51,670 bases of DNA from assembly GCA_904419285.1 (NCBI GenBank), contig CAJFQZ010000019.1, positions 1 to 51,670 on the forward strand. Direction: 5' to 3'. This DNA comes from Lachnospiraceae bacterium UBA1818 (lineage in GTDB: Bacteria > Bacillota > Clostridia > Lachnospirales > Lachnospiraceae). The translations under genes and the position numbers were made by a program. A model generated the notes under the pieces. It had not been told where the DNA came from. It saw only the letters and a program-made list of their open reading frames with translations, and ran no database searches. Each line of letters starts with the position of its first letter. Within the stretch, counting starts at the first letter, position 1. Below are positions 1 through 51,670 of this stretch, piece by piece.

Positions 1-1
1 C

Positions 2-52
2 CGGGAACAGGAAGTGGAAATCTTCTACCGCTTTATCGGCAAAATCGAATGA
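2..52 (+). CDS. C-terminal tail of a probable serine recombinase (5' part outside window)
   Basis: Reading from base 2 gives a 16-residue open tail (REQEVEIFYRFIGKIE) before a TGA stop at 50-52. The pattern of charged residues, then I-F-Y-R-F-I-G-K-I-E, resembles the extreme C-terminus of large serine recombinases with a DUF4368-type domain, as carried by Tn4451-like and other integrative elements of Clostridia. The tail is too short to prove the family. The location supports it: a regulator gene truncated at its 5' end begins about 37 bases further on, as expected if the integrase gene sits at the end of an inserted element. It could equally be the end of an unrelated protein. Confidence 0.4.
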   Translation, partial: REQEVEIFYRFIGKIE

Positions 53-89
53 CACATCTTGAGATACCCAACAATATCTTTAACTAAGG
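53..89. other. Probable right-end junction (attachment site) of an integrated element
   Basis: This lies between the recombinase-like stop and the first base from which XRE-regulator similarity is continuous. The regulator frame reads E-T-G-R-C-M-P-D-L-S from base 90, the usual sequence after the conserved Trp of an HTH_3 domain, but an in-frame stop lies at 81-83. The original Trp codon (TGG) would cover 87-89, which here reads AGG, so the crossover is probably at 87-90. The exact core and the left end cannot be seen. Confidence 0.4.
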
Positions 90-503
90 GAAACGGGAAG
101 ATGCATGCCGGATCTGTCGCTGATCCAGCCGCTGAGCTGCAGCCTTAAGGTCGGAGTGAACGATCTGCTGAGCGGTGAGATCATACCGGAGAAGCAGTAC
201 AGGCGCAAGAGCGAGGAAAATATTATCAGCATGGCGGAGCTAAAGTATCAGCTGAATTATATGAAAAGTTTCCGCTGCGGATTCTGGGGATTTTACGTGC
301 TTGCTCTTTCCCTTCTCATTTACTGTATTGTGAAAGATCAGGAATCTTCAGGCATTCTTGCACTGATCCTGGCGTACAGTACGTTTACTTTCTATCACAG
401 GTGCCGGACGATAAAAAGGGACTTTGTATCAGTGCTGATCACTGTATTCGGGGCGGCAGGAACGTTTCTGAGTTTTGTTGCTTTTATTGGCAGAACGTGG
501 TAA
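90..503 (+). pseudogene. XRE-family membrane regulator, 5'-truncated (HTH half lost)
   Basis: The frame keeps the end of an XRE/HTH_3 domain (M-P-D-L-S-L-I-Q-P-L-S, then V-N-D-L-L-S-G-E), followed by the linker and a two- or three-helix membrane segment usual in Clostridial XRE regulators such as those at 19647 and 20536 in this window. Recognition helices are absent; similarity begins at base 90 and there is a stop at 81-83. An ATG at 105 with a GGGAAG upstream could express a 132-residue remnant without DNA-binding capacity. Insertion of the element ending at base 52 is the simplest explanation. The remnant is probably non-functional unless the element supplies a new HTH part. Confidence 0.6.
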
Positions 504-533
504 CATAATGCAGGACAATTGAATAAAGGTTTT

Positions 534-561
534 CCCGGGCGGGGAGCGCCGTCCGGGTTTT
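534..561 (+). terminator. Rho-independent terminator after the truncated regulator
   Basis: A 9-bp GC-rich stem (CCCGGGCGG at 534-542 with CCGTCCGGG at 549-557, one G-T pair) and a 6-base loop is followed by TTTT. It ends transcription from the regulator remnant and isolates the thiW leader. Confidence 0.7.
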
Positions 562-563
562 AA

Positions 564-745
564 CTGTACACCAGAGCAGATGCTTCTGCCGCGGCGGGGC
601 TGCCGGCCGTGCGCGGAAGCTTGTTTAAGTACGAAAACATCATGCGAGGGAATCCGTGTTCCGGAGTGAGAGGATGCCAGTGAGCATCGACCGTCAGTGC
701 AGCCGGGCTGTTTTAGTTGACTTGACGGCGGGTGCACGTGTACAG
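564..745 (+). promoter_or_regulatory. Structured 5' leader of thiW, family not recognised
   Basis: A perfect 8-bp closing pair (CTGTACAC at 564-571 with GTGTACAG at 738-745) encloses several local hairpins: CAGAGC/GCTTCTG near 572-590, CCGCG/CGCGG around 591-618, TCCG/CCGGA near 650-665, GATGC/GCATC (673-677, 684-688) and CCGTCA/TGACGG (691-696, 723-728) with CAGC/GCTG inside. The 3' strand of the closing stem overlaps the first bases of the thiW ribosome binding site (AGGAGGT at 744-750), so folding could affect translation. It lacks the conserved boxes of TPP, cobalamin, FMN, lysine or SAM-I riboswitches as I know them. A small inverted-repeat element is the alternative reading. Confidence 0.45.
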
Positions 746-756
746 GAGGTTGAACT

Positions 757-1281
757 ATGAAGAATGTCAACGTGAAAAAACTTGCCCTTGCGGGTATCCT
801 GGTAGCAGTGGGAATCGTCTGTTCCCCGTTATCGATCCCGGTGGGAGCGTCAAAGTGTGCTCCGGTCCAGCATTTTATCAACATACTTGGTGGAGTATTC
901 CTGGGACCGGGATATGCAGTCGGCATGGCATTTGTGACGAGCCTTCTCAGAAATCTGATGGGAACAGGAACACTTCTCGCGTTTCCGGGATCCATGTGCG
1001 GAGCTTTTTTGTGCGGAATGTTGTATAAGTATGGGAAGCATCTGCCGCTGGCTTATCTGGGAGAACTCTTTGGCACATCTGTGATCGGCGGTCTGTTAAG
1101 TTATCCGATCGCTACGCTCATTATGGGAAGCGAGAGCGCAGTGTTCGGCTTTGTACTTCCGTTTTTTGTATCGAGCTGCGGCGGAACGATCATAGCGGCT
1201 GTACTTGTTACCGCGATGAAGAAGATGAAAGTATTCGACATCTATCTCGGTAATCTGGATACGGATATGCGGGAAGCATAA
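757..1281 (+). CDS. thiW: ThiW, thiazole-specific ECF transporter substrate-binding (S) component
   Basis: This 174-residue, very hydrophobic protein has about five to six membrane helices. It shows the ThiW signature region P-V-Q-H-F-I-N-I-L-G-G-V and the S-L-L-R-N-L-M-G-T-G-T-L-L-A-F-P-G-S motif near residues 63-80. ThiW proteins are the S component of an energy-coupling-factor importer for hydroxyethylthiazole; the shared EcfAAT module is not in the window. The start at 757 has AGGAGGT seven bases upstream. The gene sits just before the TPP-riboswitch-controlled thiM operon, matching salvage of the thiazole by ThiM. It follows a structured leader that is not a TPP aptamer. Confidence 0.9.
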   Translation: MKNVNVKKLALAGILVAVGIVCSPLSIPVGASKCAPVQHFINILGGVFLGPGYAVGMAFVTSLLRNLMGTGTLLAFPGSMCGAFLCGMLYKYGKHLPLAYLGELFGTSVIGGLLSYPIATLIMGSESAVFGFVLPFFVSSCGGTIIAAVLVTAMKKMKVFDIYLGNLDTDMREA

Positions 1282-1321
1282 GAGTGAGTTAAGATACGGA
1301 CAGGAAAGAAATTGAAGAATG

Positions 1322-1414
1322 TAGACAGGGGGAGCTTGCGCGTGAAGCAGGCTGAGAGTAAGCTGTGTGCTTAGACCCATGACCTGATTTGGGTAATGCC
1401 AACGTAGGGAGAAG
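1322..1414 (+). promoter_or_regulatory. TPP (THI-box) riboswitch
   Basis: Conserved THI-box segments occur in order: GGGGGAGC, GCTGAGA at 1351-1357, GACCC near 1374-1378, GACCTGATTTGGGTAATGCC at 1381-1400 and AACGTAGGGA just after. The aptamer is followed by a terminator hairpin and then thiM, so TPP binding should cause premature termination and shut down the salvage genes. The placement between thiW and thiM is notable, because thiW itself is outside its direct reach. Confidence 0.96.
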
Positions 1415-1440
1415 AGGATCATATGCGATCTGTGATATGC

Positions 1441-1477
1441 GCTGGCGTGCCCGAAGAAGGTGCCCGGCTTTTTTATT
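1441..1477 (+). terminator. Terminator (expression platform) of the TPP riboswitch
   Basis: GCTGG-C-GTGCC (1441-1451) pairs with GGTGC-CCGGC (1459-1468), with wobble pairs and one bulge, and is followed by six T residues. It lies 27 bases after the aptamer, as expected for a transcription-terminating switch. Confidence 0.7.
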
Positions 1478-1624
1478 TCATAAGAAAATATTCTATATGA
1501 GAATCCTGGGGAACGTACTCATAGAATAAAAAGCCACGGGCAGGAGGCGCATGCCGCAGTCAGTCGTCTTACAGTACTGCGACAGGGCTTCTCCTTTTTA
1601 TAAAAAATAAGGAGCTGGTGTGCC
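1478..1624 (+). other. thiM leader with two further hairpins
   Basis: A first hairpin pairs TATTCTATatGAG (1489-1501) with CTCATAGAATA (1518-1528). A second, imperfect one runs from AAAGCC (1530-1535) to GGGCTTCTCC and a T run (1585-1599) and looks like another attenuator. The thiM ribosome binding site AAGGAG follows at 1609-1614. There is no coding signal. Confidence 0.4.
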
Positions 1625-2446
1625 ATGATGAGAGAATGTCTTGAAAATGTAAGAAATACTGTACCTCTGGTACATAATATAACAAACTATGTAACGGTCA
1701 ATGATGTGGCGAATGTGCTGCTTGCCTGCGGCGGAAGTCCGATCATGTCAGATGAGGCAGAAGATGTGGAGGATATTACATCTGTGTGTGGCGGGCTGAA
1801 TATTAATATCGGAACGCTGCATAAGACAAGCATTGAGGGAATGTTCCGGGCGGGACGGAAGGCGAACGAGCTGGGACATCCGATCCTTCTCGATCCGGTC
1901 GGGGCGGGAGCAAGCGCTCTGCGCACGAATACTGCTCTGGATCTGATGCGTGGGCTGAAGCTTGCCGCAATCCGGGGAAATATTTCTGAGATCAAGACGC
2001 TTGCCCTCGGAAGCGGGACGACGAAGGGCGTGGACGCGGATGTGGCTGACGCAGTGACAGAGGAGACCCTTGATGACGCTGTGGCGTTTGTGAAAGGCTT
2101 TGCGGAAAGCGCCGGCTGCATTATTGCAGTCACTGGAGCCATCGATCTGGTATCCGACGGAAGAAAGTGCTATGTTATAAGAAACGGGCGCCCGGAGATG
2201 GGCAAGATCACGGGAACGGGCTGCCAGCTGTCAGGGATCATGACGGCATATCTGACTGCAAACCCGGACCATCCGCTGGAGGCGGCTGCAGCTGCGGTAT
2301 GTGTGATGGGACTGGCCGGTGAGATCGGCTGGAGCCGGATGCAGGAAGGGGATGGCAATGCAGCCTACAGAAATCGGATCATAGATGCCATTTACAATAT
2401 GACAGGCGAAGATTTAGAGAAAGGAGCAATCTATGAATTGCGATAG
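1625..2446 (+). CDS. thiM: Hydroxyethylthiazole kinase ThiM
   Basis: The 273-residue protein has the normal family length. ThiM phosphorylates 4-methyl-5-(2-hydroxyethyl)thiazole with ATP for thiamine salvage. Visible family features are the N-terminal H-N-I-T-N-Y-V segment, S-P-I-M-S near residue 38, G-A-G-A-S in the substrate region, R-G-N-I-S-E, and the C-terminal anion-hole motif G-T-G-C-Q-L-S-G of the ribokinase fold. AAGGAG lies ten bases before the ATG at 1625; a second ATG at 1628 is possible. It overlaps thiE by 14 bases, indicating translational coupling, and lies under the upstream TPP riboswitch. Confidence 0.95.
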   Translation: MMRECLENVRNTVPLVHNITNYVTVNDVANVLLACGGSPIMSDEAEDVEDITSVCGGLNINIGTLHKTSIEGMFRAGRKANELGHPILLDPVGAGASALRTNTALDLMRGLKLAAIRGNISEIKTLALGSGTTKGVDADVADAVTEETLDDAVAFVKGFAESAGCIIAVTGAIDLVSDGRKCYVIRNGRPEMGKITGTGCQLSGIMTAYLTANPDHPLEAAAAAVCVMGLAGEIGWSRMQEGDGNAAYRNRIIDAIYNMTGEDLEKGAIYELR

Positions 2447-3071
2447 AAAAGATTTAGTTCTATACGCTGTGACGGACCGCAGCTGGCTGGGTGATAAAAC
2501 ACTGTACAGCCAGGTGGAGAGCGCGCTGAGGGGAGGAGCTACTTTTGTCCAGCTCCGGGAGAAAGAGCTGGACGACGCAGATTTCCTTGAAGAGGCGAAG
2601 GAAATTCAGAAGCTCTGCAGAGAATATAAAGTTCCATTTGTGATCAATGACAATGTGGAGATTGCCGCTGAAATCGGTGCTGACGGTGTCCACGTGGGAC
2701 AGAGCGATATGGAAGCAGGAGACGTCCGCAGAAAGCTGGGTCCGGAGAAGATTATCGGTGTGTCTGCCCAGACGGTGGAACAGGCGCTCAGAGCTCAGGA
2801 GCAGGGCGCTGACTACCTCGGAGTAGGCGCTGTGTTCCCAACCGGATCGAAGGCCGACGCTGTAGAAGTGAGCCGTGAGACGCTGAAGGAGATCTGCAGG
2901 GCTGTGGACATTCCTGTTATTGCCATCGGCGGGATCAGCAGGGAGAATGTAATGGAGCTCAGAGGCAGCGGGATCTGCGGAATTGCCGTGATCAGCGCGA
3001 TCTTTGCACAGAAGGATATCGAGGCGGCAGCAGGAGAACTGAAAAAGCGGGTGGAAGAGATGCTGGCTTAG
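2433..3071 (+). CDS. thiE: Thiamine phosphate synthase ThiE
   Basis: This 212-residue TIM-barrel enzyme joins HMP-pyrophosphate and thiazole phosphate to give thiamine monophosphate and PPi. Expected motifs are present: Q-L-R-E-K near residue 40, N-D-N-V, G-V-H-V-G-Q-S-D near 90, G-V-S-A-Q-T, G-V-G-A-V-F-P-T-G-S-K near 130 and the phosphate-binding A-I-G-G-I. The ATG lies inside the thiM 3' end, preceded by AAAGGAG at about 2420. With thiM and thiD it forms a complete salvage route from thiazole and pyrimidine to TMP. Confidence 0.95.
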   Translation: MNCDRKDLVLYAVTDRSWLGDKTLYSQVESALRGGATFVQLREKELDDADFLEEAKEIQKLCREYKVPFVINDNVEIAAEIGADGVHVGQSDMEAGDVRRKLGPEKIIGVSAQTVEQALRAQEQGADYLGVGAVFPTGSKADAVEVSRETLKEICRAVDIPVIAIGGISRENVMELRGSGICGIAVISAIFAQKDIEAAAGELKKRVEEMLA

Positions 3072-3117
3072 CGCGGCTGAAGTCAGGGACGCCCGGATAT
3101 GTAAAGGGTGATGATCT

Positions 3118-3795
3118 ATGATCAAAGGTGTTATTTTTGACGTGGACGGAGTTCTGTTAAACTCCATGCCGGTTTGGGAGAACCTGGGGGAACTGTATCT
3201 GAACAGCCTTGGGCTGGAGGCGGAAAAGGATCTGGGAGAGATCCTGTTTGCAATGAGTCTTGAGGAGGGTGCAGAATACCTGATCACACAGTACGGGATC
3301 GATAAGAGTGTTGAGGAGGTTGTAAGCGGACTGAACCGGGAAGTGCGGGACTTCTATGCGGAGAAAGTCCCTCTGAAAGAAGGAGTGCGCCAGTACCTGA
3401 GCGAGTTCAGAGAACGGGGGATACCAATGGTGATCGCTACATCGGGCGACAGAAAGAATACCGAGGCGGCTCTCAGAAGACTGAAAGTGCTTTCTTATTT
3501 TCAGGGAATCTACACCTGTTCAGAGATCGGGATCGGCAAGGATCAGCCGGATATCTATTTTGCCGCGGCGCTCCAGCTTGATACTGAGCCGGGAGAGACC
3601 TGGGTGTTTGAGGATGCGTTTCATGCTCTGAGGACAGCGCATAACGCGGGATTTAAGACTGCTGCAGTATATGACAAGTCAAATGACAGGAATCTGGCGC
3701 AGATCTGGAATACAGCGGATATCTATCTGCCGGAGTTCAAGGATTTCAACATATTCTGGAAGCGGGCGTCGCAGACGGAACAGAAGAAAGGATGA
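3118..3795 (+). CDS. HAD-superfamily phosphatase in the thiamine operon
   Basis: This 225-residue HAD hydrolase of the beta-phosphoglucomutase/phosphatase type carries F-D-V-D-G-V with the two catalytic Asp residues near 8-10, a helical cap domain at about 15-85, A-T-S-G-D in motif II, and a late V-F-E-D-A-F motif IV. It has no signal peptide. AAGGGTGATG precedes the start at 3118. Lying between thiE and thiD, and ending four bases inside a possible upstream thiD start, it may dephosphorylate a thiamine intermediate such as TMP or HMP-P. That role is inferred from position only; general sugar-phosphate phosphatase activity is the alternative. Confidence 0.75.
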   Translation: MIKGVIFDVDGVLLNSMPVWENLGELYLNSLGLEAEKDLGEILFAMSLEEGAEYLITQYGIDKSVEEVVSGLNREVRDFYAEKVPLKEGVRQYLSEFRERGIPMVIATSGDRKNTEAALRRLKVLSYFQGIYTCSEIGIGKDQPDIYFAAALQLDTEPGETWVFEDAFHALRTAHNAGFKTAAVYDKSNDRNLAQIWNTADIYLPEFKDFNIFWKRASQTEQKKG

Positions 3796-3803
3796 GAGGA
3801 CAG

Positions 3804-4613
3804 ATGAAGACAGCACTTACGATCGCAGGGAGCGACTCCAGCGGAGGAGCAGGGATCCAGGCGGACATTAAGACGATGACGGCAAACGGTGTGTTTGCCA
3901 TGAGCGTGGTCACTGCGCTCACTGCACAGAATACAACCGGGGTGACGGGGATCATGGAGGTGACTCCGGAGTTCCTGAAGGAACAGCTTGACTGCGTGTT
4001 TACGGATATCCGTCCGGATGCAGTGAAGATTGGGATGGTGTCGTCTTCAGGTCTGATCGAAGCGATTGCTGAGAAACTGAAAGAATATCATGCAAACAAT
4101 ATTGTTGTCGACCCTGTCATGGTGGCGACCAGCGGATCAAAACTGATCAGCGACGATGCAGTCGATACGCTGAAAGAGAAGCTGCTCCCTCTGGCAGATG
4201 TACTGACGCCAAATATCCCGGAGGCGGAAGTGCTCTCGGGAATGTCGGTGAAGACAGAGGAAGATATGGTCAGAGCGGCGGAGAAGATCAGCGCTGCTTA
4301 CAGCTGCGCCGTGCTGGTCAAGGGCGGACATCAGATCAATGACGCCAATGATCTTCTCTACAGAGAGGGCGGCGGAAGATGGTTTTACGGAAAGCGGATC
4401 GACAACCCGAACACCCACGGTACCGGGTGCACGCTCTCCAGCGCTATCGCGTCCAATCTTGCGAAAGGGTTTTCTCTGGATGAATCCGTGGAGCGGGCAA
4501 AGAGATACATTTCCGGCGCGCTGGGAGCCATGCTCGATCTCGGAAAGGGCAGCGGCCCCATGAATCATGCTTTCGATATAAAAGGAGAATTTATTCAAAT
4601 TTGTGAGGATTGA
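3804..4613 (+). CDS. thiD: HMP/HMP-phosphate kinase ThiD
   Basis: A ribokinase-fold kinase that phosphorylates hydroxymethylpyrimidine twice to HMP-PP. It begins M-K-T-A-L-T-I-A-G-S-D-S-S-G-G-A-G-I, the standard ThiD start, and has V-D-P-V-M-V-A-T-S-G, L-T-P-N-I-P-E-A, V-K-G-G-H and N-T-H-G-T-G-C-T-L-S-S-A near the C-terminus with the catalytic region. A start at 3792 would give a 4-base ATGA overlap with the HAD gene, but the family's N-terminus and an AAGGA eleven bases upstream favour 3804. The last 23 bases overlap the convergent AraC gene. Confidence 0.94.
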   Translation: MKTALTIAGSDSSGGAGIQADIKTMTANGVFAMSVVTALTAQNTTGVTGIMEVTPEFLKEQLDCVFTDIRPDAVKIGMVSSSGLIEAIAEKLKEYHANNIVVDPVMVATSGSKLISDDAVDTLKEKLLPLADVLTPNIPEAEVLSGMSVKTEEDMVRAAEKISAAYSCAVLVKGGHQINDANDLLYREGGGRWFYGKRIDNPNTHGTGCTLSSAIASNLAKGFSLDESVERAKRYISGALGAMLDLGKGSGPMNHAFDIKGEFIQICED

Positions 4614-5508
4614 TCCCTTCTTTCGGCATGGCTTCGATGAACTGCTTCGGAGTCATGCCGTATTTTTTCTTGAATTCCCGATAAAAGTAAGAGAGATTCG
4701 GGAAGCCGGAGGAGAGCGAGGCGTCGAGGACCGGCGTTTCACCCTGGCTGAGAAGCTTTGCTGCTTTTTCAAGTCTTAGGTCTTTGATGTACTCCAGACA
4801 GGATATCCCCATATATTTTTTGAAAAAACGCATAAAATGGTACTCGCTGAAGAAACAGAGATTTGCAAGCTGAGCGATAGACAGTTCTTCTGCGTAATGT
4901 TCGCCGATATATTCCAGGACCAGCTTGAGCTTGTCCATGTGCTCGGTCTGGAGCTGCGGGCGTGAACTCTCTTCTTTGCCGTAGGGGAGCAGGACCGCGA
5001 TCGTCCGGAGCAGGAGAGACTTCAGGACCAGTTCATAGCCGGGAGCAGCGCCTTCGTATACGCTGTTTATGGAGTTGAAAATCTGCATCAGCTCGGAATA
5101 TGCCGGATGCTCCTTCCCGATATGGCAGGGGAGCAGCAGGCTCTGGGACGCAACTGGCGCCAGATACCGGACAGCGCAGATATCAGCAGAATTTGCCCCC
5201 AGAAAGTTCATATGAAATACATAGGTTTCCGATTCATATCGCGACTTCGGCGGAATCGTCAGGGAGTGAAGCGCGGCGGGAGGAACGAACAGAAAGTCGC
5301 CCTGTTCAGCCTCATAGGTCTCAAGCCGGATCTGATAGGTGCAGCTCCCTCTGGTGATCAAGGTCAGCTCTGCCTCGTCGTGCCAGTGCGGCGTCACAGC
5401 CGGATAGAGGTCTGACAGAGAGGTGATATATTTCTGGAAAGGAAACAGGTGGCCTCCGTGGCGGGTCTGTTCCTTCTGTTCCGGGGAGAGTGTGGTGCGG
5501 TTTGGCAT
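4591..5508 (-). CDS. AraC-family transcriptional regulator with cupin sensor domain
   Basis: About 305 residues. The N-terminal half (about 15-160) is a cupin-type ligand domain with H-W-H-D-E-A-E-L and a following beta pattern; the C-terminal 100 residues carry the two helix-turn-helices of AraC regulators, ending in G-F-P-N-L-S-Y-F-Y-R-E-F-K-K-K-Y-G. The ATG at 5508 is chosen because AAGGAG lies seven bases upstream; a longer TTG-initiated form would include the ribosome binding site in its coding region. It follows the MFS gene by 30 bases on the same strand and probably controls it; the sugar or metabolite sensed is unknown. Confidence 0.88.
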   Translation of the reverse strand: MPNRTTLSPEQKEQTRHGGHLFPFQKYITSLSDLYPAVTPHWHDEAELTLITRGSCTYQIRLETYEAEQGDFLFVPPAALHSLTIPPKSRYESETYVFHMNFLGANSADICAVRYLAPVASQSLLLPCHIGKEHPAYSELMQIFNSINSVYEGAAPGYELVLKSLLLRTIAVLLPYGKEESSRPQLQTEHMDKLKLVLEYIGEHYAEELSIAQLANLCFFSEYHFMRFFKKYMGISCLEYIKDLRLEKAAKLLSQGETPVLDASLSSGFPNLSYFYREFKKKYGMTPKQFIEAMPKEGINPHKFE

Positions 5509-5538
5509 AATGTGCTCCTTTCGCAAATAGTTTCCTGC

Positions 5539-6702
5539 TCAGTGTGCGGTTTTCCGTGTGAGAAGCTCATGCATGATGAACATGAGAATCAGGATCAGCA
5601 GCAGATAAAGCGGGAACAGCCCCACGGAAATATGGTTGGCTATGAGCCCGAAGATCGGCGGCATGATGCAGGTGCCGATGTAGGCGCTGGCCATCTGAAC
5701 GCCGATGACGGCCTGGGATTTATCTGCGCCAAAATGCGCCGGTGTGGAGTGGATGATGCATGGGTATACGGGAGCACATCCGAGTCCGATCAGGATCAGG
5801 CCTGCCAGTGAGAGGAAGGCGGGACCGGGCAGGAAAAGCGTAAGGATTCCCGCGGCAATGATTCCCTGACCGAGTCGGATCATCTGAACATCGTTCAGCT
5901 TCATGGTAAGGAAACCGCTCAAAGCGCGTCCGACGGTGATCCCGATGTAGAACAGTCCGGCAAAGCGCGCGGCTGTTTCTGCGGGAATGGACTTGAACAG
6001 TGTGAGATAGCTGCTGGCCCACAATCCTGAAGTCTGTTCCAGTGCACAGTAGCAGAAGAAGCACAGCATGATCTCCCTGGCGCCCGGAATTCGGATGATC
6101 TCGCCGAGAGACAATGCTTTTCCCTCTGCAGCAGAATCATTTCTTCCGCCGGCAGAACGTCCTTTCCACAGCGGGAGGCTGAAGACCAGGATGCCGGTGA
6201 GGATGATCTGAAGGACAGCAATATAAAGATATCCGGAGTTCCATTTCTGCCCGCTGCTCAGAGCGAAGCCCATGATGTAAGGCCCAGCTGTGGCTCCGAC
6301 GCCCCACATGCAGTGGAGCCAGCTCATATGGCGGCTTTTATAGTGCAGTGCAACGTAGTTGTTCAGCGATGCGTCCACACTGCCTGCACCCAGGCCGTAG
6401 GGTACAGCCCAGAGACAGAGGAGCCAGAAAGAATGTGTAAAAGAAAAGCCGAGCAGTGCGGCGGCAGTGATCCCCACGCTGACAGCGGTCACCTTCCCGG
6501 TGCCGAATCTGCGGGTCAGTCGGTCGCTCTGAAGGCTGGAGACAATGGTTCCCAGCGCAATGATCATGGAAATGATACCGGCATAGGAGACAGGAACACC
6601 GAATTCGGTGTACATTGTAGGCCATGCGGAACCCAGAAGGGCGTCAGGCAGGCCGAGGCTGATAAAAGCGAGGTAAATGATCGCCAGCAATAAGTGAAAC
6701 AT
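5539..6702 (-). CDS. Major facilitator superfamily transporter
   Basis: This 387-residue protein has roughly twelve membrane helices with a central cytoplasmic loop near residue 200. It carries an MFS-like loop between helices 2 and 3 (S-D-R-L-T-R-R-F-G-T-G), and the arrangement resembles FucP-like or YfkF-type carriers of Firmicutes. The substrate cannot be read from the sequence. AAGGAG lies seven bases before the ATG. The neighbouring AraC-cupin regulator points to a carbohydrate or small organic substrate. The upstream gap to the asnA terminator is only 28 bases, so expression may depend on read-through from asnA. Confidence 0.85.
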   Translation of the reverse strand: MFHLLLAIIYLAFISLGLPDALLGSAWPTMYTEFGVPVSYAGIISMIIALGTIVSSLQSDRLTRRFGTGKVTAVSVGITAAALLGFSFTHSFWLLCLWAVPYGLGAGSVDASLNNYVALHYKSRHMSWLHCMWGVGATAGPYIMGFALSSGQKWNSGYLYIAVLQIILTGILVFSLPLWKGRSAGGRNDSAAEGKALSLGEIIRIPGAREIMLCFFCYCALEQTSGLWASSYLTLFKSIPAETAARFAGLFYIGITVGRALSGFLTMKLNDVQMIRLGQGIIAAGILTLFLPGPAFLSLAGLILIGLGCAPVYPCIIHSTPAHFGADKSQAVIGVQMASAYIGTCIMPPIFGLIANHISVGLFPLYLLLILILMFIMHELLTRKTAH

Positions 6703-6730
6703 AATAATTTCTCCTTGGTATGATGATTAT

Positions 6731-6777
6731 AAAAAACAGAGCCTGCAGCTGCGGATCAGCAGTCACTGGCTCTGTTT
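6731..6777 (-). terminator. Terminator after asnA
   Basis: A 10-bp stem (AAACAGAGCC at 6734-6743 with GGCTCTGTTT at 6768-6777) reads, on the minus strand, into a run of T residues. It lies between asnA and the MFS gene on the same strand. Confidence 0.8.
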
Positions 6778-6799
6778 CATCCTTTATGGTGAGGAAGTC

Positions 6800-7810
6800 T
6801 TACAGCAGATGGATGCCGTTTTCGCGGGCGCGGACAGTGACATCTTCCGGCCACAGGGAAGACTGTACTTCGCCGATGTGAGCCTTCCTTAAATAGTACA
6901 TACAGATGCGGGACTGTCCGATGCCGCCGCCTACGGTGTAAGGGAGTTCTCCGTTTAACAGAGATTTCTGGAACGGAAGCTCTGCACGTTCTTCGCATCC
7001 TGCGATCTTAAGCTGCCGGCGGAGAGATTCTTCATCCACACGGATTCCCATGGAAGAGAGCTCCAGGCCCATATCAAGGACAGGATAATATACGATGATA
7101 TCTCCGTTCAATTCCCAGTCGTCGTAGTCCGGTGCGCGTCCGTCGTGCTTCTCGCCGGAAGCAAGCACCTTGCCGATCTGAGAGATGAAGACAGCGCCTT
7201 TGTCGCGGGCGATGACGGTTTCCCTTTCCTTTGGCGTGAGGTTCGGATACAGATCCTCAAGTTCCTGGGAAGTAATGAAGAAAATGTCATCCGGGAGCAG
7301 AGGCTCGATGTAGTTGTACCTTCTGGATATGTAGTTTTCCGTATCTTTCAGGGCGCTGTATACTTTGCGTACAGTATACTCAAGAGTTTCCATGTTGCGC
7401 TCTTCTCTGGAGATGATCTTCTCCCAGTCCCATTGATCCACATAGAGTGAGTGGATGTTGTCTGTATCTTCGTCGCGGCGGATGGCGCTCATGTCCGTAT
7501 ACAGACCCTCACCGGAATGGAACCCGTAGTTTTTCAGAGCGTAGCGCTTCCATTTTGCAAGAGAATGGACGATCTCGGCAGTCGCATCATCCTGTTCTTT
7601 GATCCCGAAGGATACCGGGCGCTCCACACCGTTCAGATTGTCGTTCATGCCGGTCTCAGGGCGTACGAACAGCGGAGCTGAAACACGGGTCAGGTGCAGC
7701 GATTTGGCAAGAGCCCGCTCAAAATGATCTTTTACTTCCTTGATGGCAACTTCCGTCTCACGGATGGTGAGCGGGGCAGAATAGCCTTCCGGAATTTTTA
7801 ACTGTTCCAT
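6800..7810 (-). CDS. asnA: Aspartate-ammonia ligase (asparagine synthetase A)
   Basis: The 336-residue protein is of normal AsnA length. It makes asparagine from aspartate, ammonia and ATP through an aspartyl-adenylate, with a class II aminoacyl-tRNA-synthetase-like fold. Signature parts are V-S-A-P-L-F-V near 46, D-N-L-N-G-V-E-R-P-V, H-S-L-Y-V-D-Q-W-D-W-E near 120-130, and the C-terminal G-G-G-I-G-Q-S-R motif. The start has AAGGAG in the leader, and a clear promoter lies about 40 bases upstream. It is monocistronic except for possible read-through into the MFS gene. Confidence 0.96.
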   Translation of the reverse strand: MEQLKIPEGYSAPLTIRETEVAIKEVKDHFERALAKSLHLTRVSAPLFVRPETGMNDNLNGVERPVSFGIKEQDDATAEIVHSLAKWKRYALKNYGFHSGEGLYTDMSAIRRDEDTDNIHSLYVDQWDWEKIISREERNMETLEYTVRKVYSALKDTENYISRRYNYIEPLLPDDIFFITSQELEDLYPNLTPKERETVIARDKGAVFISQIGKVLASGEKHDGRAPDYDDWELNGDIIVYYPVLDMGLELSSMGIRVDEESLRRQLKIAGCEERAELPFQKSLLNGELPYTVGGGIGQSRICMYYLRKAHIGEVQSSLWPEDVTVRARENGIHLL

Positions 7811-7852
7811 ATAAAGACTCCTTTTTGTTTACAATTTAGACATTTCCATTCT

Positions 7853-7881
7853 ATTTTAATGTCCGCATACATAGAAGTCAA
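7853..7881 (-). promoter_or_regulatory. Sigma-A promoter of asnA
   Basis: On the minus strand TTGACT (7881-7876), a 17-base spacer and TAAAAT (7858-7853). It lies 43 bases upstream of the asnA start codon. Confidence 0.75.
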
Positions 7882-7988
7882 TCAGAAAGAAAAAAGCTGA
7901 TACATGAATAAATAATCTGAATTGATATTATAAAAAGAAAATAAAAACAGATAATAAATAAAAAGTAAAATAAATTTCTAAAAATATA

Positions 7989-8017
7989 TTGACAAATGGA
8001 GAGTAAAGAGTTATTAT
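7989..8017 (+). promoter_or_regulatory. Strong sigma-A promoter of a non-coding transcript
   Basis: TTGACA (7989-7994), a 17-base spacer, then TATTAT (8012-8017); an overlapping TATAAT is at 8015-8020. No reading frame follows before the terminator at 8356-8403, so it drives an RNA rather than a protein. Confidence 0.75.
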
Positions 8018-8024
8018 AATGACA

Positions 8025-8403
8025 ACAAATAAAACAGATTGAACAATCAATTAAAAAAGAATATAAAAGAGATTCGAAAGAATAAAAGTTATATTCTTCT
8101 TTAAAAGAAAATTCAAGAAAGTTTTATTTCACCTGAAGGATGTCGTGATTGACAGATGGGTAATCAGATATAGAGAAATATCATAATGACGAGAAAGTTA
8201 TGAGAGAGGTAAAATCTATATCAGGGAAGAAGATTATCGATAGGTCAAAGTCCAGCAGGAATCTAAGAATAGGAGGTACGGACCGCCGGGAACATAAGTT
8301 AATCTATCAGAAAAAGGTAGAAAGAGGTAAAAAAGAATGATAGAAATATCAAAGTGAAGATGGATGCTGATCGGGTAAGTGATTGGTGTCCATCTTCTTT
8401 TTT
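8025..8403 (+). ncRNA. Putative ~380-nt structured non-coding RNA
   Basis: The region has a promoter in front, a strong terminator behind and no plausible open reading frame. It is AT-rich yet contains many paired segments: GATTG-aa-CAATC near 8038-8049, a perfect 10-bp pair AAGAATATAA/TTATATTCTT (about 8057-8099), GATAT-agagaa-ATATC near 8167-8182, CTATCA/TGATAG closing roughly 8304-8344, and a GC-rich GGTACGGACCGCC core near 8275. The length and the purine-rich loops resemble the large structured RNAs found in Clostridia (raiA RNA is one family to test), but I do not recognise a family with certainty. The next gene, a WYL regulator, has its own promoter, so this is an independent unit. Confidence 0.6.
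8356..8403 (+). terminator. Terminator of the non-coding transcript
   Basis: GAAGATGG (8356-8363) pairs with CCATCTTC (8390-8397), and six T residues follow. The 26-base loop can fold further. Confidence 0.85.
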
Positions 8404-8490
8404 GCATAAAATCAGGGCGGTATAACCGTGGATGGAAAACAGGAGGGAGTCAGCAGTATTCTGAAAGTCGGATCAAGAATTTACAGACTC

Positions 8491-8519
8491 TTGTAATCCG
8501 TAAAAAAAATTGATAGAAT
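8491..8519 (+). promoter_or_regulatory. Promoter of the WYL regulator gene
   Basis: TTGTAA (8491-8496), a 17-base spacer containing an A tract, and TAGAAT (8514-8519), 68 bases before the start codon. Confidence 0.6.
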
Positions 8520-8587
8520 GGACAAAGAGACAGAGGGGAGATAAGAGTACGAAATATGGCAGGGGGCTGATGACTGGGGAGTGACAG

Positions 8588-9610
8588 ATGGCAAAGAGCA
8601 GTAATCAAAAAGTAAAGATCCTTTATCTGATGCGCCTGTTTCAGGAAGAGTCAGATGAGGATCATCCGTTTTCAAGAAAAGAGCTGGAAGAAAGACTGAG
8701 CAGTCTGGGGATCCATGCTGAGAGAAAAAGCCTGTATCATGATATTGAAACCCTGAAAACATTCGGGATGGATATTACATACAGAAAGACACCGCCGGAG
8801 GGCTACTATCTGGCAGGCCGGGATTTTGAGCTTGCGGAACTGAAGCTTCTGGTAGACGCGGTACAGTCTTCAAAATTTATCACAGAGAAGAAGTCCGCCA
8901 GTCTGATCAAGAAGATCGAGCGTCTCGCAAGCAGGTATGAGGCAGGGCAGCTGCAGCGGCAGGTTGTCGTTTCAGACAGGATCAAGACCATGAACGAAAG
9001 TATCTATTATAATGTGGATAAGCTCAATTCCGCGATCGCTTCAAATCAGCAGATCCTGTTTAAATATTTTGAGTGGACCATATCGAAAGAGATCCGGCTC
9101 AAAAAGAACGGCAGCCCATATCATGTGAGCCCATGGGCTCTGACCTGGGACAACGAAAACTATTATCTCATCGGATATGATATGGACGCAGGAAAGATGA
9201 AGCACTTCCGCGTAGACAAAATGCTCCATATCGAGCTGCAGGATCAGCCGAGGGAAGGAAGAGAAGAATTTGGACGCTTTGATCTGGCTCAGTATACAAA
9301 ACGTACATTTTCGATGTTCGGCGGGGCGGAAGAAAAGGTGCGGATCCGATTCCCGAATAAGTACGTGGGAGTTGTGATCGACCGATTTGGAAAAGATGTA
9401 CCTCTTCGTCCGGACGGCAATGAAAACTTTATCGCCCGGGTCGATGTGGCGGTCAGTGAGCAGTTTTACGGCTGGATCACCGGACTTGGCCGGGAAGTGA
9501 AGATACTTTCACCGGACTGGGTGGCCGGTGAATATAAAAGTCTTCTGAATGATCTTGGAAGGATGTACAGCGAAGAGGACGATGCGCACAGGCGCGGGGA
9601 ATGCCGGTGA
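8588..9610 (+). CDS. WYL-domain transcriptional regulator
   Basis: The 340-residue protein has an N-terminal winged helix-turn-helix (about 8-75; K-I-L-Y-L-M-R-L-F then S-R-K-E-L-E-E-R-L), a linker helix, a WYL sensor domain (about 140-225; the Y-H-V-S-P-W-A-L-T-W-D and Y-Y-L-I-G-Y-D strands are typical) and a C-terminal WCX extension. WYL regulators often sense nucleic acids or nucleotides and control stress or defence genes; no target is visible here. GGGAG lies before the start. The neighbours (an ncRNA upstream, an acidic membrane protein 48 bases downstream) give no pathway. Confidence 0.88.
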   Translation: MAKSSNQKVKILYLMRLFQEESDEDHPFSRKELEERLSSLGIHAERKSLYHDIETLKTFGMDITYRKTPPEGYYLAGRDFELAELKLLVDAVQSSKFITEKKSASLIKKIERLASRYEAGQLQRQVVVSDRIKTMNESIYYNVDKLNSAIASNQQILFKYFEWTISKEIRLKKNGSPYHVSPWALTWDNENYYLIGYDMDAGKMKHFRVDKMLHIELQDQPREGREEFGRFDLAQYTKRTFSMFGGAEEKVRIRFPNKYVGVVIDRFGKDVPLRPDGNENFIARVDVAVSEQFYGWITGLGREVKILSPDWVAGEYKSLLNDLGRMYSEEDDAHRRGECR

Positions 9611-9658
9611 AGCGAGAAAACAGGGGAAAAAAGGAAAAAACAGATAGAGGTGGAGTAG

Positions 9659-10834
9659 ATGAATGTGAATGAAATACTGGAACAGATACAGGATTTTGAT
9701 TTGAATTCCGTGCTTTCTGAACTTGGGAAAAGCAGCCATGTGCTGACGCAGGCGGAGATCATCGTTCTTGCGGCCGCGGCGGTCGTGGGAATCCTGATCG
9801 GAATGTTCGGATTGAGGATCGTGCGCTTCTGGGCAGGCCTGCTGGGGTTCCTCGCAGGACTTGCGGGAGGAACTTATGCGGCGTCTCTGGCGGGACTTGA
9901 TCCTGTCTACGCCTGGATACCAGGGCTGGTGCTTGGAATCGTGCTGGCAGTGCTTGGAGCAAAATTGTACCGGTTCGGTGTGTTTATGACTTCATGGATA
10001 GCGGTGAGCGCGGTCTGTCAATATGCGGTCCGTCCGTCAGACTGGATCTGGACGGCAGCGTGTGCGGCGGCAGGGCTGGTGTTCGCTCTGTTTGCGATCA
10101 AATTTGTAAAAGCGATAACCATACTTGCAACAGCTGTGTTCGGTGCAGCGATCTCCGGAACGGCGCTTTACTATCTTCTGCCGCTTAAGTGGGAATGGTT
10201 CCATATACTGCTGTGTACGGCTCTCGGCATACTGGGTGCACTTGTTCAGATCCTGTTTGTATCAGGCAGGCGCAAGAGACAAAATCTGGAGAAAGCTGCA
10301 GAGATACGGAAGACCCATTCTACGGAAAATGAGGTGGAAAAGGCAAGGGCGCTTGTCGATGTTCTGGAAAAGGAAGAGGAGTCTGAGGAACCCGAGTTCC
10401 TGGATGAGGATCTTTTCCTGGACGATGAGGACGATGAGGAATCGGAATTTGCCGGTGAGGAGGAGTTCGAAGACGAAGGAGCTCTGTACGAGGAGGAGCC
10501 TGACGGAAGCGAATACTTTGAAGAGTATGAAGAATCCGAGGAATATGAATATCCGGACGATGAGGGAGAATCTGACGAATATGAATATTTCGATGAAGAT
10601 GAGGAGTCCGGAGAATACGAATATTCGGAGGAAGGCGGCGAACCCGAAGAGTATGAATACTTTGATGATGAGGAATACTCTGAAGAGGACGACTATCTGG
10701 ATGATGAAGACGAGCCGGATGACGAAGCAGATGATATAGAATATCTGGATGACGATGATCTGGATGAAACGGATTACCTGGATGATCTGGATGATATAGA
10801 ATATCTGGATGACGAATTTGACGAAAAAAAATAG
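9659..10834 (+). CDS. TMEM198/DUF4203-like membrane protein with a long acidic tail
   Basis: 391 residues. The first 35 are soluble, then about seven membrane helices (roughly 36-205; G-L-R-I-V-R-F-W-A-G-L-L-G-F-L-A-G and similar glycine-rich segments) match the DUF4203/TMEM198 pattern. Residues from about 240 to the end are almost entirely Asp, Glu and Tyr, with recurring E-Y-E-Y, Y-F-D-E and Y-L-D-D units. The tail probably faces the cytoplasm or cell surface as a flexible polyanion; binding of divalent cations or basic partners is a guess. It is 48 bases after the WYL gene and may share its transcript. GAGGTGGAG precedes the start. Confidence 0.75.
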   Translation: MNVNEILEQIQDFDLNSVLSELGKSSHVLTQAEIIVLAAAAVVGILIGMFGLRIVRFWAGLLGFLAGLAGGTYAASLAGLDPVYAWIPGLVLGIVLAVLGAKLYRFGVFMTSWIAVSAVCQYAVRPSDWIWTAACAAAGLVFALFAIKFVKAITILATAVFGAAISGTALYYLLPLKWEWFHILLCTALGILGALVQILFVSGRRKRQNLEKAAEIRKTHSTENEVEKARALVDVLEKEEESEEPEFLDEDLFLDDEDDEESEFAGEEEFEDEGALYEEEPDGSEYFEEYEESEEYEYPDDEGESDEYEYFDEDEESGEYEYSEEGGEPEEYEYFDDEEYSEEDDYLDDEDEPDDEADDIEYLDDDDLDETDYLDDLDDIEYLDDEFDEKK

Positions 10835-10860
10835 GACGGCTGTGATGAGTCCGTTTTATG

Positions 10861-10923
10861 ACACACCTGATCTGATATGATCATAGCAGTGAAAGATCAT
10901 ATCAGAGAAAGGTGTGTTTTGTT
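10861..10923 (+). terminator. Large terminator-like hairpin overlapping a ribosome binding site
   Basis: Two stacked stems, ACACACCT/AGGTGTGT (10861-10868 with 10910-10917) and TCTGATATGATC/GATCATATCAGA (10871-10882 with 10895-10906), end in TTTTGTT. It terminates the acidic-protein transcript. The right arm also contains the AAAGGTG that could serve as ribosome binding site of the next small gene. Confidence 0.7.
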
Positions 10924-11103
10924 ATGTATATCAGGAAAGAGATTTTAAGCGCGATCATTCTTTCAGCGGGAATCATTATTTTAACAGCTTTGGCAGTACT
11001 GTACTGCTTTACGGAGGTGCAGATCCCGTCCTGGTGTTATGGGGCAGGATGGATCGGATGTCTTTTCGGAATGGTGAGCTGCGAGAAGAAGATCGAAGGG
11101 TGA
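10924..11103 (+). CDS. Small membrane protein of unknown function
   Basis: 59 residues from the ATG at 10924. It has a short basic start (M-Y-I-R-K-E), a hydrophobic helix at about 7-30, a second hydrophobic stretch at about 38-51 with two Cys, and the basic end K-K-I-E-G. AAAGGTG lies nine bases upstream but inside the right arm of a hairpin, so translation may be structure-controlled. I do not recognise a family, and it could be non-coding sequence with a chance frame. Confidence 0.45.
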   Translation: MYIRKEILSAIILSAGIIILTALAVLYCFTEVQIPSWCYGAGWIGCLFGMVSCEKKIEG

Positions 11104-11147
11104 AAAAACAACAGGGCGTTCTGGCTTAAGAAAGACAGAACGCCCTG
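11103..11147 (-). terminator. Terminator after the PBP gene
   Basis: A perfect 12-bp stem (CAGGGCGTTCTG at 11112-11123 with CAGAACGCCCTG at 11136-11147). On the minus strand it runs into six T residues (the A run at 11103-11108), 26 bases after the PBP stop. Confidence 0.88.
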
Positions 11148-11172
11148 CTGCTGTTGATGTGAGAAGAAAATG

Positions 11173-13266
11173 TTATTGTCCGAAATATCCTGCCGTGATA
11201 TTTCTTACTTTCTGTGTTACATAGCTGCTTCCGCCCTTATCTTTGACGTCTTCAACCATGCCGACGACCGCGATCGGAGTAGCTGTGCTGTCATCTGCGG
11301 TCTCGCAGATGAACCATCCTCGCTCAATGCCGTCCGTGTCGTCCTGGCTTTCCTTGATCTCTGCTGTTCCGGTTTTCCCGAGGAGGGTGACTCCGTCGAT
11401 TTTTGCTGATGCGCCGGTTCCGGAAGGATTTTCAATGACCTGTATGAGATCATTTTTTACAGTCTCGGCAGCTGCGGCGGAGACGACCTGTTCTTTCCAG
11501 ATCTGTCCGGTATAGCCTTCCTGGTAAGCGAGTACAGGCTGTATCATGCTTCCGTTGTTGACGAACATAGAATACATGGAAAGCAGGTGGACCGGATTGA
11601 CAAGGAGCTGACCCTGGCCATAGCCGGTATCTGCAAGCTGAATGTCTGAGTCGATCTTGTCATCGTCGTCATAGGTTGATGCGCTGAGGCTCAGCTCAAA
11701 AGGAATTTCTTCATTAAATCCCATGGCTTTAAATTTACTGATCATGGTATCCGCTCCGATATTCAGGGCAGCGCGTGCAAAGTATATGTTATCTGAGTAG
11801 ACGAGTGCGTTTTCAAGGTTTACCTGATCGCCGTAATCCGTCAAAGTGGTAACATAGTAATTTCCCCAGCTTGCGTCTTTCTGCCAGCTCAGGCCGACAT
11901 ATCCCAGATTCTGTTCCGGGTCAATAGCTCCGCTGTCTACGCCGATCGCAGCTGTGAGCGCCTTGAAGGTGGAACCGGGAACCCATGTGCTCTGGAATCG
12001 GTTGCTGAGGGGTGTGTCTTCTGCGCTGCTCAGTTCGTTCCATCTCTCGTCGGACATTCCCATGATGAATTCGTTGGGATCATATCCGGGGGTGCTGACG
12101 AGCGCGAGCACTTCTCCTGTCTTTGGGTTCATGGCGGCTGCGGTGCCCGGATCAGATGCAAACTGTTCATATGCAGACTGCTGCAGGGAGGCGTCGATCG
12201 TCACGTAAACATCCTGACCGTTCTGCGCTTCCTGGGAGGCAAGTGTTTCGACGGTGTTTCCGTCCCCGTCGACGATAATGATGGAGGATCCGTCCACGGC
12301 GCGCAGCTGTTCTTCGCAGGCAAGTTCCAGTCCTGATTTTCCGATCATGCTGTTCGCATGATATCCCTGACCCTGCTTTTCTTCCAGGTCTTCGGCTGTT
12401 ACAGGCTGTATATAGCCGGTCAGATGTCCTGCAGCTGCGCCGAGCGGATAGACCCTGGCCTCCGCGTCGTTGATCAGGATTCCCGGGATCTGGAGAAGCT
12501 GGGCTTCGGTCTCTGCGTCATCTTTGGAGATCTGTTTCAGGGGGACAAAGGTGTCATCCTGTACATAGGAAGCATTCAGGCTGTCCGTGATATCCTCTGC
12601 GCTCAATCCGAGAAGTTCTGCGATCTTTGCAATATCTGCCTCAGGATCCGCATTCATCTTGCCCGGCACAAGCCCCACTTCGGATACAGTTCCCTGGGTC
12701 GCGAGCGCGGTGCCGTTCCGGTCGTATATACTTCCACGCTTCGCGGTCTCTGTCTCCACCCGCACTTTGTAATCATCCTGGAGAGAGGGAAAGATCAGTG
12801 TGGAATCCCAGTTGATCCTGTAGTCTCCATCGCTGTTTTTCTCGAGAGTCATCTGGTTGTCAAAAGTGACGGCGCCCGCCGATGTATCCATGGAAGTGCT
12901 GTAAGTGACGGTCTCTGTCTTTTTGGAGGAGGCGGAATCCTTGTCAGGAAGCTTGATCTTGATATCTGACGCTTCGATGCCTTCATAAATATTCTGGTTG
13001 CGCGCTGTAAAATCTTCTTCGCTGATAGAATCCTGGGAAGAATCGCTGAGAAGACCGTACATTTCATCGTATTTCCCATCATTCAAAAGGGAAAAGTACT
13101 CTTTTACGGTGTCTTCCGGCACGGGACGGCGGCTCAGCATCCACCAGACAAAGAAGCTGATGCCTGCGCACAGCAGGACTGCCAGGATGATGATCAGCGG
13201 AATCAGCCATCTCCGGGGATGAGGCGCACGCCTTTTTTTCTTTTTTAAATACTGTTTTCTTGTCAT
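11173..13266 (-). CDS. Class B penicillin-binding protein with MecA-type N-terminal domain
   Basis: A 697-residue peptidoglycan D,D-transpeptidase anchored by one N-terminal helix (about 18-43). Then come an NTF2-like MecA_N domain (about 50-165), a PBP dimerisation domain beginning K-R-G-S-I-Y-D-R-N-G near 185, and the transpeptidase domain. Catalytic motifs are S432-T-F-K435, S491-D-N and K631-T-G-T-A-E. The plan equals that of MecA/PBP2a- and PBP3-like enzymes of Firmicutes; low beta-lactam affinity is possible but not shown. AGGAGG lies before the start, and the gene has its own promoter and terminator. There is no linked BlaR/MecR regulator. Confidence 0.92.
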   Translation of the reverse strand: MTRKQYLKKKKRRAPHPRRWLIPLIIILAVLLCAGISFFVWWMLSRRPVPEDTVKEYFSLLNDGKYDEMYGLLSDSSQDSISEEDFTARNQNIYEGIEASDIKIKLPDKDSASSKKTETVTYSTSMDTSAGAVTFDNQMTLEKNSDGDYRINWDSTLIFPSLQDDYKVRVETETAKRGSIYDRNGTALATQGTVSEVGLVPGKMNADPEADIAKIAELLGLSAEDITDSLNASYVQDDTFVPLKQISKDDAETEAQLLQIPGILINDAEARVYPLGAAAGHLTGYIQPVTAEDLEEKQGQGYHANSMIGKSGLELACEEQLRAVDGSSIIIVDGDGNTVETLASQEAQNGQDVYVTIDASLQQSAYEQFASDPGTAAAMNPKTGEVLALVSTPGYDPNEFIMGMSDERWNELSSAEDTPLSNRFQSTWVPGSTFKALTAAIGVDSGAIDPEQNLGYVGLSWQKDASWGNYYVTTLTDYGDQVNLENALVYSDNIYFARAALNIGADTMISKFKAMGFNEEIPFELSLSASTYDDDDKIDSDIQLADTGYGQGQLLVNPVHLLSMYSMFVNNGSMIQPVLAYQEGYTGQIWKEQVVSAAAAETVKNDLIQVIENPSGTGASAKIDGVTLLGKTGTAEIKESQDDTDGIERGWFICETADDSTATPIAVVGMVEDVKDKGGSSYVTQKVRNITAGYFGQ

Positions 13267-13356
13267 GGTAAAGACCTCCTGTCTGAAGCAGGACCCTGTG
13301 GTGCCGCTTCGGGATTATACAGGGAAGAGCGCAGTGCGGTCCCCGCTTTTGAGATA

Positions 13357-13385
13357 ATATTACAATCGTAGGATAAAAATGTCAA
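13357..13385 (-). promoter_or_regulatory. Sigma-A promoter of the PBP gene
   Basis: On the minus strand TTGACA (13385-13380), a 17-base spacer and TAATAT (13362-13357), about 90 bases before the start codon. It is divergent from the PHP-gene promoter. Confidence 0.8.
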
Positions 13386-13463
13386 TCCTATATGATGCGG
13401 ACGGCAGATATCTCTGCTCTATGATCGGTTTGGGCCGGAAAGTGAAAAGAAAGTGTCCGACAG

Positions 13464-13492
13464 TTGTCAGAAATGAGACAAAGCGTTATAAT
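13464..13492 (+). promoter_or_regulatory. Sigma-A promoter of the PHP-domain gene
   Basis: TTGTCA (13464-13469), a 17-base spacer, TATAAT (13487-13492), 57 bases before the start codon at 13550. Confidence 0.8.
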
Positions 13493-13549
13493 AAAGTCAG
13501 AAAAATTTTCAGAAAATCCTCTGCAAAATTTGAAAAAGGAGGCTTGCGT

Positions 13550-14365
13550 ATGAAGATTGATATGCACTGTCATGTTAAGGAAGGATCTATTGACAGCAAG
13601 GTGGGGCTTGAAGAGTATATCACGATCCTGAAGAAGCACGGTTTTCAGGGGATGGTCATAACAGATCATGATACGTATAACGGTTACCGCTATTGGAAGA
13701 ATAATATAAAAGGAAAGAAGCATACAGATTTTGTGGTACTGAAAGGGATCGAGTATGACACCAGAGATGCAGGACATATCCTTGTTATTATGCCGGAAGG
13801 CGTTAAGATGCGTCTGCTTGAGATGAGAGGGATGCCCCTTGCAGTATTGATCGATCTCGTGCATCGCAACGGCGGTGTCCTGGGACCGGCGCATCCGTGC
13901 GGTGAGAAATATATGAGTTTCACCAATGCGCGCAGATTTTATCAGTCTCCGGAGATCGTGAAGCGGTTTGATTTCGTGGAGGCGTTCAACAGCTGTGAAT
14001 CTCCGGAATCCAATGCGGGAGCGCTTAAGCTTGCGCGGAAGTACGGAAAGTTGACAACGGGAGGCAGTGATTCCCATAAGCCAGACTGTGTGGGGAGGGG
14101 ATACACAATCCTGCCGGAGCCGGTAACCTGCGAGACGGAGCTGATCTCTCTGATCCATAAGAAGACGCCGCTGAAGGCGGGAGGAGTTCTCTACGAGAAG
14201 ACGACGAAGGAAAAGATCGGAAAGGTGAATAAACTGCTGGTCTATTCATTCTGGGTATATAACAAGAGCGGAGAACTGATCAAGAGACATGGAAGAAATA
14301 AGAAGATGGAGGAAGAGCATCCCTTTGATCCCATCGATCCGATCGAGCTGTATTATCATTCGTGA
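13550..14365 (+). CDS. PHP-domain metal-dependent phosphoesterase
   Basis: The 271-residue protein starts M-K-I-D-M-H-C-H with the first metal-binding His pair, followed by I-T-D-H-D near residue 40, G-P-A-H-P near 110 and G-S-D-S-H in the last third; these are the metal ligands of PHP hydrolases. It acts on a phosphoester, and the substrate is unknown; 3',5'-nucleotide phosphatase-like and histidinol-phosphatase-like roles are both found in the family. The ATG at 13550 follows AAGGAGG; a longer upstream frame lacks a ribosome binding site and crosses the promoter. It is monocistronic, with promoter and terminator visible. Confidence 0.88.
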   Translation: MKIDMHCHVKEGSIDSKVGLEEYITILKKHGFQGMVITDHDTYNGYRYWKNNIKGKKHTDFVVLKGIEYDTRDAGHILVIMPEGVKMRLLEMRGMPLAVLIDLVHRNGGVLGPAHPCGEKYMSFTNARRFYQSPEIVKRFDFVEAFNSCESPESNAGALKLARKYGKLTTGGSDSHKPDCVGRGYTILPEPVTCETELISLIHKKTPLKAGGVLYEKTTKEKIGKVNKLLVYSFWVYNKSGELIKRHGRNKKMEEEHPFDPIDPIELYYHS

Positions 14366-14390
14366 CGGCAGTCAGGTGAAAAAAGAAGGA

Positions 14391-14451
14391 CAGGCACTTT
14401 CTGATTTGTTTTCAGAATAACCGAAGACGAATCGAAAAGTGCCTGTTTTTT
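14391..14451 (+). terminator. Terminator after the PHP gene
   Basis: CAGGCACTTT (14391-14400) pairs with AAAGTGCCTG (14436-14445), followed by six T residues. It probably also serves the convergent AraC gene, as an A-rich run precedes the left arm. Confidence 0.85.
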
Positions 14452-14471
14452 CCATATTCAGTATTTTCAGA

Positions 14472-15344
14472 CTATCCCCGCCATTTCCCAGGGGATTCTC
14501 CGTACTTCTTTTTGAAAATACGGTTGAAATATGAGAGGTTGTCGAAGCCGCTCATCTCTGCGATTTCCAGAACTGAGGCATCGGAGGTCTTAAGTAGGCG
14601 TTCCGCCATTGTCAGCCGGTAGTCGTTCAGATATTCAATAAAGCCGCTCCCCATATGAGCCTTAAAAAATTTCATAAAATGGGACTTGCTGTAGTAGGTC
14701 AGCGCGGCCATGTCTTCGATCGTGATATGCTCGGCATAGTGTTCTTCTACATATTTAAGGATCGTCTTCAGCTTTTCCAGAGTTTTGGTCTGGACTGCCG
14801 GTTCCTTCTCTTTCTCCAGGCGGTTGGATACGAGCAGAAAGAAAAACTGAAAAAGAAATCCTTTGACTCCGAGCTGATAACCTTCAGGCTGCGTGTCACA
14901 GAGCAGGTCGATCTGACGGATGCAGTCGGAAGCATCTTTATAGTAAGAAAGCGCCGGCGTGAGAAAAGATTCTGAAGGGATCCTGCCGTCAAGGAGCGGG
15001 TCGAGATACTGCCGGGCGCAGAGATCGGACTCACCGGAGATGAGCAGACCGGGTTTCAGAATGATATTCTCGTACTCCATGGAACGATTTTCCTCCTGCC
15101 CGATGGAATGCAGCTGCCCGGGGCGTATGAATATAATGTCTCCGGCGGTGACGGAGCGCTGACGGAAATCTACAGTCACGGTGCCTCGCCCTTTTTTGAT
15201 CACGATCAGTTCTATCTCCATGTGCCAGTGCGGCGGCACGTGGGTGAAGTCCAGAGGAATGGAACAGAGATAAGTCGTGTAGGGAAATTCTTCGGCAGTG
15301 TGGCTTTTTGTCTCGTGATAGTTCTGGTATTCGCTGAGATTCAT
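14472..15344 (-). CDS. AraC-family regulator with cupin sensor domain
   Basis: 290 residues. The cupin domain (about 20-130) has V-P-P-H-W-H-M-E-I-E-L and a G-D-I-I-F-I-R-P-G-Q-L-H-S turn; the AraC double HTH lies at about 190-288, with G-F-D-N-L-S-Y-F-N-R-I-F-K-K-K-Y-G at the end. AAAGGAG is 13 bases before the ATG. It is transcribed away from glgP-malQ and is the obvious candidate regulator of them, by position only. It is the same architecture as the regulator at 4591 but clearly a different gene. Confidence 0.88.
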   Translation of the reverse strand: MNLSEYQNYHETKSHTAEEFPYTTYLCSIPLDFTHVPPHWHMEIELIVIKKGRGTVTVDFRQRSVTAGDIIFIRPGQLHSIGQEENRSMEYENIILKPGLLISGESDLCARQYLDPLLDGRIPSESFLTPALSYYKDASDCIRQIDLLCDTQPEGYQLGVKGFLFQFFFLLVSNRLEKEKEPAVQTKTLEKLKTILKYVEEHYAEHITIEDMAALTYYSKSHFMKFFKAHMGSGFIEYLNDYRLTMAERLLKTSDASVLEIAEMSGFDNLSYFNRIFKKKYGESPGKWRG

Positions 15345-15455
15345 GGGAAAACGGGGCTCCTTTCCGGGTGTTTGTCCGCCGCAGAAAGAGCTGCGGGACA
15401 GAAAAAAGACGGATCATTATATAATGATAGTATTGTACAATAAAATGAAAGTATT

Positions 15456-15485
15456 TTGCAAGAAAAACGGGGGAAAGCGTATTAA
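15456..15485 (+). promoter_or_regulatory. Candidate promoter of glgP-malQ
   Basis: TTGCAA (15456-15461), an 18-base spacer, TATTAA (15480-15485), 107 bases before the glgP start. It is only a moderate match; the AT-rich divergent region also holds a possible TATAAT for the AraC gene on the minus strand near 15421-15426. Confidence 0.4.
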
Positions 15486-15591
15486 AATGCAGTATAGAAG
15501 TTACAGATCACACCGTATTCACACAGGAAGCGGTCTGGTGTGGAAAGTAACGTAAGCAGCGAATACGAATGGTTTTGAAAGGAGAAGTACC

Positions 15592-17844
15592 ATGAACATT
15601 CAGGAAAAGTTAAAACAGATCCTTGGAAAGGAAATTGCACAGGCGTCGAATGAAGAAATCTATCACGCGCTTCTTACGATCGTTCAGGAGCTGGCAGCGG
15701 CAAAAGAACGCACGGACAGCAAGAAAAAACTTTACTATATTTCGGCTGAGTTTCTTATCGGAAAACTTCTTTCCAATAATATGATCAATCTCGGCATCTA
15801 TAAAGAAGTGAAAGAAATTCTGGAAGCAAACGGAAAGGACATTGCTCAGATCGAAGAGGCTGAGCCGGAACCGTCACTCGGAAACGGAGGCCTGGGACGT
15901 CTTGCGGCATGTTTCCTTGATTCGATCGCAACGCTCGGCCTTGCGGGAGACGGCATAGGCCTGAACTATCATCTCGGCCTGTTCAAACAGGAGTTTGAGG
16001 ATCATCTCCAGAAGGAAACACCGAACCCGTGGATCGAGAAGAAATCCTGGCTGAACAGAACAGATGTGACTTATCCGGTAGAATTCAAGGGACTGAAAGT
16101 AAATGCCAGAATGTATGACATTGAGGTCACCGGCTATAATAACAAGACAAATAAACTCCACTTATTTGATCTTGATTCTGTTGATGAGTCGATCGTAAAA
16201 GACGGAATTGATTTTGATAAAGAAGATATCCAGAAGAACCTTACGCTGTTCCTTTATCCGGACGACAGCGATGAAAAGGGAAGGCTGCTCCGTATCTACC
16301 AGCAGTATTTCATGGTCAGCGCGGGCGCTCAGCTCATTCTTGACGAGTGCACGGCAAAGGGATGCACTCTGTATGATCTTCCGGACTATGCAGTGATCCA
16401 GATCAACGATACGCACCCGACTATGGTGATCCCGGAGCTGATCCGTCTTCTCATTCAGCGCGGAATGGATATGGATGACGCAATCGACGTTGTCTCCAGG
16501 ACATGCGCCTACACGAACCACACGATCCTCGCAGAGGCGCTTGAGAAGTGGCCGATCGCTTACCTGAAGAAGGTTGTCCCGCAGCTCATGCCGATCATTG
16601 AAGTGCTGGATGACAAAGTGAGAAGAAAATTCGATGACGAGAGCGTGGCGGTCATCGACAGAAATGACACAGTACACATGGCGCATATTGATATCCACTA
16701 TGGATTCAGCGTGAACGGTGTCGCTGCTCTGCACACAGAGATCCTCAAGAACTCTGAGCTGAACAATTTCTATAAGATCTATCCTGAGAAGTTCAATAAT
16801 AAGACAAACGGAATTACATTCCGCCGCTGGCTCATCCACTGCAATCCGCTCCTGACAGAGTATATTGACAGCCTGATCGGAGAGGGATACAAGAAGGATG
16901 CCACAGAGCTTGAGAAACTTCTTAAATATAAAGATGACGACGCAGTGCTGGAGAAGCTGCTTGAGATCAAGCACAGGAATAAAGAGACACTGTGCGAATA
17001 TCTGAAGGAGACTCAGGATATTGAAGTCAGCCCGGATACGATCTTCGATATCCAGGTGAAACGTCTTCATGAGTATAAGCGCCAGCAGCTCAATGCGCTC
17101 TATATCATTGACAAATACCTTGAGATCAAGGCAGGAAAGATCCCGGCAGCTCCGGTGACAGCAATCTTCGGTGCGAAGGCAGCTCCGGCGTATGTGATCG
17201 CAAAGGATATCATCCATCTGATCCTCTGCCTGCAGGAGATCATCAACAATGATCTGGAGGTAAACAAATATCTCAGAGTTGTCATGGTTGAAAACTATAA
17301 TGTGACGAAAGCAGGAAAACTGATTCCTGCATGCGATATTTCCGAGCAGATTTCTCTTGCATCGAAAGAGGCCAGCGGAACAGGAAATATGAAGTTTATG
17401 CTCAACGGCGCTGTGACTCTTGGAACAGAAGACGGAGCAAATGTGGAAATCCACGAGGCGGTAGGCGACGACAACATCTTCGTGTTCGGCGCATCCAGCG
17501 ACGAGGTCATCGAGCACTATGCGAAGGCTGACTATGTTGCAAAGGATTACTATGAGAACAACCCGGCGATCAAGGCGGCGATCGATTTCATCACCAGCGA
17601 TGAGATGCTCGAGGTAGGACAGAAGGAGAACCTGGAGCGTCTGCAGAAGGAACTGATCAACAAAGACTGGTTCATGACTCTGCTCGACTTTGATTCCTAT
17701 AAGGAGACAAAGGAGAAGGCTCTTGAGGCTTATGCCGACAGAAAGGCATGGGCGAAGATGATGCTCGTGAACATTGCAAAAGCAGGTTTCTTCTCATCTG
17801 ACAGGACGATCGAAGAGTACAACAAAGATATCTGGCACTTATAA
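15592..17844 (+). CDS. glgP: Glycogen/maltodextrin phosphorylase
   Basis: A 750-residue, PLP-dependent GT35 enzyme that releases glucose 1-phosphate from alpha-1,4-glucans. The N-terminal [10 protein letters not shown] region, [15 protein letters not shown] near 100, and the PLP site [10 protein letters not shown] with Lys601 are present. It is about 70 residues shorter than E. coli MalP, as is usual for Clostridial forms. GGAGAAG precedes the start. It is followed by malQ after 68 bases, and the two together degrade maltodextrins or glycogen. Confidence 0.95.
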
Positions 17845-17912
17845 AATATAGGATAATTCAGCAGGGGACCTCCGGCAGAGATGCCGGGGGTACTCTTGAA
17901 GGGAGATAAAAG

Positions 17913-19415
17913 ATGCAGAGAGCAAGTGGAATTTTAATGCCCGTATTTTCACTTCCGTCCAAATACGGGATCGGATGCTTTTCGAAAGAGGCGTATAAGT
18001 TTGTGGATAAGCTGAAAAAAGCAGGACAGAGCTACTGGCAGATCCTGCCCCTCGGACCGACCGGGTATGGCGATTCTCCGTACCAGTCTTTCTCAACATT
18101 TGCAGGAAATCCGTACTATATTGACTTGAAGACGCTGATCAAAGATGGGCTTCTGACAAAGAAAGAATGTAAGGCATATGATTTCGGGGAAAAGGAGGAT
18201 GAGATCGATTACGAGAAGATTTACCGGGCTCGGTTTAAAGTCCTCAAGAAAGCATATGACCGTTTTGAAAAGGGTAAAGATTATAATGATTTTGTAAATG
18301 AAAACAGTTACTGGCTGGAAGATTATGCCCTTTATATGGCGATCAAGGACAGAAATAACGGTGTGAGCTGGAAGGAATGGGAGGCTCCGCTGCGCGACAG
18401 AGAGGAGAGTGCTCTGGCACAGGCAAGGGAAGAACTGGCAGAAGAAATCGATTTCTACCGTTTCCAGCAGTATGAGTTTGACAGACAGTGGAAGAAGCTC
18501 CATGCATATGCCAATGCGCAGGGCGTGAAGATCATCGGCGATATCCCGATTTATGTGGCATTCGACAGCGCGGATACTTGGGCGTCACCGGAACTCTTCC
18601 AGTTTGACGAGAACAATAATCCGACAGGAGTGGCGGGATGCCCGCCGGATGCATTCTCTGCAACGGGACAGCTCTGGGGAAATCCGCTCTATAACTGGGA
18701 GTACCACAAGGAGACAGGCTATGCGTGGTGGATCCAGCGTATTGCATACTGCCTGAAACTCTATGACGTCGTCAGGATCGATCATTTCCGCGGATTTGAT
18801 GAATACTATGCGATCCCGTACGGGGAAGAGACAGCTGTGAACGGAAAATGGATGCCGGGACCGGGGATGGATCTGTTCCGCGCCATCGAGGCGAAGCTGG
18901 GCAGACCGGAGATCATTGCCGAGGACCTGGGATTCCTGACGCCGAGCGTGCTGAAGCTTCTAAAGGACAGCGGTTTCCCGGGCATGAAGGTGCTGCAGTT
19001 CGCATTTGACGCCAGAGAGTCATCCAATTATCTGCCCCACACATATCCGACGAACTGCGTGGTCTATACTGGAACGCATGATAATGACACGACGAGAGGA
19101 TGGTATCACGAGGTGGGAAAGGATGCCAGGGATTTCGCAAAAGAGTATATGTGCAAGCCGAGACTTGACGAGGATACGCTCACAGGAGATTTCATAGCGA
19201 TGGCGATGAGCAGTGTGGCGGATTTGTGTGTGATCCCGATGCAGGATTATCTGAATCTGGGGAGCAGCGCCAGGATCAATATTCCGTCTACGCTTGGCGG
19301 CAACTGGGTATGGCGTATGAAGAAGAAACAGTTCTCTGATTCTGTCGTTGACGAGATCGCCAGAGTGACAAAGCTGTATGGCAGGATGCCGGAGGCGGAA
19401 AAAGAAGAAAAATAG
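17913..19415 (+). CDS. malQ: 4-alpha-glucanotransferase (amylomaltase)
   Basis: A 500-residue GH77 enzyme that transfers alpha-1,4-glucan segments and so remakes chains long enough for the phosphorylase. Motifs include R-A-S-G-I-L-M-P-V at the start, G-P-T-G-Y-G-D-S-P-Y-Q near 50, V-R-I-D-H-F-R-G-F with the nucleophile Asp, E-D-L-G-F with the acid/base Glu, and T-G-T-H-D-N-D-T. AGGGAG lies before the ATG. A short CCTCCGGCA/TGCCGGGGG hairpin in the 68-base gap to glgP may tune expression or mRNA stability. Confidence 0.95.
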   Translation: MQRASGILMPVFSLPSKYGIGCFSKEAYKFVDKLKKAGQSYWQILPLGPTGYGDSPYQSFSTFAGNPYYIDLKTLIKDGLLTKKECKAYDFGEKEDEIDYEKIYRARFKVLKKAYDRFEKGKDYNDFVNENSYWLEDYALYMAIKDRNNGVSWKEWEAPLRDREESALAQAREELAEEIDFYRFQQYEFDRQWKKLHAYANAQGVKIIGDIPIYVAFDSADTWASPELFQFDENNNPTGVAGCPPDAFSATGQLWGNPLYNWEYHKETGYAWWIQRIAYCLKLYDVVRIDHFRGFDEYYAIPYGEETAVNGKWMPGPGMDLFRAIEAKLGRPEIIAEDLGFLTPSVLKLLKDSGFPGMKVLQFAFDARESSNYLPHTYPTNCVVYTGTHDNDTTRGWYHEVGKDARDFAKEYMCKPRLDEDTLTGDFIAMAMSSVADLCVIPMQDYLNLGSSARINIPSTLGGNWVWRMKKKQFSDSVVDEIARVTKLYGRMPEAEKEEK

Positions 19416-19440
19416 GATATTGAAATATTAACTGTGACAG

Positions 19441-19484
19441 AGAAAGCATTTAGTTGAAATATACTGGATGCTTTCTTTCGTTTT
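19441..19484 (+). terminator. Terminator after malQ
   Basis: AGAAAGCAT (19441-19449) pairs with ATGCTTTCT (19468-19476), followed by TTCGTTTT. Confidence 0.75.
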
Positions 19485-19646
19485 GCGCATTTTATACGGG
19501 ATAAGACAGCATGCAAAGAATTTTGACATGAAAAAGTCGTCTGTGTACAGAAAAATGGATGGACAGAAACAGCTGATTATGTCAGGATAAATGTGTCGAT
19601 GTGCATGGGCGCTATTTTTATCAGTGCAGGGAAGGGGGACAACGTC

Positions 19647-20054
19647 ATGGAGATAGGAAAGAAACTGAGAAATGCCCGGACAAGATCCGGGTTCACACAG
19701 GAAAAAGCGGCGGAAGAGATCGGAGTTGCAAGACAGACAATTTCCAATTGGGAAAATGAAAAATCGTATCCCGATATTGTGAGTGTGATCAGACTCAGTA
19801 CGCTCTACTCTGTCAGTCTCGATGAACTGCTGAAGGGAGATGAAGAAATGATAGATCATCTTGAAGAGAGTACTAATATAGTAAACAGCAACAAAAAACT
19901 GATCGCGGCTGTCGCTGCGAATATGATCCTGCTCATCGTTTTGATCATATTCAGCGGAGTGATACCGAATAACAGATATTTCCTTGTGGGGATATTTGTT
20001 CTGGCGCTCTCGGGTTCAGCGACGCTGCTATATCAGATTATACGGAAAATATAG
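19647..20054 (+). CDS. XRE-family regulator with C-terminal membrane helices
   Basis: 135 residues. The HTH_3 domain (about 1-60) has the classic G-F-T-Q-E-K-A-A-E-E-I-G-V-A-R-Q-T-I-S-N-W-E pattern and S-L-D-E-L-L-K-G-D; a linker and two hydrophobic helices follow (about 85-130). The ATG at 19647 is chosen for the GAAGGGGG upstream and because the HTH domain begins there; a longer frame adds an atypical leader. It sits nine bases before a small membrane-protein gene and likely regulates or responds to it. Confidence 0.85.
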   Translation: MEIGKKLRNARTRSGFTQEKAAEEIGVARQTISNWENEKSYPDIVSVIRLSTLYSVSLDELLKGDEEMIDHLEESTNIVNSNKKLIAAVAANMILLIVLIIFSGVIPNNRYFLVGIFVLALSGSATLLYQIIRKI

Positions 20055-20063
20055 GAGGAAGCT

Positions 20064-20396
20064 ATGGGAAAAGAAGGAATATTCGGGATCGTGTTTTTTT
20101 CGGTCATGCTGGTCGGAGCAGTCAATACGGTGTGGCAGATCTATAAGATCGTAGGTTTGGATGCGGAATCCAGAGGTCTGAAGCATCCGCGGCTTTGGGG
20201 ATTTTTTGCGGCAAATACAAACGGATCATCGGGACTTATTTTGTATCTGATCGGAAGAAGAAAATATCCTGTCATCAGATTGTCGGAAGAGACACGCAGA
20301 GAAATAGAATCAAGAAAGAAGAGAGCGGGGGCTGGATTAGTCTTTCTCGCTGTCGGAATGATGGGGATTGTCATAACAGGCGTATTGGCTGGATGA
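20064..20396 (+). CDS. Small membrane protein paired with an XRE regulator
   Basis: 110 residues with a hydrophobic helix at about 7-28, a Trp/Arg-rich middle (H-P-R-L-W-G-F-F-A-A-N-T-N-G-S-S-G-L-I-L-Y), a charged stretch and a C-terminal helix at about 87-108. AGGAGG lies before the ATG, nine bases after the regulator stop, so the two are co-transcribed. I do not recognise the family. It resembles the small DUF-type membrane partners of XRE regulators in Clostridia. Confidence 0.65.
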   Translation: MGKEGIFGIVFFSVMLVGAVNTVWQIYKIVGLDAESRGLKHPRLWGFFAANTNGSSGLILYLIGRRKYPVIRLSEETRREIESRKKRAGAGLVFLAVGMMGIVITGVLAG

Positions 20397-20446
20397 GGAA
20401 AATAAAATAATATCTATTACAAGTAATGAGTTGATTCAAAAACGTT

Positions 20447-20476
20447 TTGACACGTAAAATTGCCGTGATGTATAAT
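20447..20476 (+). promoter_or_regulatory. Sigma-A promoter of the second XRE regulator
   Basis: TTGACA (20447-20452), an 18-base spacer and a perfect TATAAT (20471-20476), 60 bases before the start codon. Confidence 0.8.
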
Positions 20477-20535
20477 CGTTTTGATGGCGGGATGACATCT
20501 CTTTGAATTAGAATGCAGACAGGAGGAAGACCAGA

Positions 20536-21126
20536 ATGGAAATCGGCAGGCAGATCAAAAAATACAGGACTGAGCTAAAGCTGTCTCAGGAGGAGCTGGC
20601 GGACAAAATATATGTTACAAGACAGACTGTCTCCAACTGGGAGAATGACAAGAATTATCCGGACATACACAGTCTTGTGCTGCTCAGCTCTCTTTTTGGG
20701 ATTTCTCTGGATGATCTGGTGAAAGGAGATGTCAAGGAGATGGAAGAAGAAATCAAGACAGAGGACGCTAAAAAGCTGAAACGTGATGGATGGATCTATT
20801 TCATGCTGCTTTGTGTGACCGTAGTATCAGCGGTTCCGCTCATCGTGGGGCTGTGGCCCGCTGGAGCTGTAGTCTGGCTGGCAGTATGGGGAATCACGAT
20901 GTTACACGCACACAGTATTGAAAAGAAGAAGAAAGCATATGATATCCAGACTTATAAGGAGATAAAACTGTTCATGAGCGGCAGGCGGCTGGATGAGATT
21001 GAGAAGCTGCGTGAAGAAGGAAAGCGTGCGTATCAGAAATGGGTGTTTGTGCTGATTGCCGCAGTCATAGCGGCTGCTGTTATGGGCGCAGGTCTGTGGA
21101 TCATGAACCGGATAGGAATGCTTTAA
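20536..21126 (+). CDS. XRE-family regulator with membrane domain
   Basis: 196 residues. An N-terminal HTH_3 domain (L-S-Q-E-E-L-A-D-K-I-Y-V-T-R-Q-T-V-S-N-W-E and S-L-D-D-L-V-K-G-D) is followed by two membrane helices (about 95-130), a charged cytoplasmic segment and a third helix near 170-190. AGGAGG lies before the ATG. It is a paralogue of the regulator at 19647 but longer, with its own promoter and terminator. Membrane-bound XRE regulators are thought to respond to envelope or membrane signals; targets are unknown. Confidence 0.85.
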   Translation: MEIGRQIKKYRTELKLSQEELADKIYVTRQTVSNWENDKNYPDIHSLVLLSSLFGISLDDLVKGDVKEMEEEIKTEDAKKLKRDGWIYFMLLCVTVVSAVPLIVGLWPAGAVVWLAVWGITMLHAHSIEKKKKAYDIQTYKEIKLFMSGRRLDEIEKLREEGKRAYQKWVFVLIAAVIAAAVMGAGLWIMNRIGML

Positions 21127-21135
21127 GCCGACAGA

Positions 21136-21200
21136 GAAAAAAAGAGAACCGATGCTCCTGGCAGCCGAACAGGCCAGAAGCATCGGTTCTCTTTTGTCAT
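21136..21200. terminator. Bidirectional terminator between convergent genes
   Basis: A 17-bp perfect stem: AAAAGAGAACCGATGCT (ending at 21156) with AGCATCGGTTCTCTTTT (21179-21195). It has T runs on both strands and lies between the XRE regulator (+) and the DUF2007 gene (-). Confidence 0.9.
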
Positions 21201-21577
21201 GGAATAATATCCGCGATCACAGGAGCCACAACTCCGATGATGAACAGGATGGCGGCGATCAGTGAGATGATCCTTACAACGGGCATTCTTCTATCTTTGG
21301 CAGCGTCAGGAATGGCGCTGCTGTCGGATAAATCTTCGCTGTCATCAGCGGGCAGGGTTATGCCGCGGATGATCTCTTCTGCTCTGCGGGCATCGTTTTC
21401 ATCAACATAGATATTTTCACCGAATAGAGAGGTCCCCATATAGATCTCCATATATTCGCCGCTTCCGTCAGACTGGCTGTAGGCGGGGATTCCCTCGCTT
21501 TTCAAGGCCTCGATGATCATATCTGCCTGGAAGCGTTTCGCACAGGAATATACTTTCACGGGTTTCATTGCGTCCAT
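21197..21577 (-). CDS. DUF2007-domain protein with C-terminal membrane helix
   Basis: 126 residues. The N-terminal part (about 5-75) has the DUF2007 (putative signal-transducing) pattern: V-Y-S-C, A-D-M-I-I-E-A-L-K-S-E-G-I-P-A-Y, then I-Y-V-D-E-N-D-A-R-R-A-E-E-I-I. An acidic linker and one membrane helix (about 100-122) follow, so the domain is tethered in the cytoplasm. The function of the family is unknown. GGGGGAA precedes the ATG, and an inverted-repeat RNA structure lies directly upstream. Confidence 0.8.
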   Translation of the reverse strand: MDAMKPVKVYSCAKRFQADMIIEALKSEGIPAYSQSDGSGEYMEIYMGTSLFGENIYVDENDARRAEEIIRGITLPADDSEDLSDSSAIPDAAKDRRMPVVRIISLIAAILFIIGVVAPVIADIIP

Positions 21578-21599
21578 AAATCATTTCCCCCTTTTGGAA

Positions 21600-21661
21600 T
21601 GCCGGGCAGAGAAAGCCGGAAACGGCAGAGTGTCTGCATCTTTTTCCTGAGCTGCCCGGCA
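21600..21661 (-). promoter_or_regulatory. Structured leader upstream of the DUF2007 gene
   Basis: A perfect 10-bp closing stem (TGCCGGGCAG with CTGCCCGGCA) encloses two alternative hairpins, GCCG-GAAA-CGGC with a GNRA loop (plus-strand reading) and GCAGA-GTG-TCTGC, which share two bases. No T run follows, so it is not a standard terminator. A regulatory leader or a small palindromic element are both possible. Confidence 0.35.
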
Positions 21662-21740
21662 GTATAGCTACATTTTATACGGGCATACAGGGCGAGTCAA
21701 GCTTCCGCTGACATTATAGGTGAAAAAGAGAGTTTTTTGC

Positions 21741-21785
21741 TTATATTTAATATAAATTTTACGAGCTGCATCGATTATATTTAAT
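21741..21785. repeat. Two 11-bp direct repeats upstream of the surface-protein gene
   Basis: TTATATTTAAT occurs at 21741-21751 and again at 21775-21785, 34 bases apart (about three helical turns), 51 bases before the start codon. It could be an operator or simply an AT-rich promoter region. Confidence 0.35.
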
Positions 21786-21835
21786 TTTTGCAGGCTATAG
21801 TATTTTCCGGAGTTTTTATAAGGAGGAGAAGTACT

Positions 21836-24800
21836 ATGAGAAAAATATGGCATAGAAGCGCTGCGGTCGTGGCAGCTGCAGCGATGCTCTGCACCCAGAG
21901 TCTTAGTGTATCGGCACAGCCGGGCGAGGCTTATGCAGACGCGGCAGTCTCTGTTGAGTATCTGACGATCCAGCCGGGTGCGACGACGGCGTCAGTGAAT
22001 CTGAACTGGTATGCGCCGGATGGAACAGAGACGGCGATGGTGAGATTCGGAGATATTACTGCGCAGGCTTCTGTCAGCGAGCTTACAGCACCGACCAAAC
22101 TGGATACCGGAAAGTACACAGATACAGGAAAGATGGTGTGCAAGGCAGTTATAGAAGGCCTGGCGCCGGATACGGCTTACACGTATCAGATCTCCTATGA
22201 CGGCGGACAGACCTGGTCTCAGGAATATACCTATACAACGCCTGGAGCAGATGAATTTTCATTTGCGTTTACCAGTGATCCTCAGATCAAGGAGGATCAG
22301 TCCCATGACGATCGAGGATGGAATTCAGCGGATGGGACAAACCAGACCGGATGGGCTGCCATGATGGAGAAGATTGCAGAGGAGGGCGTGAACCTTGTTG
22401 TGTCTGCCGGAGACCAGGTGGAGGATCAGAGCTGGGGAAAATCCAGCGAGTACGCCGCGTTCTTTGCGCCGCCGGAGATGACCTCGATCGCGTACGCCCC
22501 TGCAGTGGGAAATCACGACAGACATTACATGTTTGCAGACCACTTTAATCTGCCCAATGAGATGACAGTGGAGGGCGTCGACGATAACGGTGAGCTGGAG
22601 CAGGTCAAAACAACATTCCGCGGACAGAACAACGGGACAAGCCAGAGTCATGGAAATTATATCCAGGCAACAGCGGATGAGATCGCGAACAATTCTGAGT
22701 CCAACGGAGTGACGCCGAACGCGGAAGGACAGTATGACTTCACAGAGCGCCGCGAGATGGAGACAAAAGGAAATTATTATTATCTTTATGATAATGTACT
22801 TTTTGTGACGCTGAACACCGGTGCATATCCGGGCGGCAATGATGAAGAGAATGCAGGAAATGCAAGTGTTCCGAGCGCGGGAAAGGATAATTCCGAAGCT
22901 GAGGCAATGGTCGAGAACTTCCGTACAACAATGAGAGCGGCGACAAGCGAGTATGCAGGACAGTATAACTGGCTGATCGTGACGCATCATAAATCCACAC
23001 AGACAGTGGCAAAGCACGCGGCAGATTCGGATATCGAGAACTATGTGGACGCAGGCTTTGAACAGGTGATGGATGAGTTTGACGTGGATTTTGTTCTCGG
23101 CGGACATGATCATGTATACTCCAGAAGCTATGTGCTCAAGGACGGCGAGAGGAATGCAGAGCGGCTTGATACATTCAACGATCCCGACGGGACGATCTAC
23201 CTGACGGGAAACTGCTGCTCGGACATGCAGTATTACACGCCGTTTGAATCATTGGACAAAACGAATAACGCAGACTTCCCGAGGCTGGCAAACGGAGAAT
23301 CCGGATCCCAGGCTTATCTTGCAGGGAACCTTCCGTACGGAAACCAGGAGTGGAATCAGGAATACAGCCCAAGTTATGCAGTGTTTGATGTGACGGACAA
23401 TAAGATTTCCGTAAATGTATATAATCTCTCGGGCGACAGTGTCGATCCGGACAGTGAGCTCATCGATTCCTTCAGCGTGACGAAAAACGCGGACGGCGGA
23501 GCAAAGACAGCAGGCAAGGAGAACGGAAATGCTTCCCTTGACCTGACGCAGGAAGCCCGTTATGACGCAGGAATGACGAACGCAGACGGCGGCGTCATGG
23601 AGATCGTGGACTATAATACTGTGACGGGATGGGCTTATGCAGTGAACGGCCAGACCGGAAATCTGACGGCTGTCGCAGTCAAGGACATGGCGGACGGCGA
23701 GAAGATCGATCTTCTGGACGGGAACGACATCGATGTGAAATCCATTGTGGAAGAGAACTGCGAAGGATTTACATACGGAGATATGACCTCTGTCGCAGTG
23801 TCCGCTGACGGGACAAAACTGGCGGCAGCGGTCCAGGCGGAAGGATATGCGGACAACGGGCGCGTGGCAGTATTCACATGCAATGCGGACGGAACGCTTA
23901 CATTTGAGCAGGCTTATGAGACAGGCGTGCAGCCGGACATGGTGACGTTTACCCCGGATGACAGCAGGATCCTCACAGCGGACGAAGGCGAGCCGAGAGA
24001 AGGATATACAGACGGCGCAGTGGATCCGGCCGGTACGGTTACCGTGATCACACTGGCAGACGGCACTGCGGTCAATGTGAACTTTACCGCATACGATGCA
24101 GAGGAGAACAGACAGCAGCTTGTGGATGCAGGGATCGTCCTCAAAAAAGGCGCTGTACCGTCCGCTGATTTTGAGCCGGAGTATATTGCTGCAGGAAACA
24201 GCACGGCCTATGTAACTCTCCAGGAGGCCAATGCGGTCGCTGTGATCGATCTTGACAGTCTGCAGGTAACCGGCGTTTACTCAGCAGGATATGAAGATTA
24301 CAGCAGGACTGCGGTAGATATCGACAAGAAGGATGAGGCATACAACCCGGCGGTCTACGAGTCGCTGAGAGGAATCCGCATGCCGGATGGTGCAGCGCTG
24401 TACAGTGTGGACGGAGTGGATTATGTCATTACCGCAAATGAGGGAGACTCAAGAGAGTGGGGAGATTATCTCAACGAGGATGAGAGAAACTTCAAAGACG
24501 GCGAGACTTCTCCAAGCGGAAAGATCACGGCAGAGAACAGCGGACTGAGCGGAAAAGTCGTGTTCTTTGACAGCAGCGATTACGATGGACTGGATGACGG
24601 ACTGGACTATGTATTCGGCGGGCGTTCCTTTACTGTATTCCGCGCCGACGAGACGGGGCTTACGGAAGTCTATGACAGCGGCAGCGAATTTGAGGCGAAG
24701 ACAGCGGAGTACATTCCAGAGAACTTCAACTGCTCCAACGATGACAAGAGCATTGACGACCGTTCGGGCAAGAAAGGACCGGAGGCTGAGAGCGTAACGA

Positions 24801-25405
24801 TCGGAACGGTCGGTGAGAAGACCTATGCGTTTGTCGGGCTTGAGAGGATCGGCGGCGTGATGGTCTATGATATCACTGACCCGGCCGAAGCGTCTTTTGT
24901 AAACTATATTAATTCCAGAGATTTCAGCGAGGACATCGCAGGAGACGATTCTCCGGAAGGACTGTGCTTTATCCCGGCTTCTGACAGCGTGGACGGCAAT
25001 GCATACCTGCTTGCGGCATGCGAGGTATCAGGAACAGTTGCGGCATATGAACTGACGGAAAATGCCGCTGTTGATCCGGGGGACGGACAGAAGCCAGGAG
25101 ATGATCAGAAACCGGATGACGGACAGAACCCGGGAGATGACCAGAAACCGGATGACGGACAGAACCCGGGAGATGACCAGAAACCGGGCGACGGACAGAA
25201 CCCGGATGATACCCAGAATCCGGGAGGATCCCAGGATCCGGCGGGCGGAAATGGTTCCGGCACGGGCACTGGCTCCGTCAGTCAGTCAGGAAAGGATGCT
25301 CCGAAGACCGGAGATTATGCATCCCCGATCCTTTATGGCGTGCTGATCTTTGCAGCGGCAGGAACAGCGGGGATCATGATCAGACGCAGAAGATCTGTGA
25401 GATGA
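21836..25405 (+). CDS. Sortase-anchored metallophosphatase/choice-of-anchor I surface protein
   Basis: 1189 residues from the ATG at 21836 (AGGAGGAG upstream). Order: signal peptide (1 to about 30, ending V-S-A-Q); a purple-acid-phosphatase-type N-terminal fibronectin-like domain (about 35-140); a calcineurin-like phosphoesterase domain with D148, D193, N226-H-D, H384-H and H424-D-H as metal ligands; a choice-of-anchor I beta-propeller-like region (about 600-1070, E-G-E-P-R-E-G-Y and E-G-D-S-R-E-W); a Pro/Asp repeat wall spacer; and A-P-K-T-G-D, one hydrophobic helix and R-R-R-R as sorting signal. It is probably an extracellular phosphomonoesterase or nucleotidase fixed to the wall. Single-gene unit; no sortase nearby. 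Confidence 0.88.
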   Translation: MRKIWHRSAAVVAAAAMLCTQSLSVSAQPGEAYADAAVSVEYLTIQPGATTASVNLNWYAPDGTETAMVRFGDITAQASVSELTAPTKLDTGKYTDTGKMVCKAVIEGLAPDTAYTYQISYDGGQTWSQEYTYTTPGADEFSFAFTSDPQIKEDQSHDDRGWNSADGTNQTGWAAMMEKIAEEGVNLVVSAGDQVEDQSWGKSSEYAAFFAPPEMTSIAYAPAVGNHDRHYMFADHFNLPNEMTVEGVDDNGELEQVKTTFRGQNNGTSQSHGNYIQATADEIANNSESNGVTPNAEGQYDFTERREMETKGNYYYLYDNVLFVTLNTGAYPGGNDEENAGNASVPSAGKDNSEAEAMVENFRTTMRAATSEYAGQYNWLIVTHHKSTQTVAKHAADSDIENYVDAGFEQVMDEFDVDFVLGGHDHVYSRSYVLKDGERNAERLDTFNDPDGTIYLTGNCCSDMQYYTPFESLDKTNNADFPRLANGESGSQAYLAGNLPYGNQEWNQEYSPSYAVFDVTDNKISVNVYNLSGDSVDPDSELIDSFSVTKNADGGAKTAGKENGNASLDLTQEARYDAGMTNADGGVMEIVDYNTVTGWAYAVNGQTGNLTAVAVKDMADGEKIDLLDGNDIDVKSIVEENCEGFTYGDMTSVAVSADGTKLAAAVQAEGYADNGRVAVFTCNADGTLTFEQAYETGVQPDMVTFTPDDSRILTADEGEPREGYTDGAVDPAGTVTVITLADGTAVNVNFTAYDAEENRQQLVDAGIVLKKGAVPSADFEPEYIAAGNSTAYVTLQEANAVAVIDLDSLQVTGVYSAGYEDYSRTAVDIDKKDEAYNPAVYESLRGIRMPDGAALYSVDGVDYVITANEGDSREWGDYLNEDERNFKDGETSPSGKITAENSGLSGKVVFFDSSDYDGLDDGLDYVFGGRSFTVFRADETGLTEVYDSGSEFEAKTAEYIPENFNCSNDDKSIDDRSGKKGPEAESVTIGTVGEKTYAFVGLERIGGVMVYDITDPAEASFVNYINSRDFSEDIAGDDSPEGLCFIPASDSVDGNAYLLAACEVSGTVAAYELTENAAVDPGDGQKPGDDQKPDDGQNPGDDQKPDDGQNPGDDQKPGDGQNPDDTQNPGGSQDPAGGNGSGTGTGSVSQSGKDAPKTGDYASPILYGVLIFAAAGTAGIMIRRRRSVR
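25081..25220 (+). repeat. In-frame tandem repeat coding for a wall-spanning spacer
   Basis: A 36-base unit (12 residues, G-D-D-Q-K-P-D-D-G-Q-N-P) is repeated about three to four times with few changes between the propeller region and the sorting signal. Copy number is likely variable between strains by slippage. Confidence 0.8.
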
Positions 25406-25452
25406 TCGGATGCCGGAGCAGATGAGATAACATAATACAGAGTGATAACACG

Positions 25453-25495
25453 AGCGGCAAAAGTTCTGGGGACAGGGCTTTTGCCGCTTGTTCGT
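25453..25495 (+). terminator. Probable terminator of the surface-protein gene
   Basis: AGCGGCAAAAG (25453-25463) pairs with CTTTTGCCGCT (25478-25488). Only a weak T-rich tail follows (TGTTCGT). Confidence 0.55.
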
Positions 25496-25725
25496 ATATG
25501 AAGAGAAAGAGTGTGGATGAGGAGGATGCGGGCGGCAGATTCCAGCAGGGGAAGGGGCTGAGGGGTCTGTCGGGAATAGACAGCTGTTTTGGCGCCGTTT
25601 TATAGCACAAGGGAAGCTTTTGTGATAAAATGAAGCGGAAGATTCAGGAGAGAAACAGGAGCAGAAAATGGATAAGTTTGAAAAAAGCGGAATTAAACCG
25701 AGCGTTCTGGAAGGGAGATACACAA
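25496..25725 (+). other. Gene-free leader before the response regulator
   Basis: I see no convincing gene here. A possible extended -10 (TGTGATAAAAT) lies near 25620-25630. A frame runs from 25630 into the response regulator, but it lacks a ribosome binding site and gives an atypical N-terminus. Confidence 0.3.
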
Positions 25726-26424
25726 ATGGCGCACATACTTGTAGTTGAGGACGACGCGGACATCAGCCGCCTCCTTTGCAGGATCCTGTCCAAGGGAGGA
25801 TATGAGGCGGTGCCCGCCTATTCGGGAACGGAGGCGAAGCTGCGTCTGGAGATGTCAGAGCCGGATCTGATCCTTCTGGACCTGATGCTGCCGGGAGTGA
25901 ACGGCGAGGAGATCATATCTTACGTGAGGGATGAGCTTAAAAAGCCCATCCCAATTATTGTGCTCTCGGCGAAGAACGCGCTGGAGAACAAGCTGGAGAC
26001 GATGAAGAGCGGCGCCGATGATTACATCACGAAGCCCTTCGAACCGGAGGAAGTGCTCGTGCGCATCATGGCGGTCCTCAGAAGGAGCGGGCGGGGAAAC
26101 GGTACAGCGCCGGACAGCGGCACAGAGGAGAAACTGGAGTATAAGAATCTTGCGCTCAGCGGAAGTGCTCGGGAGGCGTTGGTCAATGGGCATGCGCTTG
26201 CACTGACGCCACATGAGTTCGAGATCCTGCGGATCCTGATGAGCCGTCCGGACAAGGTTTTCTCCCGTGAAAATCTGTATGAGCAGGTCTGGAAGAACGG
26301 ATACTACGGCGAGGACAACACAGTGAATGTCCATGTGAGCAATATCAGAAAGAAGATCGCGGCAGCAGACCCGGGGGAGGAATATATCAGGACCGTCTGG
26401 GGGATCGGATTTAAGATGGCGTGA
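25726..26424 (+). CDS. OmpR/PhoB-family response regulator
   Basis: 232 residues. The receiver domain (1-118) has V-V-E-D-D acidic residues, phospho-acceptor D52 in L-L-D-L-M-L-P-G, the switch Ser of V-L-S-A-K and K-P-F; the winged-helix output domain is at about 135-230 (L-T-P-H-E-F-E-I-L, V-N-V-H-V-S-N-I-R-K-K-I, R-T-V-W-G-I-G-F). The ATG at 25726 has GGGAG upstream. Its partner kinase is encoded at 28292 behind an ABC transporter, the order found in bacitracin- and lantibiotic-sensing modules of Clostridia. Confidence 0.93.
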   Translation: MAHILVVEDDADISRLLCRILSKGGYEAVPAYSGTEAKLRLEMSEPDLILLDLMLPGVNGEEIISYVRDELKKPIPIIVLSAKNALENKLETMKSGADDYITKPFEPEEVLVRIMAVLRRSGRGNGTAPDSGTEEKLEYKNLALSGSAREALVNGHALALTPHEFEILRILMSRPDKVFSRENLYEQVWKNGYYGEDNTVNVHVSNIRKKIAAADPGEEYIRTVWGIGFKMA

Positions 26425-26434
26425 ATCTTTATAC

Positions 26435-26482
26435 TTTCTTTAAGGTTTCTTGAGGACTTATTAAAAGGCGGACAGGTATGAT
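26435..26482 (+). promoter_or_regulatory. Candidate response-regulator-dependent promoter of the ABC genes
   Basis: TTTCTT occurs at 26435-26440 and 26446-26451, exactly 11 bases apart within TTTCTTTAAGGTTTCTTGAG. That is the spacing of OmpR/PhoB-type direct repeats. A TATGAT (26477-26482) lies downstream with no good -35 hexamer, as is usual for activated promoters. Confidence 0.5.
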
Positions 26483-26537
26483 ACAGATGCATCGAAGGAA
26501 ATGAAAAAACTGAGATGTTCGAAAGACTCAAGAAAGG

Positions 26538-27473
26538 ATGAAAGAGATTATGAAAGAGATAATAGCTGAGGCGAGAAGTCTGACGAAAGTTTTCGGCAAG
26601 ACCACTGCCTTAAAAAACGTAAATCTGGGCGTGCGGCGCGGAGAGATCCTCGGGCTGGTCGGGGACAACGGTTCCGGAAAATCTACTTTTCTCAAGCTTC
26701 TTGCAGGACAGATCTTCCCCACGGAAGGGGAGGTAAGCCTGTTCGGCGTCTGCGGGGAGCGGGAACTGGCGTGGCAGAGGAGACGCGCAGGCACCATGAT
26801 CGAGGAGCCGGGATTCTATCCGCAGCTCACCGTGGAGGGAAACCTGGAATATTATCGCATCCAGAAAGGAATACCGGGAAAGGAGCAGGTCAGGGACGTG
26901 CTGAGGCAGATTGGTCTGTATGAACGGAGAAAAACATATGGAAAACAGCTCTCGCTCGGAATGAAGCAGCGCCTTGGGCTTGGAATCGCCCTGATGGGAG
27001 AGCCGGAGCTCCTGCTTTTGGATGAGCCCATCAACGGTCTGGATCCCAGCGGGATCATTGAGATGAGAGAGACACTGCGCAGACTGAATTCGGAGAAAAA
27101 TATTACGATCATCCTGTCCAGCCATATCCTGACGGAGATGGAACAGCTTGCGGACGAGTACTGTTTCCTGGACAGGGGAAGACTCTTAAAACAGATTTCA
27201 GCGGAGGAGCTTGCCGAGGAATGCGGCAGCTGCATTGAGATCCGGGTATCGGATCCGGAGCTGTTCGCGGTGAATCTGGAAAAGCAGTTCCCGGGGCAGA
27301 AGTATCAGGTGCTCCCGGGACAGAGGATCCGCATCCCGGGCGAGCACGTGGAACCGGAGAGATACAGCAGCCTTGCAGCAGAGAGCGGAATCACAGTTTC
27401 ATCGCTCTCCGTGAAGAGAACGACACTGGAAGAGTATTATATGGAGCTGAAAAAGGGAGGGAGAGAGTCATGA
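26538..27473 (+). CDS. ABC transporter ATPase of the BcrA/lantibiotic-immunity type
   Basis: 311 residues. Walker A G-D-N-G-S-G-K-S-T near 46, Q-loop region, signature L-S-L-G-M-K-Q-R near 140, Walker B L-L-L-L-D-E-P and the switch His in S-S-H-I-L are all present, followed by a C-terminal accessory domain of about 95 residues typical of BcrA-like ATPases. An alternative ATG at 26550 has a better-placed AAAGGA, so the true protein may be four residues shorter. It overlaps the permease gene by four bases (ATGA). It probably removes a cell-envelope-active peptide from the membrane. Confidence 0.9.
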   Translation: MKEIMKEIIAEARSLTKVFGKTTALKNVNLGVRRGEILGLVGDNGSGKSTFLKLLAGQIFPTEGEVSLFGVCGERELAWQRRRAGTMIEEPGFYPQLTVEGNLEYYRIQKGIPGKEQVRDVLRQIGLYERRKTYGKQLSLGMKQRLGLGIALMGEPELLLLDEPINGLDPSGIIEMRETLRRLNSEKNITIILSSHILTEMEQLADEYCFLDRGRLLKQISAEELAEECGSCIEIRVSDPELFAVNLEKQFPGQKYQVLPGQRIRIPGEHVEPERYSSLAAESGITVSSLSVKRTTLEEYYMELKKGGRES

Positions 27474-28243
27474 TCAATTACATAAGAAGTGAATTTTACC
27501 GGATACTGCATACAAAGGAAATCTATCTTTTTAATCTTCTCCTGACAGCGGGAGTCCTTGCTCTGAACGGGGGAATCCATGTCGCGGCCGCCACACTTCC
27601 GAATATCCGGTATGCGAAGGTTCAGTTTGTACTCTCGTTCCTCACCGGAAGCATGGATTTCCTCTTTGTGGCGGGAGCGGTCATGGCGGTGCTTCTGTTT
27701 TCGGGAGAACGGAGGAACGGCGTGATGAAGAACGCGGTGGCGTACGGGATGTCCAGGAGCAGTCTGTTTTTTGGAAAATGCATCGTATCTTTTGTTATGG
27801 CGTTTTTTAGCATGGTCCTTCTGACTGCTGTGTATATAGTCAGCGCCGTTCTGCTCCTGGAGGGACCGGCGCAGCCCTATGTGGAGCTGATGCTGGAAGG
27901 AATCGCAGCAAATCTGCCCTTTGCGGCTGCGGCTGTGATCCTGGCGGTGGCGTTTATCCAGTTTTTTGAAAAGGAACTGATCGCCGGCCTGGCATGGGTG
28001 GCTGTGATCTATCTGATCCCGTCGATCTGCTATTCCACAGGATTTCAGTTCGAGACTATGGCCAGGATCGCGGCGTGGATGCCGAGAAATTATCTGCTGA
28101 CAGGAGTGACCGCGGGGATGAGCGGTTATGAGTGCCTCTGGAGCGAACCTGAGGGGGCGCTGAAATGTGTGATCGCGGGAGTGATCGGGATCGTGGTATT
28201 CCTCATTCTGGGGGGATTGATCAACCGCAGGAAAGAAATCTGA
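27470..28243 (+). CDS. ABC transporter permease (ABC-2/BcrB-like)
   Basis: 257 residues with six hydrophobic helices, starting M-I-N-Y-I-R-S-E-F-Y-R-I, the usual amphipathic N-terminus of lantibiotic-immunity permeases. One such subunit may form a homodimer with the ATPase, since no second permease gene is present. It is translationally coupled to the ATPase gene through ATGA and followed 48 bases later by the sensor kinase. Confidence 0.85.
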   Translation: MINYIRSEFYRILHTKEIYLFNLLLTAGVLALNGGIHVAAATLPNIRYAKVQFVLSFLTGSMDFLFVAGAVMAVLLFSGERRNGVMKNAVAYGMSRSSLFFGKCIVSFVMAFFSMVLLTAVYIVSAVLLLEGPAQPYVELMLEGIAANLPFAAAAVILAVAFIQFFEKELIAGLAWVAVIYLIPSICYSTGFQFETMARIAAWMPRNYLLTGVTAGMSGYECLWSEPEGALKCVIAGVIGIVVFLILGGLINRRKEI

Positions 28244-28291
28244 TCCATAAAAAAGATCTGTGGGATCTGAGACGGGAAGGAGCGTGGAAAA

Positions 28292-29212
28292 ATGAGCTGT
28301 TATATTATTGCGGCGGCAGCGGTGCTGGCGGCGGTATATTTCGCCGTTCGTTCCTTCCGAATCAAAAGATCTCTGAAAAATGCGTCCGTAGAACTCCGGA
28401 AGATCACGCAGAGGCTGGAAGAAAACCGGGTGCTCAAGCAGGAGACGGCGGATCGTGACCTGGAAGAATTTTTTGTCGAGATCAACCACACGCTGAGTGA
28501 GATCCGAAGAGAAAAAAACGAATTCAGCAGGCGGGAGCAGGAGTTCAAACGGCAGATCGAGAATATCAGTCATGATCTGCGCACGCCTCTTACATCCATC
28601 CTTGGCTATCTGAAGCTCATGGATATGGAAAACGTGCCGGAGGAAGAGCGGGAGAACCTGGATACTGTTCGAAGAAAAGCAGAGGCTCTCTCAAGGCTGA
28701 TCGGACAGTTCTACGATTACTCCCGTGTGACGTCCGGGGATTATCAGCCGGAGCTTGAAGAGATGGATCTCTGCCGTCTGCTGAGGGAGACGGTTCTGGA
28801 CTCCTGGAAAGAAATCGAGGAAAAGCCTTTTGAATTTGCATTTCATATACCGGAACGGCCGGTCATGATGCGCGGAAATGAGAACTGTTCGGAGCGTATC
28901 ATCCGAAACCTGCTTCAGAATGCAGTGCGTTATGCGGAACACTGTCTTGAGATCAGCCTGAAGGAAGAAAACGGAAGCGTGATCCTGGTCTTTGAGAATG
29001 ACGTTTCAGATTTTACACAGGGGGACGTGGAGCAGCTGTTCCGGAGATTTTATGTGAAAGATCCGTCCAGAAACAGTCAGGGGACGGGGCTTGGGCTTAC
29101 TATTGCCAGAACTCTTGCTGAAAAGACGGGAGGAAGTATGAGGGCGGAGCTTGTCGGTGAGGACCGGCTGCGGTTTACGGTGGAGTGGGAAAGTGCAGAT
29201 GCGGTACACTGA
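28292..29212 (+). CDS. Sensor histidine kinase of the ABC-linked two-component system
   Basis: 306 residues. One N-terminal membrane helix (about 2-20) is followed by a short coiled-coil linker, a HisKA domain with H94 in I-S-H-D-L-R-T-P-L-T-S, and a HATPase domain with the N box (N-L-L-Q-N-A-V-R-Y), a weak G1 box and G-T-G-L-G-L-T. It has no extracellular sensor loop, so the kinase probably senses through the membrane or the transporter. GGAAGGAG lies ten bases before the ATG. It closes the regulator-ATPase-permease-kinase operon. Confidence 0.9.
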   Translation: MSCYIIAAAAVLAAVYFAVRSFRIKRSLKNASVELRKITQRLEENRVLKQETADRDLEEFFVEINHTLSEIRREKNEFSRREQEFKRQIENISHDLRTPLTSILGYLKLMDMENVPEEERENLDTVRRKAEALSRLIGQFYDYSRVTSGDYQPELEEMDLCRLLRETVLDSWKEIEEKPFEFAFHIPERPVMMRGNENCSERIIRNLLQNAVRYAEHCLEISLKEENGSVILVFENDVSDFTQGDVEQLFRRFYVKDPSRNSQGTGLGLTIARTLAEKTGGSMRAELVGEDRLRFTVEWESADAVH

Positions 29213-29280
29213 GGACTGCGGGAATGGAAATATTGAAGTGTAAAGAGTGTATTTGGAAAAAGTAAAGATTTTCCCTCGGA

Positions 29281-29309
29281 TTGACTTCTATGTCTCAAGA
29301 GACTATAAT
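29281..29309 (+). promoter_or_regulatory. Sigma-A promoter of feoAB
   Basis: TTGACT (29281-29286), a 17-base spacer and TATAAT (29304-29309), 51 bases before the feoA start. Confidence 0.85.
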
Positions 29310-29315
29310 GCTTAT

Positions 29316-29330
29316 GGAGAATAATTATCA
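29316..29330 (+). promoter_or_regulatory. Fur-like box over the feoAB start site
   Basis: GGAGAATAATTATCA matches 12 of the 14 defined positions of the 7-1-7 Fur consensus TGATAATnATTATCA. It covers the expected transcription start just after the -10 element, so iron-loaded Fur would block initiation. Confidence 0.65.
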
Positions 29331-29359
29331 ATTAAGAATGCATGCAAAGGATGAGGCAT

Positions 29360-29587
29360 ATGAGACTGAAAGAAGGAAAAGATAATCATACCTATATCGT
29401 TCAGGAAATACATATTGAACTGAACCTGGAGCGCCGGCTGGAAGCGCTGGGGCTGACCCAGGGGGCTGAGATCACGATTCTGAATAATGACAAAAAAGGG
29501 GCATTGACGGTACGGTTCAGAGGAACTAGATTTGCGCTCGGACGCCGCATCGCTGACAACATCATCGTGAAGGAGGCGGTAGCATGA
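29360..29587 (+). CDS. feoA: FeoA, ferrous iron transport accessory protein
   Basis: 75 residues, an SH3-like FeoA domain: L-E-R-R-L-E-A-L-G-L-T-Q-G-A-E-I-T-I-L and F-R-G-T-R-F-A-L-G-R-R-I-A are the family pattern. FeoA binds FeoB and is needed for Fe(II) uptake. The ATG at 29360 has AAGGA eight to nine bases upstream; an ATG at 29342 is also in frame. It overlaps feoB by four bases (ATGA). Confidence 0.92.
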   Translation: MRLKEGKDNHTYIVQEIHIELNLERRLEALGLTQGAEITILNNDKKGALTVRFRGTRFALGRRIADNIIVKEAVA

Positions 29588-31629
29588 GCGGAAAGATCAT
29601 CAATGTAGGGTTCATCGGGAATCCGAACTGCGGCAAGACCACACTTTTCAACGCATATACAGGCGCGAACCTGAAGGTCGCCAACTGGCCGGGCGTTACG
29701 GTGGAGAAGAAAGAGGGGAAGACCTTTTACAAGGGGCAGGAGTTCAAGCTGATCGATCTGCCCGGTATCTACAGCCTTACTTCCTATACAATGGAAGAAA
29801 AGGTTTCCAGAGAGTGTATCATGAGTGATGAAGTGGATGTCATCGTGGATGTGGCGGACGCTTCCTGTCTGGAGAGAAATCTGTATCTGACGCTGCAGCT
29901 CATAGAACTGGGAAAGCCGGTCGTTCTGGCACTTAATATGATGGATGTTGTGGAAGAGCGGGGAATGGAGATTGACCTGCACCGTCTGCCGGAGATGCTG
30001 GGAATTCCCTGTATTCCGGTTTCTGCGAGAAAACGGAGCGGACTTGAGATCCTGATGCATGCCGTGGCGCATCACAATGAATATGAGAAGCAGGGGCCGT
30101 TCATTCATCATCACGCTAATAAATCGAATCATCAGCATAATCACCACAGTGAGTATGCGATGGTGTACAGCGACGGGATCGAGGATAAGATCGACCTGAT
30201 CATTGATCAGTTCCGAAAGAAATATCCGGATATGAAAAATATGCGCTGGCACGCGATCAAGGTGCTGGAACAGGATTCTTCCGTTATGGAAAAGTATCCC
30301 ATAGATACAGACGGAATCGTAGACCGCAGTTATGAGAAGGACATTATCAATGAAAAATATGACTTTATCGATGAGGTCATTGAGGAAGTGCTTGTAAATA
30401 AGAGTGAGAAGGAGGAGCGGACGGATCGGATCGACCGATTCATGACAGGAAAATGGCTGGGGCTTCCGATCTTTCTGCTCATCATGGCGCTCGTGTTCTT
30501 CCTTACATTTACAGTGGGCGACTGGCTGAAAGGATATTTTGAAACAGGACTTGACCTGCTTACCGGATTTGTGGGAAATGCCTTTGAAACAGCGGGGGTA
30601 TCGCCGATGATCGAGTCTCTGATCGTGGACGGTATCATCTCCGGCGTGGGCGGGATCCTGACCTTCCTGCCGAACATTTTCATCCTGTTTCTTGCCCTCG
30701 CGTTCCTTGAGGACAGCGGATACATGGCGAGAGTAGCGTTTGTCATGGATGACATTATGGGGCATCTGGGGCTTTCGGGAAGAGCGTTTCTCCCCATGCT
30801 GCTGGGATTCGGATGCTCTGTGCCCGCGATCATGGCGTCGAGAGCGCTGGAGCATAGGAAGGACAGGCTGAAGACGATCCTGGTGACGCCTTTTATGTCG
30901 TGCAGCGCTAGACTTCCGATCTATGTGCTGTTTTCTTCCATGTTTTTTGGAAAGTATGCCATGGTCGCCTGCTATTCCATGTATCTTCTCGGCATCGTGG
31001 TGGCTATCCTGACTGCCTATATCCTGTCGAAGGTGGATGGCAGCAAAGCAGAAAACGAGCTGCTTATCGAGCTTCCTGAATACAAGGCGCCTAATGCGCG
31101 GACGATCGCGCTCTATGTGTGGGAGAAAGTGAAAGATTATCTGACGAAAGCAGGGACGGTGATCTTTCTTGCATCCATCATCATGTGGGTGCTGCTGAAT
31201 TTCGGAACGAGTGGATATGTGACGGACATCTCGGAGAGCTTCGGATCTCTGATCGGAAAAGCGATCGTGCCGTTCTTTGCTCCGCTGGGACTGGGATACT
31301 GGCAGATCGTGGTGGCGCTGATCTCAGGAATTGCGGCAAAGGAAGTCGTGGTGTCCAGCTGTAGCGTACTCTTTGGAATCCAGAATATCACCACCGCTCA
31401 CGGAATGAACAGCTTTGTGACTCTGCTGGCTTCCATGGGCTTCGGCGCGGCGAACGCGTATTCTCTGATGGTATTCTGCCTGCTGTATGTACCTTGTACG
31501 GCGACGATTGCTACGATCAACCGAGAGGTTGGCAGTAAAAAAATGACTTTCGGCATTATTCTGTTTCAGCTGGCGGTTGCGTGGGTAGTGAGTTTCATTG
31601 CCTACCATATTGCAGGGCTGTTCCTGTAG
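29584..31629 (+). CDS. feoB: FeoB, ferrous iron transporter
   Basis: 681 residues. The N-terminal GTPase has G12-N-P-N-C-G-K-T-T (G1), D-L-P-G-I-Y (G3), L-N-M-M-D (G4) and V-S-A-R-K (G5), followed by a helical GDI-type linker and a membrane domain with two Gate motifs, including the P-M-L-L-G-F-G-C-S-V-P-A stretch. Unusual is a His-rich insert at about residues 158-190 with ten His in some 32 residues, between G domain and linker. Under the Fur-like box, and coupled to feoA. No feoC follows. Confidence 0.96.
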   Translation: MSGKIINVGFIGNPNCGKTTLFNAYTGANLKVANWPGVTVEKKEGKTFYKGQEFKLIDLPGIYSLTSYTMEEKVSRECIMSDEVDVIVDVADASCLERNLYLTLQLIELGKPVVLALNMMDVVEERGMEIDLHRLPEMLGIPCIPVSARKRSGLEILMHAVAHHNEYEKQGPFIHHHANKSNHQHNHHSEYAMVYSDGIEDKIDLIIDQFRKKYPDMKNMRWHAIKVLEQDSSVMEKYPIDTDGIVDRSYEKDIINEKYDFIDEVIEEVLVNKSEKEERTDRIDRFMTGKWLGLPIFLLIMALVFFLTFTVGDWLKGYFETGLDLLTGFVGNAFETAGVSPMIESLIVDGIISGVGGILTFLPNIFILFLALAFLEDSGYMARVAFVMDDIMGHLGLSGRAFLPMLLGFGCSVPAIMASRALEHRKDRLKTILVTPFMSCSARLPIYVLFSSMFFGKYAMVACYSMYLLGIVVAILTAYILSKVDGSKAENELLIELPEYKAPNARTIALYVWEKVKDYLTKAGTVIFLASIIMWVLLNFGTSGYVTDISESFGSLIGKAIVPFFAPLGLGYWQIVVALISGIAAKEVVVSSCSVLFGIQNITTAHGMNSFVTLLASMGFGAANAYSLMVFCLLYVPCTATIATINREVGSKKMTFGIILFQLAVAWVVSFIAYHIAGLFL

Positions 31630-31773
31630 GCTCCTTTAAGACCGGTTCCGCAGGGCGTGCTTTCAAGAAGCGCCCGGGAGGGAAGGTCTTCAGGAGAGGA
31701 TCCTGCAGGCTGGAATCATAAGATGGTCCAAAGGGAAATGTCCGCGGGGGCTGAGGTGGCAGGTCAGCCCGTC
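31630..31773. other. Convergent intergenic region with two hairpins
   Basis: GGGC-GT-GCTT/AAGC-GCCC (31653-31675) and GGGCTGA/TCAGCCC (31748-31754 with 31764-31770) lie between feoB (+) and truA (-). Neither has a clear T run. No gene is seen. Confidence 0.4.
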
Positions 31774-32523
31774 TCAGTCCGTCGACGGAGGATATTGGAT
31801 GTTTTTAAGCAGGAGACTCTTTGCTTCGGCGGGATCTCCTGCTTTTTCTGTTCCTCCGAAGATGGCAGGAATACATTCGGGAGATCTCTTCCCGGAGCCG
31901 CATTCGATCAGGGTGCCGGCGATGAGGGCAGGCATCTGGTGCAGGAAATCGTCCGCCGTGATCTGGATCGTGAGACAGGAGGCTCCCTGGAAAAAACGGA
32001 TGTCCAATACGGATTTCTCCGTTCCCTTCTTTTTCCGCCCGGAAGAAAAGGCGCGGAAATCGTGTCGTCCTGTGAGCAGCGAGGCTGCGGCTTCCATGAG
32101 TTTGATATCCGGAGCCGGAGAGCAGTGGGCTGTAAATCCGGCTGTGAATATGTCATATATTTCTGAAGTGCAGATGCGGCACTCGTAAGTGCGAGATACG
32201 GCATTCAGATCAGCGCGGAACCGTTCCGGGGCATTTTCCGCAGTGAGAACGGCAATATCTCTGGGAAGATAACGGTTGAGTCCGTGAATGAATTCTTCCG
32301 GGCAAAGGGCAGTATCTGTCTGAAAGCTGATGGTCTGCGCCAGCGCGTGTACGCCCGGATCGGTCCGCGCGCCGGCGTGGATAGCGATGTCCTCTCCGGT
32401 CATGCGGTTCAGGATCTCATTTATTTTGTAGGATACGGAACGCCGGAGACCATCTTTCTCCGGACGCTGCCATCCCAGATAGCGGGTCCCGTCATACTGG
32501 ATGGTAAGTCTGATGTTCTGCAT
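31774..32523 (-). CDS. truA: tRNA pseudouridine synthase A
   Basis: 249 residues of normal length. TruA isomerises uridines 38-40 of the anticodon stem-loop. The catalytic Asp lies in G-A-R-T-D-P-G-V-H-A near residue 54 (the family usually has R-T-D-A/K-G-V-H-A); N-terminal I-R-L-T-I-Q-Y-D-G-T-R-Y-L-G-W-Q and the S-R-T-Y-E-C-R-I strand are also typical. Some divergent residues (K-K-K-G around 170, Q-M-P-A-L) suggest a second TruA paralogue rather than the one in the ribosomal-protein operon. It is a single gene, convergent with feoB. Confidence 0.88.
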   Translation of the reverse strand: MQNIRLTIQYDGTRYLGWQRPEKDGLRRSVSYKINEILNRMTGEDIAIHAGARTDPGVHALAQTISFQTDTALCPEEFIHGLNRYLPRDIAVLTAENAPERFRADLNAVSRTYECRICTSEIYDIFTAGFTAHCSPAPDIKLMEAAASLLTGRHDFRAFSSGRKKKGTEKSVLDIRFFQGASCLTIQITADDFLHQMPALIAGTLIECGSGKRSPECIPAIFGGTEKAGDPAEAKSLLLKNIQYPPSTD

Positions 32524-32607
32524 GAGTGTTTCCTCTTTTCTCTGTACGCTTTGGCGTAAACAGTGATCTTTGTCCTATTCTAAACGAAATCCTGTGGAAA
32601 GTACAGA

Positions 32608-32636
32608 TTTCCCTGAAAAGAAAATAGTGATATAAT
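32608..32636 (+). promoter_or_regulatory. Extended -10 promoter of the thioesterase gene
   Basis: TG-A-TATAAT (TATAAT at 32631-32636) with a weak TTTCCC 17 bases upstream; 112 bases of leader follow, without a recognised riboswitch. Confidence 0.55.
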
Positions 32637-32747
32637 GATATGGCATTACAGCAGAGAATACAGAAGTTCAGCGGATGCGGATCATGCCTGCGGCAGGTGA
32701 GCATCATAAGGCTGTAAAAAAAGAGAAATAAGAATGGAGCTTAAGAA

Positions 32748-33224
32748 ATGATCGAAGAACGCACAGTACAGGATTCAATGGTGGAAACGGTTCATCTCCT
32801 GAGACCGAATCATATGAACGCGGCAGGAAGGCTCTTCGGCGGAATGCTGATGCAGTGGCTTGACGAGGTGGCAGGACTTGTGGCAAAAAAGCACGCCAGA
32901 TCAAATATCATTACCGCATCGGTTGACAATCTGAGATTTATCCATGGAGCATATGCCGATGAGATGGTCGTGATCATCGGGAAGATAACCTATGTTGGAA
33001 ATACATCCATGGAGGTCCGGGTAGATACTTATGTGGAGAATCTGTCGGACGGGATGCGTCATCCCATCAACAGAGCGTATTTTACAATGGTCGCCCTGGA
33101 TGAAAACGACAAGCCGAAAAGAGTGCCCCGTCTTGCGGTCAGGACGGAACAGGAAAAGGCGGAATGGGAAGCTGCGGAGAAGAGACGGCAGATGAGGATG
33201 CAGCGGAAGACGGAAGGGTTCTGA
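32748..33224 (+). CDS. Hotdog-fold acyl-CoA thioesterase (YciA/BFIT type)
   Basis: 158 residues. The family core is clear: M-N-A-A-G-R-L-F-G-G-M-L-M-Q-W-L-D-E-V-A near 23-42, with the Asn/Gly/Asp catalytic region, then S-V-D-N-L-R-F and V-G-N-T-S-M-E-V-R-V. A charged Arg/Glu/Lys tail forms the last 30 residues. It hydrolyses acyl-CoA thioesters in the cytoplasm, probably of medium or branched chains; the specific substrate is not readable. The ATG at 32748 has GGAGC upstream. Confidence 0.88.
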   Translation: MIEERTVQDSMVETVHLLRPNHMNAAGRLFGGMLMQWLDEVAGLVAKKHARSNIITASVDNLRFIHGAYADEMVVIIGKITYVGNTSMEVRVDTYVENLSDGMRHPINRAYFTMVALDENDKPKRVPRLAVRTEQEKAEWEAAEKRRQMRMQRKTEGF

Positions 33225-33251
33225 AACAGTGGACAAGTGACGGAGATATCC

Positions 33252-33318
33252 GGTCCGCATCCACGGGAAAAAGATCGCACAGAGGCTTTCCTGTAGATTT
33301 TTCCTGTGGGCACGGACC
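33252..33318. terminator. Long hairpin between convergent genes
   Basis: GGTCCG/CGGACC (33252-33257 with 33313-33318), a 3/3 internal loop, then CCACGGGAAAAAGATC paired with GATTTTTCCTGTGG. It probably ends both transcripts, although no outer T run follows. Confidence 0.5.
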
Positions 33319-33327
33319 CAAAAGTAC

Positions 33328-33612
33328 TTATGACATATGTTTCTGGAAGATTGAGCTGGTCATGCGGATCGTTTTATCGATCTGCGCCTGCTCTTCTTTT
33401 GTTTTCCCTTCTTTTAATATATCGAGGATCAACGAGACTTCATCGGGAGAAAAGCGGATTCCCTGCCTGGATGCATTGGTGATCAGCGCCAGCATGACAG
33501 GGGCAAGGTCACGGCCTGACTTCCCTTTCGTCTGAGCCGCTGCCATTTTGATCAGTTCCAGTTTCGCCGGATCTATATTCTTCAGTGCCGGGTTGTTCAT
33601 CCATTCGTTCAC
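33328..33612 (-). CDS. Conserved Clostridial protein of unknown function (N-P-A-L-K-N-I-D-P-A-K-L family)
   Basis: About 94 residues. A GTG start at 33612 is favoured because AAAGGAG lies nine bases upstream and the protein then begins M-N-E-W-M-N-N-P-A-L, which I recall as the start of a widespread Lachnospiraceae hypothetical; an ATG three codons earlier sits on the ribosome binding site. The sequence is helical and soluble, with S-P-D-E-V-S-L-I-L-D-I-L-K-E-G-K-T in the second half. It starts 104 bases inside the 3' end of the upstream gene in another frame, an unusually long overlap. Function unknown. Confidence 0.7.
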   Translation of the reverse strand: MNEWMNNPALKNIDPAKLELIKMAAAQTKGKSGRDLAPVMLALITNASRQGIRFSPDEVSLILDILKEGKTKEEQAQIDKTIRMTSSIFQKHMS

Positions 33613-34090
33613 TGTTATCATCTCCTTTCCTGGCGTTGTCCGCCGCCTGCGAAAACATGTCATTATATGTGCTGAACATTTCCTTCTGTTCTGGTGAGAG
33701 CATACCCATCAGCAGATCCATCGGATCCGCAGGGGGGCCTCCGTCTTCGGAAACACCTCTCATCATTTCCGCCATATCCATGATGTCCTTCATATTCATC
33801 AGCATTTCCAGAGTCCCGGATTCCTGGGGGCCGAGGTAGGGCTTCAGGCTGCTCAGGATTTCCTGCTGCGACGGCGGAGGACCATCCTGAAAGAGCTGTG
33901 CTCCAAGACCCCGGCGGAGCCGGCTGAACAGTCGGATCGTCTGCCGGAACTCCTGAAATTTTATGAAGGCTGCGAGCAGGCGCTGCTCAGACACAGGAGC
34001 GTACGGAAGAAGAAGTTTTATCGCCTGAAGCTGAGGCGAGGTGACAAGTTCGTCAAAAGGGGTCATTGGTATTACAGGTTTCTTTTCCAT
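33509..34090 (-). CDS. Uncharacterised helical protein, partner of the preceding small protein
   Basis: 193 residues from the ATG at 34090 (CAGGAG five bases upstream); a longer frame would add a hydrophobic leader but lacks a ribosome binding site. It is soluble and helix-rich, with repeated Met-rich stretches (M-L-M-N-M-K-D-I-M-D-M-A-E-M-M and L-L-M-G-M-L-S-P-E-Q) and a hydrophilic Gly/Asp/Glu tail. The tail is coded by the bases shared with the next gene. There is no motif I can name. Same-strand overlap with the 33328 gene implies coupled expression and maybe a complex. Confidence 0.65.
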   Translation of the reverse strand: MEKKPVIPMTPFDELVTSPQLQAIKLLLPYAPVSEQRLLAAFIKFQEFRQTIRLFSRLRRGLGAQLFQDGPPPSQQEILSSLKPYLGPQESGTLEMLMNMKDIMDMAEMMRGVSEDGGPPADPMDLLMGMLSPEQKEMFSTYNDMFSQAADNARKGDDNSERMDEQPGTEEYRSGETGTDQNGSGSDEREVRP

Positions 34091-34227
34091 AGACGCTCCT
34101 GGCTGCAACGTTGTAAATATATATGCTGAAATGTATAAGATTATGAATACTGCACATACTGTGACGCAGCTTTTTAGCATGGCTGACATATTATAATAAG
34201 GTAATAAGGAAGAAAGGAAGATAGACA

Positions 34228-34383
34228 ATGTCGCGCAAACTGATCATTGACGGAAACGCAGTTTATGAAATTGACGAGGACTGCATGCTCAGGCAGCGGG
34301 TCCGGGATGAGAAAGCAGAAAAGAGCAGGGACGGAAAATACGGGGATAAAGAGGAAGAGTCTGAAAAACGGAACAGATTGTGA
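34228..34383 (+). CDS. Conserved 51-residue protein (M-S-R-K-L-I-I-D-G-N-A-V-Y-E-I-D-E)
   Basis: AAAGGAAG lies eight bases before the ATG, and a clean terminator follows 18 bases after the stop. The N-terminal half (K-L-I-I-D-G-N-A-V-Y-E-I-D-E-D-C) is the conserved pattern of a small Lachnospiraceae protein I recall seeing repeatedly without a function. The rest is highly charged (Arg, Lys, Glu, Asp). It is divergent from the 33509-34090 gene, sharing the intergenic region with it. The single Cys is followed by M-L-R-Q-R. Confidence 0.7.
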   Translation: MSRKLIIDGNAVYEIDEDCMLRQRVRDEKAEKSRDGKYGDKEEESEKRNRL

Positions 34384-34401
34384 TAAGTACCGGATCGGGC
34401 A

Positions 34402-34438
34402 AAATAAAGCGTGCGGATCAGATCCGCACGCTTTATTT
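34402..34438. terminator. Perfect bidirectional terminator
   Basis: An 18-bp perfect stem (AAATAAAGCGTGCGGATC, 34402-34419) around a single central base, with its complement at 34421-34438. It serves the 51-residue gene (+) and the Cys-rich gene (-). Confidence 0.85.
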
Positions 34439-34462
34439 CTACTGATCGTGTCAGAAGAGAAA

Positions 34463-34675
34463 TCAGCAGCCGCAGCCATTTCCGCCGAATCCGCCGCAGC
34501 AGCAGAGGAGAAGGATGATCCACAGGCAGCTGTCATTTCCACAGCCGTTCCCGCCGAATGTGTTTCCGCCACATCCGCCGCAGCAGCAGAGGAGAAGGAT
34601 GATCCACAGACAGGAAGACATACCGTTTCCGTTTTCGCATCCGCATCCACAGTTTGTAGCAGTTAAATCACTCAT
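34463..34675 (-). CDS. Cys/Gly-rich micro-protein with internal duplication
   Basis: 70 residues: a 17-residue N-terminal part (M-S-D-L-T-A-T-N-C-G-C-G-C-E-N-G-N) followed by two copies of a 28-residue unit with the core S-C-L-W-I-I-L-L-L-C-C-C-G-G. Each unit has a short hydrophobic stretch ending in three Cys and a Gly/Asn-rich tail (G-N-G-C-G). Similar proteins are labelled chorion-class high-cysteine in some Clostridia. GGAGG lies seven bases before the ATG. The composition suggests a cross-linked structural layer, for example in a spore coat, or metal binding; neither is proven. Confidence 0.8.
   Translation of the reverse strand: MSDLTATNCGCGCENGNGMSSCLWIILLLCCCGGCGGNTFGGNGCGNDSCLWIILLLCCCGGFGGNGCGC
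34489..34609 (-). repeat. 84-base direct duplication inside the Cys-rich gene
   Basis: A 37-base block at 34489-34525 recurs almost unchanged at 34573-34609, offset by 84 bases (28 codons). It indicates a recent in-frame duplication and possible copy-number variation. Confidence 0.8.
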
Positions 34676-34709
34676 GTTAAATCCTCCAAATTAGGTTTAT
34701 TTACAGTTT

Positions 34710-34736
34710 TATAGTATGCTGAAAGCGTTAAAGTGT
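34710..34736 (-). promoter_or_regulatory. Possible mother-cell (sigma-K-type) promoter of the Cys-rich gene
   Basis: On the minus strand CATACTATA (34718-34710) fits the sigma-K -10 consensus CATAnnnTA exactly, with an AC dinucleotide 16 bases upstream. A sigma-A reading (TATAAA with no good -35) is the alternative. Confidence 0.3.
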
Positions 34737-34837
34737 GATTGAGGATGCAGCAGAAATCTGTTTGGGGACGAAGTGAAATCTGACTGGAGGCAGGGTGACG
34801 GACTGCCTGCAGGAAGACCGCCTGAGGATTTTCTGTG

Positions 34838-35075
34838 AGGATCCCCCGTATTTCCGGCAGTATCGAATCGCATTTCCGGCAGGGTCCAGCTGAACTCCAG
34901 GATGTGGTTCCGGATTACAGTGAGTGTGTCCCGGAATGAAGCCGGGGGTGTCCCAAAATGCGGCAGGCCGTGTCCCGGAATGAAGCCAGGGGTGTCCCAA
35001 AGTGCGGAAGGCCGTGTCCCGGAATGAAGCCAGGGGTGTCCCAAAATGCGGCAGGCCGTGTCCCCGGAGTAAAGC
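34838..35075 (+). repeat. 22-base-period tandem array with GTGTCCC core
   Basis: GTGTCCC recurs exactly every 22 bases at 34926, 34948, 34970, 34992, 35014, 35036 and 35058. Two alternating 22-base versions (GTGTCCCGGAATGAAGCC... and GTGTCCCAAAATGCGGC...) give a 44-base unit in three full copies. Degenerate units with the same phase can be followed back to about 34838. There are no unique spacers, so it is not CRISPR. It fills the gap before the subtilase gene. Confidence 0.85.
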
Positions 35076-35143
35076 TGTGGCTGGAAGTATTGGAGAAACA
35101 ATTTCTGTTCTGTAGAATATTTTGAAGTAAAAAGGAATTCTAT

Positions 35144-36052
35144 ATGAAGTGGGTAAAGCAGAACATTGGTTATTGGTGCGATGATATTATAGCAGGAAAA
35201 TATCTGGGACAGGGGATCTGTATCGCGGTTTTAGATACCGGAATCGTGGAACATCCAGATCTGGAAGGGCGTGTTGCCGGATTTCGTGATTTTACGGAAG
35301 GGAGGAGGGAATGCTATGATGACAGCGGGCATGGAACGCATGTCGCGGGAATCCTGGCGGGGGACGGACGGGCGTCAGCAGGCTCATACGCGGGGATGGC
35401 GCCCTGTTCAGTCCTCCTTGCAGGAAAGGTGCTTGACAGAGAGGGAAATGGCGATGTTGAAAATGTGATCAGCGGTATACAGTGGCTGAAAAAAGTAAAG
35501 GATCAGTTCGGCGTAAGGATTGTAAATATCTCAGTCGGCACGCAGCCGGATCTGGGAGGTGTTCAGAAGCAGCGCCTTCTGGAAGCGGTGGAATCGCTGT
35601 GGGATATAGGAATGGTTGTCGTTGTTTCTGCGGGAAATTATGGACCAGAAGCCGGTTCAGTCGCCGTGCCGGGAAACAGCAGAAAAGTAATTACGGTGGG
35701 CGTGCCGGATTCCGTGCGGCCGGCGGTATACTGCCGAAGAGAAAAGATGAATTACTCGGGCCGGGGACCGACAAAAGAATGCGTGATCAAGCCGGATGTA
35801 TTTGCCCCCGGGACGGGGATCATAAGCTGCAACAGCAGATATAAGCAGCCGGGGGAGCATCTCTATTCGATCAAAAGCGGCACCTCCATGGCAGCCCCTG
35901 TTGTGTCGGGAGCGGCAGCCTGTCTCCTGTCGAAATATCCGGATATGACCAACGTAGAAGTAAAGCTGAAACTGCGAGAGTCCTGTGTGAAATATCCGGG
36001 AACCGAGGCGGGGTGGGGGCTGTTGAATGTTAAAAAGCTTATGAAGGCATGA
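35144..36052 (+). CDS. Subtilisin-family (S8) serine protease, intracellular type
   Basis: 302 residues. The catalytic triad is D31 in V-L-D-T-G-I, H63 in G-H-G-T-H-V-A-G-I, and S248 in G-T-S-M-A-A-P; the oxyanion Asn lies in S-A-G-N-Y-G. There is no signal peptide and no long propeptide: the protein starts M-K-W-V-K-Q-N-I-G-Y-W, similar to the short N-terminal extension of intracellular subtilisins. AAGGA lies eight bases before the ATG. It is flanked on both sides by related 22-base-period repeats, unlike any other gene here, and its role (intracellular protein turnover or a specific processing event) is open. Confidence 0.9.
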   Translation: MKWVKQNIGYWCDDIIAGKYLGQGICIAVLDTGIVEHPDLEGRVAGFRDFTEGRRECYDDSGHGTHVAGILAGDGRASAGSYAGMAPCSVLLAGKVLDREGNGDVENVISGIQWLKKVKDQFGVRIVNISVGTQPDLGGVQKQRLLEAVESLWDIGMVVVVSAGNYGPEAGSVAVPGNSRKVITVGVPDSVRPAVYCRREKMNYSGRGPTKECVIKPDVFAPGTGIISCNSRYKQPGEHLYSIKSGTSMAAPVVSGAAACLLSKYPDMTNVEVKLKLRESCVKYPGTEAGWGLLNVKKLMKA

Positions 36053-36083
36053 GTAAATGAACAAAAAGGGACAGGGCAGGATT

Positions 36084-36147
36084 CAATCCGGGACACGGCG
36101 AACTGCAATCCGGGACGTAGTGAAATTCAATTTCACTACGTCCCGGA
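36084..36147. repeat. 22-base repeats ending in a perfect 39-base palindrome
   Basis: CAATCCGGGAC occurs at 36084 and again 22 bases later at 36106; the second copy forms the left arm of a 19-bp perfect palindrome (36109-36127 with 36129-36147). The reverse complement (GTCCCGGATTG) is the core of the array upstream of the subtilase, so the repeats flank that gene in opposite orientation. No T run follows. Confidence 0.8.
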
Positions 36148-36169
36148 AAAAGATGTAAAGAAAAAGTAC

Positions 36170-36198
36170 TTGACAGCCCTGCCTCTTTCGTGTATGAT
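36170..36198 (+). promoter_or_regulatory. Sigma-A promoter of ylxM-ffh
   Basis: TTGACA (36170-36175), a 17-base spacer, TATGAT (36193-36198). The expected start, about seven bases downstream, is only some ten bases before the ylxM ATG. Confidence 0.85.
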
Positions 36199-36214
36199 AC
36201 CAAAGGTGACAACA

Positions 36215-36565
36215 ATGAATGAGATTTTAGAACAGGCATTACTATATGATTTCTATGGTGAGCTTCTCACCGCACACCAGAAAGACATCTACGAACAGTT
36301 CGTGCTTGATGATCTTTCGCTCAGCGAGATCGCCGAGATGAAGGGAATCAGCCGTCAGGGTGTCCATGATCTTGTGAAGCGGTGCCAGAAAACACTCGAG
36401 GGATATGAATCCAAGCTTCATCTTGTGGAGAAGTTCCTGTCTGTCAAAGAAAAGGTCGGGCGGATCGACAAGATCCTGGACGAGTGCGAGAGTGGAAAGA
36501 AAAAGCCGGAAGAGATCGTAAAGAGCATCCGACAGATTTCGGATGCGATCATAGAGGAGTTGTAG
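36215..36565 (+). CDS. ylxM: YlxM-family DNA-binding protein (SRP operon)
   Basis: 116 residues with a sigma-70 region-4-like HTH: L-Y-D-F-Y-G-E-L-L-T then L-S-L-S-E-I-A-E-M-K-G-I-S-R-Q-G-V-H-D-L near 36-60. It is regularly encoded before ffh in Firmicutes and may adjust expression of the SRP pathway. The ATG at 36215 has AAAGGTGA upstream; a longer frame crosses the promoter. It stops two bases before ffh. Confidence 0.92.
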   Translation: MNEILEQALLYDFYGELLTAHQKDIYEQFVLDDLSLSEIAEMKGISRQGVHDLVKRCQKTLEGYESKLHLVEKFLSVKEKVGRIDKILDECESGKKKPEEIVKSIRQISDAIIEEL

Positions 36566-36566
36566 A

Positions 36567-37925
36567 ATGGCATTTGACAGCTTAACAGAAAAACTTCAGA
36601 ACGTATTCCGGAACCTGCGCAGCAAGGGAAGGCTGACAGAAGATGATGTGAAGACAGCGCTGAAGGAAGTCAGGATGGCTCTCCTGGAGGCGGATGTCAA
36701 CTTCAAAGTAGTGAAAAGCTTCATTAAAGATGTGCAGGAACGCGCGATCGGGCAGGATGTGATGAACGGGCTGAATCCGGGGCAGATGGTGATCAAGATC
36801 GTTAATGAAGAGCTCATAAAACTTATGGGCTCTGAGACGACGGAGATCAAGCTTCAGCCGGGCAGCGCGATCACAGTGATCATGATGGCTGGTCTGCAGG
36901 GAGCCGGAAAGACAACGACCACTGCGAAGCTTGCCGGAAAGTTCAAGTTAAAAGGCAAGAAGCCGCTGCTTGTCGCCTGCGACATATACCGTCCGGCGGC
37001 GATCAAACAGTTACAGATAAATGGAGAGAAGCAGGGCGTGGAAGTGTTTTCCATGGGTGATAAGAACAGGCCTGCTGATATTGCCAGAGCCGCTGTGGAG
37101 CATGCGGAAAAGAACGGCAATAACATTGTGATCCTCGATACGGCCGGACGGCTTCATATCGATGAGGACATGATGGCGGAGCTCCAGGAGATCAAGGAAG
37201 CCGTGACCGTGCACCAGACCATACTGGTCGTTGATGCGATGACAGGTCAGGACGCGGTAAATGTAGCGAGCACCTTCAACGAGAAGATCGGGATCGACGG
37301 TGTCATCGTTACAAAGCTTGACGGCGACACAAGAGGCGGTGCGGCGCTGTCAATCAAGGCAGTGACGGGCAGACCAATCCTCTATGCAGGGATGGGCGAG
37401 AAGCTCTCTGATCTGGAGCAGTTCCATCCGGACAGGATGGCATCCCGTATCCTCGGGATGGGAGACGTCCTCACCCTGATTGAAAAAGCAGGGGCTGAGA
37501 TGGACGAGGACAAGGCCAGAAAGATGGCCGACAAGATGAAGAAAGCCCAGTTTGATTTTGAGGATTACCTTGAGAGTATGGAACAGATGCGCAAGATGGG
37601 CGGTCTCTCCAGCATCCTGAACATGATGCCGGGACTGGGCGGACTTGGGGGCGGCAAGATGCCGGATCTCGACTCCGAAGAAAATGAGAAGAAAATGGCA
37701 AGGATGGAAGCCATGATCTACTCCATGACTCCGGAAGAGAGGCGCAACCCCGATCTTCTGAATCCGTCGAGAAAGCACCGCATCGCGAAAGGCGCCGGGG
37801 TAGATATCGCCGAGGTGAACCGGATGGTGAAACAGTACAATGAATCGCGGAAGATGATGAAGAAGCTTCCCGGCATGATGGGTGGAAAAGGTGGCAAAAA
37901 GGGCAGATTCAAGCTCCCTTTTTAA
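36567..37925 (+). CDS. ffh: Signal recognition particle protein Ffh
   Basis: 452 residues. The N domain precedes the G domain with G-L-Q-G-A-G-K-T-T-T-T-A-K-L near 108 (G1), D-T-A-G-R near 190 (G3), T-K-L-D-G-D near 250 (G4) and a G-A-G-E/G-M-G-E region; the Met-rich M domain (about 300-450; M-E-Q-M-R-K-M-G-G, M-M-P-G) binds signal peptides and the 4.5S RNA, ending G-G-K-G-G-K-K-G-R-F-K. It directs membrane and secreted proteins co-translationally. It begins two bases after ylxM. Confidence 0.97.
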   Translation: MAFDSLTEKLQNVFRNLRSKGRLTEDDVKTALKEVRMALLEADVNFKVVKSFIKDVQERAIGQDVMNGLNPGQMVIKIVNEELIKLMGSETTEIKLQPGSAITVIMMAGLQGAGKTTTTAKLAGKFKLKGKKPLLVACDIYRPAAIKQLQINGEKQGVEVFSMGDKNRPADIARAAVEHAEKNGNNIVILDTAGRLHIDEDMMAELQEIKEAVTVHQTILVVDAMTGQDAVNVASTFNEKIGIDGVIVTKLDGDTRGGAALSIKAVTGRPILYAGMGEKLSDLEQFHPDRMASRILGMGDVLTLIEKAGAEMDEDKARKMADKMKKAQFDFEDYLESMEQMRKMGGLSSILNMMPGLGGLGGGKMPDLDSEENEKKMARMEAMIYSMTPEERRNPDLLNPSRKHRIAKGAGVDIAEVNRMVKQYNESRKMMKKLPGMMGGKGGKKGRFKLPF

Positions 37926-38027
37926 CACATAGATCAAGCTGAGGCCGGCAGCAGAAAAAATGAAAGGTCCATCACCGGCTGATGGAAGAGACAAAAAGAA
38001 GAAAAATTTAAACAGAGGTGAAAGAAA

Positions 38028-38273
38028 ATGGCAGTAAAGATCAGATTAAGAAGAATGGGACAGAAGAAGGCTCCTTTTTATAGAATCGTTGTAGCTGATT
38101 CAAGGTCCCCGAGAGACGGAAGATTCATTGAGGAGATCGGAACATACGATCCGAATCAGGATCCGAGCGTATTCAAGGTAGACGAGGAAGCCGCTAAGAG
38201 ATGGCTCAACAACGGTGCGCAGCCGACAGAGGTAGTAGGAAAGATCTTCAAGGCAGCAGGTATCGAGAAATAA
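38028..38273 (+). CDS. rpsP: 30S ribosomal protein S16
   Basis: 81 residues: [25 protein letters not shown] is the S16 start, with I-E-E-I-G-T-Y-D-P later. AGAGGTG precedes the start. A 102-base gap separates it from ffh without an evident terminator, and khpA follows 25 bases later. Confidence 0.98.
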
Positions 38274-38298
38274 GCTATTTTCGCGGAGGTGCGCGTAA

Positions 38299-38526
38299 AT
38301 GAAAGAGTTAGTAGAAGTCATCGCGAAAGCACTTGTGGACAACCCGGAAGAAGTCTCTGTCAATGAGAAAAAGGAAGGCAGGACCACAGTACTCGAACTT
38401 CATGTCGCGGACGGCGATATGGGCAAAGTGATAGGAAAGCAGGGACGCATCGCAAGAGCGATCCGTTCCGTAGTGAAAGCGGCAGCGGCGAAGGAAGATA
38501 AGAGAGTCGTTGTTGATATCGTGTAA
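38299..38526 (+). CDS. khpA: KH-domain RNA-binding protein KhpA (YlqC)
   Basis: 75 residues: a single KH domain with the G-K-Q-G loop (V-I-G-K-Q-G-R-I-A-R-A-I-R) near 48-60. KhpA binds RNA, in pneumococcus together with KhpB, and influences cell division and elongation. GGAGGTG lies before the start, and it is co-transcribed with rpsP. Confidence 0.95.
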   Translation: MKELVEVIAKALVDNPEEVSVNEKKEGRTTVLELHVADGDMGKVIGKQGRIARAIRSVVKAAAAKEDKRVVVDIV

Positions 38527-38536
38527 CAGCGGATCA

Positions 38537-38586
38537 AGAAAAGGACAGCCTTCATGAACAGATGAAGAGCCTGCCCTTTTCTTTTC
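38537..38586 (+). terminator. Partial terminator between khpA and rimM
   Basis: AAAAGG-a-CAG pairs with CTG-c-CCTTTT, with an inner TTCAT/ATGAA stem, and is followed by CTTTTCCCC. It would end or reduce transcription before rimM. Confidence 0.65.
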
Positions 38587-38654
38587 CCCTGAATGCTCCG
38601 AAAATCAGTCTGAGACTTTTTTGAGAGCACTTTTTCTATAAGGAGGAGACAGAG

Positions 38655-39158
38655 ATGGAACAGTTTCTCCAGGTCGGCGTGATCTCATCCACCCACGGGA
38701 TACGCGGTGAGGTCAAAGTATTTCCGACCACGGATGACGCCGCAAGGTTCAAGAAGTTGAAAAAAGTCTTTCTTGATACAGGAAAGGAACGGCTGGAGCT
38801 TGAGGTGCAGGCGGTCCGATTTTTCAAGCAGTTCGTCATAGTGAAGTTCAAGGGAATCGATAATATCAATGAGATCGAGAGATACAAGGGAAAGAGTCTT
38901 CTTGTGGCAAGGGAGGACGCGGTCTCTCTTGAAAAGGATGAATATTATTTCGCAGACCTGATTGGAATGGAGGTCGTCACGGAGGAAGGGCACTTCGGCG
39001 TCCTCAGAGACGTCATGGAGACAGGTGCGAATGAAGTATATATCATAGATTCCGACAGTCACGGGGAGGTGCTCGTGCCGGCAATCCGACAGTGCATCCT
39101 CGATGTGGATATCGAAGAGAAGCGGATGAAGATCCGTCTGATGGACGGTCTGATCTGA
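38655..39158 (+). CDS. rimM: 16S rRNA processing protein RimM
   Basis: 167 residues: the N-terminal RimM barrel has [16 protein letters not shown], and the C-terminal PRC domain contains [11 protein letters not shown] and V-L-V-P-A-I. It helps maturation of the 30S head with S19. AAGGAGGAG lies before the ATG; trmD follows after 25 bases. Confidence 0.96.
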
Positions 39159-39183
39159 CGGGTACAGGAAGGAGAAGGCGAGG

Positions 39184-40020
39184 ATGAATTTTCATATACT
39201 TACATTGTTTCCGGAAATGGTGATGGACGGGCTGAACACAAGCATTATCGGCAGGGCGGTGAATGCGGGATACCTGTCGATCGAAGCGGTGAACATCCGG
39301 GATTATGCGTTCAACAAACACCAGAGCGTGGATGATTATCCATACGGTGGAGGCGCGGGCATGCTGATGCAGGCGGAACCCGTATATCTTGCCTATAAAG
39401 CCGTGGAGGAGAAAATCGCCCGCCGCGGCGGAGCGGATCAGGAGGCACCGTGCCAGGAAACAGAGTCTGAGGCATCATCGCCGGAAAAAAGGGCGTCAGA
39501 GACAGGCAGGCGTCCGAGAACTGTTTACCTGTCGCCCCAGGGCGCGGTGTTTACTCAGAAGATGGCGGAAGAGCTGGCGCAGGAGGAAGATCTGATTCTG
39601 CTGTGCGGACATTATGAAGGTATCGACGAGCGGGTCCTGGAAGAGATCGTAACAGATTATGTATCCATCGGCGACTACGTGCTCACTGGCGGTGAACTGC
39701 CGGCCATGGTCATGGTGGATGCTATTTCCCGCCTGGTGCCCGGTGTCCTGCACAATGATGTGTCGGCAGAGTTCGAGTCCTTCCAGGACAACCTGCTGGA
39801 GTACCCCCAGTACTCAAGACCCGAGGAATGGCATGGCAAAAAGGTGCCGCCGGTGCTCCTCTCAGGGCATCATGCCAATATTGAGAAGTGGCGGAGAGAG
39901 CAGTCTATTCTGAGGACAAAAGAGAGAAGACCGGATCTTCTGGAAAAATGTGAGCTTACCCAGAAGGAGAAAGAATGGCTCCGGGAGCTTTCGGAAGAGC
40001 AGGAGAATTTTTCAGAATAG
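39184..40020 (+). CDS. trmD: tRNA (guanine37-N1)-methyltransferase TrmD
   Basis: 278 residues. The trefoil-knot SPOUT enzyme methylates G37 using SAM. Motifs are F-P-E-M near 9, [11 protein letters not shown] near 50, L-S-P-Q-G near 116, [11 protein letters not shown], and [13 protein letters not shown] charged, low-complexity insert of about 30 residues (around 78-111, rich in Glu, Ser, Arg) lies just before the L-S-P-Q-G motif; the usual length is 240-250. AAGGAGAAG precedes the start. Confidence 0.96.
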
Positions 40021-40023
40021 GTC

Positions 40024-40052
40024 TTGAAAACCAGAAGGAAATATGGTAAACT
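40024..40052 (+). promoter_or_regulatory. Promoter of rplS
   Basis: TTGAAA (40024-40029), a 17-base spacer, TAAACT (40047-40052). The roughly 80-base leader holds a small CTCTG/CAGAG hairpin that may be the L19 leader. Confidence 0.6.
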
Positions 40053-40137
40053 ACAACAGTTGTGAAAAGAAGAGCGATGGTCCTCTGGCACGCAGAGCTG
40101 TGTTAAGAACGTCAAATATTAAGGAGGTCACACAAAG

Positions 40138-40485
40138 ATGAATGAGATTATCAAAAAAATCGAAGCAGAGCAGTTAAAAGAGAATGCTCCGGAGTTCAAT
40201 GTCGGCGATACTGTAAGAGTACACGCTAAGATCAAAGAGGGAAACCGTGAGAGAATCCAGGTGTTCGAAGGCACTGTCCTGAAGAAACAGGGCGGCGGCG
40301 TGAGAGCAACTTTCACAGTAAGAAAGACATCCAATGGTATCGGTGTTGAGAAGACATGGCCGATCCACTCTCCGCACGTTGAAAAGGTAGAGGTTGTCCG
40401 CAGAGGTAAAGTCAGAAGAGCGAAACTGAACTATCTGAGAAAACGCGTCGGTAAAGCTGCTAAGGTAAAAGAATTAGTAAAATAG
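40138..40485 (+). CDS. rplS: 50S ribosomal protein L19
   Basis: 115 residues: [34 protein letters not shown] and the basic end ([14 protein letters not shown]) define L19. AAGGAGG lies upstream. It has its own promoter and terminator although it sits in the trmD cluster. Confidence 0.98.
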
Positions 40486-40493
40486 TAACCATG

Positions 40494-40532
40494 AGAGGGA
40501 CAATTACAGATCTGTATTTGTTCCTCTTTTTT
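40494..40532 (+). terminator. Terminator after rplS
   Basis: AGAGGGACAA-TT-ACAG pairs with CTGT-AT-TTGTTCCTCT, followed by a long T run. Confidence 0.85.
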
Positions 40533-40596
40533 CTTATAAGGGAGTTCCCGGGACCGGCGCGTCGGCTCGGTTTCGAGAGCGTTTTGGGGAGGACAT

Positions 40597-41265
40597 ATGC
40601 AGGAGCTGAATTTTCGCAGAAAACGAAAGAACCCGGGGCAGAAACCCCGCAGGCAGACGAAAGGGACAAAGCTGAGATTCGAGGATCGGAGAAAGAAGCT
40701 CTATTTTGAAAAGAGAAAGACAGGGAAAAGGCCGGTGAGTATCCGCAGAGTGCTTGGGCTGATGATCCAGGCCGCGGTGGTGTGCGCGGCGGCGGTCTTC
40801 CTTTCTGTTTCTTTCGGTTACCGTGTGAGCAATGCGGGGGACTCTATGAATCCTGTTCTGAAGAACGGAGACGTAGTGCTTGTGAACCGCCTGATCTATG
40901 AGATAAAAGATCCGTCCCGCGGAGACATTGTCGTGTTCCGCCCGGGCGGGGATGAGAATTCGCATTACTCGATCAAACGGATCGTGGGGCTTCCCGGAGA
41001 GACCGTGCAGATCGTGGACGGGAAGGTTTACATAAACGGAGAAGAGGCAGACAAGGATATCCATGTCTCTGACATCGCATATGCAGGCGTGGCGGAAGAA
41101 CCGGTGGAGCTTGGAGAAGATGAATACTTTGTGATCGGAGACAACGCAGGCGCGAGCGATGACAGCCGGACGGAAGATGTGGGCAATGTGAAAGCAGACG
41201 ATATCTGTGGTGAGGCATGGTTTGTCACTACCTTCGGGGGAGATTTTGGCTTAATAAGAGATTGA
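40597..41265 (+). CDS. lepB: Signal peptidase I, long basic form
   Basis: 222 residues. A strongly basic cytoplasmic N-terminus of about 50 residues precedes one membrane helix (about 51-75) and the catalytic region with S83 in G-D-S-M-N-P-V-L and K127 in Y-S-I-K-R-I-V-G-L-P-G-E; the G-D-N-A-G-A-S-D-D-S-R box is present. It removes signal peptides from secreted proteins at the outer membrane face. GGGGAGG lies before the ATG. A second lepB follows after ylqF. Confidence 0.95.
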   Translation: MQELNFRRKRKNPGQKPRRQTKGTKLRFEDRRKKLYFEKRKTGKRPVSIRRVLGLMIQAAVVCAAAVFLSVSFGYRVSNAGDSMNPVLKNGDVVLVNRLIYEIKDPSRGDIVVFRPGGDENSHYSIKRIVGLPGETVQIVDGKVYINGEEADKDIHVSDIAYAGVAEEPVELGEDEYFVIGDNAGASDDSRTEDVGNVKADDICGEAWFVTTFGGDFGLIRD

Positions 41266-41292
41266 TAAAAAGAGATTAGCGGGAGGAGACAG

Positions 41293-42144
41293 ATGCACTT
41301 TCAGTGGTATCCGGGACATATGACAAAAGCCCGGAGAATGATGCAGGAAAATATCAAACTGATCGACCTGATCATAGAGCTGGTCGATGCCAGGGTTCCT
41401 TTGAGCAGCAGGAATCCGGATATTGATGAACTGGGGAAAAACAAGGCGCGCCTGATTCTTCTGAACAAGGCGGATCTGGCTGAGGACAGAAAGAATGACG
41501 AATGGCTGGAGTATTTCAAGGGAAAAGGGTACTCAGCCGTAAAGGTAAATTCACGAAAAGGCGGCGGGATCAAGTCGATCCAGTCTGTCATACAGGAGGC
41601 GTGCAGGGAAAAGACAGAGAGGGACAGGAAAAGAGGAATCCTCAACCGTCCTGTCCGCGCAATGGTCGTGGGTATCCCGAATGTGGGAAAATCCACTTTT
41701 ATCAACGCGCTGGCGGGTAAGGCCTGCGCGAAGACGGGAAACAAGCCGGGTGTGACAAAAGGAAAACAGTGGATCCGCCTGAATAAGAATGTGGAACTGC
41801 TGGACACGCCGGGAATCCTCTGGCCCAAGTTCGAAGATCAGGCAGTGGGACTGAAGCTGGCCTTCATCGGATCTATCAAAGATGAGATCCTTCAGACAGA
41901 AGAACTGGCGGCGGAGCTGGCCGGTTTCCTGAACAGGGAGTATCCGGGAGTGCTGGAAGAAAAGTACGGGATCGAGACCTCGGAGGACCGGTATGAGTGC
42001 CTCAGAAGGATTGCCGAGAGCCGTCACTGCCTGGTCAGGGGGAGTGAACTGGACACAGAGAAAGCAGCGGGGATCCTTCTTGATGACTTCAGAAACGGAC
42101 GCCTTGGCAGGATCACGCTGGAAACGCCGGTATCGGAAGACTGA
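41293..42144 (+). CDS. ylqF: Ribosome biogenesis GTPase YlqF (RbgA)
   Basis: 283 residues, a circularly permuted GTPase: L-N-K-A-D-L (G4) and N-S-R-K (G5-like) come before G-I-P-N-V-G-K-S-T (G1) and D-T-P-G-I-L (G3). It starts M-H-F-Q-W-Y-P-G-H-M-T-K-A, the family's mark. YlqF is needed for late 50S assembly. GGGAGGAG lies upstream. It is placed between the two signal peptidase genes. Confidence 0.97.
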   Translation: MHFQWYPGHMTKARRMMQENIKLIDLIIELVDARVPLSSRNPDIDELGKNKARLILLNKADLAEDRKNDEWLEYFKGKGYSAVKVNSRKGGGIKSIQSVIQEACREKTERDRKRGILNRPVRAMVVGIPNVGKSTFINALAGKACAKTGNKPGVTKGKQWIRLNKNVELLDTPGILWPKFEDQAVGLKLAFIGSIKDEILQTEELAAELAGFLNREYPGVLEEKYGIETSEDRYECLRRIAESRHCLVRGSELDTEKAAGILLDDFRNGRLGRITLETPVSED

Positions 42145-42264
42145 GATACCAAGAGAGACCGGCAGAGCTGAGTGTCCGGGCAGGCCTTCGGAGTTCATAA
42201 CGGCGGACAAGGACAGGACCTGCCGGGAGCGGCAGCACAGACAAGTCAGAAAGAAGGAAAACAG

Positions 42265-42801
42265 ATGAAAAGCATACTGAAAGAGCTTGTGGGCTGGATC
42301 ATATATATCTTGATCATTGTGGGGCTTGCATACCTCATCATCACATTTGTGGGACAGAGGACACAGGTGAGCGGTTCGTCCATGGAAACGACGCTCTCGG
42401 ACGGAGATCAGCTGATCGTGGATAAGATCTCCTACCGTTTCCGCGATCCGAAACGTTTTGATATTGTTGTATTTCCTTATCAGTATGAGGAAAATACCTA
42501 CTATATAAAAAGAATTATCGGGCTTCCCGGGGAGACAGTGCAGATCATTGACGGCTATGTCTATATCAACGGGACACAGCTGGATGAGCATTACGGAAAT
42601 GCGGTCATGAAAGATGCCGGGATGGCTGCAGAGCCGGTCACGCTCGGGGACGACGAGTATTTTGTCCTCGGTGACAACCGCAACAACAGTCAGGACAGCC
42701 GTGCAGAGAATGTGGGAGTGATCCACAGGGATGATCTTCTGGGAAGAGCCTGGATCAGGATCTGGCCTCTGTCAGAGTTCGGGGTGATCCGCCATGAGTA
42801 A
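42265..42801 (+). CDS. lepB: Signal peptidase I, second copy
   Basis: 178 residues from the ATG at 42265 (AGAAGGAA upstream). A single membrane helix (about 9-29) is followed by S39 in S-G-S-S-M-E-T-T-L and K82 in Y-Y-I-K-R-I-I-G-L-P-G-E; G-D-N-R-N-N-S-Q-D-S-R is the third box. It lacks the long basic N-terminus of the first copy. The last eight bases overlap rnhB. Confidence 0.95.
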   Translation: MKSILKELVGWIIYILIIVGLAYLIITFVGQRTQVSGSSMETTLSDGDQLIVDKISYRFRDPKRFDIVVFPYQYEENTYYIKRIIGLPGETVQIIDGYVYINGTQLDEHYGNAVMKDAGMAAEPVTLGDDEYFVLGDNRNNSQDSRAENVGVIHRDDLLGRAWIRIWPLSEFGVIRHE

Positions 42802-43552
42802 GAGCATAGCGCAGATCAGGCAGGAATTCGAGCAGGCGGGAGAAAAAGAGTGGGATTCTCTCTGTGAAAATTATGAAGGAGACGGGCGCTCCGGTGTGAA
42901 GAATCTGATCGAACGATACAGAAAAAAGCAGGAAGCGCTTGCAGCGGAGCGGGAGCGCCTTTACGCCATGCGCAGTTTTGAACGCAGATATGATGAGTAT
43001 GAGCTGATCTGCGGCATCGATGAAGCGGGAAGAGGACCGCTGGCGGGACCTGTTGTGGCGGGAGCAGTCATTCTTCCCAGAGACTGCGAAATCCTGTATC
43101 TGAATGATTCCAAGAAGCTCAGCGCCGCAAAACGGGAGGCGCTCTACGATGAGATCATGGATAAGGCATCCGCTGTCGGAGTAGGAATGGCGAGCCCGGC
43201 GAGGATCGATGAGATCAATATCCTGCAGGCGACTTACGAGGCCATGCGGGATGCAGTCGCGAAGCTCGGAGTGGAGCCGGGGATCCTTTTGAATGACGCG
43301 GTGACGATCCCGGGCATCCTGGTCCCGCAGGTGCCGATCGTCAAGGGCGACGCAAAGAGTGTTTCTATTGCCGCGGCGAGCATTATAGCGAAGGTGACAA
43401 GGGACAGACTGATGGTGCAGTACGATGAGGTCCTGCCCGGTTATGGGTTCGCACAGAACAAAGGGTACGGATCAAAGGATCATATTGAGGCGCTGAAGCG
43501 GCTCGGTCCGACGCCGATACACAGACAGTCTTTTATCGGACACTTTGTCTGA
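42794..43552 (+). CDS. rnhB: Ribonuclease HII
   Basis: 252 residues. An N-terminal extension of about 70 residues, usual in Firmicutes, precedes the catalytic domain with C-G-I-D-E-A-G-R-G-P-L-A-G near 74, N-D-S-K-K-L, and later L-N-D-A-V and S-I-A-A-A-S-I-I-A-K. It removes ribonucleotides from DNA and RNA-DNA hybrids. Coupled to lepB by overlap; yraN follows after 18 bases. Confidence 0.96.
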   Translation: MSKSIAQIRQEFEQAGEKEWDSLCENYEGDGRSGVKNLIERYRKKQEALAAERERLYAMRSFERRYDEYELICGIDEAGRGPLAGPVVAGAVILPRDCEILYLNDSKKLSAAKREALYDEIMDKASAVGVGMASPARIDEINILQATYEAMRDAVAKLGVEPGILLNDAVTIPGILVPQVPIVKGDAKSVSIAAASIIAKVTRDRLMVQYDEVLPGYGFAQNKGYGSKDHIEALKRLGPTPIHRQSFIGHFV

Positions 43553-43570
43553 AACAGGAAGGGCGGGAAA

Positions 43571-43936
43571 ATGCCGGAGAAGCACAGAAGACAGAACAGG
43601 CGCCGGACAGGCGCTGATTATGAGAAAGCGGCAGGGTACTATCTGGAACAGCTCGGATATGAGGTCCTGCAGTACAACTACAGATGCAGGTCGGGTGAGA
43701 TTGACATCGTCGCCAGGGACGGCGAATACCTTGTATTCTGCGAGGTGAAATACCGTTCGGACGGGGAAAAAGGAAGTCCCCTTGAGGCGGTGGATGCAAG
43801 GAAACAGAGAACGCTGTACCAGTGTGCACGCTGCTATCTGGCAGAACACCGCATCGGGGACTTCCCCTGCAGGTTTGATGTCATCGGGATCGAGGGAACG
43901 AAGATCATCCAGATCAGGAATGCATTTTTCGGATGA
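43571..43936 (+). CDS. yraN: YraN family (UPF0102) nuclease-like protein
   Basis: 121 residues with the PD-(D/E)xK-like core G-E-I-D-I-V-A-R-D-G near 50 and F-C-E-V-K-Y-R near 66, after A-A-G-Y-Y-L-E-Q-L-G-Y. The family is linked to DNA repair or recombination by fold only. GGAAGGGCGGG precedes the ATG. It is followed by pgeF. Confidence 0.9.
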   Translation: MPEKHRRQNRRRTGADYEKAAGYYLEQLGYEVLQYNYRCRSGEIDIVARDGEYLVFCEVKYRSDGEKGSPLEAVDARKQRTLYQCARCYLAEHRIGDFPCRFDVIGIEGTKIIQIRNAFFG

Positions 43937-43950
43937 AAGGCGGTGTGCAT

Positions 43951-44802
43951 ATGTCACTGGGATTACACTATAAGGATGAAAGACATATCTTTGATGAGGC
44001 GGGAGAGAAGACTCCGTTTCTGGAGTATCCTCTTTTCAGAGACACGGGGATTGTACGGCACGGATTCTCCACCCGTCTCGGCGGAGTGAGCGAAGGCTGC
44101 TGGGCGTCTCTGAATCTGAGCTTTGACAGAGGAGATTCGCCTGAGGCGGTGATGGAGAATTTCCGTAGGATCGGATCGGAACTGGGAGTTCGATGCGAGG
44201 ACATGGTGCTCTCCCAGCAGACACACACGACGAATGTGCGTGTCGTGACCGGAGAGGACCGGGGCAAGGGGATCACAAGAGAGCGGGACTATAAGGATGT
44301 AGACGGGCTGATCACGGATGAGCCGGGAATCTGTCTTGTCACATCTTACGCGGACTGCGTGCCGCTGTATTTTGTCGATCCGGTGAAGAAGGCCATCGGG
44401 CTGAGCCATTCCGGATGGCGAGGGACTGTGGGCAGGATCGGGCAGAAGACGATCGAGATGATGTCAGAATGTTTCGGATCAGATCCCGCAGATGTCCTGG
44501 CAGCCATAGGTCCTTCAGTCTGCAAAGACTGCTATGAAGTGAGCGGGGATGTGATCGAGAAGTTCAGGGAGGCCTTTGACGAAAAACTTTGGCCGGAATT
44601 ATTTTATGAAAAAGAAAATGGAAAATATCAGCTTGACCTGTGGAAGGCAAATGAGTTCATCTTCCTCGAGTCTGGAATCCTGCCGGAGCATATGGCGGTG
44701 ACTAACCTGTGCACGCACTGTAACAGCAGGATCCTGTATTCCCACCGGGCGATGGGAGACAGGAGGGGGAACCTGTGCGCATTCCTGGTATTGAAGCAGT
44801 GA
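43951..44802 (+). CDS. pgeF: Purine nucleoside phosphorylase/PgeF-type protein (laccase-domain family)
   Basis: 283 residues. Family sites are visible: S-T-R-L-G-G-V-S near 38, Q-T-H-T-T-N-V near 95, A-D-C-V-P-L-Y near 137, L-S-H-S-G-W-R-G-T near 155, and C-T-H-C-N-S near the end. Members are reported to edit peptidoglycan precursors (PgeF) and to act on purine nucleosides. The ATG at 43951 is chosen for AAAGGCGG upstream; an ATG at 43933 lacks a site. It closes the cluster. Confidence 0.92.
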   Translation: MSLGLHYKDERHIFDEAGEKTPFLEYPLFRDTGIVRHGFSTRLGGVSEGCWASLNLSFDRGDSPEAVMENFRRIGSELGVRCEDMVLSQQTHTTNVRVVTGEDRGKGITRERDYKDVDGLITDEPGICLVTSYADCVPLYFVDPVKKAIGLSHSGWRGTVGRIGQKTIEMMSECFGSDPADVLAAIGPSVCKDCYEVSGDVIEKFREAFDEKLWPELFYEKENGKYQLDLWKANEFIFLESGILPEHMAVTNLCTHCNSRILYSHRAMGDRRGNLCAFLVLKQ

Positions 44803-44883
44803 TGAGAAGAAAAAAGGAAGTTCGAAAACTGAGACAGGGAAGAAAAGGCACGGAAGATGCCGGAAATCGGAGGTGTGATAAGT

Positions 44884-45837
44884 ATGTTTTGGGAAGCACT
44901 TAACAGCGCGGGAAGATTTGCCGCGGCCGCTGCATCCTCGGGCACAACAGAGCAGACGATGAACGATGTGATCGATTCCGCGACAGAGGTGACGGCGGAA
45001 GCGGGAGAAGAAGTGAATCAGTTCATCCGGCTTTTTCAGGATAATCTGCCCGACATTATCGCGTTCGGCATAAGGGTCCTGCTGGCGCTTGTATTTTTCT
45101 TTATCGGCGGCAAGGTCATCAGCTGGATCAGGAAGATCGTGAGGCGGTCTATGAACCGCGCCAACGCAGATACCGGAGTCTGCCAGTTTGTAGACTCTAT
45201 ATTGAAGTTCGGCCTGTATGCGATCCTGATATTCATGATCGCAACCAAATTCGGAGTCGAGTCCTCGTCAGTGGCCGCACTGATCGCATCAGCCGGCGTG
45301 GCCATAGGCCTTGCTGTACAGGGAAGTATCTCCAATTTCGCCGGAGGGATCCTGATCCTTCTCCTGAAACCCTTTACTGTAGGGGATTATATCATCGTGA
45401 CCGGGGAAGGCATTGAGGGAACGGTCAAGGAGATCCAGATCTTTTATACGAAGATGGCAACTGTGGACAATCAGACCGTTGTGGTCCCGAACAGCATCCT
45501 GACTGAGAACAGTCTGACAAACGTGACCGCGAGACCTGAGCGTCAGCTTGACTTGAAGGTAGGGATTTCCTATGACGCTGACCTGCGAAAGGCGAAAAAA
45601 CTGATCGAGGATATGCTCCGCAGCGACGAAGCGATCATCCAGGATGAAGATGTGAAGGTATTTGTCGATTCGCTGGCTGACAGCTCGGTGGTGATCGGGC
45701 TTCGCGCCTGGGTGCCGACAGATAAGTACTGGGCGGCGCGATGGCGCCTTCTGGAGGAGATCAAGCTGACGTTTGATGATGAGGGAATTGAGATCCCCTA
45801 TGATCAGCTTACGGTCCATGTGAAAAAAGAAGAATAA
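44884..45837 (+). CDS. MscS-family mechanosensitive channel
   Basis: About 317 residues from 44884 (GGAGGTG eight bases upstream). Three membrane helices (about 55-80, 100-120, 125-150) precede the beta and alpha/beta vestibule domain. The pore helix region A-G-V-A-I-G-L-A-V-Q-G-S-I-S-N-F-A-G-G and the K-P-F-T-V-G-D-Y-I beta start are the MscS signature. It opens under membrane tension to release solutes. Single gene with its own terminator. Confidence 0.93.
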   Translation: MFWEALNSAGRFAAAAASSGTTEQTMNDVIDSATEVTAEAGEEVNQFIRLFQDNLPDIIAFGIRVLLALVFFFIGGKVISWIRKIVRRSMNRANADTGVCQFVDSILKFGLYAILIFMIATKFGVESSSVAALIASAGVAIGLAVQGSISNFAGGILILLLKPFTVGDYIIVTGEGIEGTVKEIQIFYTKMATVDNQTVVVPNSILTENSLTNVTARPERQLDLKVGISYDADLRKAKKLIEDMLRSDEAIIQDEDVKVFVDSLADSSVVIGLRAWVPTDKYWAARWRLLEEIKLTFDDEGIEIPYDQLTVHVKKEE

Positions 45838-45845
45838 AGATAAGG

Positions 45846-45887
45846 AAAAGCCCTGCAGAGGAATTCGATTTCCCCTGCAGGGCTTTT
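45846..45887. terminator. Bidirectional terminator after mscS
   Basis: A 13-bp perfect stem: AAAAGCCCTGCAG (45846-45858) with CTGCAGGGCTTTT (45875-45887), lying between convergent genes. Confidence 0.9.
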
Positions 45888-45921
45888 CTCATGAGAAGCA
45901 GTCATCCGTACTGCTGAGAAT

Positions 45922-47295
45922 TTATTTCTTTCCGCCGAATTTTTTTGCGATTCCAATAACGACTCCGCTGAGTGCCCAGAGTGCAAGCGCATTGGGAATG
46001 ACCATCAGACCGTTGAAGAAGTCTGAAAGAGACCACACGAAATCGACTTTCAGCGTGGATCCCACCACGACAAAAACAATGACGAGCAGGGAGTATATGA
46101 TCGTTGCTTTTGTTCCGAACAGATACTCGATGTTGACTTTTCCGAAGAAATGCCAGCCGAGGATCGTGGAAAATGCAAAGAAGAACAGGCAGACTGCTAC
46201 GAAGATATCTCCAAATCCGCCGAAGCTGCTTGTAAATGCGGCCTGCGTCAGGGCAGTCCCTGTCTTTCCGCTGTCCAGAACTCCGGTAGTCAGGATGGAG
46301 AATACGGTCAGGTTCAGTACGACAAAAGTATCGATGAATACGCTGATCATGGCTGCAAGCCCCTGCTTATGCGGGTTCTCTACATTTGCCCTGGCGTGTG
46401 CATGAGGAGTGGAACCCATACCTGCCTCGTTAGAGAAAAGACCTCTTGCGACACCATACCGGATTGCTTCCCTGACTGCGATTCCGGCGCCTGCTCCGAG
46501 TACAGCCTTCGGGTTGAAAGCGCCGACGAAAATCATCCGGAACGCATTCGGGAGTTCGCCGATGTGCATGAAAATCAGAATAAGACTTCCTACAATGTAG
46601 ATCCCGGCCATCAGCGGAACAAGTTTTTCAACCACGGATGCGAGTCTGTCGACTCCACCCAGAAAGATAAATCCGGCAATTGCGGCAAGGATGATTCCGA
46701 AGACGATCTGCGGTATGTGGATTCCTCTTGCCTGGAATACCTCATAGAATGCGCTGCCGATCGAATTGGACTGCACCATATTTCCGGTGAAGCCAAGGGC
46801 GATGATGATCAGTACGGCGAAGATTCCGGCCAGCACTCTGCCGAACTTTCCCTGAAATGCAGCGCGGATATAATAAACAGGACCACCTGTCACCTGTCCG
46901 TCTTTTGTTGTCTTATACTGCTGGGCAAGAGTTGCCTCTGCGTAGATCGTGGACATGCCGAAGAATGCGCTCATCCACATCCAGAAGATGGCGCCCGGAC
47001 CTCCGCCGATCAGAGCGGTTGCAGCTCCCGCCAGATTACCGGTTCCGACCTGTGCGGCGATGGCTGTCGCCACAGACTGGAAGGATGTCATCTCTCCGGT
47101 TTTTCCACTCTTTTCTTTTTTTCCTCTAAGAGAAAAATTGCCGAAGACCTGATGCCAGCCTTCTCTGAACTTTCTTACCTGAATGAATTTCAGGCGAATG
47201 GTGTAGTAGATCCCGGTGCCGCAAAGTATGATGATGAGCACCACATTCCACAGAAAGTCACTCGCCTGACTTACAAGTTGTGTTAAAGCATCCAT
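45922..47295 (-). CDS. Alanine/glycine:cation symporter (AGCS family)
   Basis: 457 residues from the ATG at 47295 (GAGGAGG eight bases upstream). It has about ten to eleven membrane helices, with the AGCS pattern G-T-G-N-L-A-G-A-A-T-A near 92, G-P-G-A-I-F-W-M-W, and N-E-A-G-M-G-S-T-P. It imports alanine or glycine with Na+ or H+. A glycine riboswitch with its own terminator lies in the leader, so glycine is the likely substrate and signal. A longer upstream frame crosses the riboswitch and is not used. Confidence 0.95.
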   Translation of the reverse strand: MDALTQLVSQASDFLWNVVLIIILCGTGIYYTIRLKFIQVRKFREGWHQVFGNFSLRGKKEKSGKTGEMTSFQSVATAIAAQVGTGNLAGAATALIGGGPGAIFWMWMSAFFGMSTIYAEATLAQQYKTTKDGQVTGGPVYYIRAAFQGKFGRVLAGIFAVLIIIALGFTGNMVQSNSIGSAFYEVFQARGIHIPQIVFGIILAAIAGFIFLGGVDRLASVVEKLVPLMAGIYIVGSLILIFMHIGELPNAFRMIFVGAFNPKAVLGAGAGIAVREAIRYGVARGLFSNEAGMGSTPHAHARANVENPHKQGLAAMISVFIDTFVVLNLTVFSILTTGVLDSGKTGTALTQAAFTSSFGGFGDIFVAVCLFFFAFSTILGWHFFGKVNIEYLFGTKATIIYSLLVIVFVVVGSTLKVDFVWSLSDFFNGLMVIPNALALWALSGVVIGIAKKFGGKK

Positions 47296-47380
47296 ACAAT
47301 AAACCTCCTCATTTTCTTCCTTTGTAACAGTTGCTTTTTGACCGTGTACTGCCCCTGTATACCGCTCTCCAGCGGTGTAC

Positions 47381-47413
47381 AAAGAAAAAGACCGGTACCT
47401 TATGGCCCAGTCT
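47381..47413 (-). terminator. Terminator of the glycine riboswitch
   Basis: On the minus strand AGACTGG-GCC pairs with GGT-a-CCGGTCT around ATAA, followed by TTTTTCTTT. It lies between aptamer and symporter. Confidence 0.7.
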
Positions 47414-47481
47414 CTAAAAATGAACATATGCATATTTTCATATGGATGCATGCCGGCATCCGTTTGTCATGAAGTTGATAT

Positions 47482-47560
47482 GCCCTGTCCTTTTGCCTGA
47501 GAGATCAGACGGCGCGGCCGTCCTTACACCTTCGGCGCTCATTTTTCAGAGACTCTCCAG
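47482..47560 (-). promoter_or_regulatory. Glycine riboswitch (single aptamer)
   Basis: On the minus strand the aptamer reads GGAGAGTCTC..., then GCCGAAGG, and later CTCTCAGGCAAAAGGACAG; these are the hallmark segments of the gcvT-type motif. A second full aptamer is not seen. For an uptake gene the switch is expected to be an OFF switch; the terminator at 47381-47413 fits this. Confidence 0.95.
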
Positions 47561-47594
47561 AGATCCATCTCATATATACGAGATGAACGTATCT

Positions 47595-47623
47595 ATCCTA
47601 TCACAATGTTTTTGCTTTTTCAA
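47595..47623 (-). promoter_or_regulatory. Promoter of the riboswitch-symporter transcript
   Basis: On the minus strand TTGAAA (47623-47618), a 17-base spacer, TAGGAT (47600-47595). The start falls about 30 bases before the aptamer. Confidence 0.7.
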
Positions 47624-47633
47624 GAGAAAAATA

Positions 47634-47666
47634 AAAACGCTGAAATAAAATACATTTCAGCGTTTT
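47634..47666 (-). terminator. Terminator of the tRNA-Thr gene
   Basis: A 13-bp stem (AAAACGCTGAAAT with ATTTCAGCGTTTT), followed on the minus strand by a T-rich run. Confidence 0.85.
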
Positions 47667-47667
47667 A

Positions 47668-47740
47668 AGCCGGAAATCGGACTTGAACCGACGACCCCTT
47701 CATTACGAGTGAAGTGCTCTACCGACTGAGCTATTCCGGC
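47668..47740 (-). tRNA. tRNA-Thr (anticodon CGU)
   Basis: The cloverleaf is complete on the minus strand: acceptor GCCGGAA/TTCCGGC, D arm GCTC...GAGC, anticodon arm CTTCA-CTCGTAA-TGAAG, and T arm with GGTTCAAGTCC. The anticodon CGT (plus-strand 47705-47707) reads ACG. The discriminator is U; CCA is not encoded and must be added. Confidence 0.95.
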
Positions 47741-47772
47741 ATCTGGTCAGCCTTCTCGGACGAACCTTTGTT

Positions 47773-47801
47773 ATTATATCTCTTTTCTGCGGAAATTTCA
47801 A
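47773..47801 (-). promoter_or_regulatory. Promoter of tRNA-Thr
   Basis: On the minus strand TTGAAA (47801-47796), a 17-base spacer and TATAAT (47778-47773), 33 bases before the tRNA 5' end. Confidence 0.8.
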
Positions 47802-47886
47802 CTGTTTTTTTACGCATTTTTCTATGTCCCCGAGGATATTTTATGCTATACTGAGTAAGATGCTTTGTAGACAGGAGGAGATGAGG

Positions 47887-48279
47887 ATGAAACCTGCGGA
47901 AGAAACAGTAAGGCTGTTTGAAAAAGACTGTTTTGCAACAGACAACGGGGCCGTGATCGATGAAGTGGATGATCACTATGCCAGATGCAGTCTCCACATA
48001 GAGGCGAAGCACAGGAACGCCATGGGCGCGGTTATGGGAGGAGTGTATTTTACGCTGGCGGATTTTGCGTTTGCGGTGGCGGCAAACTGGCAGGAGATCG
48101 GTACGGTCTCCCTGAATTCTGAGATCGCTTATCTCGGCGCCGCGCGGGGAGACGTTTTGAGTGCTGAGGCAGTGTGCGTCAAGAACGGCAGGACGACAAG
48201 CTACTACAGGATCGAGGTAAAAGACGGGCAGGGAAACCTGGCTGCCATTGTCAATACGACTGGGTATAGAAAAGGCTGA
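47887..48279 (+). CDS. PaaI-type hotdog thioesterase
   Basis: 130 residues from 47887 (AGGAGG eight bases upstream). The 4HBT core is visible: R-N-A-M-G-A-V-M-G-G-V-Y-F-T-L-A-D-F-A-F-A with the conserved G-G and Asp near 55, T-V-S-L-N-S-E-I-A-Y-L, and a C-terminal strand. It cleaves an acyl- or aryl-CoA thioester; substrate unknown. The next gene (DUF362) is 51 bases away and may be co-transcribed. Confidence 0.85.
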   Translation: MKPAEETVRLFEKDCFATDNGAVIDEVDDHYARCSLHIEAKHRNAMGAVMGGVYFTLADFAFAVAANWQEIGTVSLNSEIAYLGAARGDVLSAEAVCVKNGRTTSYYRIEVKDGQGNLAAIVNTTGYRKG

Positions 48280-48330
48280 CAGACTACGGATACATATAAA
48301 AATAAAAAGAAGATGGAGGAACAGCAGAAG

Positions 48331-49452
48331 ATGGAAAAATCAAAAGTATATTTCAGTGATCTGAGGGCGCTCCCGGGGACAAATCTTCCCGAAAAGCTTA
48401 AGAAACTGATCCGGAAGGCAGGAATCGGAGAGATTGATTTTGAGAAGAAGATGACAGCGATCAAGATCCATTTCGGCGAGCCGGGCAACCTGTCATTCCT
48501 GCGCCCAAACTATGCGAAAGCGGTAGCGGACGTGGTAAAAGAACTGGGAGGCCGCCCGTTCCTCACGGACTGCAATACGCTGTATGTGGGGAGAAGGAAA
48601 GACGCTCTGGAGCATCTGAGCGCTGCATATGAGAACGGCTTCAATATTCTGTCAACAGGATGCCATATTATCATCGGGGACGGCCTGAAAGGAACGGATG
48701 ACGTCGCGGTGCCGGTGGAAGGCGGAGAGGTGATCAAAGAGGCGAAGATCGGGCGTGCCATTATGGACGCAGATGTATTTATCAGTCTCAGCCATTTCAA
48801 AGGGCATGAAGCGGCCGGGTTCGGCGGATGTATCAAGAATATCGGAATGGGATGTGGAAGCCGCGCCGGAAAGATGGAGCAGCACAACAGTGGAAAACCG
48901 ATGGTCAACAGGGAAGTCTGCGTGGGCTGCCGTGTCTGTTCAAAGAACTGCGCCCACGGCGCGATCTCGTTCCCGGACAAGAAGGCCAGCATCGACCATG
49001 AGAAATGTGTTGGCTGCGGAAGATGCCTCGGCGCATGCAATTTCGACGCTATTTATAATGAAAATGAATCAGCCGTGAAAGAGCTGAACATGAAGATGGC
49101 GGAATATACAAAGGCAGTGGTTGACGGCCGTCCTGCTTTTCATATTAATCTGGTCATCGACGTTTCTCCATACTGTGACTGCCATGCGGAGAATGATGTT
49201 CCGATCCTTCCGGATGTAGGAATGTTCGCAAGCTTCGATCCGGTTGCTCTGGATCAGGCATGCGCAGATGCCTGCAACGCGCAGCAGCCGATGCCGGGAA
49301 GCCTGCTGGACGAGCATATGCACGCGGAAGATTTCCATGACCACCACGATCACTTCGTAAACACGACTCCCGAGAGTGAGTGGAAGACCTGTCTGGCGCA
49401 TGCGGAGAAGATCGGGCTTGGCAGCAGGGAATATGAACTTATAAAGGTATGA
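48331..49452 (+). CDS. DUF362-domain protein with two [4Fe-4S] clusters
   Basis: 373 residues from the ATG at 48331. The N-terminal DUF362 domain (about 1-190; I-K-I-H-F-G-E-P-G, D-C-N-T-L-Y-V-G-R-R, H-F-K-G-H-E-A-A-G-F-G-G) is followed by a bacterial ferredoxin part with C-V-G-C-R-V-C-S-K-N-C and C-V-G-C-G-R-C-L-G-A-C near 194-235, then a second DUF362 part. A His-rich H-D-H-H-D-H-F stretch lies near the C-terminus. The family is presumed redox-active, but its reaction is unknown. GGAGG lies 12 bases upstream. Confidence 0.88.
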   Translation: MEKSKVYFSDLRALPGTNLPEKLKKLIRKAGIGEIDFEKKMTAIKIHFGEPGNLSFLRPNYAKAVADVVKELGGRPFLTDCNTLYVGRRKDALEHLSAAYENGFNILSTGCHIIIGDGLKGTDDVAVPVEGGEVIKEAKIGRAIMDADVFISLSHFKGHEAAGFGGCIKNIGMGCGSRAGKMEQHNSGKPMVNREVCVGCRVCSKNCAHGAISFPDKKASIDHEKCVGCGRCLGACNFDAIYNENESAVKELNMKMAEYTKAVVDGRPAFHINLVIDVSPYCDCHAENDVPILPDVGMFASFDPVALDQACADACNAQQPMPGSLLDEHMHAEDFHDHHDHFVNTTPESEWKTCLAHAEKIGLGSREYELIKV

Positions 49453-49489
49453 TGATGCGAGAATAATTCTTCTACAGGAGGAAGAAGAA

Positions 49490-50089
49490 ATGCAGAAAAA
49501 GGTGGACCGCAGGGTCAGGAAAACCAAAAGTCAGCTGAGGGCGGGGCTTGCCCGGCTGATGCAGGAGAAAGGGATCGGGGAGATCACAGTAAAAGAACTT
49601 GTGAATGAGGTGGATATTAACCGTTCGACGTTCTATCTGCATTACTCAGATATTCCCGCTCTGCTCAGAGAGATTGAAGATGACATGATGGAAGAGATGG
49701 AGAGGGCTGTCAGAGAACACCCGATCAAGGAAGATTCTACAAGCAGGTTTATAGAGGATATCTTCCGGGTACTGAACGAGAACCGCGAGATCAGCCGGGC
49801 GCTGATCGGTCCCCACGGTGATCTGGGGTTTGTCCGGCGGATCGAGAAACTGCTGGAGGAGAACAGCAGCGAGTTCCTGGCACAGCTATTTCCTGAAAGG
49901 GTCCAGGATATGAAATATTTCTATTCTTACTGCCTGAACGGATGCCTCGGATTTGTGAAGACCTGGCTCGAGGATGGGGAGGCAAAACCGCCGGAATACG
50001 CAGCAGATCTGACGTTTCGGATGGTAGTCAGCTCGATGAAGGCATTTTATGAGACCGCGGAGGATGTTTCTGACAGAGACGCGGAATAA
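49490..50089 (+). CDS. TetR/AcrR-family regulator
   Basis: 199 residues. The N-terminal HTH (about 8-55; I-T-V-K-E-L-V-N-E-V-D-I-N-R-S-T-F-Y-L-H-Y) is the TetR pattern, followed by a helical ligand domain of the type found in dihydroxyacetone-kinase regulator-like TetR proteins. AGGAGG precedes the start. It lies 30 bases before the NSS transporter gene and is the likely regulator of it. The effector is unknown. Confidence 0.88.
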   Translation: MQKKVDRRVRKTKSQLRAGLARLMQEKGIGEITVKELVNEVDINRSTFYLHYSDIPALLREIEDDMMEEMERAVREHPIKEDSTSRFIEDIFRVLNENREISRALIGPHGDLGFVRRIEKLLEENSSEFLAQLFPERVQDMKYFYSYCLNGCLGFVKTWLEDGEAKPPEYAADLTFRMVVSSMKAFYETAEDVSDRDAE

Positions 50090-50119
50090 ACGATTGATTA
50101 AGGAAGAGAGGAAGTAAAA

Positions 50120-51490
50120 ATGAAAAGAGAAAAATTCGGCTCTCGCCTGGGATTCATACTGATCTCGGCAGGATGCGCGATCGGTCTGGGAAATGTGTGG
50201 CGTTTCCCATATATCACCGGACAGTATGGGGGTGCGGCATTTGTGCTGATCTATCTGTGCTGCCTTGTGCTGCTCGGACTGCCGATCATGATCATGGAGT
50301 TTTCGGTGGGAAGAGCCGCCGGCTGCAGTATCGCGCTTGCGTTTGACCGTCTGGAGCCACTGGGCACAAAATGGCACTGGTATAAATGGTTCGGCATTGC
50401 CGGGAATTATCTGCTGATGATGTTCTACACGACGATCGGCGGCTGGCTCCTGATCTATCTGTTCAAGATGGCAGCGGGAAGCTTTGAAGGAATGGATACC
50501 ACGCAGATTCAGGAGGAATTCTCTGATCTGATGGGACGGCCGGTACTTATGACTGTGTTTATGGTCATTGTGGTTGTTATGTGTTTCGGGATCGTCAGCC
50601 TGGGACTGCAGAAAGGTGTGGAAGGGATCACCAAGATCATGATGGTCCTTCTGCTGGCGCTTCTGATTATTCTTGCAGTACGTGCCGTGACTCTTCCCGG
50701 AGCAGGCGCGGGACTTGAATTTTATCTTCTTCCGGACTTCGGAAAGATGAAGGAAGCAGGCGTCATGGAAGTTGTCTCAGCGGCGATGGGACAGTCCTTC
50801 TTTACCCTCAGTCTGGGAATCGGAGCAATGGCGATCTTCGGAAGCTACATTGATAAGAAGCGCGCTCTCCCGGGCGAGGCGGTCTGCATTACGATACTGG
50901 ATACAAGCGTGGCGCTGCTCTCCGGACTGATCATCTTTCCGGCGAGCTTCGCATTCGGGGTAAACCCGGACAGCGGTCCGAACCTGATCTTCATCACACT
51001 GCCGAATATTTTTAATTCAATGGCAGGAGGCAGACTGTGGGGAGCAATCTTCTTCCTGTGCATGTTCTTTGCCGCGGCGTCGACGATTATCGCCGTATTT
51101 GAGAACATTATCGCATTCGCAATGGATCTTACCGGATGCTCGAGAAGGAAAGCGGTCGTAACCAATCTGATCGCGATCATTCTCCTCTCCATGCCCTGCG
51201 TGCTCGGGTATAACGTGCTGAGCGGATTCGCTCCCTTCGGAGAAGGAACAGCCATCCTCGATCTGGAGGACTTCCTCGTCAGCAACAACCTGCTCCCGCT
51301 GGGAAGCCTGGTGTATGTGCTCTTCTGTACTACACGTTACGGCTGGGGCTGGAAAAACTTCCTGAAAGAAGCCAACACCGGAGAAGGCCCCAAATTCCCC
51401 AAATGGGTAAGACGCTACGTCACCATCGTAGTCCCCCTTATCGTCCTGTTCCTGTTCATCCAGGGATATTGGTCTAAATTTGCATCCTAG
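50120..51490 (+). CDS. Neurotransmitter:sodium symporter (NSS) family transporter
   Basis: 456 residues with about eleven to twelve membrane helices. Helix 1 has G-L-G-N-V-W-R-F-P-Y, the universal NSS signature and part of the Na+ and substrate sites; G-Q-S-F-F-T-L-S near 235 is the helix-6 unwound region. It imports an amino acid (tryptophan, tyrosine, leucine or other) with Na+. AGGAAG precedes the start. Controlled presumably by the TetR-type regulator just upstream. Confidence 0.93.
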   Translation: MKREKFGSRLGFILISAGCAIGLGNVWRFPYITGQYGGAAFVLIYLCCLVLLGLPIMIMEFSVGRAAGCSIALAFDRLEPLGTKWHWYKWFGIAGNYLLMMFYTTIGGWLLIYLFKMAAGSFEGMDTTQIQEEFSDLMGRPVLMTVFMVIVVVMCFGIVSLGLQKGVEGITKIMMVLLLALLIILAVRAVTLPGAGAGLEFYLLPDFGKMKEAGVMEVVSAAMGQSFFTLSLGIGAMAIFGSYIDKKRALPGEAVCITILDTSVALLSGLIIFPASFAFGVNPDSGPNLIFITLPNIFNSMAGGRLWGAIFFLCMFFAAASTIIAVFENIIAFAMDLTGCSRRKAVVTNLIAIILLSMPCVLGYNVLSGFAPFGEGTAILDLEDFLVSNNLLPLGSLVYVLFCTTRYGWGWKNFLKEANTGEGPKFPKWVRRYVTIVVPLIVLFLFIQGYWSKFAS

Positions 51491-51503
51491 GCTCAAGCCA
51501 TGC

Positions 51504-51568
51504 ACAAGAAAAAAGGAGAAGCCATCTGTCGTGCTCGCACGAACAGAGGGCTTCTCCTTTTTTCTTGT
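51504..51568 (+). terminator. Terminator after the NSS transporter
   Basis: A 20-bp perfect stem: 51504-51523 (ACAAGAAAAAAGGAGAAGCC) with 51549-51568, including the T run. It is a very strong, bidirectional signal. Confidence 0.92.
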
Positions 51569-51571
51569 ATA

Positions 51572-51670
51572 GGGCGCAGCCCGTGAGCGAGATGGAGCGA
51601 AGCGGAATCGAGCTGCAAGGCTTGAGCCGGACGTCTTGAACTGAAGCGGGCGCAGCCCGTGAGCGAGATG
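51572..51670. repeat. Repeat-rich edge with two copies of a 23-base unit
   Basis: GGGCGCAGCCCGTGAGCGAG plus ATG occurs at 51572-51594 and again at 51648-51670, 76 bases apart. Degenerate purine-rich pieces (GAGCGAGATGGAGCGAAGCG) lie between. A 10-base inverted pair, GGCTCAAGCC (51490-51499) and GGCTTGAGCC (51619-51628), spans the terminator. The unit ends at the window border, so it may continue. Confidence 0.7.

Follow-up and report, generated by a model that had tools for sequence, protein, structure and literature searches.

A structured RNA gene family of Lachnospiraceae with a start-less Shine-Dalgarno module and a terminal micro-ORF, which may engage ribosomes

The region spanning 8024–8403 on the plus strand of the window (the whole stretch of 51,670 nucleotides from Lachnospiraceae bacterium UBA1818 that was analysed here) contains a predicted RNA gene of about 380 nt. 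It is almost certainly real, conserved and structured, and the family to which it belongs is not represented in Rfam. Going by its sequence relatives, the gene is a member of an undescribed RNA family of Lachnospiraceae. It stands alone between asnA (aspartate-ammonia ligase; 6800–7810, minus strand) upstream and a gene for a WYL/WCX-domain regulator (8588–9610, plus strand) downstream, both of them separate from it, and its two ends were set from the promoter and the 3′ hairpin. The consensus promoter named in a preliminary description of this DNA is present (7989–8017, plus strand): it is of the sigma-70 type, with TTGACA at 7989–7994, a spacer of 17 nt and TATTAT at 8012–8017, agrees with the consensus at 11 of 12 positions and was kept in the genus alignment. 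The strong terminator of the same description is found in this genome, where a hairpin of 18 pairs (8356–8397) followed by TTTTTT makes a terminator-like element (8356–8403, plus strand), but it does not extend to the relatives in that form: the hairpin is kept in the genus and the T-run is not, since 12 of 28 genus copies have at least five T in the final 8 nt sampled downstream of the hairpin and the other 16 have a weak run. In the relatives, termination may thus be weaker, or the end may be processed. The 3′ hairpins of several loci (for example L107, L165 and L170) contain AUC/GAU elements, such as GGUAUCA...UGAUACC, which by eye seemed to be kept across genera beyond the need of a terminator.

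The minimum free energy of the RNA locus was -94.3 kcal/mol (z -7.0), and none of 100 shuffled sequences was equally stable. The stems listed in the preliminary description were all located. The 10-bp AT stem of AAGAATATAA (8057–8066) with TTATATTCTT (8089–8098) lies in a variable 5′ extension that is missing from 14 of 28 genus copies; GATATAG at 8167 faces CTATATC at 8216; and CTATCA (8304–8309) faces TGATAG (8338–8343), a pairing (CUAUCA/UGAUAG in the RNA; 8304–8343, plus strand) that is near-invariant in the genus and hence outside the reach of covariation. The predicted fold further contains, on the plus strand, a 5′ hairpin P1 with a variable inner part (8027–8129), in which AAATAAAAC at 8027–8035 pairs with GTTTTATTT at 8121–8129, and the helices P2 (8132–8139/8252–8259), P3 (8157–8165/8232–8240) and P4 (8167–8174/8215–8222), which together span 8132–8259 and for which covariation was scored over the whole structure.

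The conservation of the locus was monitored in the genus Mediterraneibacter, where a DNA search returned a match in 31 of the 36 other genomes (in G001 and G017 by short pieces only), along with six matches of 30–42 nt in other families that are probably due to chance. The alignments A1 and A2 were made from 28 near-complete copies of 30 loci, L009 and L027 being cut by contig ends. In the core alignment, both partners had changed in 17 pairs; cells of this kind numbered 69, against 22.2 in shuffles. When the partner columns were slid by 1–3 positions, the paired cells fell from 95% to 32–42%. In A2, further pair types showed no excess over shuffles (36 versus 34.5). Most of the covariation was found in P2 and P3, and the innermost hairpin, the module hairpin described below and the CUAUCA/UGAUAG pairing vary too little within the genus for covariation testing. 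The paired changes support the RNA fold, and the large structured RNA proposed in the preliminary description is borne out as a structured RNA gene by the fold z of -7.0 and the covariation; it is not purely non-coding, as the locus ends in a conserved micro-ORF that looks translated.

Homologues were found across Lachnospiraceae. A covariance model of the core of the RNA (R1, 222 positions) matched 52 of 299 family genomes (one per genus, own genome included), often through a block of about 40 nt only, and in 196 genomes drawn from the order, of which at least 22 belong to the family, it gave three matches, all in Lachnospiraceae. This block is a module that reads roughly UCUAAGnAAAGGAGGUACGGACCACCrArAACrUAAGuUU. 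The model of the module (R2), built from 94 modules picked largely by exact pattern and with its first row (L055) 12 nt out of register, matched 98 of 299 Lachnospiraceae genera (one genome per genus) and gave two matches, both in Lachnospiraceae, in 196 genomes drawn from the class. Outside Lachnospiraceae, neither core nor module was found in these two draws of 196 genomes (R1 in the order, R2 in the class). Covariance searches of more than 40 genomes were run with stricter filters, by which weak matches are lost, and the E-values of such home-made models are rough. An exact-pattern scan of named genomes returned at least 120 stretches (80 listed by name) and 10 viral stretches, from which 74 sites with a local G+C content below 50% were kept and the others, including all 10 viral stretches, were left aside. 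The records of some kept sites were named only Clostridiales, Eubacteriales or uncultured bacterium; among the matches listed, AT-rich kept sites were found in Mediterraneibacter, Anaerostipes, Anaerobutyricum hallii, Blautia, Enterocloster, Pseudobutyrivibrio, Sporofaciens, Parablautia, Eisenbergiella, Hungatella and Agathobacter. Micro-ORFs were counted at 71 of the 74 sites (the second L146 site and stretches shorter than 150 nt were left out), and promoters and pairing were analysed at 72. A near-consensus promoter was found within 400 nt upstream of the first module at 57 of 72 other loci among the matches listed, against 0.1 expected from shuffles. One Eubacteriales metagenome-assembled genome (L146) carries two RNA copies 852 nt apart in tandem, each with a module and a terminal micro-ORF (TTG GAC ...).

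The Rfam scan gave nothing at gathering level in the locus and only chance-level matches up to an E-value of 10, raiA not among them, and 20 relative loci had no match at gathering level; the suggestion of a possible new class agrees with this result, and a known Rfam family was rejected. In the whole window, the only matches at gathering level were a tRNA and a glycine riboswitch, both away from the RNA locus; at 47475–47740 on the minus strand, tRNA-Thr (CGT) lies beside a single glycine riboswitch aptamer. Searches of the main text of published papers gave no description of such an RNA in Lachnospiraceae. The thousands of candidates of PMC8040213 may include pieces of the RNA family.

The genes flanking the RNA vary and include those for MATE transporters, GH3 glycosidases, SHMT, a deacylase, a TIR protein and others. 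Some neighbours recur: four Enterocloster-type loci have MATE upstream, and three loci have GH3 downstream. In loci of the window's type, Pfam identified asnA upstream (L089 and L116) and WYL downstream (L089 and L205). The downstream gene may be on either strand and is on the opposite strand in many loci. Because the flanking genes differ and the downstream gene occurs on either strand, the RNA is not the leader of one gene. In the window, a promoter-like site TTGTAA-17-TAGAAT (8491–8519, plus strand; 9 of 12 consensus positions) is located ahead of the WYL gene, and several relatives have similar letters, TTGTCA/TAGAAT. Further along the window, an ORF of 391 amino acids behind the WYL gene (9659–10834, plus strand) had no Pfam family, and a penicillin-binding protein with MecA_N, dimerisation and transpeptidase domains is encoded at 11173–13266 on the minus strand.

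The preliminary description had pointed to a GC-rich core, and this is amended here to a Shine-Dalgarno hairpin lacking a start codon, which recurs as a tandem module in some relatives. The core module of the window's RNA (8260–8303, plus strand) carries this hairpin, GGAGGUACGGACCGCC, at 8272–8287. The module (AAAGGAGGUACGGACCACC) is thus a strong Shine-Dalgarno hairpin without a start codon, and it occurs up to eight times per RNA; the window's RNA has a single module, tandem modules mostly 50–64 nt apart are present in a minority of relatives, and in A. hallii the module is found eight times together with one start-bearing module. Its 5′ part, AAAGGAGGU, is fully complementary to the 16S rRNA tail. 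Among the matches listed, none of 123 start-less modules (116 distinct) had an NTG 4–13 nt after GGAGG, where ACC or GCC mostly stands instead, and all of 17 start-bearing modules (16 distinct: 8 TTG, 7 ATG, 1 GTG) had an NTG exactly at +9 after GGAGG; membership of a class was decided on the sequence itself (CC[AG][AC]C present or absent), which makes the zero of the first class partly a matter of definition, but not the fixed spacing and mixed starts of the second. Repeats account for 7 of the 123 modules and for 1 of the 17. That the property of a start codon was kept and its letters were not points to translation of the start-bearing class. The predicted net pairing to the 16S tail was -9.8 kcal/mol on average for the 123 modules among the matches listed. 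The same measure was -7.3 at 13 ORF starts taken from the window and -5.0 after the modules had been shuffled. The module hairpin itself (GG-A-GGU/ACC-R-CC), with a mean of -2.9 kcal/mol, should partly hide the Shine-Dalgarno sequence.

The preliminary description had found no frame in the locus. This holds for long frames, but not for a conserved Shine-Dalgarno sequence, AGAGGU (8323–8328, plus strand), and the ORF of six codons, MIEISK*, that follows it at 8337–8357 on the plus strand. The start codon lies 9 nt after GAGG, which is the spacing of all 16 distinct start-bearing modules of the relatives. The pattern M[IT]xISx-TGA, with codon 6 free, was found in 28 of 28 genus copies; in three other genera (L056, L057 and L058), the stop at the same position is TAA, TAG and TAA, respectively. 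A terminal micro-ORF, scored as a Shine-Dalgarno sequence and an NTG followed by no more than 10 codons, with the stop no further than 8 nt from a hairpin, was present at 52 of 71 loci among the matches listed, against 1.8 in shuffles. These 52 start with ATG (36), TTG (14) or GTG (2) and stop with TGA (25), TAA (16) or TAG (11). The remaining 19 of 71 loci failed the test, in some of them with the RNA end beyond the stretch examined. When the hairpin condition was removed, the excess of Shine-Dalgarno-led micro-ORFs was weak (120 versus 80 in shuffles, and 2 on the reverse strand, at 71 sites among the matches listed).

Fourteen of the 52 micro-ORFs are of the window type, and the 38 others encode 32 distinct peptides, for example MDEIV, MDSEVH, LDTEH, LDNEY and VDSIV. 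The 38 ORFs have 188 residues in frame, and the counts for frames 0, 1 and 2 were 70, 6 and 8 for D+E and 4, 28 and 28 for K+R, with 18 and 25 stops in frames 1 and 2. Without codon 2, which is mostly GAY, there were still 40 acidic and 3 basic residues of 150. Two acidic residues that are adjacent or one apart were found in 16 of the 32 distinct peptides. Because the acidity is confined to the reading frame, the micro-ORF peptides are probably translated; since it also persists without codon 2, the peptide or its codons are under selection.

A second conserved element is the hairpin CAUAA-UGACGAGAAAG-UUAUG (8182–8202, plus strand), which carries an 11-nt loop at 8187–8197 and of which the stem covaries across genera around the loop. 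It lies about 80 nt upstream of the module in copies of the Mediterraneibacter type and 75–420 nt downstream in several other genera. In alignment A4, 96% of stem cells pair, and the covariation score was 0.999 versus 0.269 in shuffles (25 distinct copies). A4 contains exact-loop hairpins only (25 of 32 distinct regex matches), so that the invariance of the loop arises partly by selection of the copies, and the pairs changed on both sides did not exceed shuffles (5 versus 4.0). The UGACGAGAAAG loop hairpin looks like a recognition site and is treated here as a putative one. A micro-ORF 'MTRKL' at 8186–8203, taken up as a possible second ORF, was dropped: across genera no stop is kept and the stem enclosing the loop covaries, so that the element was read as a structural hairpin. 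At 773–801 of L073, a further UGACGAGAAAG hairpin lies about 750 nt beyond a module and is perhaps part of another RNA.

A paralogue, RNA-B, was found in 22 of 37 genus genomes, including the own genome (G000, contig C29, about 12919–13135, which is 1438–1654 of L219), where it consists of a start-less module, the three-codon ORF MGR*, a terminal MDVVS* and a terminator-like hairpin. In all 22 copies, the start-less module is followed by GAGGUAYAGWCC-A-AUGGG, a varying codon 3 and a stop URA, the letters up to AUGGG being kept by choice, as they were part of the search pattern. The main type ends in MD[GV][IV][SI]* before a hairpin with a T-run (20 of 20 copies), and the other two copies (L222 and L226) carry arrays such as MGR*, MG*, MGR*. 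A pattern search of the genus for the hairpin followed by a start gave 28 sites in 26 of 37 genomes (22 RNA-B and 6 other), and a reversed control pattern gave 6. The candidate role of mRNAs sharing a module-like hairpin as targets was rejected, as an apparent longer gene follows hairpin and start codon at only one of the 28 sites (L224). The promoters of the RNA (window 8008–8017) and of RNA-B (L219 1422–1431) share GAGTTATTAT just before and over the -10 box, as if the two were co-regulated.

The stand-alone position, the strong promoter and the fold suggest an abundant trans-acting RNA, and the start-less ribosome sites point to the ribosome as its partner, as does the acidic micro-ORF with its end on the 3′ hairpin. 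In E. coli, ribosomes are reported in PMC11282234 to stall or dissociate when two early residues, adjacent or one apart, are acidic. On the start-less sites, the acidic micro-ORF and this parallel with stalling, the explanation we favour, though tentatively, is a trans-acting RNA that engages ribosomes as a decoy or a sensor. The RNA would be made in quantity and act in trans on ribosomes; its start-less modules would bind 30S subunits through the anti-Shine-Dalgarno sequence with no initiation following; and on the micro-ORF a ribosome would start, make a short acidic peptide of the pausing or destabilising sort and come to a halt at the 3′ hairpin. In this view the RNA would either act as a decoy for ribosomes or sense their state, which its 3′ end or lifetime would then report. 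Several findings stand against this model. Ribosome binding does not account for the UGACGAGAAAG loop or for the strictly kept loop of the module, which resemble a protein site, the module hairpin would partly hide the Shine-Dalgarno sequence, the excess of micro-ORFs without the hairpin condition is weak (120 versus 80), 19 of 71 loci failed the micro-ORF test, and acidic pairs occur in only 16 of 32 peptides. We know of no RNA class in which start-less Shine-Dalgarno hairpins are followed by a few-codon acidic ORF ending on the 3′ hairpin. The fuller proposal, that this is a new class in which start-less hairpins (arrays in some genera) capture small subunits, an acidic micro-ORF conserved at the peptide level pauses or drops ribosomes on the 3′ hairpin, and one RNA thereby both measures and buffers free ribosomes, is a possibility that we hold with still more reserve.

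The main rival, which we consider somewhat unlikely, is a protein sponge: an RNA-binding protein would be titrated by the hairpin GGAGGUACGGACCACC together with the UGACGAGAAAG loop, much as CsrA is by CsrB/RsmZ, and the micro-ORF would serve only to time or stabilise the RNA. The sponges for CsrA of the CsrB/RsmZ type have repeated hairpins with GGA in the loop. A likeness may lie in the GGA-loop hairpins, tandem in a minority of relatives (mostly 50–64 nt apart) and single in the window's RNA; the hairpin loop holds ANGGA (as ACGGA), and the sequences of module and loop are strictly conserved. However, the family differs by its terminal micro-ORF, and a sponge leaves peptides that are acidic in frame only without explanation; nor is a conserved mRNA target seen, a similar hairpin with a start standing before an apparent longer gene at only 1 of 28 genus sites (L224). 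A search of the window's genome (94% complete) turned up no csrA, and the gene was present in 46 of 98 module-positive and 107 of 201 module-negative genomes (Fisher p 0.33), so that a CsrA sponge as the general role was rejected. The varied neighbours and this lack of co-occurrence argue against a leader and against a CsrA sponge, respectively.

It is improbable that the RNA acts in cis, as a leader or attenuator whose micro-ORF, through its translation, would govern read-through into the gene that follows (in the window, that of the WYL regulator). Such a leader would account for the micro-ORF stop on a terminator-like hairpin, as in leader-peptide attenuation, and for the T-run being weak in 16 of 28 genus copies, and the acidic codons recall MgtL (PMC11282234). 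With the leader peptides of the MgtL type described there, the micro-ORF has in common the early acidic codons upstream of a termination point; it differs in having no conserved downstream gene, a hairpin directly at the stop and a peptide of about 5–7 residues. The downstream genes differ by genus and are on the opposite strand in many loci, although neighbours recur within groups (MATE, GH3), and no conserved regulated gene was found downstream among 30 neighbouring proteins of 24 loci. A leader of the WYL gene was rejected, because that gene has its own promoter-like site and the neighbours are not conserved.

Very little weight falls on a toxin RNA of the CreT kind, with a micro-ORF that would sequester a tRNA. 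As CreT is described in PMC8501985, both have a Shine-Dalgarno sequence, a few-codon micro-ORF and a stem-loop, and the strong Shine-Dalgarno sequence, start, few codons, stop and stem-loop as well as the MGx* arrays of L222 and L226 would fit such a toxin; here, however, the codons vary between copies, no doubled rare codon is kept as far as could be judged by reading, an acidic peptide is kept, start-less modules are present and the RNA is retained in 31 of 36 other genus genomes. Least probable of all is that the RNA belongs, in diverged form, to one of the large RNA classes already catalogued (raiA/ModT, OLE, ROOL or GOLLD): with raiA/ModT (RF03072), which PMC11706538 describes as trans-acting and without conserved neighbours, the RNA shares a stand-alone structured form of a few hundred nt in Bacillota, a sigmaA-type promoter and the lack of conserved neighbours, but the Rfam results given above for the locus and the 20 relative loci speak against any such class. 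The raiA/ModT covariance model itself had no match in the RNA locus, and the family differs further in being limited to Lachnospiraceae in the draws made. To our knowledge, ModT has neither tandem start-less Shine-Dalgarno modules nor a terminal micro-ORF. Tandem repeats between promoter and terminator are also a trait of the RNAs of type III toxin-antitoxin systems (ToxI), but no toxN-like gene was found here among the 30 neighbouring proteins scanned with Pfam and the window's neighbours.

Lachnospiraceae are among the commonest bacteria of the gut, and about a third of the sampled genera of the family (98 of 299) carry the module, yet the RNA has no Rfam match. If protein binding is its true role, the RNA would act as the sponge of a regulator still to be discovered; if ribosome engagement is, these bacteria would possess an RNA regulator of translation capacity.
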